NCBI RefSeq assembly: GCF_038397715.1
Contig: NZ_CP151633.1
Location: 3,596,001-3,660,000 of the forward strand
DNA length: 64,000 nucleotides
From: Microbacterium sp. LWO14-1.2
Lineage (GTDB): Bacteria; Actinomycetota; Actinomycetes; Actinomycetales; Microbacteriaceae
Reading direction: 5' to 3'
Part shown: in pieces, positions 1 to 64,000 of the stretch
Numbering within the stretch: the stretch's first letter is position 1
How the letters are laid out: each line of letters opens with the position of its first letter
Notes under the pieces: model-generated
Databases searched by the model: none
Seen by the model: only the letters and a program-made list of their open reading frames with translations
What the model was told of the DNA's origin: nothing
Translations under genes and position numbers: made by a program

Positions 1-335
1 AGCAGGCGCTGCTCGACACGACGACGGCCGAGGGCACAGCGCTCACCGCGCAGGCGAAGGCCGATGTCGCTGCGGCGACCGACCTCGGAGCCCAGCTGGC
101 CCGCGACCGCGAAGCTGTCGCGGCGACGGTCCCTGAGCCCCTGCTCGCCGAGTACACGCGCCGCGCCTCGAACAGCGCCGGAGCCGCGCTGCTCACCCGG
201 GGCACCTGCGAGGGGTGCCGGATCGTGCTCCCCGGCACCGACCTGAACGAGATCCGCCGTGCCGCCGAGGACGCCGTGGTCTCGTGCCCTGAGTGCGGCT
301 GCATCCTCGTGCGCACCGAGGAATCCGGCCTGTGA
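1..335 (+). CDS. C4-type zinc ribbon domain protein (C-terminal part, 5' truncated)
   Basis: The reading frame is open from the first base of the window to a TGA at 333-335, so only the last ~110 residues are visible. The visible part starts with an Ala/Glu-rich, probably helical coiled-coil stretch. It ends in a zinc ribbon with two Cys pairs, CEGC and CPEC, about 30 residues apart. This is the layout of the actinobacterial DUF164/zf-RING_7 proteins, which have a long coiled coil and a C-terminal four-Cys ribbon. These are thought to bind nucleic acid, but the molecular role is not settled. The next gene starts 25 bp downstream and is probably cotranscribed. Family assignment is firm; function is inference. 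Confidence 0.85.
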   Translation, partial: QALLDTTTAEGTALTAQAKADVAAATDLGAQLARDREAVAATVPEPLLAEYTRRASNSAGAALLTRGTCEGCRIVLPGTDLNEIRRAAEDAVVSCPECGCILVRTEESGL

Positions 336-360
336 CACCCGCGCCGCGAGCGCGCCGGAC

Positions 361-2061
361 GTGACCTCGCGGCGGACGCCTGAGCGCCGGATCGTGCTGG
401 CGCGCGGGAACGCACCCGGCTGGACGGCGGTCGAGCTCGACGACGCGGGGGAGGAGCAGCACCGCCGCACCCTCGCTCAGGATGCCGTGGCCGACTGGGT
501 CGCCGCGCAAGAGCGCGACGGTGCTCCGCGCTGGATCATCCGCAGCGCGCGGGAGGTCTACGCCCCGCTGCTCGCACTGGGTGGGCGCCTGACCCGCGCG
601 CACGACCTGCTGCTGTGCCACGCGATCCTCCGCGACACCGACCGGGTCGCGCGACCGCTCGCCCCGTCACCGGACTGGGTGCGGCACGATCCCGTCGTCG
701 ACGAGCCTCCCTCGCTGTTCGACGCGCTGGAGCGCCCGACGACGGACGACCCCGTCGGTGAGCTGCTCGACCAGTACCGACTGCAGCGTCGCGTGATCGA
801 CTCCTCGCCGGACGGACGGCTCGCTCTGCTCGCGTCGGCCGAGTCCGCCGGCGGCCTGATCGCGGAGGAGATGCGTGCGGCAGGGCTTCCGTGGAGCGAG
901 GAGATCCACGACCGGATCCTCGTCGAGACCCTCGGCACCCGCCCGATCGCCGGCGGTCTGCCGAGCGGCATGGTCGCGCAGGCGGAGCGCGTCCGCAGCA
1001 TCCTGGGCGACCCGGGCCTCAATCTCGACAGCCAGCCGAAGCTGCTGCGTGCCCTCCACCGGGTGGGCGTGCAGGTCGAGTCGACAGCACGATGGGAGCT
1101 CGCTCGTCACGACCATGCGGTCATCGGCCCGCTGACGGCGTACAAGAAGCTCGCGCGGCTGCTCAGCGCCAACGGATGGGCGTGGCTCGCCGAGTGGGTG
1201 CACGAGGGGCGTTTCCGTCCCGTGTACATCCCCGGCGGGGTCGTCACGGGGCGCTGGGCGTCGGCCGGCGGCGGGGCACTGCAGATCCCTCGGAGCCTGC
1301 GGCGTGCAGTGCGTGCCGACGACGGGTGGCGGCTCGTGGTGGCGGACGTCGCTCAGCTGGAACCCCGCATGCTCGCGGCGATGGCGGGGGATCGGGCCAT
1401 GGCGCGAGCAGCGCAGGGGGCCGACCTCTACGCGGGTGTCGTGGCGACCGGCGCCGTCGGCACGCGCGAGGAGGCCAAGTACGCGGTCCTCGGGGCGATG
1501 TACGGAGCGACGACCGGCGACAGCGGCCGCCTCGTGCCGCGGCTCCGCAAGGTGTACCCGCGGGCCATGGCCCTCGTCGACGAGGCCGCCCGTGTCGGAG
1601 AGGACGGCGGCGTCGTGTCGACCTGGCTGGGCAGATCGTCGCCCCGGCCATCGACGGAGTGGTCGCGGATGCAAGCGAGGGCGACGGATGCCGACGCCGA
1701 GCCGACGGACGTGAGCGTCGCGCGCCGGCGCGCACGGGACTGGGGGCGCTTCACCCGTAACTTCGTCGTGCAGGGCACGGCTGCGGAGTGGTCGCTCATC
1801 TGGCTGGCCGAGATCCGTCATCGTCTGCAGCAGCTCCCGGAGGCGGTGCGGTCGGCTCCGGCGTCCGGCGTCTTCGGCTCGCGCGCGCATCTGGCGTTCT
1901 TCCTGCATGACGAGGTCATCCTGCACGTCCCGGAGGAGCAGGCGGAGGCGGCGGCGGATGCCGTGCGCGACGCGGCGGCCGTGGCGACCCGCCGCCTGTT
2001 CGGCGACTTCCCGATCGACGTGCCGCTCGATCTGCGCATCGCGGAGTCGGCGGAGAAGTAG
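361..2061 (+). CDS. bifunctional 3'-5' exonuclease/DNA polymerase (family A, PolA-like)
   Basis: This encodes a family A DNA polymerase of about 566 aa, shorter than full PolA because the 5' nuclease domain is absent. Polymerase motif A reads DVAQLEPRM near residue 329. Motif B (REEAKYAVLGAMYGA) contains the conserved Lys and Tyr, and motif C is LHDEVI near residue 515. The N-terminal part occupies the position of a degenerate 3'-5' exonuclease domain. Such proteins are widespread in Actinobacteria beside PolA and are presumed to act in repair synthesis. I chose GTG 361 because it lies just after the upstream stop and directly precedes the first family-like residues. An in-frame ATG at 259 would overlap the zinc-ribbon gene and add an Arg/Pro-rich tail. 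rnpB follows. Confidence 0.85.
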   Translation: MTSRRTPERRIVLARGNAPGWTAVELDDAGEEQHRRTLAQDAVADWVAAQERDGAPRWIIRSAREVYAPLLALGGRLTRAHDLLLCHAILRDTDRVARPLAPSPDWVRHDPVVDEPPSLFDALERPTTDDPVGELLDQYRLQRRVIDSSPDGRLALLASAESAGGLIAEEMRAAGLPWSEEIHDRILVETLGTRPIAGGLPSGMVAQAERVRSILGDPGLNLDSQPKLLRALHRVGVQVESTARWELARHDHAVIGPLTAYKKLARLLSANGWAWLAEWVHEGRFRPVYIPGGVVTGRWASAGGGALQIPRSLRRAVRADDGWRLVVADVAQLEPRMLAAMAGDRAMARAAQGADLYAGVVATGAVGTREEAKYAVLGAMYGATTGDSGRLVPRLRKVYPRAMALVDEAARVGEDGGVVSTWLGRSSPRPSTEWSRMQARATDADAEPTDVSVARRRARDWGRFTRNFVVQGTAAEWSLIWLAEIRHRLQQLPEAVRSAPASGVFGSRAHLAFFLHDEVILHVPEEQAEAAADAVRDAAAVATRRLFGDFPIDVPLDLRIAESAEK

Positions 2062-2069
2062 CGCCCGCG

Positions 2070-2075
2070 TAGACT
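2070..2075 (+). promoter_or_regulatory. -10 box of rnpB promoter
   Basis: TAGACT lies 7 nt before the predicted 5' end of the RNase P RNA at 2083, the right distance for a sigma-A type -10 element. No convincing -35 element is visible inside the end of the polymerase gene. Confidence 0.55.
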
Positions 2076-2082
2076 GGACGAC

Positions 2083-2456
2083 GCGAATGGGTCGACTGGA
2101 CGGTCGCGTGGCGGGAGACCGCACCGAGGAACGTCCGGGCTCCACAGGGCAGGACGGTGGGTAACGCCCACCCGGAGTGATCCGCGAGACAGTGCCACAG
2201 AGAGCAGACCGCCCCCGACCGCGAGGTCCGGGGGTAAGGGTGAAAGGGTGGTGTAAGAGACCACCGGGGGCCATGGTGACATGGCCCGCCAGGTAAACCT
2301 CGTCCGGAGCAAGGTCAGACAGAGGATGATGACGCGGCCCGCCGAGTCCTCGGGTAGACCGCTAGAGTGCCACGGCAACGTGTCGCCGAGAGAGATGGCC
2401 GTCGAAGGGGCGAAGAACCCCGGAACAGAACCCGGCGTACAGGTCGGCCCATTCGC
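2083..2456 (+). ncRNA. rnpB: RNase P RNA, bacterial type A
   Basis: This is the catalytic RNA of RNase P, which cleaves the 5' leader from pre-tRNAs. Helix P1 is visible: GCGAATGGG at 2083-2091 pairs with CCCATTCGC at 2448-2456. The universally conserved core is present, with GAGGAACGTCCGGGCTCC near 2127 in the CR I region, ACAGAGAGCAGACCGCC near 2198, and the 3' core ACAGAACCCGGCGTACAGG near 2425. The length of about 374 nt fits actinobacterial type A RNAs. Ends are set by the P1 pairing and may be off by a few bases. An apparent reading frame across this region is only a by-product of its GC content. Confidence 0.97.
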
Positions 2457-2463
2457 CTCAGAC

Positions 2464-2502
2464 ATGACGAAGGCCCCGCTGATCCAGCGGGGCCTTCGTC
2501 AT
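2464..2502. terminator. perfect inverted repeat, bidirectional terminator of rnpB and ppgK
   Basis: Seventeen base pairs match without mismatch around a 5-nt loop (GATCC, 2481-2485). The outer end reads ATGACGAAGGCCCCGCT. It lies between rnpB (+) and ppgK (-), which converge here, so it can serve both. There is no long T tract, as is common in actinobacteria. Confidence 0.85.
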
Positions 2503-2526
2503 GGGGCCTTGAGCTCGTCGAGGGGC

Positions 2527-3273
2527 TCAGTCGCCGGCCAGCGAGGCGGCGCCGATGATGCCCGAGTTGTTGCGGTGGATCGCCGGGACGATCGGGGTCT
2601 TGAGGTCGAGCAGCGGCAGGAAGTCGCCGGCGTTCTTCGAGACGCCGCCGCCGACCACGAACAGGTCGGGGCTGAACAGGAACTCGATGTGCGAGTAGAA
2701 CTTCTGCAGGCGCTCGGCCCACTCCGCCCACGAGAGGTTCTCGCGCTCGCGTGCCGATGTCGCGGCGAAGGTCTCGACCGACTCGTACTCGCCGTAGTGC
2801 AGGTGGCCCAGCTCGGTGTTCGGCAGAAGCACGCCGTCGTAGAGGAAGGCCGAGCCGATCCCGGTGCCGAGCGTGGTCAGGAGCGTGAAGCCGCGCACGT
2901 CGCGAGCCGCTCCGTGGCGGGCCTCGGCCACGCCGGCGGCATCCGCGTCGTTGACGAAGACGATGTTGCGGCCGAGGCCGTCGCGGAAGAAGCGCTCGGC
3001 GTCGAAGTCGATCCACTTCTTCGAGACGTTGGCGGCCGACAGGGTCTTGCCGCGCTTGACGATCGCCGGGAATGCCACGCCGAGGGGGAGGGTCGATTCA
3101 TGCACGTCGAGGGTCTTCAGAACCGTCTGCACGGCGAGCAGCACGTCTTCGGGAGCAGCGCCCTCGGGTGTGGGCACACGCACACGCTCCGAGGCCATAG
3201 TGCCGTGCTCGAGGTCGACGATGCCTGCCTTGATACCCGTGCCGCCGATGTCGACGCCGATCGCTTTCACCAT
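2527..3273 (-). CDS. ppgK: polyphosphate glucokinase
   Basis: This is a ROK-family sugar kinase of 248 aa that phosphorylates glucose with inorganic polyphosphate (and usually ATP) as donor. It is typical of actinobacteria, which often rely on it more than on ATP-glucokinase. The N-terminal phosphate-binding motif GVDIGGTGIKAGIVD follows the start directly. TTLGTGIGSAF in the middle and ELGHL further on match the family. The ATG at 3273 is supported by this fit and by a -10 box 7 nt upstream. The gene is monocistronic and converges on rnpB. Confidence 0.95.
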   Translation of the reverse strand: MVKAIGVDIGGTGIKAGIVDLEHGTMASERVRVPTPEGAAPEDVLLAVQTVLKTLDVHESTLPLGVAFPAIVKRGKTLSAANVSKKWIDFDAERFFRDGLGRNIVFVNDADAAGVAEARHGAARDVRGFTLLTTLGTGIGSAFLYDGVLLPNTELGHLHYGEYESVETFAATSARERENLSWAEWAERLQKFYSHIEFLFSPDLFVVGGGVSKNAGDFLPLLDLKTPIVPAIHRNNSGIIGAASLAGD

Positions 3274-3343
3274 GGTCGATAGCTTAGCGACCGCGCTCTG
3301 CGCCAGTAGGATCGATGACACCACGTGATGAAGGGGATCGGCC
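3274..3343. promoter_or_regulatory. divergent promoters of ppgK (-) and the glnA2 operon (+)
   Basis: On the minus strand TAAGCT (3281-3286) lies 7 nt before the ppgK ATG, suggesting a leaderless transcript. On the plus strand TAGGAT (3307-3312) would start an RNA near 3319 that carries the purine-rich GAAGGGGA ribosome site before the ATG at 3344. No GlnR-type half-sites are visible here. Confidence 0.5.
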
Positions 3344-3562
3344 ATGTCGAACGGCGATGAGAAGTACTGGTACAACCTGGAGACCCGACAGGTCGAGTTC
3401 GGCATGATCTCGCCGTCGGCCGACCGCGTCGGCCCGTTCGACACCGAGGCCGAGGCCGCCCACGCCCCCGAGAAGCTCCAGGAGCGCGCGCGTGCGTGGG
3501 CCGACGAGGAGGCCGCGGAAGACGGCTGGGACGCCGGCATCGGCAAGAGCTCCGCAGAGTGA
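3344..3562 (+). CDS. small conserved protein, SPOR-like, upstream of glnA2
   Basis: The product is an acidic 72-aa protein with a compact conserved-looking start (KYWYNLETRQVEFG) and an Asp/Glu/Ala-rich helical tail. It has no signal peptide or membrane segment. Close relatives in Microbacteriaceae are, as I recall, labelled SPOR-domain or even methionine aminopeptidase proteins. The second label cannot be right at this size. The 'aromatic strand then PFDTEAEA helix' pattern is compatible with half of an SPOR fold, but that is only a suggestion. Its stop codon is followed 3 nt later by the glnA2 ATG, so the two are almost certainly cotranscribed and coupled. Function unknown; a role with GlnA2 would be guesswork. 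Confidence 0.75.
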   Translation: MSNGDEKYWYNLETRQVEFGMISPSADRVGPFDTEAEAAHAPEKLQERARAWADEEAAEDGWDAGIGKSSAE

Positions 3563-3564
3563 CG

Positions 3565-4902
3565 ATGGACAAGCAGAGGGACTTCGTCCTCCGGACGATC
3601 GAGGAGCGCGGCGTCAAGTTCGTGCGTCTGTGGTTCACCGATGTCATCGGCACGCTCAAGTCGGTGGCCATCGCGCCGGCGGAGGTCGAGGGAGCGTTCG
3701 CCGAGGGGATCGGCTTCGACGGGTCCGCGATCGAGGGACTGACGCGGAGCTACGAGTCCGACCTGCTCGCGCAGCCCGACCCCACCACGTTCCAGACGCT
3801 GCCGTGGCGCGGTGAGATCGACCCGACCGCGCGTATGTTCTGCGACATCACGACGCCTGACGGGCGTCCGGCGGTGTCCGACCCTCGTCACGTGCTCAAG
3901 CGCACGCTCGCGAAGGCCGCCGACGCCGGGTTCACGTTCTACACCCACCCGGAGATCGAGTTCTACCTCCTGAAGTCGTCGAACTTCGGGCCGGAGGGGC
4001 CGGTGCCGGTCGACTCGGCCGGCTACTTCGACAACGTGCCGGGCGGCACGGCTCACGACTTCCGCCGCCGTTCGGTGCGGATGCTGGAGGACCTGGGCAT
4101 CTCGGTCGAGTTCAGCCACCACGAGGGCGGACCCGGGCAGAACGAGATCGATCTGCGCTACGCGGATGCTCTCACGATGGCCGACAACGTCATGACGTTC
4201 CGCACGGTCATCAAGGAGGTGGCGATCGAGCAGGGCGTGTACGCGACCTTCATGCCGAAGCCGCTGAGCGGTCACCCCGGAAGCGGCATGCACACGCACA
4301 TGTCGCTGTTCGAGGGCGAGCGCAACGCGTTCTACGAGGAGGGCGCGAAGTACCAGCTCTCCAAGACGGGGCGCCACTTCATCGCCGGCCTGCTCCGCCA
4401 TGCGAACGAGATGGCCGCGGTGACGAACCAGTTCGTGAACTCGTACAAGCGCCTCTGGGGCGGCGACGAGGCTCCGAGCTTCGTGACGTGGGGCCACAAC
4501 AACCGCTCCGCGCTCGTGCGGGTGCCCATGTACAAGCCCAACAAGGGCGGTTCCTCGCGCGTCGAGTACCGCGCCCTCGACTCGGCGGCCAATCCGTACC
4601 TCGCCTACGCGCTCATGCTCGCCGCAGGGCTGAAGGGCATCGAGGAGGAGTACGACCTCCCTCCCGAGGCCGAGGACAACGTGTGGTCGCTCAGTGACGC
4701 CGAGCGGCGGGCACTGGGCTACGCGGCACTGCCCGCGAGCCTCGACCACGCCCTCGAGTACATGGAGAGCTCCGAGCTCGTCGCCGAGACGCTGGGCGAG
4801 TCCGTCTTCAACTACGTGCTGCTCAACAAGCGCAAGGAGTGGGAGGCCTACCGTGGGCAGGTCACCCCGCTGGAGTTGAAGAACAACCTCGAGCTCCTCT
4901 GA
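3565..4902 (+). CDS. glnA2: type I glutamine synthetase, GlnA2 class
   Basis: This is a 445-aa glutamine-synthetase-family protein that would ligate ammonia (or an amine) to glutamate with ATP. The N-terminal beta-grasp ends with GIGFDGSAIEG. The catalytic core contains THPEIEFYLLK, HHEGGPGQNEIDLRY and MPKPLSGHPGSGMHTHMSL, with the metal and substrate ligands of the family in place. The short length and the C-terminal pattern (AEDNVWSLSDAERRALGY) are those of actinobacterial GlnA2, not the main GlnA1. glnE follows directly, as in Mycobacterium tuberculosis. GTG 3559 is an alternative start adding two residues and overlapping the previous stop. Several GlnA2-like enzymes act on substrates other than ammonia, so true glutamine synthesis should not be assumed. 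Confidence 0.93.
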   Translation: MDKQRDFVLRTIEERGVKFVRLWFTDVIGTLKSVAIAPAEVEGAFAEGIGFDGSAIEGLTRSYESDLLAQPDPTTFQTLPWRGEIDPTARMFCDITTPDGRPAVSDPRHVLKRTLAKAADAGFTFYTHPEIEFYLLKSSNFGPEGPVPVDSAGYFDNVPGGTAHDFRRRSVRMLEDLGISVEFSHHEGGPGQNEIDLRYADALTMADNVMTFRTVIKEVAIEQGVYATFMPKPLSGHPGSGMHTHMSLFEGERNAFYEEGAKYQLSKTGRHFIAGLLRHANEMAAVTNQFVNSYKRLWGGDEAPSFVTWGHNNRSALVRVPMYKPNKGGSSRVEYRALDSAANPYLAYALMLAAGLKGIEEEYDLPPEAEDNVWSLSDAERRALGYAALPASLDHALEYMESSELVAETLGESVFNYVLLNKRKEWEAYRGQVTPLELKNNLELL

Positions 4903-4909
4903 CCGTCGC

Positions 4910-7885
4910 ATGGCCCGCTCGCACGACTCCGTCTCCCTCTCTGCGCTGGCGAGGCTCGGGTTCGCGGAGCTGAGCGAGGCGGCGGCGAACCTCGAGGAGC
5001 TGGCAGGGCTGCTCGGGATCGACCGTGTGGGGCTGCTCGACGGCGCGTCGGCGGCAGATCCGGATGCCGCGGTGGAGGGGATGCTGCGCGTCGCGCGTCG
5101 CGACCCGGCCCCGCTCCGGGCCGTGTTCGGCGATGCGGCCGCCCGCGACCGCGCCTGGCGGGTGTTCGGCGCCTCGCAGGGGTTCGCCGAGTTCTTCTTC
5201 CGGCATCCGGAGCAGCTCTCGGTCCTCGCGGAGCGGGTGTCGACGTTGCCCTCGTCCGATGAACTCCGCGAGCGGCTGCTCGCCGCGGTCGGCGAGGAGG
5301 ACGGTTTCGCGTCCTCGGGAGGGGATGCCGCGATCGTCGCGCTGCGGATCGCCTACCGGCGCAACCTCGCGGCGATCGCTGCCTTCGACCTCACCGCGCA
5401 CAACCCGGTGATGGTGGTCGGCGAGGTCGCGGCGGCTCTCGCCGACATCGCCGGGGCGGCGTTGGAGGCCTCTCTCGCTGTCGCACGACGTCGCGTCGCC
5501 GACGCCCTCGGCGAGCAGCAGGTCGCAGCCACGCAGCTCGCGATCATCGGCATGGGCAAGGCCGGCGCGCGCGAGTTGAACTACGTCAGCGACGTGGATG
5601 TGATCTTCGTCGGCGGCACCTCGGACGAGGATGTCGTCGCCGAGTCGCGGGCCATCGACATCGCCACGCGCCTGGCGCGCGAGACGATGCGCGGGCTCAG
5701 CGGCATCGAGATCGAGCCGCCGCTGTGGGAGGTGGATGCCGCGCTGCGCCCCGAGGGCAAGCAGGGGGCTCTGGTGCGCTCGCTCGCCTCGCACGTGGCG
5801 TACTACGACCGGTGGGCGAAGAGCTGGGAGTTCCAGGCGCTCCTGAAGGCGCGACCACTCGCCGGCGATGCGCAGCTCGGCGCCGACTACATCGCGGCGA
5901 TGCAGCCCAAGGTGTTCTCGAGCGCCGCGCGCGAGAACTTCGTCGACAGCGTGCAGCGCATGCGCGAGCGGGTCATGGAGCACATCGACCCTGCCGACGT
6001 GCCGTACCAGATCAAGCTCGGCGCCGGCGGGCTCCGCGACATCGAGTTCACGGTGCAGCTCCTGCAGCTCGTGCACGGGCTCACCGATCCGCGGCTGCGG
6101 ACGAGGGGCACCCTCGAGACGGTCGACGCGCTGGTCGACGGCGGCTACATCGGACGAGCGGATGCCGGAACCTTCGCCGACGACTACCGCATCCTGCGAC
6201 TCATGGAGCACCGTCTGCAGCTCCGCGAGCTCAGCCGCACGCATCTCATGCCCCGCACGCCCGCCGGGCTGCGGATCCTCGCGCGCAGCTCAGGACTCGC
6301 CGACTCCGGCGAGGCGATCTGGGCCAGGTGGGAGAGCGTGCGCCGCGAGGTGCGCGACATACACACCCGTCTGTTCTACCGGCCGCTGCTCAGCGCCGTC
6401 GCGGCGCTGCCCGAGGACGAGCGCACGCTGTCGACGGAGCAGGCGCACGACCGGCTCATGGCCATCGGCTTTCGCGACCCCGCCGGCGCGCTGCGCCATA
6501 TCGGAGCGCTGACCACCGGGCTCAGCCGCAAGGCGACGATCCAGCGGCATCTCATGCCGATCATGGTCCGCTGGTTCGCGGACGGCAGCGATCCCGACTA
6601 TGCCCTGCTCGCCTTCCGCCGCATCAGCGAGCGACTGGGGGACACGCCCTGGTTCCTGCGGATGCTGCGCGACTCCTCCGGCGCGGCGGAGAGCCTCACC
6701 CGGCTCCTGTCGTCGTCGCGCTACGTCGGCGACCTGATGGAGTGGATCCCCGAGTCCGTGGCCTGGCTCGACAGCAGCGACCTGCTGCGGCCCCGCAGCG
6801 GCGCGGCGCTCGACGACGAGGCGAGGGCGATCCAGACACGGCACCGCGACATCGGCGACGCGCTGCAGGCCGTCCGCGCGCTGCGCCGCAGAGAGCTGCT
6901 GCGCACGGCCATGGGCGGCGTGCTGGACGTGCTCACGATCCAGCAGGTCGCGACCTCGCTCACCGAGATCACCGACGCGACGATCCAGGCCGCCCTCCGG
7001 GCCGTGCGTCGCGAGATCGTGCCGCCGGAGGACGACGCGCTCGACTTCGCGGTGATCGGCATGGGCCGGTTCGGGGGCGCCGAGCTCGGTTTCGGTTCCG
7101 ACGCCGACATCCTCTACGTGTATGACGCGAACGGCATCGACCCGCAGCGGGCGCAGACGCTCGCCACGCGCATCGTCGCCGGCCTCCGCGAGCATCTGAC
7201 CGACCACCGGGTGCCGCTCGACCTCGACGCCGGCCTGCGACCGGAGGGGCGCAACGGCGCTCTGGTGCGCACGATCCAGGCCTACGCCGAGTACTACCGC
7301 CGATGGTCGCTGTCCTGGGAGGCGCAGGCGCTGCTCCGGGCCCGCGGGGTCGCGGGGAGCGCGAAGCTCATCGCGACGTTCACCGAGCTCGCCGACAGCA
7401 TCCGCTATCCGGCCTCGGTCGATCTGCAGGGCAGTCGGGAGATCAAGCGCATCAAGGCGCGCGTCGAGGGAGAGCGTCTGCCGCAGGGCGTCGACCCGAG
7501 GCGCCACCTCAAGCTCGGCCCGGGGACGCTCAGTGACGTGGAGTGGCTCGTCCAGCTGATCCAGCTTCAGCACGCGCACGAGACGCCCTCGTTGCGGACG
7601 ACGTCGACGCTCGCCGCGTTGGATGCCGCCGTCGAGGCGGGTTACGTGCCGGAGGAGTCGGCCGAACTGCTGCGCTCGGCGTGGCTGCTCTCCAGCCGGC
7701 TCCGGTCGGCGATCACCCTCTACACCGGCAGGACGAGCGATGTGCTGCCGACGGACCCCCGCGATCTCGACGCGATCGGGCGCCTCCTCGGGTATCCGGA
7801 CCGCTCGGCCAGCGTGCTGGAGGACGACTATCTCGGTGTGACACGCCGTGCGCGCCGTGCGTTCGAGCAGCTGTTCTACGGATGA
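4910..7885 (+). CDS. glnE: bifunctional glutamine synthetase adenylyltransferase/deadenylase
   Basis: GlnE attaches AMP to, and removes it from, a tyrosine of glutamine synthetase I, adjusting its activity to nitrogen supply. The 991-aa protein shows the expected duplicated nucleotidyltransferase architecture. IIGMGKAGARELNYVSDVDV in the N-terminal half marks the deadenylylase domain. VIGMGRFGGAELGFGSDADI in the C-terminal half marks the adenylyltransferase domain. Both carry the SDxD metal site, with helical domains between. The target is presumably GlnA1, encoded at 11777-13201, which keeps the modified tyrosine. The gene starts 7 nt after glnA2 and its TGA overlaps an ATG at 7882. Confidence 0.96.
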   Translation: MARSHDSVSLSALARLGFAELSEAAANLEELAGLLGIDRVGLLDGASAADPDAAVEGMLRVARRDPAPLRAVFGDAAARDRAWRVFGASQGFAEFFFRHPEQLSVLAERVSTLPSSDELRERLLAAVGEEDGFASSGGDAAIVALRIAYRRNLAAIAAFDLTAHNPVMVVGEVAAALADIAGAALEASLAVARRRVADALGEQQVAATQLAIIGMGKAGARELNYVSDVDVIFVGGTSDEDVVAESRAIDIATRLARETMRGLSGIEIEPPLWEVDAALRPEGKQGALVRSLASHVAYYDRWAKSWEFQALLKARPLAGDAQLGADYIAAMQPKVFSSAARENFVDSVQRMRERVMEHIDPADVPYQIKLGAGGLRDIEFTVQLLQLVHGLTDPRLRTRGTLETVDALVDGGYIGRADAGTFADDYRILRLMEHRLQLRELSRTHLMPRTPAGLRILARSSGLADSGEAIWARWESVRREVRDIHTRLFYRPLLSAVAALPEDERTLSTEQAHDRLMAIGFRDPAGALRHIGALTTGLSRKATIQRHLMPIMVRWFADGSDPDYALLAFRRISERLGDTPWFLRMLRDSSGAAESLTRLLSSSRYVGDLMEWIPESVAWLDSSDLLRPRSGAALDDEARAIQTRHRDIGDALQAVRALRRRELLRTAMGGVLDVLTIQQVATSLTEITDATIQAALRAVRREIVPPEDDALDFAVIGMGRFGGAELGFGSDADILYVYDANGIDPQRAQTLATRIVAGLREHLTDHRVPLDLDAGLRPEGRNGALVRTIQAYAEYYRRWSLSWEAQALLRARGVAGSAKLIATFTELADSIRYPASVDLQGSREIKRIKARVEGERLPQGVDPRRHLKLGPGTLSDVEWLVQLIQLQHAHETPSLRTTSTLAALDAAVEAGYVPEESAELLRSAWLLSSRLRSAITLYTGRTSDVLPTDPRDLDAIGRLLGYPDRSASVLEDDYLGVTRRARRAFEQLFYG

Positions 7886-7932
7886 CCGCCCGTCGAGTTG
7901 CCAAGCGGGCGGGATTGGAACAGGCTGACCTC

Positions 7933-8862
7933 ATGGCGATCTCGAAGCTCGGTGTGATCTGGAACCCCTCGAAGCCGGGCGGTGACCAGTTGCGGTCGGC
8001 CGTGGAGGACGTCTTCGGTGACGACGCCGACGGAACCGTGGTCGAGTGGTGGGAGACCACCCCCGAGGACCCGGGTCGCGGGATGGCCGCCGAAGCCGTC
8101 GCGGCCGGGTGCGACGTGGTCGTCGCTGCGGGTGGCGACGGGACCGTGCGCGCCGTGGCGGAGGGCCTCGCCGGCACAGCTGCGGCGCTCGGCATCGTGC
8201 CGCGGGGGACGGGCAACCTGCTCGCGCGCAACCTCTCGATCCCGCTCAACGACCCCGCGGCGGCGCTCGTCCGGGTGCGCGACGGCGAGGAGAAGAAGAT
8301 CGACATCGGCTGGGTCGACATCGACGGCGAGGAGCATGCCTTCGTCGTCATGGTGGGCTTCGGCATCGATGCGCAGATGCTCGTCGAGACCGACGACGAC
8401 CTCAAGGACCGCGCCGGGTGGCTCGCGTATGTCGAGGCGATGGGTCGCGCTCTCGCCGGCACCGAGATGACCGACATCGCGCTCACTCTCGACGACGGCG
8501 AGGCGCAGGAGCTCCGCGGCCACACGATGCTGATCGGCAACTGCGGCATGGTGCAGGGCGGCATCCGGCTGCTTCCCGACGCCGTGCTCGACGACGGCCA
8601 GCTCGACATGCTGCTCGTGAGCGCCGACGGCCCGCTGCAATGGCTGGATACGGTGCGCTCGGTGGTCTGGGAGAACGGCATCCGCCGGATCTTCGGTGCG
8701 GTGGACGAAGCCGTCAGCACCAATTCGACCACGCACGTGTCCGCGGAGCGCATCGGGGTCGAGCTGTCGTCCCCTCAGATCTTCGAGATCGACGGCGAAG
8801 AGGTCGGCGAGGTCTCGCGTTTCAGCGTGCGGGTGCAGCCCGCCGCGATCACCGTTCGCTGA
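7933..8862 (+). CDS. diacylglycerol kinase / NAD kinase-like lipid kinase family protein
   Basis: This 309-aa protein belongs to the DAGK catalytic superfamily and would phosphorylate diacylglycerol or a related lipid using ATP. GVIWNPSKPGG forms the N-terminal strand and loop. VAAGGDGTVRAVAEGL is the GGDGT nucleotide motif and VPRGTGNLLARNL the family's second glycine motif. The C-terminal EIDGEEVGE matches the end of the beta-sandwich. ATG 7933 puts the family motif directly at the N terminus. ATG 7882 overlaps the glnE stop in an ATGA arrangement and would add 17 residues, so it cannot be excluded. The 3' end overlaps the convergent AI-2E gene by 14 bp. The lipid substrate is not deducible. 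Confidence 0.88.
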   Translation: MAISKLGVIWNPSKPGGDQLRSAVEDVFGDDADGTVVEWWETTPEDPGRGMAAEAVAAGCDVVVAAGGDGTVRAVAEGLAGTAAALGIVPRGTGNLLARNLSIPLNDPAAALVRVRDGEEKKIDIGWVDIDGEEHAFVVMVGFGIDAQMLVETDDDLKDRAGWLAYVEAMGRALAGTEMTDIALTLDDGEAQELRGHTMLIGNCGMVQGGIRLLPDAVLDDGQLDMLLVSADGPLQWLDTVRSVVWENGIRRIFGAVDEAVSTNSTTHVSAERIGVELSSPQIFEIDGEEVGEVSRFSVRVQPAAITVR

Positions 8863-9994
8863 GGGTTCCCGGCGGCACGACCTTCGCGTCCTGCGTCGGG
8901 AAGACGACCTTCTGCACGATGATGATGATGCTCGCTGCGACGGGGATCGCGACGAGCGCACCGAGGATGCCGCCGAGCGCACCGCCGGCCACCGCAGCGA
9001 TGACGACGAGAGCACCGGGAACCGCGACGGCCTTGTTCATGATCCGCGGCGACAGCACGTATGCCTCGATCTGCATGTACACGAGGTAGTAGATGAACGC
9101 GATGAGCGCCGTGATCGGGCTCGCGATCAGGCAGATCAGCGAGTTGATGATCGATGCCGAGAGTGTTCCGACGAGCGGGATCATCGACCCGATGAAGGCG
9201 ATGAGGGCCAGCAGCGCGGGGACGGGGGCGCCGATGATGGTCAGCATGATCAGGCTCAGGATGCCGTTGATCAGCGCGAGGCTCGCCTGCCCCATCACGT
9301 AGCGTCCGACGGCTCCGGAGACGTCCTCCAGCAGCCCGCTGAAGGTCTCGCGCTGGTAGGCGGGGACGAAGCGCGCCGAGACCTTCTTCATGCTGCGCAG
9401 TGACGCCATGAAGTAGAGCGTGAGGATGAGGACGATGGTGACGCCGGTGAAGCCCCCGGCGATGCCGGCGCCGACCGCGAAGACGCCGCCGGAGATGTTG
9501 AGGATGTTGCCGGGGTCCTGGATGAAGCTCAGCACGCCCTGAGCGGCGTCGTCGAAGGTGGATCCGAACTGGTCGCTGATGCTCTTGAACCAGTCGCTGG
9601 CCATGAAGTCCTGGACCATCTTCGGTCCGTCCTTGATGAGGTTCGAGATCTGCTCGACGAGGATCGGCACGATCGCGAGGAGGATGCCGGCGAAGGCGAG
9701 CACCACGACCGAAACGACGATGGCCACGGCTGCCGGACGCGGCAGCTTGCGTTCGATCCAGGTGACGATCGGGTCGAGGCCGAGCGCGAGGAAGATGGCG
9801 ACGCCGATGTACACGAGCACGGTGGCGAGCTGATCGACGATGCCGCCCAGGACGAGCGCGACGAGCACGCCGAGAGCGCCGAGCAGTCCGTACATGAACG
9901 GATTGATGCGTGCGATGGCCGCCGCGGCCGTTTTCGGCTGGTTCATCAGCTCTTCCGTGGCCGCGACCTGCGCCTTGATCGTCTTGCGACGCAT
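8849..9994 (-). CDS. AI-2E family transporter (membrane permease)
   Basis: This 381-aa integral membrane protein shows the AI-2E transporter profile. There are two N-terminal membrane helices beginning near residue 33, an amphipathic central region (about 110-180) and a C-terminal block of several helices. The block includes the conserved segment FIGSMIPLVGTL and the GGxLGGILGALVAIP end. Family members have been linked to export of autoinducer-2, to Na+/H+ antiport and to other small solutes, so the substrate is open. A purine-rich GAGGGGG ribosome site precedes ATG 9994. It lies tail-to-tail with the lipid kinase gene and stands alone. Confidence 0.9.
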   Translation of the reverse strand: MRRKTIKAQVAATEELMNQPKTAAAAIARINPFMYGLLGALGVLVALVLGGIVDQLATVLVYIGVAIFLALGLDPIVTWIERKLPRPAAVAIVVSVVVLAFAGILLAIVPILVEQISNLIKDGPKMVQDFMASDWFKSISDQFGSTFDDAAQGVLSFIQDPGNILNISGGVFAVGAGIAGGFTGVTIVLILTLYFMASLRSMKKVSARFVPAYQRETFSGLLEDVSGAVGRYVMGQASLALINGILSLIMLTIIGAPVPALLALIAFIGSMIPLVGTLSASIINSLICLIASPITALIAFIYYLVYMQIEAYVLSPRIMNKAVAVPGALVVIAAVAGGALGGILGALVAIPVAASIIIIVQKVVFPTQDAKVVPPGTLSER

Positions 9995-10128
9995 GATGCC
10001 CCCTCTGGTGGTACCGACCTCTCAGTTGACCACCGCGGTGGATGCCGGTCAAGCGGGGCACGCCGGGTGGCGCAGAGGTCGCCTCCGGTGCTATGCGGGA
10101 TGTCGGAGGCCCGTGGCACGGTCAGTGG

Positions 10129-10648
10129 ATGGAGACACTGAGACTCCGGCCGTGGTCGGATGACGATCTACCGCTGCTGCGCGCGGCGAACACCGCAGAT
10201 ATGACGACGCACCTGAACGGTCCGGAGAGCGCGCAGCAGGTCGAGGAACGCCATCGTCGCTATCTCGGTCTCGACCCCACGGAGGCCCGGATGTTCGCGG
10301 TGCTGGACGCGCATGACGTCCCGGTCGGCGCGATCGGTTACTGGACGGTCGAGTGGCGGGACGAGTCGGCGTTCGAGACGGGATGGTTCGTGCTGCCCGC
10401 AGCACAGGGGAGGGGTGTGGCCTCGCGCGCGCTTGCTCTGCTCATCGAGGATGCTCGGGCGCACCCCGCGGGGCTGGGGTATCTCGTAGCCTTCCCGGCC
10501 GTCGAGAACGCCGCCTCCAACGGCGTCTGCCGTCGCGCGGGATTTCGAGCTGGTGGGAGCGTCAGCAGGCCGGTTCCGCGGATCCGAGCTGCACTCGCAC
10601 GAGTGGGCACTCGACCTGCACCCGCGTCGTGACAGGGTGGAGACATGA
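10129..10648 (+). pseudogene. GNAT N-acetyltransferase, frameshifted near its 3' end
   Basis: The frame from ATG 10129 begins METLRLRPW and encodes a GNAT domain including the acetyl-CoA loop AAQGRGVASRAL and the ENAASNGVCRRAGF motif. It then falls out of the family pattern. From the T run at 10543-10545 the next frame continues correctly as FELVGASAGRFRG and HSHEWALDL, and stops at 10646-10648 with an ATGA overlap onto the glutaminase start. Removing one T restores a normal protein of about 172 aa. As written, the original frame runs on with unrelated Arg/Pro-rich sequence to 10632. Either the gene is recently broken or this is a one-base sequencing error; the intact downstream frame makes the error or a very recent mutation more likely. 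Confidence 0.85.
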
Positions 10649-11583
10649 CGTCTCCACCCGATCCGCTCACCTACGACCTCGACGCACTGCGCGGCCGGGT
10701 GCTGCCGGAGACCGGGGGCCAGGTCGACCAGAGCATCCCGCAGCTGGCGGATGCGGATCCCTCGCTCGTCGCGCTGTCTGTCGTGACGGTCGACGGCGCC
10801 GGCAATGCGAGCGAAGGATCGGACGTGCGGGTGAGCATCCAGTCCGCGGTGAAGCCGTTCCTCTTCGCCCTCGCCCTGCAGGACACCGAGGGCGAAGCGC
10901 TGGACCGCGTGGGCATCGAGCCGACGGGGGAAGCCTTCGATGCGATCAAGCTCGAGAGCGGCACCGGCAGGCCGCCGAACCCGATGGTGAACGCCGGCGC
11001 CCTCCTCACCGCCTCCCTCGTCGACGGAGCGGATGCCGCAGCCCGCAGCGCGCGTATCCTCTCCGGCCTGTCGGCGTTCGCCGGTCGAGCCCTCGAGGTG
11101 GACGCCGACATCGCGAAGAACGAGCATCTGCTCGGCGATCGCAACCACGCGCTCGCTCATCTCATGCGGGCGGAGGACACACTGGCGGTCAGCGCCGACG
11201 ATGCGGTCGCGGTCTACGCGCAGGCGTGCGCGACGCTGGTCGACGCGCGGGATCTCGCACTGATGGGTGCCACGCTCGCGGCGGGCGGGCGGAATCCCGT
11301 CACCGGTGTGGAGGTCGTCTCCCGCGAGGTCGCGCGCGATGTGATCTCGGTCATGGCGACGCGCGGCGTGTACGACGGGTCCGGGCGGTGGATGCGGCAG
11401 GTCGGCGTGCCCGCGAAGTCCGGCGTCTCCGGCGTGATCGTGCTGTCCGCGCCCGGCCGTCTCGGAGCGGCGGTCATCAGCCCGCCCCTCGACGATCAGG
11501 GCACGAGCGTGCGCGGTCACCTCGCCAGTGAACTCCTCAGTGCCGACCTCGACCTGCACTCCTTCCGGCCGAGCCCGCGCTGA
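10645..11583 (+). CDS. glsA: glutaminase
   Basis: Glutaminase hydrolyses glutamine to glutamate and ammonia. The 312-aa product has the serine-hydrolase, beta-lactamase-like glutaminase fold. SIQSAVKPF carries the nucleophilic Ser and the Lys two turns later. NPMVNAGAL, the SGLSAF region and the later VPAKSGVSG complete the active-site set expected of the family. The length equals typical GlsA. Its start overlaps the end of the GNAT frame (ATGA), so the two form a coupled pair. The pair lies between glnA2-glnE and glnA1, so synthesis and breakdown of glutamine sit together, but I see no GlnR half-sites ahead of this gene. Confidence 0.95.
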   Translation: MTSPPDPLTYDLDALRGRVLPETGGQVDQSIPQLADADPSLVALSVVTVDGAGNASEGSDVRVSIQSAVKPFLFALALQDTEGEALDRVGIEPTGEAFDAIKLESGTGRPPNPMVNAGALLTASLVDGADAAARSARILSGLSAFAGRALEVDADIAKNEHLLGDRNHALAHLMRAEDTLAVSADDAVAVYAQACATLVDARDLALMGATLAAGGRNPVTGVEVVSREVARDVISVMATRGVYDGSGRWMRQVGVPAKSGVSGVIVLSAPGRLGAAVISPPLDDQGTSVRGHLASELLSADLDLHSFRPSPR

Positions 11584-11732
11584 CCGCCCCGCGGCCCCGG
11601 TCGCAGTTGCTCCATCATTCGATCGAGCTTCTCGCCCTTCGATCTCGAACCGAACATCTCGTGCTCCTCCCGTGCTCGCGTCACGCGGCCCTCCTCGCGA
11701 TTCTCGGATCAGCGCGGTCCAGGGGATACAGC

Positions 11733-11764
11733 AGTGGCCCCGGAGCCGAAGCTCCGGGGCCACT
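11733..11764. terminator. intrinsic terminator between glsA and glnA1
   Basis: A perfect 14-bp stem (AGTGGCCCCGGAGC and its complement) closes a CGAA tetraloop at 11747-11750. It lies 13 bp beyond the glnA1 stop and also downstream of glsA, so it may serve both convergent genes. In the preceding 11584-11732 I see no credible gene. Confidence 0.85.
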
Positions 11765-11776
11765 GGTCACGGCTGA

Positions 11777-13201
11777 TCAGACGCCGTAGTACAGCTCGAA
11801 CTCGAACGGGTGCGGGCGCTGGGCCATCGGCAGGATCTCGTTCTCGTACTTGTAGGAGATCCAGGTCTCGATGAGTTCCTCGGTGAACACGCCACCTTCC
11901 AGGAGGAAGGCGTGGTCGGCGCGCAGCGCCTCGAGGGAGTCCAGCAGCGAGTTCGGCACCTGCGGGATGTTCTTGGCCTCCTCGGGGGGAAGCTCGTAGA
12001 GGTCCTTGTCGACGGGCTCGTGCGGCTCGATGCGGTTCTTGATGCCGTCGAGGCCGGCCATGAGCTGCGCGGCGAACGCGAGGTACGGGTTGCCCGAGGC
12101 ATCCGGCGCGCGGAACTCGATGCGCTTGGCCTTCGGGTTGGAGCCCGTGATCGGGATGCGGATCGCGGCCGAGCGGTTACCGGCCGAGTACACCAGGTTG
12201 ACCGGCGCCTCGAAGCCCTTCACCAGGCGGTGGTAGCTGTTGAGGGTCGGGTTGGTGAAGGCGAGCAGTGCAGGCGCGTGCGCCAGGATGCCGCCGATGT
12301 ACCAGCGGGCGATGTCGCTGAGCTGGCCGTAGCCGGCCTCGTCGTAGAACAGAGGCTTGCCGTCGTTCCACAGCGACTGGTGCGTGTGCATGCCCGAGCC
12401 GTTGTCGCCGAAGAGCGGCTTCGGCATGAACGTCGCCGTCTTGCCCCAGAGGTCTGCCGTGTTCTTGACGATGTACTTGAACTTCAGGATGTCGTCGGCC
12501 GCATGCACCATGGTGTCGAAGCGGTAGTTGATCTCCTGCTGACCGGCGGTGCCGACCTCGTGGTGCGAGCGCTCGAGGATGAACCCGGCGTCGATGAGCT
12601 TCAGCGTGATGTCGTCGCGCAGGTCGGCCGTCTTGTCGACGGGCGAGACGGGGAAGTAGCCGCCCTTGTAGGGGGTCTTGTTGCCGAGGTTGCCGCCCTC
12701 TTCCTCGCGACCGGTGTTCCAGGCGGCCTCTTCGGAGTCGACCTTGTAGAAGCTCTCGCCCGCGGTGACCGAGTAACGGACCTCGTCGAAGATGTAGAAC
12801 TCCGCCTCGGGGGCGAAGAAGGCGGTGTCGGCGATGCCGGTCGACGCGAGGTACTTCTCGGCGTTCTTCGCGACCTGACGCGGGTCCTTCGTGTAGATCT
12901 CACCCGTGCGCGGGTTGTAGATGTCGAAGATCATGACCAGCGTGCTCGCCTCGCGGAACGGGTCGATGTACGCGGTCGTCACGTCCGGGATGAGCTGCAT
13001 GTCGGACTCGTGGATGTTCGCGAAACCGCGGATCGACGAGCCGTCGAAGAGCTGTCCGTTGGTGAAGAAGTCCTCATCCACGGTGGAGGCGGGGATGTTG
13101 AAGTGCTGCTGCACACCCGGGAGGTCGGTGAAGCGGATGTCGAGGAACTTGACCTCGTTCTCCTTGATGTAGGCGAGAACCTCGGACGAATCTTTGAACA
13201 T
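11777..13201 (-). CDS. glnA: glutamine synthetase type I (GlnA1), adenylylation-regulated
   Basis: This is the main glutamine synthetase, forming a dodecamer that makes glutamine from glutamate, ammonia and ATP. The 474-aa length is that of class I-beta enzymes. Signatures in order are [62 protein letters not shown] and [13 protein letters not shown]. Tyr402, in [11 protein letters not shown], is the tyrosine that GlnE adenylylates in this class, so activity should be controlled by the GlnE encoded at 4910-7885. ATG 13201 gives the standard N terminus and has CAGGAG about 7 nt upstream. The upstream region holds a four-half-site GlnR-type operator. Confidence 0.97.
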
Positions 13202-13261
13202 GGACGACTCCTGGATTGCGGATCGATGGCTTACGGCCATTCTGCACAGTACGGCTGGGGC

Positions 13262-13299
13262 GTTTCCCGGGAGTATCGGCTTTGTTTCCGGGATGTTAC
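13262..13299 (-). promoter_or_regulatory. GlnR-type operator (two a/b site pairs) upstream of glnA1
   Basis: Read on the minus strand, four pentamers follow at exact 11-bp steps: GTAAC (13299-13295), GAAAC (13288-13284), GATAC (13277-13273) and GAAAC (13266-13262), each separated by 6 nt. This is the GTnAC-n6-GAAAC-n6 pattern of actinobacterial GlnR boxes, with one a-site carrying GATAC. It lies 61-98 bp before the glnA1 start, a suitable place for activation under nitrogen limitation. It also overlaps the upstream part of the divergent RDD-gene promoter. Confidence 0.85.
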
Positions 13300-13306
13300 G
13301 CGCCGG

Positions 13307-13312
13307 TAGGCT
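13307..13312 (+). promoter_or_regulatory. -10 box of RDD gene (leaderless)
   Basis: TAGGCT ends 6 nt before the GTG at 13319, placing the transcription start at or next to the start codon. The matching -35 region falls inside the GlnR-type operator, so GlnR could also affect this gene. Confidence 0.6.
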
Positions 13313-13318
13313 GGAGAC

Positions 13319-13747
13319 GTGACGGATGCTGTGAACTCGTACCCCGGTGAACGACTCGGATTGCCGAACACGGGGACCGGCAGCATCGCCCGTCCCGGAC
13401 GCCGGATCGGGGCGCTCGTGATCGACTACGTCGCCGCCACGATCATTGCGACGGCGTTCCTCGGTTTCGACCAGTTCGCTCTTCCGTCCGAGGCGGGCCT
13501 GTCGCAGTTCGGACCGCTCGCGGTCTTCGCGGCGCTGCAGATCCTCTTCATCCCCACCGCCGGCGGAAGCCCCGGCCATCGCATCCTGGGAATGCGGGTC
13601 GTCCGTCTGCACGGCGGCTGGGTCGGTCTCTGGCGACCGATCGTCCGCACGCTGCTCCTGGTCGTCGTGATCCCCGCCGTCATCTGGGACGCGGATCAGC
13701 GCGGACTCCACGACAAGGCATCGGGCCTCGTCCTCATCCGCGCCTGA
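13319..13747 (+). CDS. RDD family membrane protein
   Basis: This is a 142-aa membrane protein with the RDD pattern: [13 protein letters not shown] at the first helix (around residue 25-45), a second helix near 60-78, [11 protein letters not shown], then a third helix and the closing [14 protein letters not shown] proteins are small multi-pass membrane proteins with no agreed function; some have been connected to Na+/H+ exchange. The GTG start is supported by a -10 box 6 nt upstream. It is divergent from glnA1, an arrangement seen in other Micrococcales as far as I recall. Confidence 0.9.
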
Positions 13748-13753
13748 GGGGGA

Positions 13754-14233
13754 TCACTCCCTGCCGCGGTTGCGGCGCCGGGCCTCGCGAGGGGCGCGCC
13801 CTCCGACGAACGACCGTGCGGGATCGACGACGTACCCCTGCTTGAGCGCCTCGCGTCCGATGAGCATCCGGAACCCCATCTCGTCGCGATTGCTCAGCGT
13901 GACCTCGGCCAGCACCTCGCGGTCGTAGAGGCGAATGAGCAGTTCGACGACGAACCGGTCCTGGGCATGACCGGAGGAGCTGCGCACCGCGCGCCGGTCG
14001 TGCACGGGCGACTCGACGACGACGGCATCCTCCTGGCTGTCCTGCCAGGGCTTCACGCGGAAGCGCACCCACGACACGCCGTCGCGCTCGAACTCCTCGA
14101 TGTGGAAGGCGTGCAGCGACGACGTGCGCGCACCGGTGTCGATCTTGGCCTTGATCCAGTCGACTCCGAGATCGGGCAGGCTCACCCATTCTCGCCACCC
14201 GATAAGAGTGTTTGAATGGGATGACTTACTCAC
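13754..14233 (-). CDS. RimB-like retropepsin-fold protease (ATP-dependent zinc protease family, PF05618)
   Basis: The 159-aa product contains KIDTGARTSSLHA near residue 30, the DTG-type catalytic aspartate motif of the retropepsin-like family often labelled 'ATP-dependent zinc protease'. The conserved GFRMLIGREAL segment follows near the C terminus. In Pseudomonas the homologous RimB works with RimK, trimming or balancing poly-glutamate tails on ribosomal protein S6. Here it is divergent from rimK with only 25 bp between start codons, which supports the same pairing. GTG 14233 is the only start that gives a normal N terminus. The basic RRRNRGRE tail is probably lineage specific. Family assignment is solid; the ribosomal role is by analogy. 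Confidence 0.85.
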   Translation of the reverse strand: MSKSSHSNTLIGWREWVSLPDLGVDWIKAKIDTGARTSSLHAFHIEEFERDGVSWVRFRVKPWQDSQEDAVVVESPVHDRRAVRSSSGHAQDRFVVELLIRLYDREVLAEVTLSNRDEMGFRMLIGREALKQGYVVDPARSFVGGRAPREARRRNRGRE

Positions 14234-14258
14234 CCGACCATCCTGGCAGGAAATCCCC

Positions 14259-15446
14259 GTGAAGATCGCAGTGCTCTCCCGTGCGCCCCAGGCGTACTCC
14301 ACGCAACGACTGCGTGCCGCCGCTCTCCAGCGCGGACACAACGTCAAGGTGCTGAATACGCTGCGCTTCGCGATCGATCTCACCTCCGACGAGCCCGACC
14401 TCCACTACCGGGGTCGGCAGCTCAGCGACTACGACGCGATCCTGCCCCGCATCGGCAACTCGATCACCTACTTCGGCACGGCCGTGGTGCGGCAGTTCGA
14501 GCAGATGGACGTGTACACGCCGAACACCGCGAACGGCATCTCCAGTGCCCGCGACAAGCTCCGCGCGAATCAGATCCTGTCGCGCCACAACATCGCGATG
14601 CCGCCGACGGCCTTCGTGCGCAACCGCGCGGACGTGCGGCCGGCGATCGAGCGCGTCGGCGGGGCACCCGTCGTCATCAAGCTCCTGGAGGGGACCCAGG
14701 GCATCGGCGTGATCCTCGCCCCGCAGGTCAAGGTGGCCGAGGCCATCATCGAGACCCTGCACTCGACCAAGCAGAACGTGCTGATCCAGAAATTCATCTC
14801 CGAGAGTCGAGGACGCGACATCCGCGCCCTCGTCGTCGGCGACCGCGTGGTCGCGGCGATGCGGCGCTCGGCCGCGGGCGACGAGTTCCGCTCGAACGTC
14901 CACCGCGGCGGCTCGGTCGAAGCCATCGAGCTCGACCCGGTCTACGAGCGCGCAGCCGTGCGGTCCGCGCAGATCATGGGCCTGCGAGTCGCCGGCGTCG
15001 ACATGCTCGAGGGAGACGAGGGTCCGCTGGTGATGGAGGTCAACTCCTCTCCGGGCCTCCAGGGGATCGAGACCGCGACCAAGCTCGACGTCGCAGGAGC
15101 GATCATCGACTACATCGCCGGTCAGGTCGCCTTCCCCGAGATCGACGTGCGGCAGCGGCTCACGGTCTCGACGGGCTACGGCGTCGCCGAGCTCATGGTG
15201 CACAACGCGGCGGGGCTCGTGGGCAAGACACTCGGCGAGGCGGGGCTCTGGGAACGCGACATCACCGTCCTGACCCTGCACCGCGGCGTCTCGGTGATCC
15301 CGAATCCGCGCAAGCACGTGGTGCTCGAGGCGGACGACCGTCTTTTCTGCTTCGGTAAGCTCGACGAGATGCGCTCGATGATCCCGGAACGCCGTCGTCG
15401 CCGCGCCAAGGTGCGCAAGCTCCCGCGTCAGCCGCTCTCGGAGTGA
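14259..15446 (+). CDS. rimK: RimK-type ATP-grasp glutamate ligase with C-terminal TrkA-C-like domain
   Basis: RimK adds glutamate residues to the C terminus of ribosomal protein S6. The first ~290 residues of this 395-aa protein are a full RimK. KIAVLSRAPQAYST starts the pre-ATP-grasp domain, VVIKLLEGTQGIGVIL is the ATP-binding loop, and IQKFISESRGRDIRALVVGD and LVMEVNSSPGLQGIE supply the Mg-ATP ligands. The remaining ~100 residues (GYGVAELMVHNAAGLVGKTL onward) look like an RCK_C/TrkA-C ligand-binding domain, which E. coli RimK (300 aa) lacks. It may sense a nucleotide or other small ligand. GTG 14259 is preceded by GGCAGGAAA as ribosome site. Confidence 0.9.
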   Translation: MKIAVLSRAPQAYSTQRLRAAALQRGHNVKVLNTLRFAIDLTSDEPDLHYRGRQLSDYDAILPRIGNSITYFGTAVVRQFEQMDVYTPNTANGISSARDKLRANQILSRHNIAMPPTAFVRNRADVRPAIERVGGAPVVIKLLEGTQGIGVILAPQVKVAEAIIETLHSTKQNVLIQKFISESRGRDIRALVVGDRVVAAMRRSAAGDEFRSNVHRGGSVEAIELDPVYERAAVRSAQIMGLRVAGVDMLEGDEGPLVMEVNSSPGLQGIETATKLDVAGAIIDYIAGQVAFPEIDVRQRLTVSTGYGVAELMVHNAAGLVGKTLGEAGLWERDITVLTLHRGVSVIPNPRKHVVLEADDRLFCFGKLDEMRSMIPERRRRRAKVRKLPRQPLSE

Positions 15447-15452
15447 GAGACA

Positions 15453-15491
15453 GAAGCGCGGCCGTCCTCCTCGGGAGAACGGCCGCGCTTC
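15453..15491. terminator. terminator between rimK and the DUF4191 gene
   Basis: A perfect 13-bp stem, GAAGCGCGGCCGT with its complement, closes a 13-nt loop (15466-15478). The repeat lies between two convergent genes and can work in both directions. Confidence 0.8.
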
Positions 15492-15510
15492 GTCGTCTGC
15501 GGGAGTGCGA

Positions 15511-16221
15511 TCAACGAGGGCGCTGAGCGCGCACCTTCGTCGGGTCGATCCCCTTCGGAATGGGCAGCGAGGAGATCGACTGCGACACCGAGTCGATGCG
15601 CTTGATGACGGCGGCCATCGTCGCCTTGTCGATCGCCTTGGGCAGCTTCTTGATCGTCTTGGCGAGATCGGCGATCGCGACGTCGTCATCGCCGTGGCCG
15701 ACGTAGAGCACCGTCACGGGAACGCCGTGGGCCACGCGGGCGGCCTTGCTGCGCTCGTCGTTCACGAGGCGGGTGAGACGACCGCGGGCGCCTTCGCCGA
15801 TCACGACGACGCCGCCGCGACCGACGGCGCGGTAGACGGCGTCCTGCGTCTTCGGGTTGATGCCGACCGGGGTGTCGGAGCCCTGCCAGCTGCGACCGAG
15901 GCTCGTGCTGACCACGTGACCGGTCGCTCCGGGCATCCCGTCGATCTTCTGGTACATGGCGGAGGTCGACAGGCGCGTCATGAGGAACATCGCCCCGAGG
16001 ACGCCGAGCATCAGGCCGGAGATACCCCAGAGGATGAGGGTCCACACCTGGAACGGCGGGATCAGGTAGCCGACGATGAGGCCGACGAGAACGCCGAGCA
16101 CGAGCACCGCGATCTGCGCCCAGGGAAGCCAGGGGTACACCTCGCGGGTGAACCGGAAGAGCGACTTGATCTGGGAGAAGAAGCCGGGGCGCTTCTCGGG
16201 CGCGGACGATCGGTTTGCCAT
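15511..16221 (-). CDS. DUF4191 domain membrane protein
   Basis: This 236-aa protein has two adjacent membrane helices (about residues 36-55 and 60-80) after a short basic cytoplasmic start containing FTREVYPWLPW. A long soluble C-terminal domain follows, with HVVSTSLGRSWQ and GRGGVVVIGEGARGR. This is the DUF4191 layout, a family confined to actinobacteria. It is commonly found near the lipoate genes lipA/lipB and glnA1. Its biochemical role is unknown; the two-helix anchor suggests a membrane-associated regulator or assembly factor, but that is inference. The gene has its own region upstream and converges on rimK. Confidence 0.88.
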   Translation of the reverse strand: MANRSSAPEKRPGFFSQIKSLFRFTREVYPWLPWAQIAVLVLGVLVGLIVGYLIPPFQVWTLILWGISGLMLGVLGAMFLMTRLSTSAMYQKIDGMPGATGHVVSTSLGRSWQGSDTPVGINPKTQDAVYRAVGRGGVVVIGEGARGRLTRLVNDERSKAARVAHGVPVTVLYVGHGDDDVAIADLAKTIKKLPKAIDKATMAAVIKRIDSVSQSISSLPIPKGIDPTKVRAQRPR

Positions 16222-16380
16222 GCGTATAAGGATACCGATTCCCGGATGCCGTCATGTCGCCGTTCGCGGGAGGCGGACCCGGTCGTCCACCTCTTCTGCA
16301 CAACTCGGGAATCGGCGGCGATGCATGCACAGGCGCCCGTTTCCGGCCCGCGCGGCATTCGGATGCGCTGTCATGGGGGC

Positions 16381-17892
16381 ATGAAGGCCGAGCAGGACGT
16401 CAGTCGAGCCGAGCCGCAGCTCGTTCCCGGTGCGCACCGGGTCGTGCGGCGGCTGTCGGCGGAGGAGGGACCGTATCCCGGAACGCTCGTCACCCGTGGG
16501 GACGGTGTGGCGGTGCTACGGGACATGGACGAGATCGATGGCTGGGAGGGCCGGCGGCACGCCGGGAGTCGTCATGTCGTCGGCCCGCTCGATCTCGTCC
16601 GGCGCGTCGACGGGCACGACGTGCTGTTGCCGTGGTGCACGGAACGAGTGTCGACCTTCATCGGACAGCGCGGGTCGGGGGAGCCCGCGCTGTCCGCCGG
16701 TGAGGTGGGCACCCTCGCCGTCAGTCTGCTGCGAGGCATCGATGAGTCGACCGCCTCCGGCACTCTCGGATCTCGAGGAGAGTGGTGGCTCACCGACGAG
16801 GGGTGTCCGACCTTCGTGATCGGCGCAGGGAACGGCGCTGATGCCCGCACCTCGGCGGCAGACCTCGTCGAAGCGCTGGAGGCAGGGCGGACGGATCGTG
16901 CGCACCGCCGACTGCTGGCTGTGATCCGTGACGGCCTGCGCGGGAGCCTCGAGCGACCGGACGTTCCGCGCCGTCAGCTTCTGGCATGGGAGGCCGAACT
17001 GTTGGAGATCGCCGCGCCGCGGCCGTTGCGCCGGGTCGAACGGGGTGCGGAGGTGCGTGAGAGCCAGGTCGTACAGGGAGTCCGCGGCCCGGCGAGCCCG
17101 GAGGCGGAGCGCGGGTCGGCGGTGCGGCAGCGGTTCCGCACCGATGGTCGTCGCCGACTGCACGGCAGTCCCCGAGGGCGACGTGCGTCCGCGGTGTCTC
17201 GTCTCGGATCGCTCGTGCGGCGCCCTCCGGCATGGGTGTCCGAGATCGGGCGACGGTTCGGGCTGTGGATGACGCAGGCGCGACGGATGCCGCCGACGGC
17301 TGCGCGTCGCTCTGTGCGGGTCGACGGCGCTGCGCCGTCCCGCAGTCGACGCGCGCCGAAGATCGTCGTGGGGATCGGCGCCGCCGCGCTCGTCCTCGTG
17401 GGTGGAGCGCTCTGGCCCGGCGGAGCGACCGGGGAGCCGTCGCACGGGCGCCCCGGGGAGACTGCGACGGACTCTCCACCGGATCGCGCCGTTCCCGAGA
17501 CGCCGGGGGACAAGTCGTCCTCGCCCGTACCCGAGGCGAGTCGTCGTGCCGCAGAGTCGGCGGAGGGTCCGCTCGACGACGATCCGGTCGCGGCGGCTGC
17601 TCAGCTCGTCCGCAGCATCGGAGAGTGCGCCTCCTCCGGGGACTCCGAGTGTGCGAGCTCAGTCGCGCCGGGATCCGCGGGCGCGGTCGAGGCGCTGAGC
17701 ACGGGGGATCGACGGGGTGGGGAAGCCGAGTTCGCCCTGCTCGACGTCTACGGGGACATCGCGGTGATCCGGATGGCGGAGCCTGTCGCGGAAGGCCGTG
17801 ACGCCGCCGGCTCGCGGATGCTCGTGCTCGTGAGGGTGGCAGAGAAATGGCTGGTCCGCGACGTCTACGACGCCGCGGACCAGCCGGAGTGA
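16381..17892 (+). CDS. single-pass membrane protein with possible degenerate kinase-like cytoplasmic domain
   Basis: I do not recognise this 503-aa protein with certainty. Residues 1-~170 read like a much-reduced protein-kinase fold: a HVVGPLDLVRRVDGHDVLLP strand segment, a helix after LSAGEVGTLA, a WWLTDEGCPTFVIG hairpin and a helix at DLVEAL. No ATP-binding Gly loop, HRD or DFG catalytic residues are visible, so it would be a pseudokinase at best. An Arg-rich linker leads to one membrane helix (about 327-345, IVVGIGAAALVLVGGALW). A Pro/Ser-rich outer stalk and a small C-terminal domain containing two Cys (ECASSGDSECASS) and an NTF2-like EFALLDVYGDIAVIRM end follow. The topology resembles sensor proteins with a cytoplasmic kinase-like head. 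It is monocistronic and converges on sucB. Confidence 0.7.
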   Translation: MKAEQDVSRAEPQLVPGAHRVVRRLSAEEGPYPGTLVTRGDGVAVLRDMDEIDGWEGRRHAGSRHVVGPLDLVRRVDGHDVLLPWCTERVSTFIGQRGSGEPALSAGEVGTLAVSLLRGIDESTASGTLGSRGEWWLTDEGCPTFVIGAGNGADARTSAADLVEALEAGRTDRAHRRLLAVIRDGLRGSLERPDVPRRQLLAWEAELLEIAAPRPLRRVERGAEVRESQVVQGVRGPASPEAERGSAVRQRFRTDGRRRLHGSPRGRRASAVSRLGSLVRRPPAWVSEIGRRFGLWMTQARRMPPTAARRSVRVDGAAPSRSRRAPKIVVGIGAAALVLVGGALWPGGATGEPSHGRPGETATDSPPDRAVPETPGDKSSSPVPEASRRAAESAEGPLDDDPVAAAAQLVRSIGECASSGDSECASSVAPGSAGAVEALSTGDRRGGEAEFALLDVYGDIAVIRMAEPVAEGRDAAGSRMLVLVRVAEKWLVRDVYDAADQPE

Positions 17893-17902
17893 TGTGCGCG
17901 GA

Positions 17903-19681
17903 TCAGGCGCCGAGCTGAGCGGCGAACTGCGCCGACTCGAGGCGTGCCTTCACCGCTCCGAGGAAGCGGGCCGCGTCGGCGCCGTCGATGATGCGGTGGT
18001 CGTACGACAGGGCGAGGTACACGTACGAGCGGATCGCGATCGCATCGCTGCCGCCGACCTTGACCAGGCCGGGACGCTTGACGACCGTGCCCGTGCCGAG
18101 GATCGCCGACTGCGGCAGGAACACCACGGGGGTGTCGAACAGCGCGCCTCGCGACCCGGTGTTGGTCAGCGTGAACGTGCCACCCGCGAGCTCGTCGGGC
18201 TTCAGCTTGTTGTCGCGGGTGCGTGCAGCCAGGTCGGCGATCTCATGAGCGATCTCGGCGATGTTCTTCGTCGCCGCGTCACGGAGGACCGGAGTCAGCA
18301 GCCCACGCTCGGTGTCGACTGCGATCGACAGGTTCTCGGTCGCCGGGTACTTGATCTGGTCGCCGTCGACCGTGGCGTTCACGATCGGGAAGGCCTGCAG
18401 GGCCTCGGCGGCAGCGAGAGCGAAGAACGGCAGGAACGACAGCTTGTCGCCCGTCTTCTCGAGGAACGACGCCTTGACACTGTCGCGGTACTCCGCGAGA
18501 GCGGTGACGTCGACCTCGACGACGGTCGTGAGCTGAGCGGTCGACTGCATCGACTCGACGGCACGCTGGGCGAGCACCTTCCGCAGACGCGACATCGGCT
18601 GCGTGGTGCCGCGGAGCGGCGACACCTCGAGCGGAGCCGGTGCGGCGGGTGCCGCAGCTGCGGCGGGAGCCGAGGATGCGGATTCGGCGGCCTTCAGGAC
18701 GTCTTCCTTGCGGATGCGTCCTCCGACACCGGTGCCCTTGACGCTCGCGAGGTCGACGCCCTGCTGCGAGGCGAGGCGACGGACGAGCGGCGTGACGTAG
18801 AGGTTGTCGCTCTCGGTCGGGAGGGAGAGCTTCGGCTCAGCAGGAGCGGAGGCGGCGGGCGCCGCAGCGGGTGTCGCCTCCTCCTTGGCGGCCTCGGCCG
18901 GGGCCTGGACGGGAGCCTCCGCAGCGGGGCGCTCGGCCGGCTTCTCGACGGGAGTCTCCGACACCGACGCCGCGGCGGCGGGGGCCTCGGAAGGCTGAGC
19001 GGCCTGCGGCGCGGCAGGAGCGGACTCCGCCTGAGCAGGCGCGGCTCCCGATCCGACGCGGGCGAGGACGGCGCCGACGGCGACCGTCTCGTCTTCCGCA
19101 GCCACGATCTCCTGCAGCACGCCGGCCACCGGGGACGGGATCTCGGTGTCGACCTTGTCGGTCGAGATCTCGAGCAGGGCCTCGTCGACCTCGACGCTGT
19201 CGCCGACCTGCTTGAGCCAGCGCGTCACGGTGCCCTCGGTGACGCTCTCACCGAGTTCGGGGAGCACGATGTCCTTCGCGTCGCCCGCGGGGGCGGCGGC
19301 CGGAGCGGCTTCAGCCGGGGCTGCCTCAGCGGCCGGAGCCGGCTCTGCGGCAGGTGCCTCGGCCTGCGCAGCGGCGGGTTCGGGCGTCGCCTCGGCCTCG
19401 GGCGCGGCGGCCTGAGGGGCGTCGGCGGCCGGTGCGGAGCTGCTGCCGTCGCCGATGCGGGCGAGCAGTGCACCCACCTCGACGGTCTCGTCCTCGGCGA
19501 CGAGGATCTCCTCGATCACGCCGGTGACGGGGGAGGGGATCTCGGTGTCGACCTTGTCGGTCGAGATCTCGAGCAGGCCCTCATCCGCCTGCACGGTGTC
19601 TCCCACCTGCTTGAGCCAGCGGGTGACCGTACCCTCTGTGACGCTCTCACCGAGAGCGGGGAGGACCACGGATGTGCTCAT
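17903..19681 (-). CDS. sucB: 2-oxoacid dehydrogenase E2 (dihydrolipoamide succinyl/acyltransferase) with two lipoyl domains
   Basis: E2 moves acyl groups from lipoyl-lysine to CoA in the pyruvate and 2-oxoglutarate dehydrogenase complexes. The 592-aa protein has two nearly identical lipoyl domains, near residues 3-77 and about 135-210. Each carries [13 protein letters not shown] with the lipoylated Lys, and Ala/Pro/Glu-rich linkers separate them. A peripheral-subunit-binding domain ([20 protein letters not shown]) and the catalytic domain follow, ending in [16 protein letters not shown] with the His-Asp catalytic pair. This layout matches mycobacterial DlaT, which serves both complexes in actinobacteria. 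An AAAGGAG ribosome site precedes ATG 19681. lpdA, the E3 gene, lies 88 bp upstream in the same direction. Confidence 0.93.
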
Positions 19682-19769
19682 GACGGAGTCTCCTTTAGAA
19701 GTTGTATGACGCTTGTCTAGCTTAGTGACCTGCGCGGCCCTTGGTGTTCCGCGCCGGTCGGTGTCGGGG

Positions 19770-21143
19770 TCAGAGAGCGTGCAGCGGCTTGCCGGCGAGA
19801 GCCAGGAACGCCTCGCCGAGCGCCTCGCTCTGGGTCGGGTGAGCATGGATCAGCGGAGCGATGTCCTCCGGGTGCGCCTCCCACGCGACGGCCAGCTGAC
19901 CCTCGGTGATGAGCTCGCCCACGCGGTCGCCGAGGAGGTGCACGCCGAGCACGGGACCGTCCTTGAGGCGCACGACCTTCACGAGACCGCCGGTCCCGAT
20001 GATCTCGCTCTTGCCGTTGCCCGCGAGGTTGTACTCGTAGGCGGTGACGGCATCCGCTCCGTTCTCCGTGACGGCGGCCTCCTCGGTGATGCCGACCGAG
20101 GCGACCTCGGGGCTGGAGTAGGTGACCTTGGGGATCTGGGAGTCGGGGATGTTCGCGGGCGAGAGTCCGGCGATGCGCTCCGCGACCGCGATGCCCTGCT
20201 GGAACCCGCGGTGTGCCAGCTGCAGCCCCGGCACGATGTCGCCGACGGCCCACACCCCCGGCACGCCGGTGCGGAGGTCCTCGTCGACCGTGACGAAGCC
20301 GCGGTCCAGGGCGATGCCCGCCTCCTCGAAGCCCAGGTCCGACGTCACGGGACCGCGTCCGACCGCGACGAGAAGGTAATCGGCGGTGAACTCGGTGCCG
20401 TCCTCGAGAGTCACGGTGACCGACTCGTCGGTCTGGGTCGCTGACCGGAATCTGACGCCGAGGGAGGAGGTGATCCCGCGGCGGCGGAAGGCGCGCTCGA
20501 GCCCCTTGCTCATCGCGATGTCCTCATTGGGCACCAGATGCGGCAGCGCCTCGATGATCGTGACGTCGACGCCGAACGAGCGCCACACGCTCGCGAACTC
20601 CACGCCGATGACGCCGCCGCCGAGCACCAGCACGCGGTCGGGGATGACGTCGAGCGACAGGGCCTGCTCGCTCGTGAGGATGCGTCCGCCGATCTCGAGC
20701 CCGGGCAGCGTCCGGCTGTACGACCCCGTCGCCAGCACCACGTCGGTGCCGACGTACACGTCGTCGCCCACGCTCACAGACCGGTCGGCGTTCAGTCGAC
20801 CGAATCCGGACACGGTGGTGATGCCGCGCGCCTTGACGAGCCCCTCCAGGCCCTTGTACTTTTTCGCGACGATGCCCTCGCGGTAGGTGCGCATACCGGC
20901 CGGGTCGATGCTCTCGAGGGTCGCGGTGATGCCGACGTGCGCGGCGTCGCGGACGTGCTCGGCGACCTCGGCCGCGTGCAGCAGTGCCTTCGTGGGGATG
21001 CAGCCCCGGTGCAGGCACGTGCCGCCGACCTTGTCCTTCTCGATGAGAGCGACGGACTTGCCGAGTTCGCTCGCTCGAAGAGCTGCGGCGTAGCCGCCGC
21101 TGCCTCCGCCCAGGACGACGATGTCGAAGGTGTGGGTTGTCAT
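19770..21143 (-). CDS. lpdA: dihydrolipoyl dehydrogenase (E3)
   Basis: E3 re-oxidises dihydrolipoamide on E2 using FAD, a redox-active disulphide and NAD+. In the 457-aa product [20 protein letters not shown] binds [16 protein letters not shown] has the active disulphide (CLHRGC), [18 protein letters not shown] binds NAD, and the C-terminal [14 protein letters not shown] supplies the His-Glu pair. All catalytic residues are present and the length is normal. It starts 4 bp after pepA on the same strand and precedes sucB, so pepA-lpdA-sucB is probably one transcript. Confidence 0.96.
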
Positions 21144-21147
21144 GTGG

Positions 21148-22620
21148 TCATGCCTCCGTGTGGGATGCGTCGGCGAAGGCGACGATCGATCGGACCATCG
21201 CCCCCGTTGGGCCCTTCTCGGTGAAGCCGTAGGGGGCTCCGCCGTGCTCGCCGGAGCCGGCGATGTCGAGATGCACCCAGGGGATGCGGGGTGCTCCGTC
21301 CTCGTCGGACACACGGCCGACGAAGCGGCGCAGGAAGAGTCCGGCGTAGGACGCGCCGCCCATGCGGTCGCCCATGTTGGCGTTCTGCATGTCGGCGATG
21401 GGGGAGTCGAGCGAGTCCTCCATGTAGTCGGGGAGCGGCATGTGCCATGCGAGCTCCCCGACCGACTCGGAGGCGGCGAGCAGTTCCGCGACCGCATCGT
21501 CGTCGCCGAACACGCCCGTGTGGCGATGCCCGAGGGCCATGACGATCGCGCCGGTGAGGGTTGCGACGTCGATGATGACGTCCGGGTTCTCGCGGCTCGC
21601 GGCGACGAGGCCGTCGGCCATCACGAGGCGGCCCTCGGCATCCGTGTTGGGGACTTCGACGGACGTGCCGTCGAGCATGCGGAGAACGTCGCCGGGGCGC
21701 AGCGCGCGTCCCGACGGCATGTTGTCGGTGATGCAGAGCCAGGCCGTGACGCGCACCGGGAGACCGAGCGTCGCGATCGCGCGCAGTGCGGCGAGGCTCG
21801 TGGCCGCACCCGCCATGTCGAACTTCATGCCGACCATCGACGCGGCCGGCTTGAGCGAGAGTCCTCCGGTGTCGAACGTGATGCCCTTGCCCACCAGTGC
21901 GATGTGCCGCGCTGCATCCGCCGGAGCGTAGTCGAGACGGACGAGGCGCGGCGGGCGGTCCGACCCCTGCGCGACGCCGAGGAGCCCGCCGAAGCCCTGC
22001 TCGGTCAGGGCGTCCTCGTCGAGGATCTCGACGTCCACGTCGAGGTCGGCGACGCTGTCGGCCGCGCTCTGCGCGAGCTGTGCGGGGCTCTGCCATTCCG
22101 CCGGCACGTTGACGAGGTCCTTGACGAGCGCGACCGCGTCTCCCACGGCCACCGCCTTCGCGACGGCCTCCTCGTCGAGGTCTGCGTGCAGCAGCACCGA
22201 CGACGCCCGGCTCTTGCCCTTGTCGGTCTTGTAGCTGTCGAAGCGGTAGCCGCCGAGGACGGCGCCCTCCGCTGCCGCCTGCGCGTGCTGCGCGAGGCCC
22301 GGCGCGAGTCCGACCGAGACGGTCTCGAAGCCGGTGAGGCCGCGCAGCGCCGTGCCGACCGCGTTGCGGACGGCGGCGGAGTCCGGGTCGGACCCGGCCC
22401 CGACGACGGCGAGCGGCAGCGTCGTCACCTCGGGCGCGTAGACCCTGGCGAACGCCGACGAGGATCCGGTGAAGCCGACGCCCTTCAGGGCGTCTGCGAG
22501 ACCCGGGTACGGGGCGAGGTCTTCGCCGGATTCCGAGATCTCGGAGATGACGAGCACTGCGGCGTCTGCAGCGCTTCCGGGGAACTGTTCTGAAGTGCGC
22601 GAGAGCGCGGGAAGCGTCAT
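21148..22620 (-). CDS. pepA: leucyl aminopeptidase (M17 family)
   Basis: This is a hexameric two-metal aminopeptidase that removes N-terminal residues from peptides. In the 490-aa protein the C-terminal M17 catalytic domain includes VGKGITFDTGGLSLKP and MKFDMAGA with metal ligands, and the signature NTDAEGRL followed by ATLTGA. The N-terminal domain is less conserved, as usual for the family. The start codon has a TAGGAT -10 box 6 nt upstream, hence a probable leaderless mRNA. It heads the pepA-lpdA-sucB group and is divergent from the PAC2 gene. Confidence 0.95.
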   Translation of the reverse strand: MTLPALSRTSEQFPGSAADAAVLVISEISESGEDLAPYPGLADALKGVGFTGSSSAFARVYAPEVTTLPLAVVGAGSDPDSAAVRNAVGTALRGLTGFETVSVGLAPGLAQHAQAAAEGAVLGGYRFDSYKTDKGKSRASSVLLHADLDEEAVAKAVAVGDAVALVKDLVNVPAEWQSPAQLAQSAADSVADLDVDVEILDEDALTEQGFGGLLGVAQGSDRPPRLVRLDYAPADAARHIALVGKGITFDTGGLSLKPAASMVGMKFDMAGAATSLAALRAIATLGLPVRVTAWLCITDNMPSGRALRPGDVLRMLDGTSVEVPNTDAEGRLVMADGLVAASRENPDVIIDVATLTGAIVMALGHRHTGVFGDDDAVAELLAASESVGELAWHMPLPDYMEDSLDSPIADMQNANMGDRMGGASYAGLFLRRFVGRVSDEDGAPRIPWVHLDIAGSGEHGGAPYGFTEKGPTGAMVRSIVAFADASHTEA

Positions 22621-22725
22621 GCCTCCATCCTAGGGATCGTGCTCGGCGGAGGTCGTGATCGGCGTGTTCGCTGTGAGCATGACGCGCTCAGCCCCGGCGT
22701 GCGCGGGTGCTCGTAGCATGGACAC
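22621..22725. promoter_or_regulatory. divergent leaderless promoters of pepA (-) and PAC2 gene (+)
   Basis: On the minus strand TAGGAT (22632-22627) ends 6 nt before the pepA ATG. On the plus strand TAGCAT (22714-22719) ends 6 nt before the PAC2 ATG. Both spacings place the transcription start on the start codon. I see no other motif in this 105-bp gap. Confidence 0.6.
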
Positions 22726-23667
22726 ATGCCCTTCTCCGGAGAGATCCACGAACGTGTCGCGAACGCGCCGGCGGTGCCGCGCGGGCTTCCTCTGGTGCTG
22801 CTGCTGACCGGTTTCACCGACGCGGGCAACGCGGTCTCCGGACTCATCGAGCACCTTCGCGAGACCACCTCGCCGCAGCCGATCGCCGTCTTCGACAACG
22901 ACGTGCTGCTCGACTACCGCGCTCGTCGGCCGGTGATCGCCTTCGATCAGGATCACCTGACCGAGTTCCGCCCCGCGCGCCTGGAGCTGTCCCTCGCCAC
23001 CGACGCCCTGGGGCAGAAGTTCCTGCTCCTCGCCGGCTACGAGCCCGACTTCGCCTGGAACCAGTTCGCTCGCACGGTGCTCGACCTGGCCGCCGAGTTC
23101 GAGGTCTCCGGACTGAGCTGGGTGCATTCGATCGCGATGCCGGTCCCGCACACGCGCCCCATCGGCACGACCGTCAGCGGCAACCGCCGGGAGCTCACCG
23201 TCGCCCATTCGGTCTGGCGTCCGCGCACCCAGGTGCCCGCGACTGCGGGCCATCTCCTCGAGTTCCGGTTCGCCGAGCACGGCGACCGCGTCGTCGGATT
23301 CGTCCTGCTCGTGCCGCACTACCTCGCGGAGACCGAGAACCCGGATGCCGTCATCGCGGCCGCCGAGCGTCTCATGGCCGCCACGGGCCTCGTCATCATG
23401 CTCGACGAGGTGCAGGAGCGCCGCGAGGACTACCTGTCACGCGTCGACGAGCAGGTCGCGGGCAACGACGAGCTGCAGCAGATGGTGCACGGCCTCGAGC
23501 GGCGCTACGACGCGTACATGGCCGGCCGTGATCCCGAGGACGACTCGTACGACGAGGGTGGGTTCAACGAGCGCGACCTGCCGAGCGCCGACGAGCTGGC
23601 GGCCGAGCTCGAGCGCTATCTGGCCTCGCGCCCGACCGGCGACGACGACAAGAACGGGCGCGGCTGA
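22726..23667 (+). CDS. PAC2 family protein (proteasome-assembly-chaperone-like)
   Basis: The 313-aa product has the PAC2-like pattern of actinobacteria: LVLLLTGFTDAGNAVSGLIEHL at the N terminus, FDNDVLLDYRARRP, the central GxxxxxxHTRP segment and an acidic C-terminal helix region ending in Asp/Lys/Gly-rich sequence. Eukaryotic PAC2 assists 20S proteasome assembly, but PAC2-like proteins occur in many bacteria without proteasomes, so that role is unproven here. No membrane segment is present. The gene is monocistronic, with a leaderless-type promoter, between pepA and sigA, a position shared by other Microbacteriaceae. Confidence 0.87.
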   Translation: MPFSGEIHERVANAPAVPRGLPLVLLLTGFTDAGNAVSGLIEHLRETTSPQPIAVFDNDVLLDYRARRPVIAFDQDHLTEFRPARLELSLATDALGQKFLLLAGYEPDFAWNQFARTVLDLAAEFEVSGLSWVHSIAMPVPHTRPIGTTVSGNRRELTVAHSVWRPRTQVPATAGHLLEFRFAEHGDRVVGFVLLVPHYLAETENPDAVIAAAERLMAATGLVIMLDEVQERREDYLSRVDEQVAGNDELQQMVHGLERRYDAYMAGRDPEDDSYDEGGFNERDLPSADELAAELERYLASRPTGDDDKNGRG

Positions 23668-23739
23668 CCCTCGCGTCGACGGAGTTCGCCGGAATGCATC
23701 CGCATCCCCTCACGTGTGCGATACTAGGAGTCTGACCCG

Positions 23740-23775
23740 TTGTCAATCGATCTTTTCGGAGATCGGACTTGACAA
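23740..23775 (+). repeat. inverted repeat in the sigA upstream region
   Basis: TTGTCAA (23740-23746) and TTGACAA (23769-23775) are perfect complements, and inside them CGATCT (23748-23753) pairs with AGATCG (23760-23765). Together they make an interrupted 13-bp hairpin or operator 60-95 bp before the sigA start. The right arm contains TTGACA, a consensus -35 hexamer, but I find no well-spaced -10 for it. Confidence 0.6.
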
Positions 23776-23834
23776 GGGTCTTACTAGTGTCCGAAATGGC
23801 CCGGGGCTGCCAGCGGCCCCGTGAAAGGCGAAAC

Positions 23835-25078
<1,244 letters not shown>

Positions 25079-25079
<1 letters not shown>

Positions 25080-25771
25080 TGCAGGCGAACGACGGCAAGG
25101 CGCTCGAAGCGAGCGTCGACGGGAAGAAGTACGCCCGCATCCCGCTCAAGACCCGCGTGGTGATGCCCGACGACGATCTCGACGCCATCGTGACCGAGTA
25201 CGCGAAGGACGCCGTGCAGCCGGGCGACCTGCTGTTCGTGACCGAGAAGATCGTCGCGATCACGCAGGGCCGCTCGTACCGCCTCGACGAGATCACGCCG
25301 CGCCCGCTGGCCCGGTTCCTGTCACGGTACGTGGTGCGGACGTCCTACGGCATCGGCCTCGGCATGCCGGAGACGATGGAGATGGCGCTCCGCGAGTGCG
25401 GCACGTTGCGCATCCTCTTCGCGGCTGGCGTCTCGGTCGTGACGAAGGCCTTCGGCCGACGCGGCGACTTCTATCGGGTCGCCGGCGACAAGGCGCGCGC
25501 GATCGACGGTCCGACCAAGAACACGATCCCTCCGTACAACGAGGCGGTCGTGCTCGGCCCGAAGAATCCCCGCGAGGTGGCCCAGCGACTGCAGAAGCTC
25601 GTCGGGGGCGCCGTCGACGTCGCGGTGGTCGACATCAACGACATCGGCGGGAACATCCTCGGATCGACGCTCGACAAGGCCGGTGAGCGCCGCCTCGTGC
25701 AGATCCTCGGCGACAACCCGCTGGGGCAGGCCCGGCAGTCCACACCCATGGGCATCGTCAGGGCGGTCTGA
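25079..25771 (+). CDS. CofE-like protein (coenzyme F420-0:L-glutamate ligase family), stand-alone
   Basis: The 230-aa product resembles the gamma-glutamyl ligase domain of CofE/FbiB, which adds glutamates to the F420 side chain with GTP. Matching segments are IPLKTRVVMPDDDLDAIV, PGDLLFVTEKIVAITQGR, an RTSYGIGLGMPETMEMAL region and the C-terminal VDINDIGGNILGST with probable metal-binding Asp/Asn. No other F420 gene is visible in the window. The protein is fused to nothing, whereas actinobacterial FbiB is usually a two-domain fusion with a nitroreductase part. It may therefore glutamylate something else. It is translationally coupled to sigA through a one-base overlap, which is unusual for a cofactor enzyme. 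Confidence 0.8.
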
Positions 25772-25808
25772 CGACCGAGTCGCGAGAACCCGCTCGCCGA
25801 CAGGCAGC

Positions 25809-25853
25809 ACACGACGAAGGCCCGGATGCTCGGCATCCGGGCCTTCGTCGTGT
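25809..25853. terminator. terminator between the sigA operon and the ATP-grasp gene
   Basis: A perfect 21-bp stem (25809-25829 with 25833-25853) closes a TCG loop. The arm core is AAGGCCCGGATGC. It lies between convergent genes and can act in both directions. Confidence 0.9.
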
Positions 25854-25871
25854 CCGAGGCAGGTGGTCGGG

Positions 25872-26888
25872 TCAGAATCCGATCGCCGCGCGGTAGCGGG
25901 GCTTGTGTCCGGTGCGGATGCCGGTGACGCTGGGCTTGTTCTCGTAGACGCCGGCCCCCCAGTTGCCCTCGACGAGCACGGGGCCATCCGGAGTGACGAC
26001 GACGTCCCATCCGACGTACTGCACCTGCGGGACGACGCGGGCCGCCTGGTCGACGAAGGCGCGCACCTGGTCCATCATGGGCAGCTGGAAGTCCGCGATC
26101 ACGAAACCCGAGTCGGGGTGCGTGATGTGCACGTGACCGTGGGAGTCGTAGCCGGGGCCGACGGCGTGGCCGTCGTCGTCGAGCATCGTGTAGAAGCCGC
26201 CGAAGCTCATCTGGTCGCTGACGGCGCCGCGGCCGAACTTCTGCGCGATGGCCAGGATGTGCGTCTTCTCTCCGTCGAAGAAGGCGGTGACGCGAGTCGT
26301 GTTGACGGTTCCGGGGCAGACGGCTGCCAGGTCGGCGTGCTGACGGATGACCTCCTCGACGAGCACCTGCTTCTTCGACAGCAGCTCGGCGTGGAAGGCG
26401 TCCCAGTCGGTGACGTCGGCGGCGTGGTAGCGGTGCACGCCCGTGCCGGCCTGACCGTGGGTCTCCTTCACGACGATCGTGCCCTGGCGTTCGGCGAAGG
26501 CCCGGAGCTCGTCGGCGTTGCCCTCGGTGATCAGCATCCACTCGCGCTTCAGGAGAGCATCGAACTTCCCGTTGAACTCCGCCTTGTCGTGGAACAGGTG
26601 GCGGTAGTCGGGGTGGTCGTACTGCTGAGAGATCTGATTCGAGACCGGGTGCGTCATGTACGTGTCGCGCTCGGCCTTGGTGAGGATTGCGAAGTCGTAG
26701 TCGATGTAGTCCTGGAACCCGACGTTGTGGCGTCCGGCGGACCAGAGCATGTCGACCACCACGAGCGGCAGGGCCTTGCCGTGCTGCGCGGAGGCCTCCT
26801 TCGCGCGCTCGAGCACGGAGCCGACGTCGATGCGGCGCGCACGCTCCAGCAGGTAGCGGACACGGGGCACGGGGGAAAAGCGCGACAT
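25872..26888 (-). CDS. sugar-transfer-associated ATP-grasp protein
   Basis: This 338-aa protein has the features of the sugar-transfer-associated ATP-grasp family (PF14397 type). A helical start is followed by DMLWSAGRHNVGFQDYIDYDF, then an ATP-grasp core: TIVVKETHGQAGTGVHRY gives the phosphate-binding loop and VEEVIRQHADLAAVCPGTVN a conserved middle. VGWDVVVTPDGPVLVEGNWG supplies the metal-binding Glu-Asn pair. Family members occur in capsule and exopolysaccharide loci and probably join carboxylates to amines or alcohols on cell-surface material, but no substrate is established. ATG 26888 has GGAGATC upstream. The gene stands alone, divergent from the racemase-like pair, and no glycan genes are adjacent. 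Confidence 0.85.
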   Translation of the reverse strand: MSRFSPVPRVRYLLERARRIDVGSVLERAKEASAQHGKALPLVVVDMLWSAGRHNVGFQDYIDYDFAILTKAERDTYMTHPVSNQISQQYDHPDYRHLFHDKAEFNGKFDALLKREWMLITEGNADELRAFAERQGTIVVKETHGQAGTGVHRYHAADVTDWDAFHAELLSKKQVLVEEVIRQHADLAAVCPGTVNTTRVTAFFDGEKTHILAIAQKFGRGAVSDQMSFGGFYTMLDDDGHAVGPGYDSHGHVHITHPDSGFVIADFQLPMMDQVRAFVDQAARVVPQVQYVGWDVVVTPDGPVLVEGNWGAGVYENKPSVTGIRTGHKPRYRAAIGF

Positions 26889-26956
26889 GGATCTCCAAGT
26901 TCTTCGGTCGCTTCCAGTCTACGGGCGGGCCACCCGGCAACCTGGCAGCCCGGAGT

Positions 26957-26962
26957 TAGGCT
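26957..26962 (+). promoter_or_regulatory. -10 box of racemase-like pair (leaderless)
   Basis: TAGGCT ends 6 nt before GTG 26969, so the mRNA for the two racemase-like genes probably begins at the start codon. Confidence 0.55.
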
Positions 26963-26968
26963 GGATGG

Positions 26969-27676
26969 GTGCGTGACTCGACTTCCAGCTCCCTCCCGCA
27001 GGCCGTGATCTCCCGATCGGCGTTGACGGCGGCAGCCTCGGAGGCCGTGTCGCGGGGAGGGCGCGTCGCCGATCTGCGGCGCGATGCCTGGGGTCACGGG
27101 ATCGTCGGGGTCGCCCATGCCGTGGCGGCTGCCGGCGGCGCGGCCATGCTGGTGGATTCCGAGGCGGAGGTGCAGGCCTTGGCTCTCGAGGGCATCGAGG
27201 CTGTCACGTCGGGCGGCGTCGACATCGACGCTGGTCTGCTCTACGGGCTTCCCGACGAGGACGGCGCTCTGCGCACACGGCCCGTGATGCGCTTCGTGGC
27301 GCGCGTGCTCTCGACCAAGCCGCTCAAGGCGGGGGACGCCGTGTCATACGGCTACACCCATCGCGCGGCGTCCGACACCACGGCCGCTCTCGTCGCCGGC
27401 GGATACGCGCAGGGGATCGTGCGAGCGCTCGGGAACGCGGCGCACGTCGAGGTACGCGGCACCATGCGTCCCATCATCGGGCGCGTCGCGATGGACGTCT
27501 GCGTCGTCGACGTGGGGAACACGGACGGGGCCGCGACCGGCGATGAGGTGACCTACTTCGGCGGCTCGGGGCCCGCAGGTCCCAACCTGGCCCGGTGGAG
27601 ATCCGTCACGGGCCTGTCGGCGGGGGAGCTGATCGCGGTCGCCGGTGCGCACGCGGGCCGGAGGTGGGAGGCATGA
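26969..27676 (+). CDS. alanine racemase-like protein A: C-terminal domain intact, PLP-lysine lost
   Basis: The 235-aa product has a complete Ala_racemase_C domain from about residue 105. VSYGYTHRA (Tyr127) aligns with the catalytic Tyr265 motif SYGATY of Geobacillus Alr, and GRVAMDVCVVDVG (Met175-Asp176) matches GRVCMDQ. The N-terminal PLP barrel, normally about 240 residues, is reduced to about 100. Its PLP motif reads LRRDAWGHG where Alr has VKANAYGHG, so the Schiff-base lysine is replaced by Arg37. The C-terminal helix with the RLSPRVPR tail is absent. Alone it should not racemise alanine. It overlaps the next gene by ATGA, and that gene lacks what this one keeps. It could be half of a heterodimer or a regulatory/structural paralogue. 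Confidence 0.85.
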   Translation: MRDSTSSSLPQAVISRSALTAAASEAVSRGGRVADLRRDAWGHGIVGVAHAVAAAGGAAMLVDSEAEVQALALEGIEAVTSGGVDIDAGLLYGLPDEDGALRTRPVMRFVARVLSTKPLKAGDAVSYGYTHRAASDTTAALVAGGYAQGIVRALGNAAHVEVRGTMRPIIGRVAMDVCVVDVGNTDGAATGDEVTYFGGSGPAGPNLARWRSVTGLSAGELIAVAGAHAGRRWEA

Positions 27677-28713
27677 GTCGTCCGGAGCTGCGACTCTCGA
27701 CCGACCGCCTGGCGTGGAACATCGCTGCGGTGCGCGACCGCATCGCCCCGTCCGAGCTCATGATGGTGCTGAAGGACGACGCATACGGGCACGGGCTGAC
27801 CTGGGCCGTGGAGACCGGTCTCGCCGCCGGAGTCGACTGGTACGGCGCGTACGACGTGTGCAGTGGGGTACGGGTGCGGGAGATCCTCGGCAAGCACGGT
27901 CGCATCTTCGCGTGGGTGACGTCGATCGACGACGAGATCGACGAGGCGCTCCGCCACGACATCGACCTCGGTGTCGGTTCGACGGAGTACCTGTCGGCGG
28001 TCATCGCGCGGGCGACAGCGCTCGGCATCCGCGCGCGCATCCACCTGAAGATCGACACCGGACTGCATCGCAACGGCATGCTGCCGGAGGAGTGGGAGCA
28101 GACCATCGCGGACGTCCGCCGCGCGGAGTCCGACGGAGCGGTGGCGCTCGTCGGCATCTGGAGCCACCTCGCGGAGGCCAGCGACGAGGAGGACGACGAC
28201 GCTCGCCGAGAATTCCTGCATGCCGTCGAGATCAGCGGTCGGTCCGGCGAGGTTCCGGACGCGCTGCATCTGACGGCATCGGCCGCTTCCTGGTGGCGGC
28301 CGGAGCTGCGGGGCACGGTGTCGCGCATCGGCGCGTTCTGCTACGGCATCCGCTCCGCCGACGGACCTGACCTCGAGGGCATCGCCCCCATCGCCGAGCT
28401 GGTCGCGACGGTGACGGAGGTGCGCGGTGACGAGGTCACTGTCGCGATCGGGTCCTTCGACGGCATCCCGTCGCTGCTCGCCGGTTCGGCGATCGGCACA
28501 CCCGCCGGGGCGCGCACTCTCGTGCGCGTCGGCGAGACGAGCTCGATCGTCTCGGCCTGGCCCGGCGCGGCCGAGGGCGACCCGGTCTGGATCTTCGGCG
28601 CAGGCGACCATGGGGAGTCGAGTGCGACGACCCTGGCGGAGCGGATCGACACGGTCGGCGAGGAGATCCTCACACGCCTGACCTCTCGCATCCGCCGAGT
28701 CGTCGTGAAGTGA
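27673..28713 (+). CDS. alanine racemase-like protein B: PLP barrel intact, catalytic tyrosine segment deleted
   Basis: This 346-aa fold-type III PLP protein retains the whole N-terminal alanine racemase barrel. VLKDDAYGHG (Lys34) binds PLP, LKIDTGLHRNGM (Arg133) is the substrate-side arginine region, and SRIGAFCYG (Arg218) is the arginine that touches the pyridine nitrogen. In the C-terminal domain the strand LVATVTEV jumps directly to VAIGSFDGIPSLL, leaving out the SYG(A/Y)T segment with the catalytic tyrosine and most of GRVCMDQ. The end (LAERIDTVGEEILTRLTSRI) still aligns with Alr but has Gly-Glu for the Asn-Tyr of TINYE. Translation is coupled to protein A. The pair may act as one enzyme, or this may be an isomerase of changed specificity. 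Confidence 0.87.
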   Translation: MSRPELRLSTDRLAWNIAAVRDRIAPSELMMVLKDDAYGHGLTWAVETGLAAGVDWYGAYDVCSGVRVREILGKHGRIFAWVTSIDDEIDEALRHDIDLGVGSTEYLSAVIARATALGIRARIHLKIDTGLHRNGMLPEEWEQTIADVRRAESDGAVALVGIWSHLAEASDEEDDDARREFLHAVEISGRSGEVPDALHLTASAASWWRPELRGTVSRIGAFCYGIRSADGPDLEGIAPIAELVATVTEVRGDEVTVAIGSFDGIPSLLAGSAIGTPAGARTLVRVGETSSIVSAWPGAAEGDPVWIFGAGDHGESSATTLAERIDTVGEEILTRLTSRIRRVVVK

Positions 28714-28735
28714 AGGGGTGCCGGGGCAGACAGAA

Positions 28736-28759
28736 GGAGCCCGTCACAGGACGGGCTCC
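28736..28759. terminator. terminator between racemase-like genes and DUF7455 gene
   Basis: A perfect 10-bp stem (GGAGCCCGTC and complement) with an ACAG tetraloop lies between convergent genes. Confidence 0.75.
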
Positions 28760-28785
28760 GTGTCGACTCGTGCGGGGTCGGCGGA

Positions 28786-29004
28786 TCAGACGGCGTCGAT
28801 GAGACGCGAGGTCTCGTCGTGCCAGCTGGTGGCGACGCTGCGGAGCTTCTCCTCGTACTTGCGGCCGTGGTGCGCGCAGAAGAGAAGTTCGGAGCCGTTG
28901 ACCTCGGCCGCGATGTAGGCCTGAGCGCCGCAGGAATCGCATCGATCCATGGCGGTCAGGCGGAACTCGACGGCGGAGGTCTCACGTTCGGTCGTTGCGT
29001 TCAT
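28786..29004 (-). CDS. DUF7455 small zinc-finger-like protein
   Basis: This encodes a 72-aa protein with DRCDSCGAQAYI and LFCAHHGRKYEE: two CxxC/CxxH-like clusters that would bind one zinc ion, followed by a helix. The family (DUF7455) is conserved in actinobacteria and is habitually found between sigA and parE, as here. Function unknown; the fold resembles short zinc ribbons of transcription-associated proteins. A start at 29004 fits the CCTAGGAGGCACC ribosome site on the minus strand. It is divergent from parE. Confidence 0.88.
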   Translation of the reverse strand: MNATTERETSAVEFRLTAMDRCDSCGAQAYIAAEVNGSELLFCAHHGRKYEEKLRSVATSWHDETSRLIDAV

Positions 29005-29182
29005 CTTCGGTGCCTCCTAGGTGTCGGGTTCGCTGGTGGGCGTGATCAATACAACCACGCTGCACCTGTATGCATGCCCGGTTGACGGCGTGTTTCGCTC
29101 GGAGCGTACGCGCCGGTCGTGGACTGGACGCGGAGTGGTCGTGTATGGGGAGTGTCGAGCGGCCCGTGTCCGCCCCCGAGAA

Positions 29183-29188
29183 TAGAAT
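29183..29188 (+). promoter_or_regulatory. -10 box of parE
   Basis: TAGAAT ends 8 nt before GTG 29197, a spacing consistent with a leaderless or nearly leaderless mRNA. The rest of the 192-bp divergent gap shows no clear motif. Confidence 0.55.
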
Positions 29189-29196
29189 CGGAGATT

Positions 29197-31314
29197 GTGA
29201 CCGCCGAGTATTCCGCCCATCATCTCCAGGTGCTCGAAGGCCTCGAGGCCGTCCGCAAGCGCCCTGGCATGTACATCGGGTCGAACGGCTCCCCGGGTCT
29301 CATGCACTGTCTGTGGGAGATCATCGACAACGCCGTCGACGAGGCCGTCGCCGGGAACGGGTCCAAGATCGACCTGATCCTCCATGACGACGGCAGCGTC
29401 GAGGTTCACGACCGGGGCCGCGGCATCCCCGTCGACGTCGAGCCCCGCACCGGACTGACCGGCGTCGAGGTCGTCTACACGAAGCTGCACGCGGGCGGGA
29501 AGTTCGGCGGCGGCTCGTACGCGGCATCCGGCGGTCTGCACGGTGTCGGCGCATCCGTCGTGAACGCGCTCTCGGAGCGTCTCGACGTCGAGGTCGACCG
29601 AGGCGGCAAGACGTATGCGATGTCGTTCCACCGCGGCGAGCCAGGCATCTTCGCCGACAAGGGGGAGAAGCGCCCCGACGCCCCCTTCACCCCGTTCGAG
29701 CAGAAGAGCGAGCTGCGGGTCATCGGGAAGGTCCCGCGCGGCGTCACCGGAACGCGTGTGCGCTACTGGGCCGACCGGCAGATCTTCACGAAGGATGCGG
29801 CGTTCCAGCTGGGCGAGCTCGAGACGCGTGCCCGCCAGACGGCGTTCCTCGTGCCCGGCCTCGAGATCGTCGTGCGCGACGGCCGTGCCGCCGGTACTCC
29901 CGTCGAGGGAGAGAGCGCCCCCGAGGCGACCGTGAACGAGACGTCGTACCTGTACGAGGGAGGCATCTCGGAGTTCGTCGAGTACCTCGCGACCGATGCG
30001 CCGGTCACCGACACCTGGCGCATCCAGGGCGAGGGCACGTTCACCGAGACCGTGCCCGTGCTGCAGGCCGACGGGCACATGGTCGCGACCGAGGTCGAGC
30101 GCGTGTGCGCGGTCGACATCGCGATGCGCTGGGGCACCGGCTATGACACGATCACCCGCTCCTTCGTCAACATCATCTCCACGCCCAAGGGCGGCACGCA
30201 CCAGCAGGGTTTCGAGCAGGAGCTGCTCAAGGCGCTGCGCGCTCAGGTCGAGCAGAACGCGCGTCGGCTCAAGGTGGGCAGCAACGACAAGCTGGAGAAG
30301 GACGACGTGCTCGCCGGACTCACCGCGGTGCTCACCGTGAACGTCCCCGAGCCGCAGTTCGAAGGACAGACCAAAGAGGTGCTCGGCACGCCGGCGGTCC
30401 GTCAGATCGTGGCACAGGTGATCCGCAAGGACCTCGCGGCACGCTTCTCGTCGACCAAGCGCGACGACAAGAGCCAGGCCACGCAGTTGCTCGACAAGAT
30501 CGTCGCGGAGATGAAGGCGCGCGTCTCGGCCCGTGCTCACAAGGAGACGCAGCGACGCAAGAACGCCCTCGAGTCCTCGACCCTGCCGACCAAACTCGTC
30601 GACTGCCGCACGAACGACGTGGAGCGCAGCGAGCTGTTCATCGTCGAAGGCGACTCGGCTCTCGGAACCGCGAAGAACGCGCGGAACAGCGAGTTCCAGG
30701 CGCTGCTGCCGATCCGCGGAAAGATCCTCAACGTGCAGAAGGCATCGGTGGGCGACATGCTGTCGAACACCGAGTGCGCGTCGATCATCCAGGTCATCGG
30801 CGCCGGATCGGGCCGGAGCTTCGACATCGACGCCGCGCGCTACGGCAAGATCATCCTGATGAGCGACGCCGACGTCGACGGCGCGCACATCCGCACCCTG
30901 CTCCTGACGCTGTTCTACCGCTACATGCGACCGCTCATCGAGCACGGCCGCGTCTTCGCGGCGGTGCCGCCGCTGCACCGCGTGATCGTCATCAATCCCG
31001 GCTCGAAGCCGAACGAGACGATCTACACCTACAGCGAGCAGGAGATGCACGCGCTCCTCGCCAAGCTCCGCAAGGCGGGCAAGCGGTGGCACGAACCGAT
31101 CCAGCGCTACAAGGGCCTCGGCGAGATGGATGCCGAGCAGCTGGCGTCGACGACCATGGATCGCGGCGGACGGCTGTTGCGCCGGGTGCGCATGGAGGAT
31201 GCCGAGGCCGCCGGACGCGTGTTCGAGCTGCTAATGGGCAACGAGGTCGCACCACGGCGCGAGTTCATCATCGACTCGTCGGATCGGCTGTCTCGCGAGT
31301 CGATCGACGCCTGA
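29197..31314 (+). CDS. parE: DNA topoisomerase IV subunit B
   Basis: This is the ATPase subunit of a type IIA topoisomerase that decatenates chromosomes. The 705-aa product carries the GHKL ATPase residues (EIIDNAVDEA, DRGRGIPVD, GGLHGVGASVVNALS). A transducer region and the TOPRIM domain follow, with IVEGDSALGTAKNARN and ILMSDADVDGAHIRTL. The C terminus ends soon after the QRYKGLGEMDAEQL motif, as in ParE and GyrB. I call it ParE because parC is encoded at 36603-39044 and the dnaA-gyrB context is absent. GTG 29197 gives the normal N terminus and fits the -10 box. The last 47 bp overlap the convergent glycosyltransferase gene. Confidence 0.93.
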   Translation: MTAEYSAHHLQVLEGLEAVRKRPGMYIGSNGSPGLMHCLWEIIDNAVDEAVAGNGSKIDLILHDDGSVEVHDRGRGIPVDVEPRTGLTGVEVVYTKLHAGGKFGGGSYAASGGLHGVGASVVNALSERLDVEVDRGGKTYAMSFHRGEPGIFADKGEKRPDAPFTPFEQKSELRVIGKVPRGVTGTRVRYWADRQIFTKDAAFQLGELETRARQTAFLVPGLEIVVRDGRAAGTPVEGESAPEATVNETSYLYEGGISEFVEYLATDAPVTDTWRIQGEGTFTETVPVLQADGHMVATEVERVCAVDIAMRWGTGYDTITRSFVNIISTPKGGTHQQGFEQELLKALRAQVEQNARRLKVGSNDKLEKDDVLAGLTAVLTVNVPEPQFEGQTKEVLGTPAVRQIVAQVIRKDLAARFSSTKRDDKSQATQLLDKIVAEMKARVSARAHKETQRRKNALESSTLPTKLVDCRTNDVERSELFIVEGDSALGTAKNARNSEFQALLPIRGKILNVQKASVGDMLSNTECASIIQVIGAGSGRSFDIDAARYGKIILMSDADVDGAHIRTLLLTLFYRYMRPLIEHGRVFAAVPPLHRVIVINPGSKPNETIYTYSEQEMHALLAKLRKAGKRWHEPIQRYKGLGEMDAEQLASTTMDRGGRLLRRVRMEDAEAAGRVFELLMGNEVAPRREFIIDSSDRLSRESIDA

Positions 31315-32515
31315 TCGCGGACCGGTAGACCTCGACCAGCGCGTCGCGGTGCGTGGTCTGCGCCACGCTCTCGCGCTGCGCGACGGCTGCGCGGCTCAGC
31401 GCGGTGATCCGAGTCGGATCGTCGCGAAGCGCCGAGAGCGCGGCGCTCAGTCCCGCGGCATCCGGTGTCTCGGTGACGATTCCCGCGCCCGCCGGAAACG
31501 TCTCGACGAGGTCGGGGTCGGTGACGATGACGGGGAGACCGGATGCGACGGCTTCGAGGATCACCATCGGCTGATTGTCGAAGTCGAGCGAGCTGGAGAC
31601 CAGCACGTGCGCATCGCGCATGGCTTCCAGGACCAGGGACTGGGGCGCGGCGCCGTGAACCGTCAGACGGTCGTCGTCGAGGCGGGCGGCTGAGCGCGCC
31701 ACCGACGCTCGGGCGATTCCGTCGCCGAACATGTGCGCCACGATGCCTGGCGTCGTCCGGACGGCCTCGACGAACACGTCCGGACGCTTCTCCGGCGACA
31801 GACGACCGCACCACATCACCCGCAGAGGCCCGTCGGCAGCGGGCTCGCGGACGGCGGGCGCGCCGACGGCATCCAGAACCGTGTCCTCGAGCCCGTTGGA
31901 GAGTACGGTCAGCGGCGTGCTGACGCCCTGCGCGACGAGCTTCTCGGCGAAGTGCGCGGACGGGACGATGACGTGGTCGGCGTGATTGGCCTGACTCGCC
32001 ATCAGACGCCACATGCGCCTGGCCTGGCGTGTGCGGGCGTACGGTGCTCCCGCATCGATCGCCGCGCGGTCGTGCGGCATCCGGCGGCGATGCAGGGCCG
32101 CGAGCAGCGCGGTCGTGACAGACGGCAGGGGCAGCACGGAGCGCGTGTACACGTCGATGCGACCGTGCATCGTCTGCACGACGGGGACGCCGAGATCCTG
32201 CGCCGCCTCGAACCCCGCCAGCGCGGCGAACATCTCGGTGTGCACGTGGACCACGTCCACGCGGAGGTCGCGCAGAGCGTCGCGCACGGCGGTCGCCGCC
32301 GCGGTGGGCGGCCATGTGAACGGGTATCCGTCCGGTGCGAATCCGCGAGCCGTCGGAAGCCGGATGATCCGGGGGTCCGTGCTCGCGGCCGCCAGGGGCG
32401 CGAGCACGAAGACCTCGTGGCCCGCCTGCTCCAGAGCCTCACGATGGGCCTTGATGACGGTCTGCACGCCGCCGAGTGTCGGCAGGTAGTAGTCGGTCAC
32501 CATGGCGATGCGCAC
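31268..32515 (-). CDS. family 4-type glycosyltransferase
   Basis: This 415-aa GT-B fold glycosyltransferase has the N-terminal acceptor domain RIAMVTDYYLPTLGGVQTV and VDVVHVHTEMFAAL. Its C-terminal nucleotide-sugar domain contains VMWCGRLSPEKRPDVFVEA and the E-x7-E type segment MVILEAVASGLPVIVTDPD. Close relatives include PimB/MgtA-like transferases that glycosylate lipids. It starts with GTG 32515 and a -10 box 6 nt upstream. Only 32 bp separate it from the divergent dehydrogenase gene of the KAS III cassette, so the two transcripts may be co-regulated and the enzyme may glycosylate the cassette's lipid product. Its 3' end overlaps parE by 47 bp. Donor and acceptor are unknown. Confidence 0.88.
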   Translation of the reverse strand: MRIAMVTDYYLPTLGGVQTVIKAHREALEQAGHEVFVLAPLAAASTDPRIIRLPTARGFAPDGYPFTWPPTAAATAVRDALRDLRVDVVHVHTEMFAALAGFEAAQDLGVPVVQTMHGRIDVYTRSVLPLPSVTTALLAALHRRRMPHDRAAIDAGAPYARTRQARRMWRLMASQANHADHVIVPSAHFAEKLVAQGVSTPLTVLSNGLEDTVLDAVGAPAVREPAADGPLRVMWCGRLSPEKRPDVFVEAVRTTPGIVAHMFGDGIARASVARSAARLDDDRLTVHGAAPQSLVLEAMRDAHVLVSSSLDFDNQPMVILEAVASGLPVIVTDPDLVETFPAGAGIVTETPDAAGLSAALSALRDDPTRITALSRAAVAQRESVAQTTHRDALVEVYRSAIRRRSTRETADPTSR

Positions 32516-32547
32516 TCGACCACAATAGGGCCGCTAGGGTGAGGGTC
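32516..32547. promoter_or_regulatory. compact divergent leaderless promoters
   Basis: Within 32 bp, TATTGT on the minus strand (32527-32522) lies 6 nt before the glycosyltransferase GTG. TAGGGT on the plus strand (32535-32540) lies 7 nt before the dehydrogenase ATG. The polymerase footprints must overlap, so the two genes cannot fire simultaneously. Confidence 0.6.
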
Positions 32548-33537
32548 ATGTCCGGAGCCCGTGTGCTGGTGACGGGGGCGACGGGGTTCCTCGGCGGCCA
32601 CGTCGTGCGCGATCTGCAGGATCACGGGTTCGAGGTGTTCGCCGCCGGACGGAACACGGCGCGGCTCGGCGAACTCGTCGATGACCGCCATCGCGTGCCG
32701 GGAGATCTCGCTTCGCTGAGATCGCGGGAACTGCCGGTGGATGCCGTCATCCACTGTGCTGCGCTGTCGACGCCGTGGGGGCGGTGGGCGGACTTCCGCG
32801 AGGCGAACGTCGTCGGCACCGCGCACGTGGCGGATTTCGCCCGGCGCAACGGGGTACGACGGGTCGTTCACGTATCGTCGCCGAGCGTCTACGCCGCCGC
32901 GCGTGACCGGGTGGGCATCGTCGAGGACGACGTCGCCACGGGAAACCGTCTGAACGGCTACATCCGCTCGAAGATCGCCGCCGAGGGACTGCTGCAGGAG
33001 GCGCGGCGTCGTGGCGCGCTGCCCGAGCTCGTGATCGTGCGTCCGCGAGGACTCATCGGCGTCGGCGACCCCAGCCTGGTCCCTCGACTGCTCGACGTGC
33101 ACGCCCGGATCGGGGTGCCGCTCTTCGGCGGAGGAGCGAACCTCATCGACATCACCGCCGTGCAGAACGTCGCGGCGGCGCTTCGGCTGGCCCTGGCCGC
33201 GGGCGATGCGGCCGGAGGCGTCTACAACATCACGAACGGGGAGCCCCGGCCGTTCCGAGATCTCCTCGAACGACTGCTCACGCTCATGGGGGAGCAGCCC
33301 CGGTTCCGCTCCGCGAACCGACGGGTCGCCTGGGCGGCGGCCGCCTCCCTCGAAGCCCTCTGCCGCGCGCTCCCCGGAAGCCCGGAGCCGCCACTGACCC
33401 GGTACACGCTGAGCACGATCGCCTACACGCAGACGCTCGACATCTCCCGTGCCGTGCGGGATCTCGGCTACGCACCGACCGTCACGCTGGACGATGCCCT
33501 CGCGGCGGTCGCCGCCGACCTGCGGGGTCACGGATGA
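32548..33537 (+). CDS. NAD(P)-dependent epimerase/dehydratase-type SDR, OleD-like
   Basis: This 329-aa extended short-chain dehydrogenase has the nucleotide motif VTGATGFLGG (Gly10, Gly13, Gly16), a VIHCAAL strand end, EANVVGT, HVSSPSVY and the catalytic Tyr137-x3-Lys141 in NGYIRSK. The pattern is closest to the 3-beta-HSD/NSDHL-like branch that includes OleD, the 2-alkyl-3-ketoalkanoate reductase of long-chain olefin synthesis. It heads a coupled four-gene operon that ends with a KAS III-like enzyme, so reducing a 3-keto intermediate made by that enzyme is the natural hypothesis. Cofactor preference cannot be read with confidence. The ATGA overlap at 33534 couples it to the next gene. Confidence 0.85.
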   Translation: MSGARVLVTGATGFLGGHVVRDLQDHGFEVFAAGRNTARLGELVDDRHRVPGDLASLRSRELPVDAVIHCAALSTPWGRWADFREANVVGTAHVADFARRNGVRRVVHVSSPSVYAAARDRVGIVEDDVATGNRLNGYIRSKIAAEGLLQEARRRGALPELVIVRPRGLIGVGDPSLVPRLLDVHARIGVPLFGGGANLIDITAVQNVAAALRLALAAGDAAGGVYNITNGEPRPFRDLLERLLTLMGEQPRFRSANRRVAWAAAASLEALCRALPGSPEPPLTRYTLSTIAYTQTLDISRAVRDLGYAPTVTLDDALAAVAADLRGHG

Positions 33538-34331
33538 ACCGCCGTCTGCGGCACTACGCCTGCGGCAGCACGTCGCATGACCTGGCGTCGATGTTCCATG
33601 GCGCACCCCGTGAGCGGCGTCGATTCCCGTCCGGGGTCTTCCTCTACGACGGCGCGGACGGCCGACGCGTCCTGTTCGACACGGGCTACGCCACCGGGGA
33701 ATGGCGGACCGGCTGGCGTGGCGCCGTGTATCGGAGGCTCCTGCCGCCGCACGTCGACGACGAGGACGATGTGGCTTCCCGGTTGCGTCAGGACGGTGTC
33801 GACCCGGCATCGGTGACGCACGTCGTTCTGTCCCATCTGCATCCCGACCACGTGGGCGGCGTCCGCCGATTCCCCGGTGCGACGTTCGTCCTGAGCGAGG
33901 GGCTGCAGCGCACGCTCGCCGCTCCGACACTGCGCAGCGGCATCCTGACCGGTCTGCTGCCCGAGTGGTTCGGCGACACCGCCATGCGTGTTCTCCGCGA
34001 CGAGGAGTTCTCGCTCCGGACCGTCCGCGGTGTCGAGGTCGCAGCGGTCGATCTGTTCGGTGACGGCGGCTATCTCATCGTCGATCTCCCCGGCCACGCC
34101 GACGGGCACCTGGGAGCGCTCGTCGATGACAGGGTGCTGCTCGCGGGGGACGCCGCGTGGGGGAGCGACCTGCTCGAGGAGGTGCAGCGTCTGCGCGCGG
34201 TGCCGCGGGCGGTGCAGTTCGACGCCGACGCGTATCTCCGCACGGCGCACACCGTCTCCCTCCTCGCCGATGCCGGCGTCCGTGTCGTGTGCAGTCATGA
34301 TCCCGTCCGCGAGAGAGACCTGCTGAGCTGA
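33534..34331 (+). CDS. metallo-beta-lactamase-fold hydrolase
   Basis: This 265-aa MBL-fold protein has the dinuclear metal motif SHLHPDHVGG (residues 100-109). Further ligands are probably in DLPGHADGHLGAL and LLAGDAAWG, with a closing CSHDP. It is in the group of stand-alone hydrolases that includes lactonases and thioesterase-like enzymes. The FDTGYATG strand precedes the motif as usual. No signal peptide is seen. In the cassette it stands where Ole clusters carry the alpha/beta hydrolase-fold OleB, so it might open a lactone or release an acyl product. That is inference from position only. It joins the next gene through TGATG. Confidence 0.88.
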   Translation: MNRRLRHYACGSTSHDLASMFHGAPRERRRFPSGVFLYDGADGRRVLFDTGYATGEWRTGWRGAVYRRLLPPHVDDEDDVASRLRQDGVDPASVTHVVLSHLHPDHVGGVRRFPGATFVLSEGLQRTLAAPTLRSGILTGLLPEWFGDTAMRVLRDEEFSLRTVRGVEVAAVDLFGDGGYLIVDLPGHADGHLGALVDDRVLLAGDAAWGSDLLEEVQRLRAVPRAVQFDADAYLRTAHTVSLLADAGVRVVCSHDPVRERDLLS

Positions 34332-35623
34332 TGTCGACCCTCCGCATCCTGAGAGAGTTCGCTGCCGTGCGCTGGTTCAGACCGCTGCGCTCGCGTCGGG
34401 CGGTCGCGCGCCGTCAGCGTCGTCTGCTGCGGCGACACGTCCGGTTCCTCCGACGGCGGTCGCCGTACTTCCGAGAACTGCTCGCCGACGCCGAGTTCGA
34501 CCGGCTCCCGCTGATGGACAAGCGCATCATGATGGCGCAGTTCGATCGCATGAACACCGTCGGAGCGAACAAGGAGCAGGCGCTGGAGCTCGCGATCGCG
34601 AACGAGCGCTCGCGAGACTTCGACGCCGATCTGGGGGCCAACTCGGTCGGACTCTCCAGCGGCACGAGCGGTCATCGCGGACTCTTCGTGGTGAGCCCCG
34701 CAGAACGTGACGCCTGGGTGGGCACCGTGCTCGCTCGCACGCTGCCCCGGGGCGACCTGCTCGGGCATCGCATCGCGCTCTTCCTCCGCGCGGACAACTC
34801 CCTGTACGAATCCGTGGGATCGCGCGCTGTCTCCTTCCGCTACTTCGACGTCTACGCGGACATGTCCGAGAACGTCGCGCGGCTGCAGGAGTACCGACCG
34901 ACCATCCTCGTCGCGCCGCCCTCCGTGCTGCGCGTGATCGCGAAGGCAGCGGAAACAGGGGACTTCGACGTCGTACCGAAGAAGGTCTACGCGGTCGCGG
35001 AGGTGCTCGAGCTCGCCGACGCCGACCGGATCCGTGCGGCTCTCGGGCAGCCGCTCCTGCATCAGCTCTATCAGTGCACCGAGGGGTTCCTCGCCCACAC
35101 CTGCGAACGCGGTGTCATCCATCTGAACGAGGACTCGGTGCTGTTCGAGCGGGAGGCACTGGATGCGGAGCGCTTCGTCCCGATCGTGACCGATCTGCGT
35201 CGTCGCGCGCAGCCGATCGTGCGCTACCGCCTCGGCGATGTGCTGCGAGCGAAGAGCGAACCGTGCGCGTGCGGCAGCGCCCTCGCGGCCATCGACCGCA
35301 TCGAGGGTCGCGAGGGCGACACCCTTCTCTTCCGAGGCTCGGACGGACGCCCGGTGCCCGTGTTCGCCGACGTCGTGGCCAGGGCGCTGCTCTTCGCGGA
35401 CGGATTCGACGAGTACCGGGTCGTGCAGACCGCCGCTTCGCGCCTCGAGATCGCGCTCGACGTGGTGGATGATCGATCGCGCCGCAGCGTCGGCGCGGAG
35501 GTCGCCGGACTGGCGGACCGGCTGGGCTGTGAACGACCGGAAGTCGTGTTCGTACCGTATACGCACGACGCGTCGGTGAAGCTGCGCCGAGTGGTGCGCG
35601 ACTGGGGGGAAGGAAGACCATGA
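34331..35623 (+). CDS. F390 synthetase-related adenylate-forming enzyme
   Basis: This 430-aa protein belongs to the phenylacetate-CoA ligase/F390-synthetase-like branch of the AMP-forming superfamily. The phosphate loop is SSGTSGHRG (residues 109-117). LYQCTEGFLAHTC supplies the aromatic-Thr-Glu motif and VRYRLGDVLR the ribose-binding Asp. A four-Cys-poor segment CACGS sits where relatives have a zinc knuckle. The start is unusually rich in Arg and may bind a membrane or partner. A family of this type is known in databases as an 'F390 synthetase-related hypothetical' and has no assigned substrate that I know. Here it may activate a fatty or 3-hydroxy acid, in the position of OleC. Overlaps at both ends couple it to its neighbours. 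Confidence 0.85.
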   Translation: MSTLRILREFAAVRWFRPLRSRRAVARRQRRLLRRHVRFLRRRSPYFRELLADAEFDRLPLMDKRIMMAQFDRMNTVGANKEQALELAIANERSRDFDADLGANSVGLSSGTSGHRGLFVVSPAERDAWVGTVLARTLPRGDLLGHRIALFLRADNSLYESVGSRAVSFRYFDVYADMSENVARLQEYRPTILVAPPSVLRVIAKAAETGDFDVVPKKVYAVAEVLELADADRIRAALGQPLLHQLYQCTEGFLAHTCERGVIHLNEDSVLFEREALDAERFVPIVTDLRRRAQPIVRYRLGDVLRAKSEPCACGSALAAIDRIEGREGDTLLFRGSDGRPVPVFADVVARALLFADGFDEYRVVQTAASRLEIALDVVDDRSRRSVGAEVAGLADRLGCERPEVVFVPYTHDASVKLRRVVRDWGEGRP

Positions 35624-36552
35624 GGAGCTGCGAGATCGTCGGCTGGGGCACGTCGCTGCCCGACCGGATCGTGCGATTCGGAGACGAGGTGCGATATCGC
35701 ATCGTCGACGACCTGTCGCACCTCGACATGCTCGTCGACGCCGCCGAGCGCGCACTGGCGAGGGCGTCCGTCGCCCCGGACGAGATCGACCTGGTTCTCG
35801 GGGCGTCCGCTGCCGGGGTCCAGCCCATTCCCTGTACGGCCGCACTCGTGCTGGAACGCCTCACCCTCACCGGCCATGCTGCCGCGTTCGACGTGAACTC
35901 GACCTGCACCAGTTTCATCACGGCGCTCGACGTCGCCTCGCGATACCTCGAGGCGGGGGATGCGGAGACCATCCTCATCGTCTCGGGCGATGTCGGGTCC
36001 CGGTTTCTCAACCCCGACCAGCGCGAGAGCTACGAGCTCTTCAGCGACGCCGGCGCCGCCGTCGTGCTGAAGCGCTCATCTGATCCTCAGCGAGGCGTGA
36101 TCGCGAGCGCCCAGCGCACCTGGCCGGCCTCTGCGCACGACACCGAGATCCGCGGTGGCCTGTCGCGTTCCCCGGCGCAGGTCTATGCGGACGCCGACCC
36201 CGCGGACTACCTCTTCGACATGGACGGCAGGCGTGCGCTGCTCGCGATGATGCGCGTGCTGCCCGAGTTCTTCGCGGCGTTCCACGAGCGATCGGGCGTC
36301 GCGCATGACGACGTCGCTCTGTGGGTGCCGCATCAGGCCTCCGCGGCCCTCGGACCGATGCTCGACAGACTCGGCATCCCCGCCGACCGTCGAGTCGACG
36401 AGGTCGCGGATTTCGGGAACATGGTCTCGGCCTCCGTCCCTTTCATGCTCGCGCGGGCGCTCGATGCGGGGCGCGTCGGCCGCGGCGACACCGTGATCCT
36501 CTGCGGTACCGCCGCGGGTCTCACTGCGAACGTCCTCGCCCTTCGTCTCTGA
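35620..36552 (+). CDS. 3-oxoacyl-ACP synthase III-like condensing enzyme (KAS III/OleA-like)
   Basis: This 310-aa thiolase-fold enzyme retains the full Cys-His-Asn catalytic triad: Cys96 in DVNSTCTSFITAL, His238 in WVPHQAS and Asn267 in ADFGNMVSASVP. The C-terminal GDTVILCGTAAGLT loop closes the site. KAS III enzymes join an acyl-CoA and malonyl-ACP; OleA joins two acyl chains. It is shorter than OleA (about 340 aa) and than ordinary FabH, and lies far from any fab gene or acyl carrier protein. A dedicated role in the four-gene cassette is therefore more likely than housekeeping fatty acid synthesis. It is last in the operon and converges on parC. Confidence 0.87.
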   Translation: MRSCEIVGWGTSLPDRIVRFGDEVRYRIVDDLSHLDMLVDAAERALARASVAPDEIDLVLGASAAGVQPIPCTAALVLERLTLTGHAAAFDVNSTCTSFITALDVASRYLEAGDAETILIVSGDVGSRFLNPDQRESYELFSDAGAAVVLKRSSDPQRGVIASAQRTWPASAHDTEIRGGLSRSPAQVYADADPADYLFDMDGRRALLAMMRVLPEFFAAFHERSGVAHDDVALWVPHQASAALGPMLDRLGIPADRRVDEVADFGNMVSASVPFMLARALDAGRVGRGDTVILCGTAAGLTANVLALRL

Positions 36553-36602
36553 CGGAGCGGGCAGCCAGACGACCGCCCGTTACGGGGTCGGGACGAGAAG
36601 CG

Positions 36603-39044
36603 TCAGACCAGCGTTCGCCCGATGCTGCCGATCACGCCTTCGACAGGCTGGCCGGACGCGTCGCGTCGCGCGCCCGCCTCGGGCAGCTTGCGAACCGCAC
36701 CGGTCGGGTCGACCGCCTGTGCCGGTGCCGGACCCACCCAGGCGACGGTGAGCCGATCCTCACCCTTGAGGAAGGCATGAGCCCGGACACCGCCCGTCGC
36801 GCGGCCCTTGGCCGGGTACTCGGCGAAGGCGGAGACCTTCACGCGCCCCGGGTCGGTGCCCGGCAGTGCGCTCTCGGTGCCGGAGACGGTCGCGACGACG
36901 GCATCCGTGCCCGGTGAGACCGCGCCGAAGAACAGGACAGAGGCGCCCGAGCCGAGTTTCACACCGGCCATGCCGCCGGCGGGAGCGCCCTGCGGGCGCA
37001 CGGTCGAGGCGGAGAAGCGCAGCAGCTGCGCATCCGTGGTCACGAACACGAGCTCGGCGTCGTCGGAGGCTTCGGCTGCGCCTACGATCGTGTCACCGGG
37101 CTTCATGCCGATGACCTCGATGTCAGGACGCACGGGAAGGGCGGACGGGACGATGCGCTTCACGGTTCCCTGGGCCGTGCCGATCGCGATCGGGGTGTCG
37201 CTGTCGAACCGCACGAAGCCGAGGATCCGCTCACCGCGCGTGGTGATCCCCAGGTAGTCGCGAAGCGGTGTGCCGGCGGCGAGCTGCACCGACGACGAGG
37301 GGACCGAGGGCAGATCGACGGGGGAGAAGCGCAGGACGCGGCCCTCCGTCGTGAGAGCGCCGAGCTCGGCCCGCACCGTCGTGTCGACGGTGGCGAGGAT
37401 CGCGTCGTGTTTGCTGCGACGCGCAGGCGCGGTGAGCTCCTGGCCCTCGGCGAGGTCGACACGCACTGCTCTGCCCGTGGTCGACAGGACGAGCACGGTC
37501 GGCGCATCGGCGATCTGCAGATCGACGGCGCCCTTCGTCGCGCGCGGCTTCGGCGGAGCGGCGTTCATGAGCAGCGTGCGGCGCGGCGTGCCGTAGGCGT
37601 CGGCCACGGCATCCAGCTCCTTCGCCACGGCCGCGCGCAGGAGAACGTCGCTGCCGAGCAGCTCACGGAGGGAGGCGATCTCGGCCTGCAGCGCGTCGCG
37701 CTCGCTCTCGAGCTCGATGCGTGAGAACTTCGTCAGGCGGCGCAGACGCAGTTCGAGGATGTACTCGGCCTGAGGCTCGCTGAGGTCGAAGACCGTGCGC
37801 AGTCGCGTGCGTGCCTGCTCCGAGTCGTCGGACGAGCGGATGACCTGGATGACCTCGTCGATGTCGAGGATCGCGATGAGCAGTCCTTCGACGAGGTGCA
37901 GGCGCTCCTCGCGGCGGGCGAGCCGGTAGCGGCTGCGGCGCGTGATGACCTCGATGCGGTGGCTCACGTAGACGCTGAGCATCTCCTTGAGGCCGAGCGT
38001 GCGCGGCTGACCGTCGACGAGTGCGACGTTGTTGATGCTGAAGGAGTCTTCGAGCGGGGTGAGCCGGTAGAGCTGTTCGAGCACGGCGTTCGGGTCGAAG
38101 CCGGTCTTGATGCCGATCGCGACCCGGAGGCCGTGGTTGCGGTCGGTGAGATCGGTGACATCGCTGATGCCCTGCAGCTTCTTCGACTGCACCGCGTCGC
38201 GGATCTTCTCGATGAGCCGCTCGGGGCCCACCATGTACGGCAGCTCTGACACGACGATGCCGGTGCGCCGCGGCCCGAGGGACTCCACCGAGACCTTGCC
38301 CCGCACCTTCAGCGCGCCGCGCCCGTTCGTGTACGCGTCCTTCACGCCGTCGAGGCCCATGAGGATGCCGCCGGAGGGGAAGTCGGGACCGGGGACGAAC
38401 TCCATGAGCTCCTCGGTCGTGGCCTCGGGATGCTCGAGCAGGTGCGTCGCGGCGGCGACGACCTCGATGAGGTTGTGCGGCGCCATGTTCGTGGCCATTC
38501 CGACCGCGATGCCGCTCGCGCCGTTGACGAGCAGGTTCGGGAAGGCGGCGGGCAGCACAGCGGGCTGCTGGAACTGGCCGTCGTAGTTCGGGATGAAGTC
38601 GACGACGTCCTCGTCGAGGTCCTGCGTGAGGGCGATCGCCGGCGCCGCGAGGCGCGCCTCGGTGTACCGAGCGGCGGCGGGGCCGTCGTCGAGGGAGCCG
38701 AAGTTGCCGTGTCCGTCGACGAGCGGGACGCGGAGAGCCCAATCCTGTGCGAGGCGCACGAGTGCGTCGTAGATCGCGGAGTCGCCGTGCGGGTGCAGCT
38801 TTCCCATCACCTCGCCGACGACGCGCGCGCTCTTGACGTGTCCGCGATCGGGTCGCAGGCCCATCTCAGCCATCTGGAAGAGGATGCGCCGCTGCACGGG
38901 CTTGAGACCGTCGCGGGCGTCCGGCAGAGCGCGCGAGTAGATCACGGAGTATGCGTACTCGAGGAACGACCCCTGCATCTCACTCTCGAGATCGATGTCC
39001 TGGATTCTCTCCGGGGCGAGCTCGGGCGGCGGGGTCTTCGGCAT
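36603..39044 (-). CDS. parC: DNA topoisomerase IV subunit A
   Basis: This is the DNA-breaking subunit of topoisomerase IV, 813 aa. [18 protein letters not shown] precedes the winged-helix domain, and the catalytic Tyr is in [28 protein letters not shown] and the coiled-coil tower ([20 protein letters not shown]) follow. The C terminus is a beta-pinwheel with several degenerate GyrA-box-like blades and lacks a clear QRRGGKG box, which favours ParC over GyrA. I chose ATG 39044 because AGG lies 6 nt upstream; ATG 39050 would leave no room for a ribosome site. It faces parE across the accessory cassette. Confidence 0.93.
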
Positions 39045-39102
39045 GGCCATCCTGGGTGATGCGGGCTGAGGGCGTACCGGAGCCTGTGTCAGACTGGCTC
39101 GG

Positions 39103-40224
39103 ATGTCCCTCATGCTACCGCCCGAGTCGCTCGCAGCCCGGAGCGTCGTCGGGGTGGCGGACGACCTGTTCGCCGCTCTCCGCGGCGGGTCCGAGGCTCT
39201 GCCGCGGGCCGAATCGGTCGTGCTCGTGCTCATCGACGGTCTGGGCGCCATCACCCTTCGTGCCCACGCCGGCCACGCCAGATCGCTCACGGCGGGCATG
39301 GCCAGGAAGGACGTCGCGCACACCGTCTTCCCGTCGACCACCGCTGCAGCGCTGACGAGCCTGCTCACGGGAGTCTGGCCGGGGGAGCACGGCCTCGTCG
39401 GATACCGGGTGCTGGATCGCGAGCGCGACCTTCTCGTGAATCAGCTCTCCGGCTGGGAGAGCGAGGGGGTCGATCCGCTCGCATGGCAGACGTCTCCGAC
39501 GGTGTTCGAGCGCGCATCGGCAGAAGGACGCCCCGCGTTCGCGGTCGGTGTCGCCGCGTACGCCCGCAGCGGTTTCACCCGCGCCACCCTGCGCGGCGCG
39601 GAGTTCGTCTCGGCCGAGGCGCCGGCGGATCGCGTGCGTGTCGCGTACGACCTCGCCGAACGCCATCCGGGCGCCCTCGTCTACTGCTACCTGCCGGAGG
39701 TCGATAAAGCCGGCCATCGGCACGGCGTCGACTCGCCGCACTGGATCGCTGCGCTGGAGGAGCTCGATGCCGCCCTTTCCGTGCGGGTGCCGCCGGGCGT
39801 CGGCGTGCTCGTGACCGCGGATCACGGCATGGTCGACGTGCCGGCCCACCGGCAGGTCGTGCTCGAGGCCGAGCACCTTTCCGGAGTGCGGCACCTCGGC
39901 GGAGAGCCGCGGATGCTGCACGCCTACCTCGATCCGGACGCCGACGCCGCCGAGGTCGCCGCACGCTGGCGCCGCGACCTCGCCGGGTACGCGGACGTGG
40001 GGACGCGGGAGGATGCCGTCGCGGCCGGTCTGTTCGGCCCGGTGGTGACGGATGCCGCGGCATCGCGTATCGGCGATGTGCTCATCGTCTCCCGGGGCAA
40101 CGTCGCGGTGTACGACGGCACCGCCGCCGATCAGCGCAACCGCGGCATGGTCGGCCAGCACGGCGGTCTGACCCCGGAGGAGCGTCAGGTTCCGCTCATC
40201 CGACTCGGCGCTTTCGCGCGCTGA
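39103..40224 (+). CDS. alkaline phosphatase superfamily phosphodiesterase/nucleotide pyrophosphatase
   Basis: This 373-aa enzyme belongs to the type I phosphodiesterase/nucleotide pyrophosphatase group (PF01663). [14 protein letters not shown] has the first metal Asp, and [16 protein letters not shown] carries the Thr nucleophile. [13 protein letters not shown] and [10 protein letters not shown] provide the remaining metal ligands. No signal peptide or membrane anchor is visible, so it should be cytoplasmic, unlike many family members. Substrate is unknown. Relatives lie next to parC and sepH in other Microbacteriaceae. ATG 39103 is followed by a second in-frame ATG three codons later, either of which could start it. 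Confidence 0.88.
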
Positions 40225-40293
40225 CGCGACGCCGTCGCAGACCCCGTCACCCTGCCCGTCGGACTCGGAGCCTCGGGCGCGGTGACGCCGAGG

Positions 40294-41340
40294 TCACTCG
40301 TCGGTGCGCGCTCCGAAGACGATCTCGTCCCAGGAGGGCATGGCGTTACGGCGGCGGCGACGGGTGCCGCTTTCGTTCGCGGGCTCGGGGGAGGGCTCGG
40401 GTTCGGGCTCTGCCTGCTCCGGCTCGGTGGTCTCGAAGGCGTCGAAGAGGGCGATGGGGTGGGAGTCCGACTCGTCCTCGTCCGTCTCGTCGAGGAGCGG
40501 GGCGGCTTCGCGCTGACCACGGCGGCGACGGAGCGCCTCGAGCAGGTCGGCGGTCTCAGGGCTGGTGCTCGTCGACTCCGGAGCGCGCTTGGTCGCGGCA
40601 TCCTGCACGGCCGACGACGATCGCTCGGGTTGCGACACCTCGTCGCCCTCGGCGTCGACAACCGGGGTCGGGACGAGGCGCGGGCCGAAAGCGCCGGAGT
40701 CGAATCGGCTGTCGTCCTTGTACGGCGACGTGGTGCGCTCGGACTCCACGGCTCGGAGGCGGGGGATGAGGCCCTCGGGCAGCGACCCCTGACGCGACAG
40801 CTGGGTGGCGTCCGCGTTCAGCGGCGCGAGCGCGCTGCGACGGGGATCGAACGACCAGCGGGCGTCGTGGTCGACCTCGTTGGCCGTGAACTCGAGCTTG
40901 ATGATCCAGGTGCGATCCTCTTTCCAGCTCGCCCAGCGCTCGGCCGACGCCTCGACGTCGGCGAGCTTCGCGCGGATCGCCGTGCCGAAGGTGGGCTGCG
41001 CATCGGGTTCGACGTCGCTGCCGATGAGGACCGGCACGGCGAGAGCCTGGCCGATCACGTGCTCGCGCTCGGCGAGCACCGGTCCCTCGAAGCGCTCGAC
41101 GTCCTCGACGTCGATGCCGAGGAGCTCGGCGACCTCGGGAGCCGTCAGGCCGGCGCGGATCTGAGCCTGGATGTCGCGAGGGCTGGCCGCAAGGCGCTGC
41201 GTCGCCGGCTCGCTCTGCCTCGTCGCCCGGCGGATCTCCCGGTGCAGCACGTCGTCGATGGGCAGCGCGAACCGCTCGCCCGACTCTGTGGCGAGAACCA
41301 GGACCCCTGCTTCGGTGCCGACGATGGTGACGTTTTCCAT
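40294..41340 (-). CDS. sepH: SepH septation protein (DUF3071)
   Basis: SepH is an actinobacterial cell-division protein that binds FtsZ and promotes filament assembly. The 348-aa product has the diagnostic DUF3071 N-terminal domain: LVLATESGERFALPIDD, a helix-turn-helix-like stretch (SPRDIQAQIRAGLTAPEVAELLG) and VERFEGPVLAEREHV. A long Glu/Pro/Ser-rich tail ends in RRRRRNAMPSWDEIVFG, the conserved C-terminal piece. The gene is divergent from the DUF4193 gene. Transcription presumably starts in the 196-bp gap. An AGAGGGG ribosome site precedes ATG 41340. Confidence 0.93.
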   Translation of the reverse strand: MENVTIVGTEAGVLVLATESGERFALPIDDVLHREIRRATRQSEPATQRLAASPRDIQAQIRAGLTAPEVAELLGIDVEDVERFEGPVLAEREHVIGQALAVPVLIGSDVEPDAQPTFGTAIRAKLADVEASAERWASWKEDRTWIIKLEFTANEVDHDARWSFDPRRSALAPLNADATQLSRQGSLPEGLIPRLRAVESERTTSPYKDDSRFDSGAFGPRLVPTPVVDAEGDEVSQPERSSSAVQDAATKRAPESTSTSPETADLLEALRRRRGQREAAPLLDETDEDESDSHPIALFDAFETTEPEQAEPEPEPSPEPANESGTRRRRRNAMPSWDEIVFGARTDE

Positions 41341-41536
41341 GCGAATGCCCCTCTTGTGGCTGTGCGTTCATGGTGTCACGCAGCGGCGCTCCGACCGGGG
41401 AATACACCGGGCGTGCCGTGAGTTTGCCCTGTCGCACCCGCGGGCATTTGCTTATTCACTCACGGTCGTGCAAACTATGGCCGCCGATTACCCCGACGGC
41501 GCACCACCCACTCGCATGAAAGTGGAGATTCTCCAT

Positions 41537-41830
41537 ATGGCAACCGACTACGACGCTCCCCGCAAGAGTGAAGACGACTCCGAGTCGATCGAAGCCCTCA
41601 AGGAGCGTGTGCCGGACAAGAACTCCGGCTCCACGGGAGACGAGGACGCGGACAATCCGTCCAGCTTCGACCTCCCCGGTGCCGACCTGTCCGACCTCGA
41701 GCTCGATGTCGTCGTGCTGCCCGCGCAGCAGGACGAGTTCACCTGCATGAGCTGCTTCCTCGTGAAGCACCGCTCCCAGCTCGACCACGAGGGACCCGAC
41801 GGTCCCATCTGCAAGGAGTGCGCTGCCTGA
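41537..41830 (+). CDS. DUF4193 protein, RbpA-region-like zinc ribbon
   Basis: This is a 97-aa acidic protein with an unstructured Asp/Glu/Ser-rich N terminus and a C-terminal zinc-binding pair, CMSC and CKEC, about 26 residues apart. DUF4193 is restricted to actinobacteria and regularly sits beside sepH and DUF3093-dut, as here. Function unknown; the single C4 site suggests protein or nucleic acid binding. ATG 41537 has GGAGA at a good distance upstream. An earlier in-frame start would add about 120 residues without family likeness. Confidence 0.9.
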   Translation: MATDYDAPRKSEDDSESIEALKERVPDKNSGSTGDEDADNPSSFDLPGADLSDLELDVVVLPAQQDEFTCMSCFLVKHRSQLDHEGPDGPICKECAA

Positions 41831-41850
41831 GCGCATCCGAGCGAGACGTG

Positions 41851-41878
41851 CGCGCCCCCGACCTCGGTCAGGGGCGCG
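41851..41878. terminator. terminator between DUF4193 and DUF3093 genes
   Basis: An 8-bp GC stem, CGCGCCCC with GGGGCGCG, around a 12-nt loop, followed on the plus strand by TTGTCGTCT. It lies between convergent genes. Confidence 0.6.
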
Positions 41879-41911
41879 TTGTCGTCTCCGCCGGCGGAGC
41901 CGGGTGCCCGG

Positions 41912-42376
41912 TCAGGAGCGCGCGGCCTCGATCGCCGCGGCGAGACGGTCGGGAGTGCGGGTCGAGATGGTCCACGCCGTCACCGGATCGTCCTCGTCGA
42001 TGTTGGGAACCACGACGACGCCGTCGATGCCCCCGCGGACGAGGTGCCAGCCGCGCGCCGGGAGGGCGGGCCCACGGGCCTGCCGAGCTTCGTCTCCGGT
42101 GAGCGCAATGGGGCGGCCGAGGTGGCGCACCGCGATGTGTGCGCGCCCCGCGCGGAGCTCGTCTCCCTGCACCGACACGACGGGCGTGAGCGCGATCGCG
42201 CCCGCCACGAGCAGCGCCGACACGGCGGCGCCGATCACGAGAGCCAGCGTCGATCCGGCGGGGATGAAGATGAGCGCGACCATCGGTCCGGCGAGAGCGA
42301 TCGTCACCAGCAGCCACAGGCTCGGCGACAGCCGCTCGCGGTAGCGGACTCGTGCGTCGGGGACGGTGTTCTGCAT
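41912..42376 (-). CDS. DUF3093 membrane protein
   Basis: This 154-aa protein opens with RVRYRERLSPSLWLL and two membrane helices (about residues 18-37 and 40-62). A soluble C-terminal domain follows, with the family segments HLGRPIALTGDEAR and GIDGVVVVPNIDEDDPV and an ending in AWTISTRTPDRL. DUF3093 is an actinobacterial family almost always divergent from dut. It has no known activity. ATG 42376 lies behind AAGAGG, and the -10 box of dut abuts it on the other strand. Confidence 0.92.
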   Translation of the reverse strand: MQNTVPDARVRYRERLSPSLWLLVTIALAGPMVALIFIPAGSTLALVIGAAVSALLVAGAIALTPVVSVQGDELRAGRAHIAVRHLGRPIALTGDEARQARGPALPARGWHLVRGGIDGVVVVPNIDEDDPVTAWTISTRTPDRLAAAIEAARS

Positions 42377-42382
42377 TAGCCT
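42377..42382 (+). promoter_or_regulatory. -10 box of dut operon (leaderless)
   Basis: TAGCCT ends 6 nt before GTG 42389, placing the dut transcription start on the start codon. Start-to-start distance to the divergent DUF3093 gene is only 12 bp. Confidence 0.6.
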
Positions 42383-42388
42383 CTTGGG

Positions 42389-42862
42389 GTGACTGATTCC
42401 GTTGATGTCCCCATTATCGCGTCTGTCGTGCCCGGCTACGCCCATCCCGGCGACGCGGGAGCGGATCTGGTCGCCGCCGAGGCAGTGCACCTCGCGCCCG
42501 GGGAGCGCGCTCTCGTCGCGACCGGCGTGCGCATCGCACTGCCCGAGGGGTACGCCGCGTTCGTGGTGCCTCGCAGCGGTCTCGCGGCCAAGCACGGCAT
42601 CTCGATCGTCAACTCACCGGGCACGGTCGATGCGGGCTACCGCGGTGAGATCAAGGTGAGCCTGATCAACACCGACATCCACAGCGCGTACGATGTGGCC
42701 GTCGGCGACCGCATCGCGCAGCTCATCGTCATGCCCGTGACCCGCGCCACGTTCATCCCGGTCGAAGAGCTGCCGGAGAGCGTGCGCGGCGAAGGCGGCT
42801 TCGGCTCGACCGGCTACCAGGCAGGAACCCACTCGACCCCGGCAGGACAGGCCCATGACTGA
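42389..42862 (+). CDS. dut: dUTP diphosphatase
   Basis: dUTPase splits dUTP into dUMP and pyrophosphate, keeping uracil out of DNA and supplying dTMP synthesis. All five trimeric-dUTPase motifs can be followed in the 157-aa protein: AHPGDAGADL, VPRSGLAAKHGI, NSPGTVDAGYRGEI, GDRIAQLIVMPV and the C-terminal RGEGGFGSTG. The length is standard. Its end overlaps the DUF3710 start by 8 bp, and dut-DUF3710-DUF3159 form one coupled unit. Confidence 0.97.
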   Translation: MTDSVDVPIIASVVPGYAHPGDAGADLVAAEAVHLAPGERALVATGVRIALPEGYAAFVVPRSGLAAKHGISIVNSPGTVDAGYRGEIKVSLINTDIHSAYDVAVGDRIAQLIVMPVTRATFIPVEELPESVRGEGGFGSTGYQAGTHSTPAGQAHD

Positions 42863-43442
42863 CAACAACGCGACCCCCTCGAAGTCGGCACCCGCGAACC
42901 GCGCGACCGACGGTCCGTTCGACGACTCCGAGGCGAACCCGGTCCGCCCCTACATCGACCTGGGCGGCATCAAGATCCTGCCGCGTGAAGGGCTCAACCT
43001 GCGTCTGGAGGTCGAGGAGCAGTCGAAGCGCATCGTCGCGGTCGGCCTCGACTACGCCGACTCGTCGCTGCAGGTGCAGCCCTTCGCGGCGCCCCGCTCC
43101 GGCGGCCTGTGGGACGAGACCCGCGTGCAGCTCCGCGACCAGGTGCGTGCGCAGGGCGGCCGCGTCGAGGAGCGCGAGGGGCCGCTCGGCAAGGAGCTGC
43201 TCGCCGAGGTGCCGTCGCCCGCCAGCGAGGGCTCGGAGCTGCGGCTCGCGCGCTTCGTCGGCATCGACGGTCCCCGCTGGTTCCTGCGTGGCGTGATCGG
43301 CGGCGCCGCGGCATCCGATCTCGATGCGGCGGCGAAGGTCGAGGACCTGTTCCGCTCCATCGTCGTCGTGCGGGGCGGCGCCCCCATGCCGCCGCGCGAC
43401 CTGATCCCGCTGAAGATGCCGGCGACCCCGGGCTCGGCGTGA
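42855..43442 (+). CDS. DUF3710 protein
   Basis: This 195-aa soluble protein has the DUF3710 pattern: an N-terminal acidic tail, YIDLGGIKILPREGLNLRLE, VQPFAAPRSGGLWDE and DGPRWFLRGVIGG. The family is universal in actinobacteria downstream of dut, with no known activity. It overlaps both neighbours (8 bp with dut, GTGA with DUF3159), so the three are translated together. Confidence 0.92.
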   Translation: MTDNNATPSKSAPANRATDGPFDDSEANPVRPYIDLGGIKILPREGLNLRLEVEEQSKRIVAVGLDYADSSLQVQPFAAPRSGGLWDETRVQLRDQVRAQGGRVEEREGPLGKELLAEVPSPASEGSELRLARFVGIDGPRWFLRGVIGGAAASDLDAAAKVEDLFRSIVVVRGGAPMPPRDLIPLKMPATPGSA

Positions 43443-44185
43443 GCACCCCGCTGACCCCGCCCGCGCCGGAGCCCGAGCGCGAGCAGAGCGCGTCGGAGAT
43501 CCTCGGCGCAGCGCTCGGCGGCGCGGCGCGCCGCGCGGGCCTCGACCCCTCCGAGACGGGAGCCACCCATCGCGTGGTCTGGTCGGCGATCGGCGGCTGG
43601 CGCGGCATCCTCGAATCGATCCTGCCGAGCCTCGCGTTCGTCATCCTCTTCACGATCCGTCCCGAGCCGCTGATCCTCTCTCTCGGCGTGTCGGTGGGGC
43701 TCGCCGCCGTCTTCACGGTCGTGCGCCTCGTGCAGAAGTCACCGCCCTCCGCCGCGATCGGCGGGCTGGTCGCCGCTGCGGCGGCAGCCGGACTCGCCCT
43801 GTTCACCGGTCGCGGCGCCGACAACTTCGTTCCCGGCCTCATCACGAACGCCGTGTACGGCACGGCCATGCTGGTCTCCGCGCTGATCGGCTGGTCGCTC
43901 ATCGGACTCGCGGCCGGCTTCCTCATGGGGGAGGGCACCGCGTGGCGGAACGATCGCCGCAAGCGTCGCGCCTTCCTCTGGCTCGGCGTCGCCTGGGCCG
44001 CCCTCTTCTTCGCGCGGCTCGCCGTGCAGCTGCCGCTCTACCTCGCGAACGAGGTCGCGGTCCTCGGCACCCTCAAGCTGATCATGGGACTCCCGCTGTT
44101 CGCCCCGCTGATCGCGGTGACCTGGCTCGTCGTGCGGGCGCTGTATCCGCGCGAGCCGCAGGCGGAGAACACGTCCCAGTCGTGA
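43439..44185 (+). CDS. DUF3159 membrane protein
   Basis: This 248-aa protein is predicted to have about six membrane helices after a soluble start of ~45 residues. The first helix follows GGWRGILESILPSLAFV, a phrase typical of DUF3159, and a charged loop WRNDRRKRRAFL divides the later helices. Distantly similar actinobacterial proteins resemble septation/transport membrane proteins, but no activity is assigned. GTG 43439 overlaps the previous stop. Last gene of the dut unit; its stop lies 3 bp before the inverted repeat ahead of acnA. Confidence 0.9.
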   Translation: MSTPLTPPAPEPEREQSASEILGAALGGAARRAGLDPSETGATHRVVWSAIGGWRGILESILPSLAFVILFTIRPEPLILSLGVSVGLAAVFTVVRLVQKSPPSAAIGGLVAAAAAAGLALFTGRGADNFVPGLITNAVYGTAMLVSALIGWSLIGLAAGFLMGEGTAWRNDRRKRRAFLWLGVAWAALFFARLAVQLPLYLANEVAVLGTLKLIMGLPLFAPLIAVTWLVVRALYPREPQAENTSQS

Positions 44186-44188
44186 TAG

Positions 44189-44212
44189 ATTTATCTTGAC
44201 ATCAAGATAAAT
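44189..44212. promoter_or_regulatory. perfect 11-bp inverted repeat, candidate operator of acnA
   Basis: ATTTATCTTGA and its exact complement are separated by CA. The site is AT-rich in a roughly 70% GC setting and lies about 127-150 bp before the acnA start. It contains TTGACA (44196-44201), a consensus -35 hexamer, though no good -10 follows at 17 bp. The size and symmetry fit a dimeric MarR- or GntR-type repressor. Confidence 0.75.
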
Positions 44213-44338
44213 TGCGGGCTTTCGCCCACGGGTCGAGCGGAGCAGACTGGTTAGGTCTGCCTTGCTAGCCGCAGGGGCTCGCTGGCGAGCAAGATGGAGG
44301 CGCCTGTCGCTCCCATCCGAATAGAAGGAGACGGATTC

Positions 44339-47176
<2,838 letters not shown>

Positions 47177-47183
47177 TCGCCGA

Positions 47184-47219
47184 CAGAGGGGCCCGGTTCT
47201 TTGGAACCGGGCCCCTCTG
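47184..47219 (+). terminator. intrinsic terminator of acnA
   Basis: A perfect 16-bp stem (47184-47199 with 47204-47219; core GGGGCCCGGTTC) closes a TTTG loop just 7 bp after the acnA stop. Confidence 0.88.
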
Positions 47220-47268
47220 CCTGTGTCAAGGGGCTTCTGCGCTCCGGTCCTTCCCGGGGTGGGCGGGG

Positions 47269-47274
47269 TAGGAT
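47269..47274 (+). promoter_or_regulatory. -10 box of dxs
   Basis: TAGGAT, a good actinobacterial -10, would start transcription near 47281 and give a ~50-nt leader carrying the strong AGGAGG site (47321-47326) ahead of the dxs ATG. No clear -35. Confidence 0.5.
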
Positions 47275-47331
47275 CGAACCTGCATCCGAACCGGAATCGG
47301 CTGCCCCGACGGTGCCTGTGAGGAGGTGCAG

Positions 47332-49272
47332 ATGCCCATTCTCCGGAGCATCTCAGGACCCCGTGACCTCGACTCCCTGTCCGAGGACCAGCTCGTCGAG
47401 CTCGCCGGCGAGATCCGCGAGTTCCTCGTCGAGAACGTGTCTCAGACCGGAGGCCACCTCGGTCCGAACCTCGGCGTCGTCGAGCTCACGATCGCCCTGC
47501 ACCGGGTCTTCTCCTCGCCGGACGACCCGTTCATCTTCGACACGGGGCATCAGTCCTACGTGCACAAGCTGCTGACCGGGCGGCAGGACTTCTCGTCGCT
47601 GCGGCTTCGCGGCGGTCTGGCCGGCTACCCGCAGCGCGGAGAGAGCCCGCACGACGTCGTCGAATCGTCGCACGCGTCGAGCTCGCTGAGCTGGGCCGAC
47701 GGCGTCTCGCGAGCCCTCACGGCGACCGGACGCGCCGATCGCCACGTGGTCGCGGTCGTCGGCGACGGTGCGCTGACCGGCGGCATGACGTGGGAAGCGC
47801 TCAACAACATCTCCGACGACAACGACCGCAACCTGGTCATCGTCGTGAACGACAACGGTCGGTCGTACGCGCCGACGATCGGCGGCATGTCGCGGTATCT
47901 GAACCGCGTGCGCACGGCCGCCGCGTACAAGGACCTGCATCAGCGCTCCGACCGCCTGTTCCGGGCGTTCGGTCCTGTCGGGCGCGCGGTGTTCCGCGGC
48001 GTGCGGGGCGGCACGCACGGATTCCTGTCTCGCTTCACGAACAACGAAGCGCTCTACTCGAACCTCGACATCAAGTACCTCGGTCCGGTCGACGGGCACG
48101 ATCTGCCTGCGCTCATCGAGACGCTCGAACTCGCGAAGTCCTACGGCGCGCCCGTGATCGTGCATGCGATCACCGAGAAGGGGCGCGGCTACCAGCCGGC
48201 CCGCGACGACGAGGCCGACCAGTTCCACGCCGTCGGACGCATCGATCCGGCGACGGGTGAGACGCTCGGTTCCGGCGGTCGCGGGTGGACGGACGTCTTC
48301 TCGGACGCCCTCGTGTCGGTGGGCGAGCGCCGCTCCGACGTGATCGCCATGACCGCGGCCATGCTGCGTCCGACCGGTCTCGCTCCGTTCGCGGAGCGTT
48401 TCCCCGACCGGGTGTACGACGTCGGCATCGCGGAGCAGCATGCGGTCGCCTCGGCGGCCGGGCTCGCTTTCGGCGGCCTGCACCCGGTGGTCGCGCTCTA
48501 CGCGACCTTCATGAACCGCGCGTTCGACCAGGTGCTCATGGACGTCGCGCTGCACCGCGCCGGCGTGACCTTCGTGCTCGACCGGGCCGGTGTCACCGGG
48601 CCGGACGGCCCCAGTCACCACGGCATGTGGGACCTCGCGATGCTGCAGATCGTCCCGCACATCCGCATCGCCGCACCGCGCGACGCGGTCCGTCTGCAGG
48701 AAGCGCTGGACGAGGCCGTCCTCGTGGAGGACGCCCCGACCGTCATCCGCTTCCCGAAGGGCGACGTCGCGCCGGATCTCCCGGCGATCGAGCGCCTCGA
48801 AGACGGCGTCGACGTCCTCGCCCGGGGTGAGTCGGAAGACGTCCTGGTCGTCGGCATCGGCCCGTTCGCATCGCTGGCGGTCGATGTCGCGGAGAGGCTC
48901 CGTGCGCAGGGCATCGGCGCGACGGTGATCGACCCGCGCTGGGCGATCCCGGTGCAGCCGTCGATCGTCGAACTCGCTGCGCGGCACCGACTCGTGATCA
49001 CGCTGGAGGACGGCATCCGCGTCGGTGGTGTCGGCACCCGCGTGCGGCAGGTTCTCCGCGAGGCGGGCATCGACACGGCGGTCGACGAGCTCGGGCTTCC
49101 CGACGAGTTCATCGACCATGCCTCCCGCGACCAGATCCTCGCCGATGCGGGGCTCACGGCATCGAAGATCGCGCAGGACGTCGTCGCGCAGGTGCTCGGC
49201 ACCCGCATCCCGATGGCCCGGCAGTCGGGCGAGACCGGCGCGATCGAGTTCCCGCTGCACGAGCGCAACTGA
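47332..49272 (+). CDS. dxs: 1-deoxy-D-xylulose-5-phosphate synthase
   Basis: DXS is the thiamine-diphosphate enzyme that condenses pyruvate and glyceraldehyde-3-phosphate, the first step of the MEP isoprenoid pathway (menaquinone, carotenoids, undecaprenyl phosphate). In the 646-aa protein FDTGHQSYVHKLLTGR and VGDGALTGGMTWEALNN bind ThDP-Mg, and YDVGIAEQHAVASAAGLA contains the catalytic Glu. GVTGPDGPSHHGMWDL lies in the transketolase-type second domain. The length is normal. AGGAGG six nt before ATG 47332 is the best ribosome site in the window. It ends just before a small hairpin shared with the convergent SPFH gene. Confidence 0.97.
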   Translation: MPILRSISGPRDLDSLSEDQLVELAGEIREFLVENVSQTGGHLGPNLGVVELTIALHRVFSSPDDPFIFDTGHQSYVHKLLTGRQDFSSLRLRGGLAGYPQRGESPHDVVESSHASSSLSWADGVSRALTATGRADRHVVAVVGDGALTGGMTWEALNNISDDNDRNLVIVVNDNGRSYAPTIGGMSRYLNRVRTAAAYKDLHQRSDRLFRAFGPVGRAVFRGVRGGTHGFLSRFTNNEALYSNLDIKYLGPVDGHDLPALIETLELAKSYGAPVIVHAITEKGRGYQPARDDEADQFHAVGRIDPATGETLGSGGRGWTDVFSDALVSVGERRSDVIAMTAAMLRPTGLAPFAERFPDRVYDVGIAEQHAVASAAGLAFGGLHPVVALYATFMNRAFDQVLMDVALHRAGVTFVLDRAGVTGPDGPSHHGMWDLAMLQIVPHIRIAAPRDAVRLQEALDEAVLVEDAPTVIRFPKGDVAPDLPAIERLEDGVDVLARGESEDVLVVGIGPFASLAVDVAERLRAQGIGATVIDPRWAIPVQPSIVELAARHRLVITLEDGIRVGGVGTRVRQVLREAGIDTAVDELGLPDEFIDHASRDQILADAGLTASKIAQDVVAQVLGTRIPMARQSGETGAIEFPLHERN

Positions 49273-49277
49273 TCAGC

Positions 49278-49296
49278 GACTGCCGAGCGGGCAGTC
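49278..49296. terminator. short hairpin between dxs and the SPFH-like gene
   Basis: A 7-bp stem, GACTGCC with GGCAGTC around GAGCG. It overlaps the stop codon of the minus-strand gene. Possible weak terminator; no T tract. Confidence 0.4.
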
Positions 49297-49990
49297 AGTT
49301 CAGCGCATGCAGCGCGGCCACGGCCTCGGCGCCGCGCTCGGAATCACGGAGCGCGGCGGAGAGCAGGTAGCCGTCGGTCAGCGCGTCGCCGGTCACCATG
49401 ACCCGCAGGAGCTCGACCCCGCACGACCGACGCACCTCTTCGGCGCTGGCCGAGATCACCCGTGTGCTGATCTCGTCGTTGTGCGGGAGGTCTGCGCCGT
49501 CGAGGCCGCGAATCACGTCCCGCAACGACGCGCCGACGATGTTCGACGCGCGTTCGGTCACGTTCACGACGTCGAGTTCGAACACGCGCAGATCTCGTCC
49601 GTTGGGTAACGGACGCCACTCGAACGACGCATGCACGCGGTGCTGACGGCCGCTCGCGCCGGTCATCTCCCGGGCGGGGAGATCGGTCGCGCGACAGCGC
49701 ACGTCGATGAGCTTGTACCAGGCGAAGAGAGGGAACGCTCCGTGCGTGCCAGGGTTCAACACCACGACCTCGCCCACGGTGCCGCCCCGGTGGGACGCAC
49801 GGCGGGCCGGTCGGTTGCGGATGATCGGCTTGCCGTTGCGGGTGCGGATCGCCGCCCAGCCCTCGTCGACCGTGACGACGAAGACCTTCAACAGGGCCGG
49901 GACCACGAGCAGGATGGTGAGAATCGCCGTGCCGGTCTTGAAGAGCCCCGACATCCCCTTGCCGCCGAGCATCGACAGGATCATGTCCAT
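49295..49990 (-). CDS. SPFH/band-7-like membrane protein
   Basis: This 231-aa protein has one N-terminal membrane helix (about residues 18-36, TGTAILTILLVVPALLKVF). It leads into a band-7-like beta domain: VVTVDEGWAAIRTRNGKP, VVVLNPGTHGAFPLFAW and a VELDVVNV-type strand. A short helical segment follows that is too small for the long coiled coil of flotillins. It may scaffold membrane proteins, but function is unproven. ATG 49990 is preferred; GTG 50005 would add five residues. The gene stands alone between dxs and the glpD cluster, and its upstream 130 bp (49991-50120) contain no gene I can support. Confidence 0.78.
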   Translation of the reverse strand: MDMILSMLGGKGMSGLFKTGTAILTILLVVPALLKVFVVTVDEGWAAIRTRNGKPIIRNRPARRASHRGGTVGEVVVLNPGTHGAFPLFAWYKLIDVRCRATDLPAREMTGASGRQHRVHASFEWRPLPNGRDLRVFELDVVNVTERASNIVGASLRDVIRGLDGADLPHNDEISTRVISASAEEVRRSCGVELLRVMVTGDALTDGYLLSAALRDSERGAEAVAALHALN

Positions 49991-50120
49991 GGCACCACTG
50001 TGCACCTTCGCGGCGGATCACGAGGCCGTCCGACGTACGAGCGCGGCGCATTTCACGCGCTGTTCGGCCGTCGTTACCCGGCCCGACGTACGGTGGTCAC
50101 GGCGCACGCCGGCGGTTCCG

Positions 50121-51572
50121 TCACACGAGCTCGGCGAGCGTCTCGGCGACCACGGTCTCGACGGCGGGTACGCACCGTTCCCGGTCGGCATCGACGAGGC
50201 CCACGCGTGTGCGCCGGTCGAGCACGTCCGATGCGGTCAACGCGCCCTCGGATCGCACAGCGAACACGACATCGTCCCTGGTGAGAGGAAGGCCGTGGAC
50301 GAGAGGAGCGGATGCCGACGGGATGCGGCGATCGACGAGGCGGATGCCGGCGGTACGGCTCGACCCCGCCTCGAGCCCCCGTTCGGACACCGCGAGGTCG
50401 ACCGCGTCCTCCGCCATCCGGCGGTAGGTGGTCAGCTTGCCGCCGAGCACGTGGAAGTACCCGCCGTCGGACTCCGTCACGAGGTGCCGTCGGGAGATGT
50501 CCGCCGTCGAAGCCGCGCCCGTGTCGATGAGCGGGCGCAGACCGGCGAACGCGCCGCGGACCTGCTCGCGGGTCAGGGGCCGCTCCAGCACGCGGTTCAG
50601 ATTGTCGAGGAGGAACGCGATCTCGGGCTCGGTCGGCGCCGCGACGTCCGGCACGGCGCCTGGCGCGTCCTCGTCGGTGAGGCCGACGATCATTCGTCCG
50701 TCGGGTTGGGGCAGTGCGAAGACGAAACGGCTGATCGAGCCCTCGTGCGGCACCGTGAGGGCGACCGACGGATGGCCGAGATCCGCGACATCCAGAACGA
50801 TGTGCGTGCCGCGGCTCGGCCGGATCGTAATGCCCGCGTCGAGGGTCCCCGCCCACGCGCCGGTCGCGTTGATCACGCTCCGAGCACGGAGATCGAATCG
50901 CGTGCCGGTGAGCGCGTCCTCGGCGCTGGCGCCGTCCGCGCGCAGGGAGCGCGCCCGCACGCGGGTGAGGATCCGAGCGCCGTGCGCGGCCGCTGTGCGG
51001 GCGACGGTCGCGACGAGTCGGGCGTCGTCGACGAGCTGCCCGTCGAAGGAGAGCATCCCGCCGCGCAGACCTCGCGTCACGAGGCCGGGGGCGAGTCGCG
51101 TGGCGTGTCGCGCGCTGACGGGTCGCGGCGCCGGCAGCGTGCGCCGCGATGTGCCGGCGCGCATCCGCAGCAGATCGCCGAGAGCCATGCCGATCGCCCC
51201 GGTTCCGCGCTGCCGGAGACTGACCTCGGGCACGAAGGGCAGCAGCTGGCCGAGCGGACGGATGAGGTGCGGTGCGATGACGGTCATGAGCAGGTGCCTC
51301 TCGACAGCGCTCTCGCGGGCCGTCGCCACATCACCCGTCGCGAGGTAGCGGAGTCCGCCGTGCACGAGCTTCGAGCTGAACCGGCTCGTGCCGTACGCGA
51401 GGTCGTGCGCCTCGAGGAGGGTGACCGAGAGCCCTCGCGAGGCGGCGTCGAGGGCGACGCCCACGCCGGTGATGCCTCCTCCGACGACGAGCACGTCGAC
51501 GATCTCGGAGGCGGAGCGTTCGAGGTCCGCAGCCCGACGCGCGGCGTTGAGGTCGGGGGAGGCGATGCTCAT
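50121..51572 (-). CDS. glpD: FAD-dependent glycerol-3-phosphate dehydrogenase
   Basis: GlpD oxidises glycerol-3-phosphate to dihydroxyacetone phosphate and passes electrons to the quinone pool. The 483-aa protein has an N-terminal FAD motif VLVVGGGITGVGVALDA, GTSRFSSKLVHGGLRYL, VINATGAWAGTLDAG and GLTDEDAPG. A truncated C-terminal domain makes it shorter than E. coli GlpD (501 aa). Start and stop overlap with the tetR gene upstream (ATGA), so the two are one transcript. Divergent from it is the alkyl-DHAP-synthase-like operon, whose substrate would be derived from DHAP. The same arrangement (glpD1, TetR, flavoprotein, lipid kinase) occurs in M. tuberculosis Rv2249c-Rv2252. Confidence 0.92.
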   Translation of the reverse strand: MSIASPDLNAARRAADLERSASEIVDVLVVGGGITGVGVALDAASRGLSVTLLEAHDLAYGTSRFSSKLVHGGLRYLATGDVATARESAVERHLLMTVIAPHLIRPLGQLLPFVPEVSLRQRGTGAIGMALGDLLRMRAGTSRRTLPAPRPVSARHATRLAPGLVTRGLRGGMLSFDGQLVDDARLVATVARTAAAHGARILTRVRARSLRADGASAEDALTGTRFDLRARSVINATGAWAGTLDAGITIRPSRGTHIVLDVADLGHPSVALTVPHEGSISRFVFALPQPDGRMIVGLTDEDAPGAVPDVAAPTEPEIAFLLDNLNRVLERPLTREQVRGAFAGLRPLIDTGAASTADISRRHLVTESDGGYFHVLGGKLTTYRRMAEDAVDLAVSERGLEAGSSRTAGIRLVDRRIPSASAPLVHGLPLTRDDVVFAVRSEGALTASDVLDRRTRVGLVDADRERCVPAVETVVAETLAELV

Positions 51573-52177
51573 GCGCGCAGCAGCCCGTCCAGGGTGGCGC
51601 GCAGTTCGCGCTCCCAGGCTCTCTCTGACACGAGGTCCGACACGGTTCCGTGCGACAGGACGGCGGACTGGGCGACGAGCAGCAGCATGACCGCCATCTC
51701 CTCCGGGGTGTCGCGGCGCACGTCGCCGTGCTCCTGAGCGGCGGAGATCGCGCTGGACAGCCACGACAGGATGAGCCGCTGGCTCGACCCGACCCTCTGC
51801 AGGGTGTAGCGGGTGAACGCCTCCGGTTCCTCGTCGAGCAGACGACCGTAGACGGCGTCGTTGCGGAAGAGGGTCGAGAATCGGAGAACGTCGTCGACCA
51901 GTTCTCCGCGCGAGTGCGACGGCTCGGGGAAGTCCGCGACGATGGTGGCGACCCGTCGGAGGAGCGCGGACCGCACCACGTCGTCGCTATCGCTCCAGCT
52001 GCGGTAGATCGTGGGACGGCTGTGCCCGGCGCGCCGCGCGAGCTCCGCGATGGTCACGCCATGCACGCCGCGCCGCACGATCAGATCGTCGGCCGCGTCG
52101 AGGATCCGCGTCTGGGTCGCGTCCCACTGCGGCAGGATCCTCTCGACGAGCACCGTCGTTGCTTGACGTTCTTCCAT
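51569..52177 (-). CDS. TetR family transcriptional regulator
   Basis: This is a 202-aa TetR-type repressor. The N-terminal DNA-binding domain contains RILDAADDLIVRRGVHGVTI and the helix-turn-helix IAELARRAGHSRPTIYRSW (around residues 44-62). The C-terminal ligand domain is unlike any I can name. It lies upstream of and overlaps glpD and is divergent from the flavoprotein operon, with only 20 bp between start codons. A quasi-palindrome sits in that gap, so it should repress both directions, including itself. A lipid or acyl-CoA ligand is likely from context. Confidence 0.93.
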   Translation of the reverse strand: MEERQATTVLVERILPQWDATQTRILDAADDLIVRRGVHGVTIAELARRAGHSRPTIYRSWSDSDDVVRSALLRRVATIVADFPEPSHSRGELVDDVLRFSTLFRNDAVYGRLLDEEPEAFTRYTLQRVGSSQRLILSWLSSAISAAQEHGDVRRDTPEEMAVMLLLVAQSAVLSHGTVSDLVSERAWERELRATLDGLLRA

Positions 52178-52182
52178 GATGT

Positions 52183-52195
52183 GTCACACTGTAAC
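52183..52195. promoter_or_regulatory. candidate operator between tetR and flavoprotein operon
   Basis: GTCACA-C-TGTAAC is a 6+1+6 inverted repeat with one mismatch, filling the 20-bp gap between the two divergent start codons. A TetR dimer bound here would block both transcripts. Confidence 0.5.
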
Positions 52196-52197
52196 GC

Positions 52198-53820
52198 ATG
52201 AGTCACGCGAGCGGCAGAGCAGCCGGGGTCGCAGAAATGCGGTGGAACGGCTGGGGAGACCCGACGAAGGCCAGGGACCTGCCGCTCGCCGTCCGCTCGC
52301 TCCTCCCGCTGTTGCTCGGACGCATTCGCAGACCCGAGACCCCTGTCTCCCTCGACGACGTCGAACTCGCGCCCTCCGCCCTGGAGCCCGCGGATGTCGC
52401 GGCCCTGGCGGCGGTCGTCGGTGCAGACCACGTCTCGACCGACCATGATGCACGAGTCCGGCACTCCTCCGGGCGCTCGACCCCCGATCTCCTGCGCCTC
52501 CGCCAACGCCGCCAACCCGCGCCGGACGGCGTGGTGCGCCCTCGCACCCACGAAGAGGTCGCCGCGTGCCTGCAGGTGGCCGTCGACCGCGACATCGCCG
52601 TGATCCCGTTCGGCGGCGGCACCAGCGTCGTCGGCGCCCTGGAACCGGAGCGCGGCGCGCACCGCGCTGTCGTCAGCCTGGACCTGCGTCGCCTCTCCGG
52701 GGTCGTCCACGTCGACGAGGTGAGCGCAGAAGCCGTCATCGCAGCGGGCACGACCGGGCCGGATGCCGAGGCCCAGCTCGCCGTCCACGGGTACGAGCTC
52801 GGCCACTACCCGCAGAGCTTCCGCTACGCGACGATCGGCGGGTTCGCGGCGGCCCGGTCCTCTGGTCAGAACTCCGCGGGCAACGGGCGCTTCGACGCCA
52901 TGGTCACCGGCATCCGCGTCGCGACGCCGACGGGTGACGTCGCGCTCGGCAGGTCGCCGGGCTCCGCCGCGGGGCCCGATCTGATCCGCGTGTTCCTGGG
53001 GTCGGAAGGGGTTTTCGGCGTGATCACCGAGGTTCGCGTGCGCGTGCATCCGATCCCGCGCGAGCGCGTGTTCGAGTCGTGGACCTTCCCCGACTTCGCC
53101 AGCGGCGCCGACGGGCTGCGTCGTGTCGCACAGGGCGGCGGAGGCGCCACGGTCATCCGCCTGTCCGACGAGTCAGAAACCGCCGTCAGCCTCGCGCAGG
53201 TCGGACGGATCGGCAAGGCGCTCGCGAAAGGGGCGAGCGCCGTCACCGTGTACGAGGGCGACGGGATCGCCGAGCGCCGGGCGAGGGTGAGCGAACTGCT
53301 GCGGGCGGCCGGCGGGACATCGGGGGGAGAAGGCGCCTCCGAGGAGTGGCTGACCGGGCGCTTCGACGGTCCGTATCTGCGCGACTCGCTGCTCGACGCA
53401 GGGGTGTTCTGCGAGACCCTCGAGACGGCGACCACCTGGTCGAACCTCCCAGCACTCAAGACCGCTGTCGAGAGCGCACTGCGCGACGGGTTCGCCGAGT
53501 CCGGTGCGCGGTCGTACGTCATGTGCCACGTGTCGCACGTGTACCCGACCGGCGCTTCGCTGTACTTCACGGTTCTCGCCGGTATCCGCGCCGATCCGCT
53601 CGGCGTCTGGTCGCGAGTCAAGGCGACGGTGAACGACGTGATCGTCGCGACCGGGGGAACGATCAGTCACCACCACGCCGTCGGCCGGGACCAGGCGCCG
53701 TGGCTCGAGAGCGAGATCGGTACGACGGGTGTGCGGATCCTCCGAGCGATCAAGCGCGAGCTCGATCCCGCCGGTGTCCTCAACCCCGGGGCGCTGATCC
53801 CCGCCGAGCGGGGAGACTGA
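52198..53820 (+). CDS. alkyldihydroxyacetone-phosphate synthase-like FAD oxidase
   Basis: This 540-aa flavoprotein is of the PCMH/vanillyl-alcohol oxidase type. Its start EMRWNGWGDP and the segment SHHHAVGRDQAPW (residues 490-502) are hallmarks of alkylglycerone-phosphate synthase, which exchanges the acyl group of acyl-DHAP for a fatty alcohol to make the ether bond. The FAD loop is PFGGGTSVVGALEP (137-150), and the HYPQSFRYATIGGFAAARSSG stretch also matches. The His-rich loop needed for ether-bond formation is intact. It heads an operon with a lipid kinase and an oxidoreductase, divergent from glpD-tetR, and resembles Rv2251 of M. tuberculosis. Bacterial members are largely uncharacterised. 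Confidence 0.87.
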   Translation: MSHASGRAAGVAEMRWNGWGDPTKARDLPLAVRSLLPLLLGRIRRPETPVSLDDVELAPSALEPADVAALAAVVGADHVSTDHDARVRHSSGRSTPDLLRLRQRRQPAPDGVVRPRTHEEVAACLQVAVDRDIAVIPFGGGTSVVGALEPERGAHRAVVSLDLRRLSGVVHVDEVSAEAVIAAGTTGPDAEAQLAVHGYELGHYPQSFRYATIGGFAAARSSGQNSAGNGRFDAMVTGIRVATPTGDVALGRSPGSAAGPDLIRVFLGSEGVFGVITEVRVRVHPIPRERVFESWTFPDFASGADGLRRVAQGGGGATVIRLSDESETAVSLAQVGRIGKALAKGASAVTVYEGDGIAERRARVSELLRAAGGTSGGEGASEEWLTGRFDGPYLRDSLLDAGVFCETLETATTWSNLPALKTAVESALRDGFAESGARSYVMCHVSHVYPTGASLYFTVLAGIRADPLGVWSRVKATVNDVIVATGGTISHHHAVGRDQAPWLESEIGTTGVRILRAIKRELDPAGVLNPGALIPAERGD

Positions 53821-53821
53821 C

Positions 53822-54742
53822 ATGGCGAGCCACGTCGCCGTACTGAGCAACCCTTTCGCAGGCAAGGGAAGGGGCCGCGGCGCCACGGACGCCGCCGTCG
53901 GCCGATTGCGCGACCGTGGCAGCGAGGTCCGGGTGTACGCGGGGGAGACGGCCACCGGCGCGAGAGAGCTCGCGAGGACCGCACTCGCCGCCGGGCCGGA
54001 CGTGCTCATCGTCGTCGGCGGGGACGGCACGCTCTCCGGGATCATCGACGACCTGATCGCGGCCGACGTCCCCGTCGCGCTCGTTCCCGCCGGGACGGGC
54101 AACGATCTCGCGCGGGCACTCGACCTGCCGCGCCACGATCCGATCGCCGCGGCCGACCTCGCGCTCGACGGCGTCGTGCGCGCGATCGATGTGGGGGAGG
54201 TGCGCTCCGGACCGAGGGGCGCGGCGTTCCTGACCATCGCGGCTCTCGGGTTCGACGCGAAGGTCAGCGAGCGCACCAACAGGCTGCGGTGGCCTCACGG
54301 CGCCCTGCGCTACTACCTCGCGCTCGTGATCGAGCTCGTGCGTCTGCGACCCCTGCCTTTCTCGCTCGCGGTCGACGGCGGTGCGACGGAAGCGCGTCCG
54401 GGCACGCTCGTCGCGGTCGGGAACACGTCGAGCTACGGCGGCGGGATGCCGGTGTGCCTCGGTGCCGACCCGACGGACGGGATGCTCGACCTCATCGAAG
54501 TCGCACCGCTCGGTCGTCTGCGACTGCTCCGGCTCTTCCCGTCTCTCCTGCGCGGAACGCACCTCGGACGCACCGAGGTCAGGCAGCGCCGCGTGCGATC
54601 GGTCGTCGTCCGCGCTCCCGGTCTCGTCGTCTACGCCGACGGGGAGCGACTCGGCGAGGACGAATGCACGATCACCGTGCGTCGGCGGGCACTGGCGGTC
54701 ATGGTGCCGGACGGGAACGACGACGAGGGGGACGGGCGATGA
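53822..54742 (+). CDS. diacylglycerol kinase family lipid kinase
   Basis: This 306-aa DAGK-superfamily kinase has VAVLSNPFAGKGRGRGATD at the N terminus, VVGGDGTLSGIIDDL as the GGDGT motif and VPAGTGNDLARALDLP. The C-terminal domain ends in VVYADGERLGEDE. It is a paralogue of the kinase at 7933-8862 but only modestly similar. The gene starts one base after the flavoprotein stop and overlaps the next by ATGA, so it is locked into this operon. It may phosphorylate an alkyl-acylglycerol. Counterpart of Rv2252, which I recall as a lipid kinase. Confidence 0.9.
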   Translation: MASHVAVLSNPFAGKGRGRGATDAAVGRLRDRGSEVRVYAGETATGARELARTALAAGPDVLIVVGGDGTLSGIIDDLIAADVPVALVPAGTGNDLARALDLPRHDPIAAADLALDGVVRAIDVGEVRSGPRGAAFLTIAALGFDAKVSERTNRLRWPHGALRYYLALVIELVRLRPLPFSLAVDGGATEARPGTLVAVGNTSSYGGGMPVCLGADPTDGMLDLIEVAPLGRLRLLRLFPSLLRGTHLGRTEVRQRRVRSVVVRAPGLVVYADGERLGEDECTITVRRRALAVMVPDGNDDEGDGR

Positions 54743-56382
54743 CGACCGCATCCGCATTCGACGAGGACGTGGTGATCGTCGGGTCGGGCTTCGGCGGCTC
54801 CGTCGCGGCGCTCCGTCTCGCCGAGAAGGGGTACCGGGTCCGCGTGTACGAGGCGGGGCGGAGGTTCGAGGACGACGACTTCGCGAAGACCAACTGGGAC
54901 GTCCGACGGTACCTCTGGGCACCGCGGCTGGGATGCTTCGGCGTGCAGCGCATCCACCGACTGCCGCACGTCATGATCCTCGCCGGAGCCGGAGTGGGCG
55001 GCGGTTCGCTGAACTACGCCAATACGCTGTACCAACCCGGCCGCGCGTTCTTCACCGATCGGCAGTGGCGGGACCTGCGCGACTGGGAGTCCGAACTCGC
55101 GCCGCACTACGCCACGGCGAAGCGGATGCTCGGAGTGGTCGACCAGTACCCGCACACCGGCCCCGTCGAGCGGATCATGTCGGGCGCGGCGGACGATCTC
55201 GGGGTCGCCGACACGTTCCGACGCGCTCCGGTCGGCGTATGGTTCGGCAAGCCGGGGGAGCGGGTCGCCGACCCGTACTTCGGCGGTGAGGGCCCGGACC
55301 GTACCGGGTGCACGCTCTGCGGCAATTGCATGGTCGGATGCCGTGTCGGCGCGAAGAACACCCTGATGAAGAACTATCTCCCGCTCGCCGAGCGTCGTGG
55401 TGCGGTCATCGAGCCGCTGCGGACGGTGACCGAGGTCCGTGCACTCGCGGGCGGAGGCTTCGCCGTCACCACCCGGCGCAGCGGATCGTGGCTCGCGCGC
55501 GGGCGACGGACGATCCGCGCCCGTCAGGTCGTTCTCGCGGCCGGGACCTGGGGCACCCAGCAGCTCCTCCACCGGATGAGGGCGAGCGGGGCGCTGCCCT
55601 CGGTCTCGGATGCCGTCGGCCGGCTGACCCGCACGAACTCCGAGGCGCTCGACGGCGCGGTCGCGACGCGCGTGCCGGAGCGGCTGCAGCTCGCGCGCGG
55701 CATCGCGATCACCACGTCGTTCCATGTCGACGAGCGCACGCACGTCGAGAACGTCCGCTACGGTCCGGGGTCGAATCTCATGGGCGCCCTCGCCTCGATC
55801 ATGGTCCCCGGCGACGCGTCGCTCAGGCGACGGCTCCGTCTGCTCGTTCGACGTGCGCTGCGCGCTCCGGTGCGTCAGATCCGCCTGGGTTCGCTGCGCC
55901 GATGGAGCGAGCGCGGGATCATCGCGCTCGTGATGCAGACGGCGGACAACTCGCTCACCCTGTCGCTGCGGCGCCGCTTCGGACGCTCCGTGCTCACCAG
56001 CGCGCAGGGTCACGGCGAGCCCAACCCGAGCCACCTGCCCCAGGCGCACCGCGCGGCCGAGGCCATCGCGCGACGCGTGCAGCAGGAGAGCGGCGTCACC
56101 ACGGAGGCGCGCGGATCCTGGCCGGAGGTCTTCGGCATCCCGTTGACCGCGCACTTCCTCGGGGGTGCCGTCATCTCGGAGTCGCCGGCCTCCGGCGTGA
56201 TCGACGAGTTCCATCGCGTGTGGGGGCACCCCGACCTGCACGTCGTCGACGGAGCCGCCGTCCCGGCGAATCCCGGGGTGAACCCTTCGCTCACGATCAC
56301 CGCGCTCGCGGAGCGAGCCCTCTCCTACTGGCCACGCGTCGGAGAGGTGGACGAGCGGCCGGCGCAGCGATCCGCGACGTGA
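54739..56382 (+). CDS. GMC-type FAD oxidoreductase with a four-cysteine cluster (cholesterol-oxidase-like)
   Basis: This 547-aa flavoprotein has the N-terminal FAD motif VVIVGSGFGGSVAALRLAEK (11-30), GAGVGGGSLNYANTLY and VVLAAGTWGTQQLL. A C-terminal GMC-like block follows (HFLGGAVISESPASG, HVVDGAAVPANPGVNPSLT). Residues 191-201, CTLCGNCMVGC, have the spacing C-x2-C-x2-C-x3-C of ferredoxin-like [4Fe-4S] sites, in the position where long-chain alcohol oxidases and ChoD-type proteins have a similar motif. It would oxidise a hydrophobic alcohol or sterol-like molecule. In this operon the fatty-alcohol donor of the ether-forming step is a plausible substrate. Last gene of the unit, followed by a terminator. 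Confidence 0.87.
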   Translation: MTTASAFDEDVVIVGSGFGGSVAALRLAEKGYRVRVYEAGRRFEDDDFAKTNWDVRRYLWAPRLGCFGVQRIHRLPHVMILAGAGVGGGSLNYANTLYQPGRAFFTDRQWRDLRDWESELAPHYATAKRMLGVVDQYPHTGPVERIMSGAADDLGVADTFRRAPVGVWFGKPGERVADPYFGGEGPDRTGCTLCGNCMVGCRVGAKNTLMKNYLPLAERRGAVIEPLRTVTEVRALAGGGFAVTTRRSGSWLARGRRTIRARQVVLAAGTWGTQQLLHRMRASGALPSVSDAVGRLTRTNSEALDGAVATRVPERLQLARGIAITTSFHVDERTHVENVRYGPGSNLMGALASIMVPGDASLRRRLRLLVRRALRAPVRQIRLGSLRRWSERGIIALVMQTADNSLTLSLRRRFGRSVLTSAQGHGEPNPSHLPQAHRAAEAIARRVQQESGVTTEARGSWPEVFGIPLTAHFLGGAVISESPASGVIDEFHRVWGHPDLHVVDGAAVPANPGVNPSLTITALAERALSYWPRVGEVDERPAQRSAT

Positions 56383-56431
56383 GACGCGCTCGGTCCCGCT
56401 GAGCGCGCCCTGCGGTTCGCGGCCGACACGA

Positions 56432-56468
56432 AAAGCCCCACCCGACGTCGTCCGTCGGGTGGGGCTTT
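56432..56468. terminator. terminator between the GMC operon and fadB
   Basis: A perfect 16-bp stem (56432-56447 with 56453-56468; core AGCCCCACCCGACG) with a 5-nt loop. The convergent operons share it. Confidence 0.9.
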
Positions 56469-56478
56469 CGTGGCTGAC

Positions 56479-58638
56479 TCAGCGGCTCTCGATGCCGCGG
56501 ATCTGCGGCGAGTGGAACGATCCTCCGAAGGCGCGCTCCGAGGCTCCCTCCCGGTCGAGATACGGAGACGCTCCGCCGTCGATGAACGGCCAGCCGGCAC
56601 CGAGGATGAGGCACAGGTCGATGTCCTCGACCTCGGGCACGACGCCCTCGTCCAGCATGAGCTTGATCTCGCTCGCGAGTCCGTCCTGCACACGCTGAAG
56701 GATCGTCGCGGCCGACGCGGGGCTCGAGCCCACCGCCGGCTTGAGGATCTTCTCGGCCTGCTTGGTCCAGCCGGTCACGCGGCCGCCCTTGTCCTTCTCG
56801 ACGACCGTGTCCAGTTCGGCGAGAGCGTGGAAGTTCTCGTTCGCGTAGAAGCGATCGGGGAACGCGTGCGCCATCGTGTCCTGCACGTGCGCGGCGACCT
56901 TCCAACCGACCAGGTCGATGAGCTGGAACGGCCCCATCGGGAGTCCCAGCGGCGCGAAAGCCTTCTCGACGTCGGTGAGCGGCGTGCCCTCGTAGACGGC
57001 CCTGGCCGCTTCGCCCATGACCTTGGCCAGGAGGCGGTTGACGACGAACCCGGGAGCATCGGCGGTCAGCACCGCGTTCTTGCCGAGGTTTTTCGCGACG
57101 ACGAAAGCGGTCGAGAGCGCTGCCTCCGAGGTCGTGGGCGTCTTCACGATCTCGATCAGCGGCATCACCGCGACCGGGTTGAAGAAGTGGAAGCCGACCA
57201 GACGCTCCGGGTGTGCGAGCTTCGCGCCGATCTCCTCCACCGACAGCGACGAGGTGTTGGTCGCGAGGATCGCATCCTCGGCGATGATCTTCTCGATCTC
57301 GCCGAACACCTGCTGCTTGACGCCGACCTCCTCGAACACCGCCTCGATGACGAAATCGCAGTCCGCGTACAGGCTCTTGTCGGTGGTGCCGGTGACGAGC
57401 CCGCGCAGCTTGTTGGCCGTGTCGGAGTCGAGACGCCCCTTCGCCTCGAGCTTGCCGATCTCCTCGTGGATGTAGGCGACGCCCTTGTCGACGCGCGCCT
57501 GGTCGAGATCGGTGATGAGGACGGGTACCTGCAGCTTGCGCACGAAGAGCAGGGCGAACTGGCTGGCCATGAGCCCGGCGCCGATGATGCCGACCTTCGC
57601 GACCTTCTTCGCGAGCGCCTTGTCGGGTGCGCCGACAGGACGCTTCGCGCGCTTCTGCACGAGGTCGAACGCGTACATGGATGCCGCGAACTGATGGCCG
57701 GTGACGAGCTCGGCGAGCGCTTCGTCCTCCCGCGCGAAGCCTTCCGCCTTCGAGCCGCTCTTCGCCTTGTCGAGCAGATCGAGAGCCGCGTACGGCGACT
57801 TCGGGACCGTGCCGATCTTGGACTCGAGCATGCCGCGAGCCATCTTGATCGCGATCGGCCACTTGGTGAGCCGCTCGATCTTGCCCGGTTCGTTCTTGCG
57901 CTCGACCTTCTTGCCACCGAGCACGGCGTCGGCCCAGACGAGCGAGTTCTCGAGGTAGTTCGCCGCGGGGAAGATCGCGTCGACGATGCCGAGATCGAAC
58001 GCCTGCTGCGGCTTGAGCATGCGGTTCTGCTTGAGAGGGTTCGAGATGACGACCTCGAGTGCGTTCTCGATGCCGATGAGGTTCGGCAGCAGGTAGGCGC
58101 CGCCCCAGCCGGGGATGATGCCGAGGAAGACCTCGGGCAGCGCGATCGCGGCCGCCGACGCGTCGACCGTGCGATAGGTCGAGTTCAACGCGATCTCGAG
58201 ACCGCCGCCGAGGGCGAGGCCGTTCACGAAGGCGAACGACGGCACGCCCAGCTCACCGAGCTTGCCCAGGACCTTGTGGCCGAGCTGCGCGATCAGGCGG
58301 GCGTTGTCGCGAGAGCCGACCTTGCTGATGTCGGACAGATCGGCACCGGCCGCCAGGATGTACTGCTTACCGGTGATGCCGACCGCCTGGATCTCGCCGA
58401 CCGCGGCGCGCGCGGTCAGACGGTCGAGGGTCTCGCCGAGCTGGGTCAGGGTCGCGGGGCCGAGGGTGTTCGGCCGCGTGTGGTCGCGGCCGTTGTCGAG
58501 CGTGATGAGCGCCAGCACCTTGCCCGAGGGGAGGCGGATGTCGCGAACCGGCGACTGGGTGATCACCTCGCCGTCGGTGAGCGCCTGGATGGGGGAGAAG
58601 TCGACCTTCGCGTACTGGTCGGAAATCGAAGTGGCCAT
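56479..58638 (-). CDS. fadB: fatty acid oxidation multifunctional protein (enoyl-CoA hydratase / 3-hydroxyacyl-CoA dehydrogenase)
   Basis: This 719-aa two-domain enzyme catalyses steps 2 and 3 of beta-oxidation. The N-terminal crotonase domain has the oxyanion pair ILAAGADLSDISKVG and NGLALGGGLEIALN, plus LPEVFLGIIPGWGG. The C-terminal dehydrogenase contains the NAD motif KVGIIGAGLMASQFALLF, NTSSLSVEEI, FHFFNPVAVMPLIEIV and DAPGFVVNRLL. It ends with a second HAD-like domain (DEGVVPEVEDIDLCLILGAGW). The thiolase gene is 6 bp upstream, so fadA-fadB are one operon, the thiolase being first. Length and order match actinobacterial FadB (Rv0860 type). Confidence 0.95.
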   Translation of the reverse strand: MATSISDQYAKVDFSPIQALTDGEVITQSPVRDIRLPSGKVLALITLDNGRDHTRPNTLGPATLTQLGETLDRLTARAAVGEIQAVGITGKQYILAAGADLSDISKVGSRDNARLIAQLGHKVLGKLGELGVPSFAFVNGLALGGGLEIALNSTYRTVDASAAAIALPEVFLGIIPGWGGAYLLPNLIGIENALEVVISNPLKQNRMLKPQQAFDLGIVDAIFPAANYLENSLVWADAVLGGKKVERKNEPGKIERLTKWPIAIKMARGMLESKIGTVPKSPYAALDLLDKAKSGSKAEGFAREDEALAELVTGHQFAASMYAFDLVQKRAKRPVGAPDKALAKKVAKVGIIGAGLMASQFALLFVRKLQVPVLITDLDQARVDKGVAYIHEEIGKLEAKGRLDSDTANKLRGLVTGTTDKSLYADCDFVIEAVFEEVGVKQQVFGEIEKIIAEDAILATNTSSLSVEEIGAKLAHPERLVGFHFFNPVAVMPLIEIVKTPTTSEAALSTAFVVAKNLGKNAVLTADAPGFVVNRLLAKVMGEAARAVYEGTPLTDVEKAFAPLGLPMGPFQLIDLVGWKVAAHVQDTMAHAFPDRFYANENFHALAELDTVVEKDKGGRVTGWTKQAEKILKPAVGSSPASAATILQRVQDGLASEIKLMLDEGVVPEVEDIDLCLILGAGWPFIDGGASPYLDREGASERAFGGSFHSPQIRGIESR

Positions 58639-58644
58639 CGGGGG

Positions 58645-59850
58645 TTACTTCCTCTTCTTGCCGTCGTAGTGCGGGTTCTCCCAGATGACCGAGCCGCCCT
58701 GGCCCAGCCCGACGCACATGGCGGTCAGGCCGTAGCGCACGTCCGGGCGCTCGGCGAACTGCGCCGCGAGCTGGATCATCAGGCGGACTCCGGACGCAGC
58801 GAGCGGGTGGCCGAGGGCGATCGCGCCGCCCCACTGGTTCACGCGCGGATCGTCGTCGGCGATGTCGAAGTGGTCGAGCAGGGAGATGACCTGGATCGCG
58901 AACGCCTCGTTGAGCTCGAACAGGCCGATGTCGTCGATCGTGAGTCCGGCCTTCTTCAACGCCTTCTCGGTCGAGGGGATCGGGCCGATGCCCATGATCT
59001 CGGGCTGCACGCCGGCGAACGCGAACGACACCATGCGCATCTTCGGGGTGAGGCCGAGCTCCTTGACGGCGCCGCCGCCGGCGAGCAGCGACATCGTCGC
59101 GCCGTCGGTGAGGGGCGAGGACGTTCCCGCCGTGACGCGGCCGTGCGGACGGAACGGCGGCTTGAGGGCCGCGAGGTCCTCCATCGTGGTCTGGGGGCGA
59201 CGGCCCTCGTCCTCGGTGGCGAGGCCCCAGGCGCCGTCGGCGTCCTTGATGGCGACCGGCACGAGATCGGGCTGGATCTTGCCGGCGTCGTAGGCCGCCT
59301 GCACCTTGTGCTGGCTCAGCATGCCGAAGCGGTCGGAGCGCTCCTTGGTGAGGTGCGGGAAGCGGTCGAAGATGCGCTCCGCCGTGACACCCATGTTGAG
59401 CGCGCCGGGGTCGACCATCTTCTCTGCGACGAAGCGCGGGTTCGGGTCGGCGTTGCCGCCGATCGGGTGGTGGCCCATGTGCTCGACGCCGCCCGCGAGC
59501 GCGAGGTCGTACATGCCGACCCCGATCGACGCGCCCATCGTGGTGACGCTCGTCATGGCGCCGGCGCACATGCGCTCGACGGCGAGGCCGGGCACGGTCT
59601 GCGGGAGACCGGCGAGGATCGCGACCGAACGGCCGAGGGTGAGGCCCTGATCTCCGGTCTGACTCGTCGCGGCGATCGCGACGTCGTCGATGCGGTCGGC
59701 GGGGACGGCGGCGTTGCGCTCCATCAAACCGATCGTCGCCTTCACGGCGAGGTCATCTGCGCGGGTGTTCCAGTACATGCCCTTTTCGCCGGCGCGCCCG
59801 AAGGGGGTGCGCACTCCATCGACGAAGAAGACGTCCGAGATCTCGGCCAC
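58645..59850 (-). CDS. fadA: acetyl-CoA C-acyltransferase (thiolase)
   Basis: Thiolase cleaves 3-ketoacyl-CoA with CoA, the final step of beta-oxidation. In the 401-aa product the nucleophile is in VERMCAGAMTSV (about residue 94). NEAFAIQ is the conserved His/Asn-side motif, and GHPLAASGVR and AMCVGLGQGGSV hold the second His and Cys. GTG 59850 follows GGAGGCAGA. A TAGACT box at 59884-59879 on the minus strand is a fitting -10. It is cotranscribed with fadB downstream. Confidence 0.95.
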   Translation of the reverse strand: MAEISDVFFVDGVRTPFGRAGEKGMYWNTRADDLAVKATIGLMERNAAVPADRIDDVAIAATSQTGDQGLTLGRSVAILAGLPQTVPGLAVERMCAGAMTSVTTMGASIGVGMYDLALAGGVEHMGHHPIGGNADPNPRFVAEKMVDPGALNMGVTAERIFDRFPHLTKERSDRFGMLSQHKVQAAYDAGKIQPDLVPVAIKDADGAWGLATEDEGRRPQTTMEDLAALKPPFRPHGRVTAGTSSPLTDGATMSLLAGGGAVKELGLTPKMRMVSFAFAGVQPEIMGIGPIPSTEKALKKAGLTIDDIGLFELNEAFAIQVISLLDHFDIADDDPRVNQWGGAIALGHPLAASGVRLMIQLAAQFAERPDVRYGLTAMCVGLGQGGSVIWENPHYDGKKRK

Positions 59851-59924
59851 TCTGCCTCCAAGTTTTGTGCGGTGGCCTCAGTCTATGAACGGCCGGAAAC
59901 CGGGAGGAATCGGTTGGGTCGAAC

Positions 59925-61118
59925 CTACGAAGCGGGTGCGGACGCCTCGTCGGGCGATTGACCGGCCTCTACAAAGGCGGCGGCGATCTTCTGTGCGGTC
60001 TGTGCAATCTGCCACGGACGCGCCCCGAGATTCTCGAGCGCTGCCGCGACGGCATCCGTCGTCGTCCCCGGCAGATCCCAGGAGATGCGGCGGAGGTAGT
60101 CGGGGGTGAGCAGGTTCTCCGTGGGCATCGAGAGCTCCTCGGCCACAGCCTCCACGACGGGTCGCGCGGCCTTGAGGCGCGCGTCGGCCTCGGGGTTCCG
60201 GTCCGCCCACGCGCGGGGCGGCGGCAGGGCGTCGCTCGGCACGCGCTCACGCGGCAGCACCTCGGTCGAGCGCCCGTCGACCATGGCCTGCCACCAGCGG
60301 TCCAGCTGCGTGCGGCTCGCCCGCCCCTGGAAGTCCTTGATGCCCGCGAGGGCCTGCTTGCTCTGCGGATTCGCGAGCACCGCGGCGATCAGCGAGCGGT
60401 CGGGCACCAGGCGTCCGGGGGAGACGTCCTGCTCCTGCGCGTAGGCCTCGCGGGCCTGCCAGAGCGACTTCGCCACCGCGAGGTTGCGTGCGCCGCGAAC
60501 CTGATGCAGACCGCTGAGTCGGCGCCAGGGGTCTTCGCGCGGCGGCTTCGGACGTCGTGACAGGGTCGCGGCGAACTCCTCGTCGGCGAACGTCGTCTTT
60601 CCCTGCTCGTCGAGCTGACGCTGCAGCTCTTCCCGGACGTCGATGAGATGCAGCACGTCGAGCGCGGCGTACTCGAGCCACGCGGCGGGCAGCGGCCTGG
60701 TCGACCAGTCGGCGGCCGAGTGCTCCTTCTTGAGGGTGATCCCGAGTGTGCTCTCCACGACGGCGGCGAGTCCGACGCGCTCGTGGCCGAGCAGGCGCGC
60801 CGCCAGCTCCGTGTCGAAGATCGACGGCGGTTCGAGGTGGAGTTCTCGCAGGGAGGGGAGATCCTGGCTCGCGGCGTGGAAAACCCATTCCACATCGCCG
60901 ATCGCCGCCTGCAGCGGGGCGAAATCGCCGAGCGCCGGCGGGTCGAACAGGAAGACGCCTGCACCACGACGGAACACCTGAACGAGGTAGGCGCGCTGCG
61001 AGTACCGGAAGCCGGAGGCCCGCTCGACATCGACGGCGACAGGTCCCTCGCCCGCCGCGAGCGCGGCGCAGGCCGCGTGGAACTCCGAGACATCGGAGAT
61101 CACGGAGTATTCAGTCAC
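59925..61118 (-). CDS. rnd: ribonuclease D-like exonuclease with HRDC domain
   Basis: This 397-aa 3'-5' exonuclease is of the DEDD type. VAVDVERASGFRYSQRAYLV holds the first acidic pair in the unusual form DVE, VFHAASQDLPSL supplies the next Asp, and YAALDVLHLIDV ends the site. It is followed by two HRDC-like helical regions near 200-290. The product trims stable RNA 3' ends in bacteria that have been studied. It overlaps the DUF3000 gene by 8 bp, an arrangement found throughout Micrococcales. The ending (EAGQSPDEASAPAS) is a flexible tail. Confidence 0.93.
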   Translation of the reverse strand: MTEYSVISDVSEFHAACAALAAGEGPVAVDVERASGFRYSQRAYLVQVFRRGAGVFLFDPPALGDFAPLQAAIGDVEWVFHAASQDLPSLRELHLEPPSIFDTELAARLLGHERVGLAAVVESTLGITLKKEHSAADWSTRPLPAAWLEYAALDVLHLIDVREELQRQLDEQGKTTFADEEFAATLSRRPKPPREDPWRRLSGLHQVRGARNLAVAKSLWQAREAYAQEQDVSPGRLVPDRSLIAAVLANPQSKQALAGIKDFQGRASRTQLDRWWQAMVDGRSTEVLPRERVPSDALPPPRAWADRNPEADARLKAARPVVEAVAEELSMPTENLLTPDYLRRISWDLPGTTTDAVAAALENLGARPWQIAQTAQKIAAAFVEAGQSPDEASAPAS

Positions 61119-61692
61119 GTGCTGCCTTTCGAGCGCCGATCACGGCGATGCCCTCGGAACCCGGCGGAAGACCCGCCAGCATTCCGACCAGTTCGGCCCA
61201 TGCTTCGACGTGGGGTCGGAACGGGCCCTCGGGTGTCCAGGACGCCCTCAATTCTATCTGCGCTCCGTCGCCTTCCTCCGCCAGGCCGCCGAACCCCTTC
61301 GAGAGGGTCTTCGTCGACGTTCCGGATGCCGAATGGGAGACGGCTCCCCGCGAGTCGAGCGCGTCGACCAGCCACGACCACGTCACGTCGGCGAGAAGAG
61401 GGTCGGTGCCGATCTCCGTCTCGAGCGGTGCCTGGGCGAAGATCACTATTCTCCAGCTGCCGCCCCAGGCGCCCGGCGCCTCGGGATCGTGGAGCAGGAC
61501 GAACCGGCCGGTGCCGTAGACGGATTCGCCGTCGTCGCCGGGGCGGACGTCTGCGGCGAGCGCGATGGCGTACGGCGCGAGGCCCTGCGGCGTGGCGATC
61601 TCACGGACGGTGATGTCGCTGCGGAACGCCGTCTCGCGCAGCTCGGCCACGGCGGCGTCGAAGATCGTCCCGGCATCGGGGTGTGCGGTCAC
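61111..61692 (-). CDS. DUF3000 protein
   Basis: This 193-aa soluble protein has the DUF3000 pattern: FDAAVAELRETAFRSDITV, GLAPYAIALAADV, GRFVLLHDPEAPGAWGGSWR and RASWTPEGPFRPHVEAWAEL. This actinobacterial family is always near rnd; a role in RNA metabolism is a guess from that. GTG 61692 has TAGCCT 6 nt upstream (leaderless type). Its end overlaps the rnd start by 8 bp, so they are coupled. Confidence 0.92.
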   Translation of the reverse strand: MTAHPDAGTIFDAAVAELRETAFRSDITVREIATPQGLAPYAIALAADVRPGDDGESVYGTGRFVLLHDPEAPGAWGGSWRIVIFAQAPLETEIGTDPLLADVTWSWLVDALDSRGAVSHSASGTSTKTLSKGFGGLAEEGDGAQIELRASWTPEGPFRPHVEAWAELVGMLAGLPPGSEGIAVIGARKAARD

Positions 61693-61717
61693 GGTGACAG
61701 GCTAGAGTCAGGAGGCG
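61693..61717. promoter_or_regulatory. overlapping divergent -10 boxes of DUF3000 and alpha/beta hydrolase genes
   Basis: Minus-strand TAGCCT (61704-61699) and plus-strand TAGAGT (61703-61708) share the TA at 61703-61704. The former is 6 nt from GTG 61692, the latter 9 nt from ATG 61718, where AGGAGG is also present. The two promoters must exclude one another. Confidence 0.6.
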
Positions 61718-62872
61718 ATGAAGAGTCTCAGGCACGCCGTTGCGCTCCTTGTCCCTGCAGTGGTCGCTCTGGGAGCGGCCGCGACGCTGCTCGTCCTCAG
61801 CGTGGCGCGACGCGTCGTCATGCCGGGGAAGCGCCCGGCCGATGCCGAGATCGTCTCGGTCGACACCGGTGCGCAGACGATCGAGCTCGTGCGGACACCC
61901 GACACGGAGCTGCCCGGCCGATACGGTCTGTTCACGTCGGGAACCGAGGGATACGTCAAGCTCGGCGCGGTGCTGAGCGCCGACGCCACGACCGTGCGCC
62001 GCAAGCTGCTGACGAAGGTCGAGCCCGGGGCGCGCCTCGACCGCCAGGCGGGTTTCAGCGGCTGGTACTACTCCACGCCGAGCGAGCTGCATCTGCGTTG
62101 GGAGAACGTGCTGATCGGCTCACCGGCCGGACCGTGCCCCGCATGGTTCTTCCCGGCCGAGTCATCGACCTGGGTGATCCAGGTCCATGGCCGCGGCGTC
62201 ACCCGCGCGGAGTGCCTCCGGGCCGTGCCGGTGCTGCACGCCGAGGGCTTCCCGAACCTCGTGGTGTCGTACCGCAACGACGGCGAGGCCCCCCGCAGCC
62301 GCAGCGGTGCCTACGCTCTCGGCGCGTCGGAGTGGCGGGATGTGGATGCGGCGGTGTCCTATGCGCTCCGTCACGGCGCCGAGCGGGTGATCCTGATGGG
62401 ATGGTCGATGGGCGGGGCCGTCGCTCTGCAGGCCGCGGTGAACTCGGGCAACCGCGACCGCATCGCCGGTCTGATCCTCGAGTCGCCCGTCGTCGACTGG
62501 CGCACTGTCCTGCGCTTCCAGGCCAGGGAGATCGGCCTGCGCGCGCCGATCCCGGACCTGGCGATGAGCGCACTCTCGGTGCCGCTGACCGCTCGACTCA
62601 GCGGTGCGGAGGACGCGATCCCGTTCGACCGGCTCGACATGGTCGCGCGCGCGGAGGAACTCGCGGTCCCCATCCTCATCCTGCACAGCGACGACGACGG
62701 GTTCGTCCCCGCAGACGCGTCTCATGCACTGCAGGAGGCCAGGCCCGACCTCGTGACGATGCCGCCGTTCTCGGGCGCCAGGCACACCAAGCTCTGGAAC
62801 TACGACCAGGCAGGGTGGAGCGATGCCATCACCGAGTGGATGCGTGTCCAGGGATTCAGCGCTTCTGCCTGA
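61718..62872 (+). CDS. alpha/beta hydrolase with N-terminal membrane anchor
   Basis: In this 384-aa protein residues 6-29 (HAVALLVPAVVALGAAATLL) form a signal anchor. The body is a serine hydrolase of the alpha/beta type. VIQVHGRGVTRAECLRAV carries the oxyanion strand, LMGWSMGGAVALQAA is the nucleophile elbow (GxSxGG), LILHSDDDGFVP has the acid and GARHTKLW the His. Similar proteins are annotated as lipases or peptidase-like hydrolases; substrate unknown. It is presumably exposed on the outer membrane face. The 3' end overlaps the SufE gene by 17 bp, tail to tail. Confidence 0.88.
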   Translation: MKSLRHAVALLVPAVVALGAAATLLVLSVARRVVMPGKRPADAEIVSVDTGAQTIELVRTPDTELPGRYGLFTSGTEGYVKLGAVLSADATTVRRKLLTKVEPGARLDRQAGFSGWYYSTPSELHLRWENVLIGSPAGPCPAWFFPAESSTWVIQVHGRGVTRAECLRAVPVLHAEGFPNLVVSYRNDGEAPRSRSGAYALGASEWRDVDAAVSYALRHGAERVILMGWSMGGAVALQAAVNSGNRDRIAGLILESPVVDWRTVLRFQAREIGLRAPIPDLAMSALSVPLTARLSGAEDAIPFDRLDMVARAEELAVPILILHSDDDGFVPADASHALQEARPDLVTMPPFSGARHTKLWNYDQAGWSDAITEWMRVQGFSASA

Positions 62873-63296
62873 CCTGCTTCTTCGCGCGCATGAGCATCCC
62901 GGTCATCCCTCCGATCCGGAGAGGTGACACCGCCTTCGTGAGCCCGATCGACTGGGGGTAGTCGTCGGGGATGGCGAGGACCTCGTCGGCGCTGAGACCG
63001 GTGATCCCCTGCACGAGGATGCTGGCGAAACCGCGTGTGGTCGGAGCCTCGGGCGGTGCCGTGGCGTGCATCGTCACCACGTCGTCGTGCACCTCGACGT
63101 AGATGTACACCGGCGACTGGCACTCCGCGACGCGCTCGCACATCTCGGGGTGGTTCGCGACTTCCTCCGACACCTCAGGCAGCTCGTCGGCGTACTCCAG
63201 CAGGAGTAGCAGGCGATCGGCCTCGGGGGTCTCGAGGAAGCCGTCGCGGATCTCGGCGAGGACGTCAGGAACTTCGCTCGTGCTCATCCCTGTCAT
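62856..63296 (-). CDS. sufE: SufE family sulphur-acceptor protein
   Basis: SufE takes persulphide sulphur from cysteine desulphurase for Fe-S cluster assembly. The product is about 146 aa with the motif ERVAECQSPVYIYVE containing the acceptor Cys, preceded by LLLLLEYADELPEV. The end ...LRIGGMTGMLMRAKKQVRQ is usual for actinobacterial members. Three in-frame starts are possible (GTG 63302, ATG 63296, ATG 63287) and I cannot decide firmly; ATG 63287 gives the shortest family-like start. It lies 9 bp after a rhodanese gene, a common pairing in which the two would pass sulphur. Confidence 0.9.
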   Translation of the reverse strand: MTGMSTSEVPDVLAEIRDGFLETPEADRLLLLLEYADELPEVSEEVANHPEMCERVAECQSPVYIYVEVHDDVVTMHATAPPEAPTTRGFASILVQGITGLSADEVLAIPDDYPQSIGLTKAVSPLRIGGMTGMLMRAKKQVRQKR

Positions 63297-63305
63297 TCTC
63301 ACACG

Positions 63306-64000
63306 TCAGGCGGTGCCGGGCTCCGAACCAGTGACGATCGGCACGCGCACGGCGCTGCCCCATTCCGTCCAGGATCCGTCGTAGTTGCGGACGTCGTCGA
63401 AGCCGAGCAGGTGCTTCAGCACGAACCAGGTGTGGCTCGACCGCTCGCCGATACGGCAGTACGCCACGACCTCGTCGCCGTCGTCCAAACCGGCGCCGTC
63501 GCGGTAGATCGCGTCGAGCTCGGCCCGGGACTTGAAGCCGCCGTCCTCGGCGACCGCCTTCGCCCACGGAACGCTCTGCGCGGTGGGGATGTGTCCAGCC
63601 CGCAGCGTGCCCTCCTCGGGGTACGCGGGCGCGGTGGTGCGCTCCCCGCTGTACTCCTCGGGGGAGCGCACGTCGATCAACGGCTTGCCGATGTGCGCCA
63701 GGACGTCCTCCTTATAGGCGCGGATGCCGGAGTCGTCGCGCTCGACGACCGGGTACTCCGTCGGCGTGATGGTCGGGGTCTCGCGCGTGATCTCACGGCC
63801 CTCGGCGATCCAGCGATCACGGCCCCCGTCGAGCAGGCGGACGTCCTCGTGGCCGAAGAGCGAGAAGACCCAGAGCGCGTACGCAGCCCACCAGTTGTTC
63901 TTGTCCCCGTAGATGACGACGGTGTCGTCTCGCGAGATCCCCTTGCGGCTCAGCAGCGCGGCGAATCCCTCGCCGTCGACGTAGTCGCGCACGACCGGGT
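63306..64000 (-). CDS. sseA: thiosulphate sulphurtransferase (tandem rhodanese), 5' part beyond the window
   Basis: The reading frame is open to the window edge, so the N terminus is missing; about 231 residues are visible. They contain the last part of an inactive first rhodanese domain ([32 protein letters not shown]). A complete second domain ends in [18 protein letters not shown] with the persulphide-forming Cys. The SseA-type enzyme moves sulphur from thiosulphate to cyanide or protein thiols. sufE follows 9 bp downstream, suggesting a shared role in sulphur delivery. Confidence 0.93.

What the first reader, a model, noticed from the sequence alone, without database searches (positions are those of the whole stretch)
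32516..36552. Variant Ole-like lipid cassette: OleD-like SDR, MBL hydrolase, F390-synthetase-like AMP ligase and KAS III
Seen: four genes fused by 1- or 4-base overlaps, with intact catalytic motifs (SDR YxxxK, MBL HLHPDH, AMP-ligase SSGTSGHRG, KAS III Cys96/His238/Asn267). Known: olefin (ole) clusters combine a thiolase OleA, hydrolase OleB, AMP ligase OleC and SDR OleD. Here A and D have counterparts, but B and C are replaced by proteins of other families. Inference: a new route in which acyl condensation, reduction and activation give a lipid (possibly a beta-lactone, ketone or hydroxy-acid conjugate). I know of no characterised product for this combination. It is a compact unit sitting between parE and parC.
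Basis: partly seen in the sequence, partly recalled or inferred. Interest (0 to 1): 0.8.

Follow-up and report, generated by a model that had tools for sequence, protein, structure and literature searches.

The report
Widespread unnamed glycolipid-building gene cassette
Four overlapping genes in a Microbacterium, together with a sugar-attaching gene that faces them, look like one member of a lipid-making cassette found in many bacterial phyla, including some Escherichia coli, for which I found no described product.

Summary
Window 32548-36552 encodes an OleD-like SDR, a lactonase-type MBL hydrolase, a TIGR02304 ("F390 synthetase-related") ligase and a KAS III, overlapping by 4, 1 and 4 bases, catalytic residues intact. 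It occurs in 16 of 16 cassette-bearing Microbacterium genomes and 4 of 133 others. The four-gene set is complete in 78 of the 80 best-scoring named loci and 17 of 24 unselected ones, over at least eight phyla. In the window's clade 27 of 29 loci carry a glycosyltransferase, of several unrelated families; other lineages carry sulfotransferase, ATP-grasp/GNAT, DUF3419 or PAP2/hydroxylase/desaturase genes. The last layout is in 672 of 5426 complete E. coli genomes. The KAS III is neither FabH nor OleA: it groups with the chain-joining ketosynthases MxnB/CorB (97/95) and lacks OleA's catalytic Glu (32 of 32). Best reading: a cassette for a hydroxylated, perhaps two-chain lipid that the GT glycosylates. 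The lipid-pathway reading is well supported; product and step order are inferred. Ten paper searches found no description.

The parts
31268..32515 (-). GT4-family glycosyltransferase, divergent partner of the cassette; proposed to glycosylate the lipid
   Evidence: PF13439 94.7 bits; NCBIfam nearest are glucosyl-DAG and GlcN-PG synthases at 76 bits, below their cut-offs; in 16 of 16 cassette-positive and 4 of 133 cassette-negative genus genomes
32522..32527 (-). -10-like motif TANNNT (TATTGT), 6 nt before the GTG start of the glycosyltransferase
   Evidence: kept in 19 of 19 loci where both starts could be located, of 26 tried; promoter function inferred
32535..32540 (+). -10-like motif TANNNT (TAGGGT), 7 nt before the ATG of the SDR
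   Evidence: kept, at 6-7 nt, in the same 19 of 19 loci; promoter function inferred
32548..33537 (+). extended SDR, OleD-like; proposed beta-keto reductase
   Evidence: PF01370 108 bits; NCBIfam OleD 197 bits, below cut-off; S110/Y138/K142 invariant in 33 rows
33534..34331 (+). MBL-fold metallohydrolase of lactonase type; proposed thioesterase or lactonase
   Evidence: PF00753 60 bits; metal ligands kept; model pLDDT 94.7 nearest AhlX, GcL and other lactonases
34331..35623 (+). TIGR02304 adenylate-forming ligase (F390 synthetase-related, PaaK-like)
   Evidence: 463 bits against cut-off 252; adenylation motifs and K417 invariant in 33 rows
35620..36552 (+). KAS III of a clade that groups with MxnB/CorB; proposed to join acyl units
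   Evidence: C96/H238/N267; trees; profile best match MxnB 236 bits; residue signature and deleted loop

Best explanation
A lipid (here glycolipid) biosynthesis cassette. SHOWN: the four enzymes form one conserved unit in many phyla, the divergent GT4 gene goes with it in Microbacterium, and other lineages couple the same core to glycosyltransferases of other families or to other lipid-modifying enzymes. INFERRED: the KAS III joins two acyl units carried by acyl carrier protein, with a malonyl or beta-ketoacyl thioester as nucleophile because it lacks OleA's Glu base; the OleD-like SDR reduces the beta-keto group to a hydroxyl; the MBL enzyme cleaves a thioester or lactone; the ligase activates a carboxylate to form an ester, lactone or thioester; the glycosyltransferase puts a sugar on the hydroxyl. 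The expected product is a glycosylated beta-hydroxy lipid, perhaps with two chains. The data do not fix the order of steps or the structure.
For: Linkage: 78 of 80 best-scoring named loci, 17 of 24 unselected loci, order rearranged in L217-L219 with the set kept. GT partner: 16 of 16 against 4 of 133, paired -10 motifs in 19 of 19 locatable loci, and a GT beside the core in 27 of 29 rows of the window's clade. Carrier protein: PF00550 gene directly after the KAS gene in three loci, with FabD and FabF, FabF, or AccB and AccC. KAS placement with MxnB/CorB; MxnB joins two carrier-bound beta-keto chains (PMC5724707, passages). Lipid-type partners in E. coli: PAP2, FA_hydroxylase, FA_desaturase.
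Against: No product is known. 7 of 24 unselected loci lack the full set (3 have the ligase alone, 2 MBL and ligase, 1 lacks the MBL, 1 is cut by a contig end), and the P. amygdali megaplasmid has a ligase without the other three. Two of 29 rows of the clade have no GT in view. With the single window sequence, FabH entries score as high as MxnB (122 against 121 bits); only the family profile puts MxnB first. The cassette clade alone falls to 93/79 once MxnB and CorB are added. The SDR tree does not resolve the cassette SDRs as one clade. The second layout mostly has no GT, so 'glycolipid' would hold for the window's clade only.
Confidence: 0.6

Rival explanations
1. A true Ole-type route: head-to-head condensation as by OleA, reduction as by OleD, beta-lactone closure by the ligase, and the MBL enzyme in place of OleB (or opening the lactone), giving an olefin or a (glycosylated) beta-lactone.
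For: SDR nearest NCBIfam match is OleD; the cassette SDR profile matches actinobacterial OleD at 192-245 bits; MBL is lactonase-like; PMC7064751 (passages) predicts a glycosylated beta-lactone for an oleACD cluster with a glycosyltransferase; olefins are reported in Microbacterium (PMC7158056, passages).
Against: OleA's catalytic Glu is absent in 32 of 32 rows and OleA is a separate clade; no OleA entry within 1e-30 of the KAS profile; the ligase is TIGR02304; an olefin has no hydroxyl for a GT.
Confidence: 0.13
2. A PQS-like logic (PqsA, PqsD, PqsE): the ligase activates an aromatic or fatty acid, the KAS III condenses it with malonyl thioester, the MBL enzyme cleaves the thioester and the SDR reduces; product a small signal, stored as a glycoside.
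For: Same enzyme types: PaaK-like ligase, KAS III with PqsD among profile matches (130 bits), MBL hydrolase. The comparison with PqsA/D/E roles is recalled.
Against: PqsD scores well below MxnB and FabH; no gene for an aromatic precursor was recognised beside the core in the loci listed; fatty-chain enzymes in E. coli and FAS genes in three loci point to long chains.
Confidence: 0.12
3. Ketone route: the KAS III makes a beta-keto acid that loses CO2; the SDR reduces the ketone to a secondary alcohol; the GT makes an alkyl glycoside; the ligase supplies activated fatty acid and the MBL enzyme releases the keto acid.
For: Needs no new chemistry and uses all five genes; an SDR of the OleD family and a GT acting on a hydroxyl.
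Against: Nothing here distinguishes it from the best explanation; sulfotransferase, ATP-grasp and GNAT partners in other lineages fit a carboxylate or hydroxyl equally.
Confidence: 0.12
4. Chance neighbours: an extra FabH paralogue and an unrelated quorum-quenching lactonase beside a ligase.
For: KAS III fold and triad; MBL nearest AHL lactonases.
Against: Recurrent linkage across phyla; FabH-like rows form their own clade and a FabH-like gene lies elsewhere in the window's genome.
Confidence: 0.03

Closest known systems
Ole pathway (OleA, OleB, OleC, OleD)
   Same: Claisen enzyme of the KAS III fold, OleD-like SDR, an ATP-using ligase and a hydrolase in one cluster
   Different: KAS III of another clade without the catalytic Glu; ligase of TIGR02304; MBL hydrolase instead of the alpha/beta-fold OleB; glycosyltransferase partner
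MxnB/CorB stand-alone ketosynthases (myxopyronin, corallopyronin)
   Same: KAS III groups with them (97/95); shares Q68, N93, S98 and a non-acidic residue at the OleA Glu position
   Different: no PKS assembly line in the loci listed; about 29% identity in the structure alignment; the window's clade lacks a 17-18 residue loop
TIGR02304, F390 synthetase-related protein
   Same: ligase is a full member by curated cut-off
   Different: the family name states no function; the linkage to three fixed partners is described here
AHL lactonases (AhlX, GcL, AiiA type)
   Same: MBL fold and metal ligands
   Different: all NCBIfam lactonase models below cut-off; fixed place in a lipid-type cassette
Rhamnolipid-type glycolipid synthesis (recalled)
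   Same: a beta-hydroxy lipid glycosylated on its hydroxyl, GT1-type enzymes in some relatives
   Different: here a KAS III and SDR pair would make the hydroxy lipid; RhlA and RhlB were not searched for

Membership tests
Ole pathway | OleA with the catalytic Glu at position 117 | tested here: not met
   Ile 26 and Leu 6 of 32 cassette rows; Glu in 5 of 5 OleA rows
Ole pathway | KAS III inside the OleA clade | tested here: not met
   OleA separate, 100/100
Ole pathway | OleD | tested here: inconclusive
   best match OleD at 197 bits, below cut-off 580; but 0 of 149 actinobacterial genomes passed that cut-off either, the true ole loci among them scoring up to 422, so the cut-off is not diagnostic; SDR tree unresolved
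Ole pathway | OleC and OleB present | tested here: not met
   ligase is TIGR02304 and hydrolase is MBL fold; in this test only the four cassette proteins were examined
TIGR02304 | score over the curated cut-off | tested here: met
   463.1 against 251.9 bits
MxnB/CorB-type KAS III | common clade apart from FabH and OleA | tested here: met
   97/95, two reference sequences only
MxnB/CorB-type KAS III | joins two acyl chains on carrier proteins | not testable with these tools
   needs enzyme assay; ACP gene next to KAS in three loci
FabH | member of the FabH clade | tested here: not met
   22 FabH-like rows form a separate clade, 99/93 and 99/94
AHL lactonase | dinuclear metal ligands HxHxDH, His, Asp, His | tested here: met
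   H101, H103, D105, H106, H188 invariant; D206, H255 nearly
AHL lactonase | curated lactonase model cut-off | tested here: not met
   AttM 75 bits against 390; others lower
GT4 lipid glycosyltransferase | GT4 domains | tested here: met
   PF13439, PF00534 over cut-off
GT4 lipid glycosyltransferase | acts on a lipid acceptor | not testable with these tools
   nearest NCBIfam models are lipid glycosyltransferases, below cut-off

The most novel reading that the evidence does not exclude
An undescribed class of bacterial lipid: two acyl chains joined carbon to carbon by an MxnB-like KAS III on carrier protein, reduced to a beta-hydroxy lipid and capped by interchangeable head-group enzymes (sugars by several GT families, sulfate, betaine-type or amino acid groups). 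It would be a ceramide- or mycolate-like scaffold shared by actinobacteria, oral streptococci, fusobacteria, a Saccharibacteria bin and about one in eight complete E. coli genomes.
Probability: 0.33. Interest if true: 0.88.

Novelty: new variant of a known kind. Interest (0 to 1): 0.72.

Why it matters
A curated protein family named only 'F390 synthetase-related' would gain a pathway. The cassette lies in oral and gut bacteria and in 672 of 5426 complete E. coli genomes, so an unknown lipid may be present in much-studied organisms. E. coli K-12 MG1655 is a ready null: its narI-tyrV interval lacks the island. The swapping of head-group enzymes around one core offers a natural series for finding the shared aglycone, and the KAS clade would extend chain-joining ketosynthases from rare myxobacterial antibiotics to a common lipid pathway.

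Tried and rejected
Rejected: FabH paralogue; OleA; viral carriage (in viral contigs 25 stretches matched the patterns, none was confirmed); restriction to Microbacterium.

Led nowhere: paper searches aimed at the cassette or its family; one search lists one paper for 'putative adenylate-forming enzyme', on chalkophomycin, seen in the listing only. The 216-aa neighbour family c19 has no Pfam or NCBIfam match for its representative, and its profile matches only designed or unrelated PDB chains; its SxSxG, Asp and His pattern suggests an alpha/beta hydrolase (my reading). PMC11491465 and PMC11052126 (passages) gave nothing that I could tie to the cassette. PMC12304814 (passages) only confirms that CorB and MxnB are chain-fusing.

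Limits: the 80 named loci are those closest to the window's ligase and hold many Streptococcus and Paenibacillus near copies. Neighbour clusters and head-group labels were set by hand before the tree, which was a quick tree without bootstrap. In the KAS tree 92 candidate rows went in and 59 were kept (32 cassette, 22 FabH-like, 5 OleA) by a length filter on the matched domain; two of the seven OleA rows fell out; the other dropped rows were not itemised. Chain counts in genomes reached through loci may be affected by incomplete bins.
Full report
OBSERVATION. The SDR most likely starts at ATG 32548. NCBIfam and Pfam give an OleD-like SDR (197 bits; equivalog cut-off 580), an MBL-fold hydrolase nearest the AttM lactonase model (75 bits, cut-off 390), a TIGR02304 ligase (463 bits, cut-off 252) and a KAS III. 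Where the ligase's 120 listed relatives bear an organism name, it is Microbacterium in all but one. The genome is 3.78 Mb in one contig and has four PF08541 places, the cassette KAS being one.

CO-OCCURRENCE. A tblastn of the ligase against plasmid records matched 80 records, 27 of them over at least 80% of the query. I read ten of the regions. Eight have annotation: seven show KAS III, SDR, MBL and ligase together (in Paenibacillus and Pontibacillus with an ATP-grasp gene after the KAS), and one, Pseudomonas amygdali, the ligase alone. In the two without annotation (Burkholderia, Fusobacterium) profile search found all four. Because that sample is the best-scoring one, I also took family hits without selection: 6 of 299 genomes in the Enterococcus phylum, 14 of 98 in the Fusobacterium phylum, 8 of 194 in the Calothrix phylum. 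Four of these 28 genomes were already held; of the other 24 all four genes are present in 17 (3 of 5, 12 of 12 and 2 of 7); one is cut by a contig end, one lacks the MBL, two have MBL and ligase, three the ligase alone. In L217-L219 the order is rearranged while the set is kept, and in L220 other genes are interposed. In a sample of the window's own phylum 1 of 396 genomes, its own, passes the cut-off, and in its genus 16 of 149, so the distribution is patchy, which suggests horizontal spread. Eleven below-cut-off homologues show none of the other three within their short flanks. Complete sets were seen in Actinomycetota, Bacillota, Fusobacteriota, Pseudomonadota, Campylobacterota, Mycoplasmatota, Saccharimonadota and the Calothrix phylum; the Campylobacterota and Saccharimonadota cases are metagenome bins.

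THE MISSED PARTNER. A GT4 glycosyltransferase (31268-32515, minus) starts 32 bases from the SDR. In the same 149 genus genomes it is found in 20: the 16 with the cassette and 4 of the 133 without, those four at 56-58% identity (Fisher p 4e-18, not corrected for relatedness). In each of the 16 the coordinates put it within 2 kb of the ligase (in one of them the gene is split by a contig end). Between the start codons are two TANNNT motifs, one 6 nt before the GT start and one 6-7 nt before the SDR ATG; both are kept in 19 of 19 loci where both starts could be located, of 26 tried (L059 and L060 are near copies), although the gap length varies. That is the pattern expected of two divergent leaderless promoters (inference).

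HEAD-GROUP ENZYMES. In a quick tree of the joined core proteins the window's type forms a clade of 29 rows (SH-aLRT 100), and 27 of these have a glycosyltransferase beside the core: GT4 in 9, GT1-like in 11 (two groups), GT21 in 4, GT1 and GT21 in 2, GT2 in 1, none seen in 2 (labels set by hand, representatives tested against Pfam). The ten labels need 15 changes on that tree, nine being the least possible, so partners were exchanged. The second layout carries ATP-grasp (PRK06849-like) and GNAT genes in Bacillota, Paraburkholderia and two cyanobacterial loci, a sulfotransferase (PF13469) in Ketogulonicigenium and Paracoccus, DUF3419 in Rhizobium (BtaA-like by recall), and PAP2, FA_hydroxylase and FA_desaturase in E. 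coli. In 5 of the 12 Fusobacteriota loci an eight-gene run is seen: SDR, GT21, c19, GT1, then the four core genes. Such varied partners around one core point to a lipid scaffold with a hydroxyl or carboxyl handle (inference).

THE KETOSYNTHASE. A tree of 32 cassette, 22 FabH-like and 5 OleA rows separates the three groups (98/95, 99/93, 100/100). With the window sequence alone, FabH entries and MxnB score alike against solved structures (122 and 121 bits). A profile of the family puts MxnB first (236 bits), then CorB (224), then FabH entries (216 and lower); no entry named OleA is within 1e-30. Added to the tree, MxnB and CorB join the cassette rows at 97/95, and the cassette alone then has 93/79. 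The model (pLDDT 93.9) is closest by Foldseek to MxnB, S. aureus FabH and CorB, OleA appearing first at rank 42. At the position of OleA's catalytic Glu the cassette has Ile in 26 and Leu in 6 of 32 rows, OleA Glu in 5 of 5, MxnB Val; Gln68 (32 of 32), Asn93 (30) and Ser98 (31) are shared with MxnB, while FabH-like and OleA rows have Gly at 98 (22 of 22, 5 of 5). PMC4578411 (parts 1 and 2 of 3 read) states that MxnB and CorB have Val in place of that Glu and places them in the FabH clade; PMC5724707 (passages) shows that MxnB joins two carrier-bound beta-keto chains. In 23 of 23 rows of the window's type the stretch from P14 to A45 has 31-33 residues, against 49-57 in the 9 other cassette rows, 22 FabH-like, 5 OleA and MxnB. 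In FabH this region helps to bind CoA (recalled), so these enzymes may not use CoA thioesters. In agreement, three loci have an acyl carrier protein gene (PF00550) directly after the KAS gene, followed by FabD- and FabF-type genes (L061), a FabF-type gene and, further on, an acyl-ACP thioesterase (L065), or biotin carrier and biotin carboxylase genes (L068). In 4 of 28 genomes searched, three of them the same ones, the cassette KAS is the only PF08541 protein found; some are bins and may be incomplete.

THE OTHER ENZYMES. The MBL model (pLDDT 94.7) is nearest to AhlX, GcL and 4-pyridoxolactonase, so a lactone or thioester substrate is plausible. The ligase keeps adenylation motifs and the C-terminal lysine K417; its nearest solved relatives are PaaK-like ligases, and weaker NCBIfam matches include BagE/FevW and FlxY. 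The SDR keeps its triad and is related to OleD, but the SDR tree does not settle whether the cassette SDRs are one clade.

E. COLI. The seven-gene version lies between narI and the tRNA-Tyr genes in the genome read; 672 of 5426 complete genomes match it, 671 over at least 80% of the query. K-12 MG1655 has no such genes in that interval.

HOW IT LIKELY WORKS. Acyl units on ACP are joined by the KAS III; the SDR makes the beta-hydroxyl; hydrolase and ligase release and re-activate the chain, perhaps forming an ester or lactone; the glycosyltransferase caps the hydroxyl. Only the linkage and the family placements are shown here. The nearest described logic is the Ole pathway (PMC7064751, PMC7158056, passages). 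PMC7064751 predicts a glycosylated beta-lactone for one oleACD cluster with a glycosyltransferase, so a beta-lactone is not excluded by the GT; but the features of OleA tested on the KAS are not met, so I do not file this as Ole. Olefins are reported from Microbacterium in PMC7158056; in the window's genome no place matched the OleD family at 1e-60.

NOVELTY. Ten paper searches showed no paper on this cassette in the held open-access library; they list at most 20 papers each, and subscription journals are mostly not covered. I rate it a new variant of a known kind (KAS III-based lipid pathways), with a new lipid class as the bold reading.

Noticed in passing
L174:5001-11882 (E. coli NRG 857C); 672 of 5426 E. 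coli genomes: A seven-gene island (cassette plus PAP2, FA_hydroxylase, FA_desaturase) between narI and tRNA-Tyr genes; K-12 MG1655 lacks it.
   Followed up: partly
L068:10275-12759, L061:10287-13640, L065:5958-8421: ACP and other fatty acid synthesis genes directly follow the cassette KAS gene, in a Saccharibacteria bin, an unplaced small genome and a Lachnospiraceae bin.
   Followed up: partly
L067:5341-5988, L021:5040-5684, L071:324-971: Family c19 (about 216 aa) beside the cassette in Fusobacterium, Enterococcus and a Eubacteriales bin: no Pfam or NCBIfam match; looks like an alpha/beta hydrolase by motif.
   Followed up: partly
L023:7803-11391 (Pseudomonas amygdali pMPPla107): A TIGR02304 ligase without SDR, MBL or KAS, near an ATP-grasp gene of the cluster that accompanies the second layout.
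   Followed up: no
NZ_CP141085.1 and NZ_CP084075.1: Two 'plasmid' records look chromosomal: the E. coli one holds narGHJI, purU and galU, the Fusobacterium one is 2.1 Mb.
   Followed up: no
window 39103-40224 (+): A type I phosphodiesterase family protein (PF01663) beyond the parC-like gene; its cluster is also found near the cassette in other actinobacteria.
   Followed up: no
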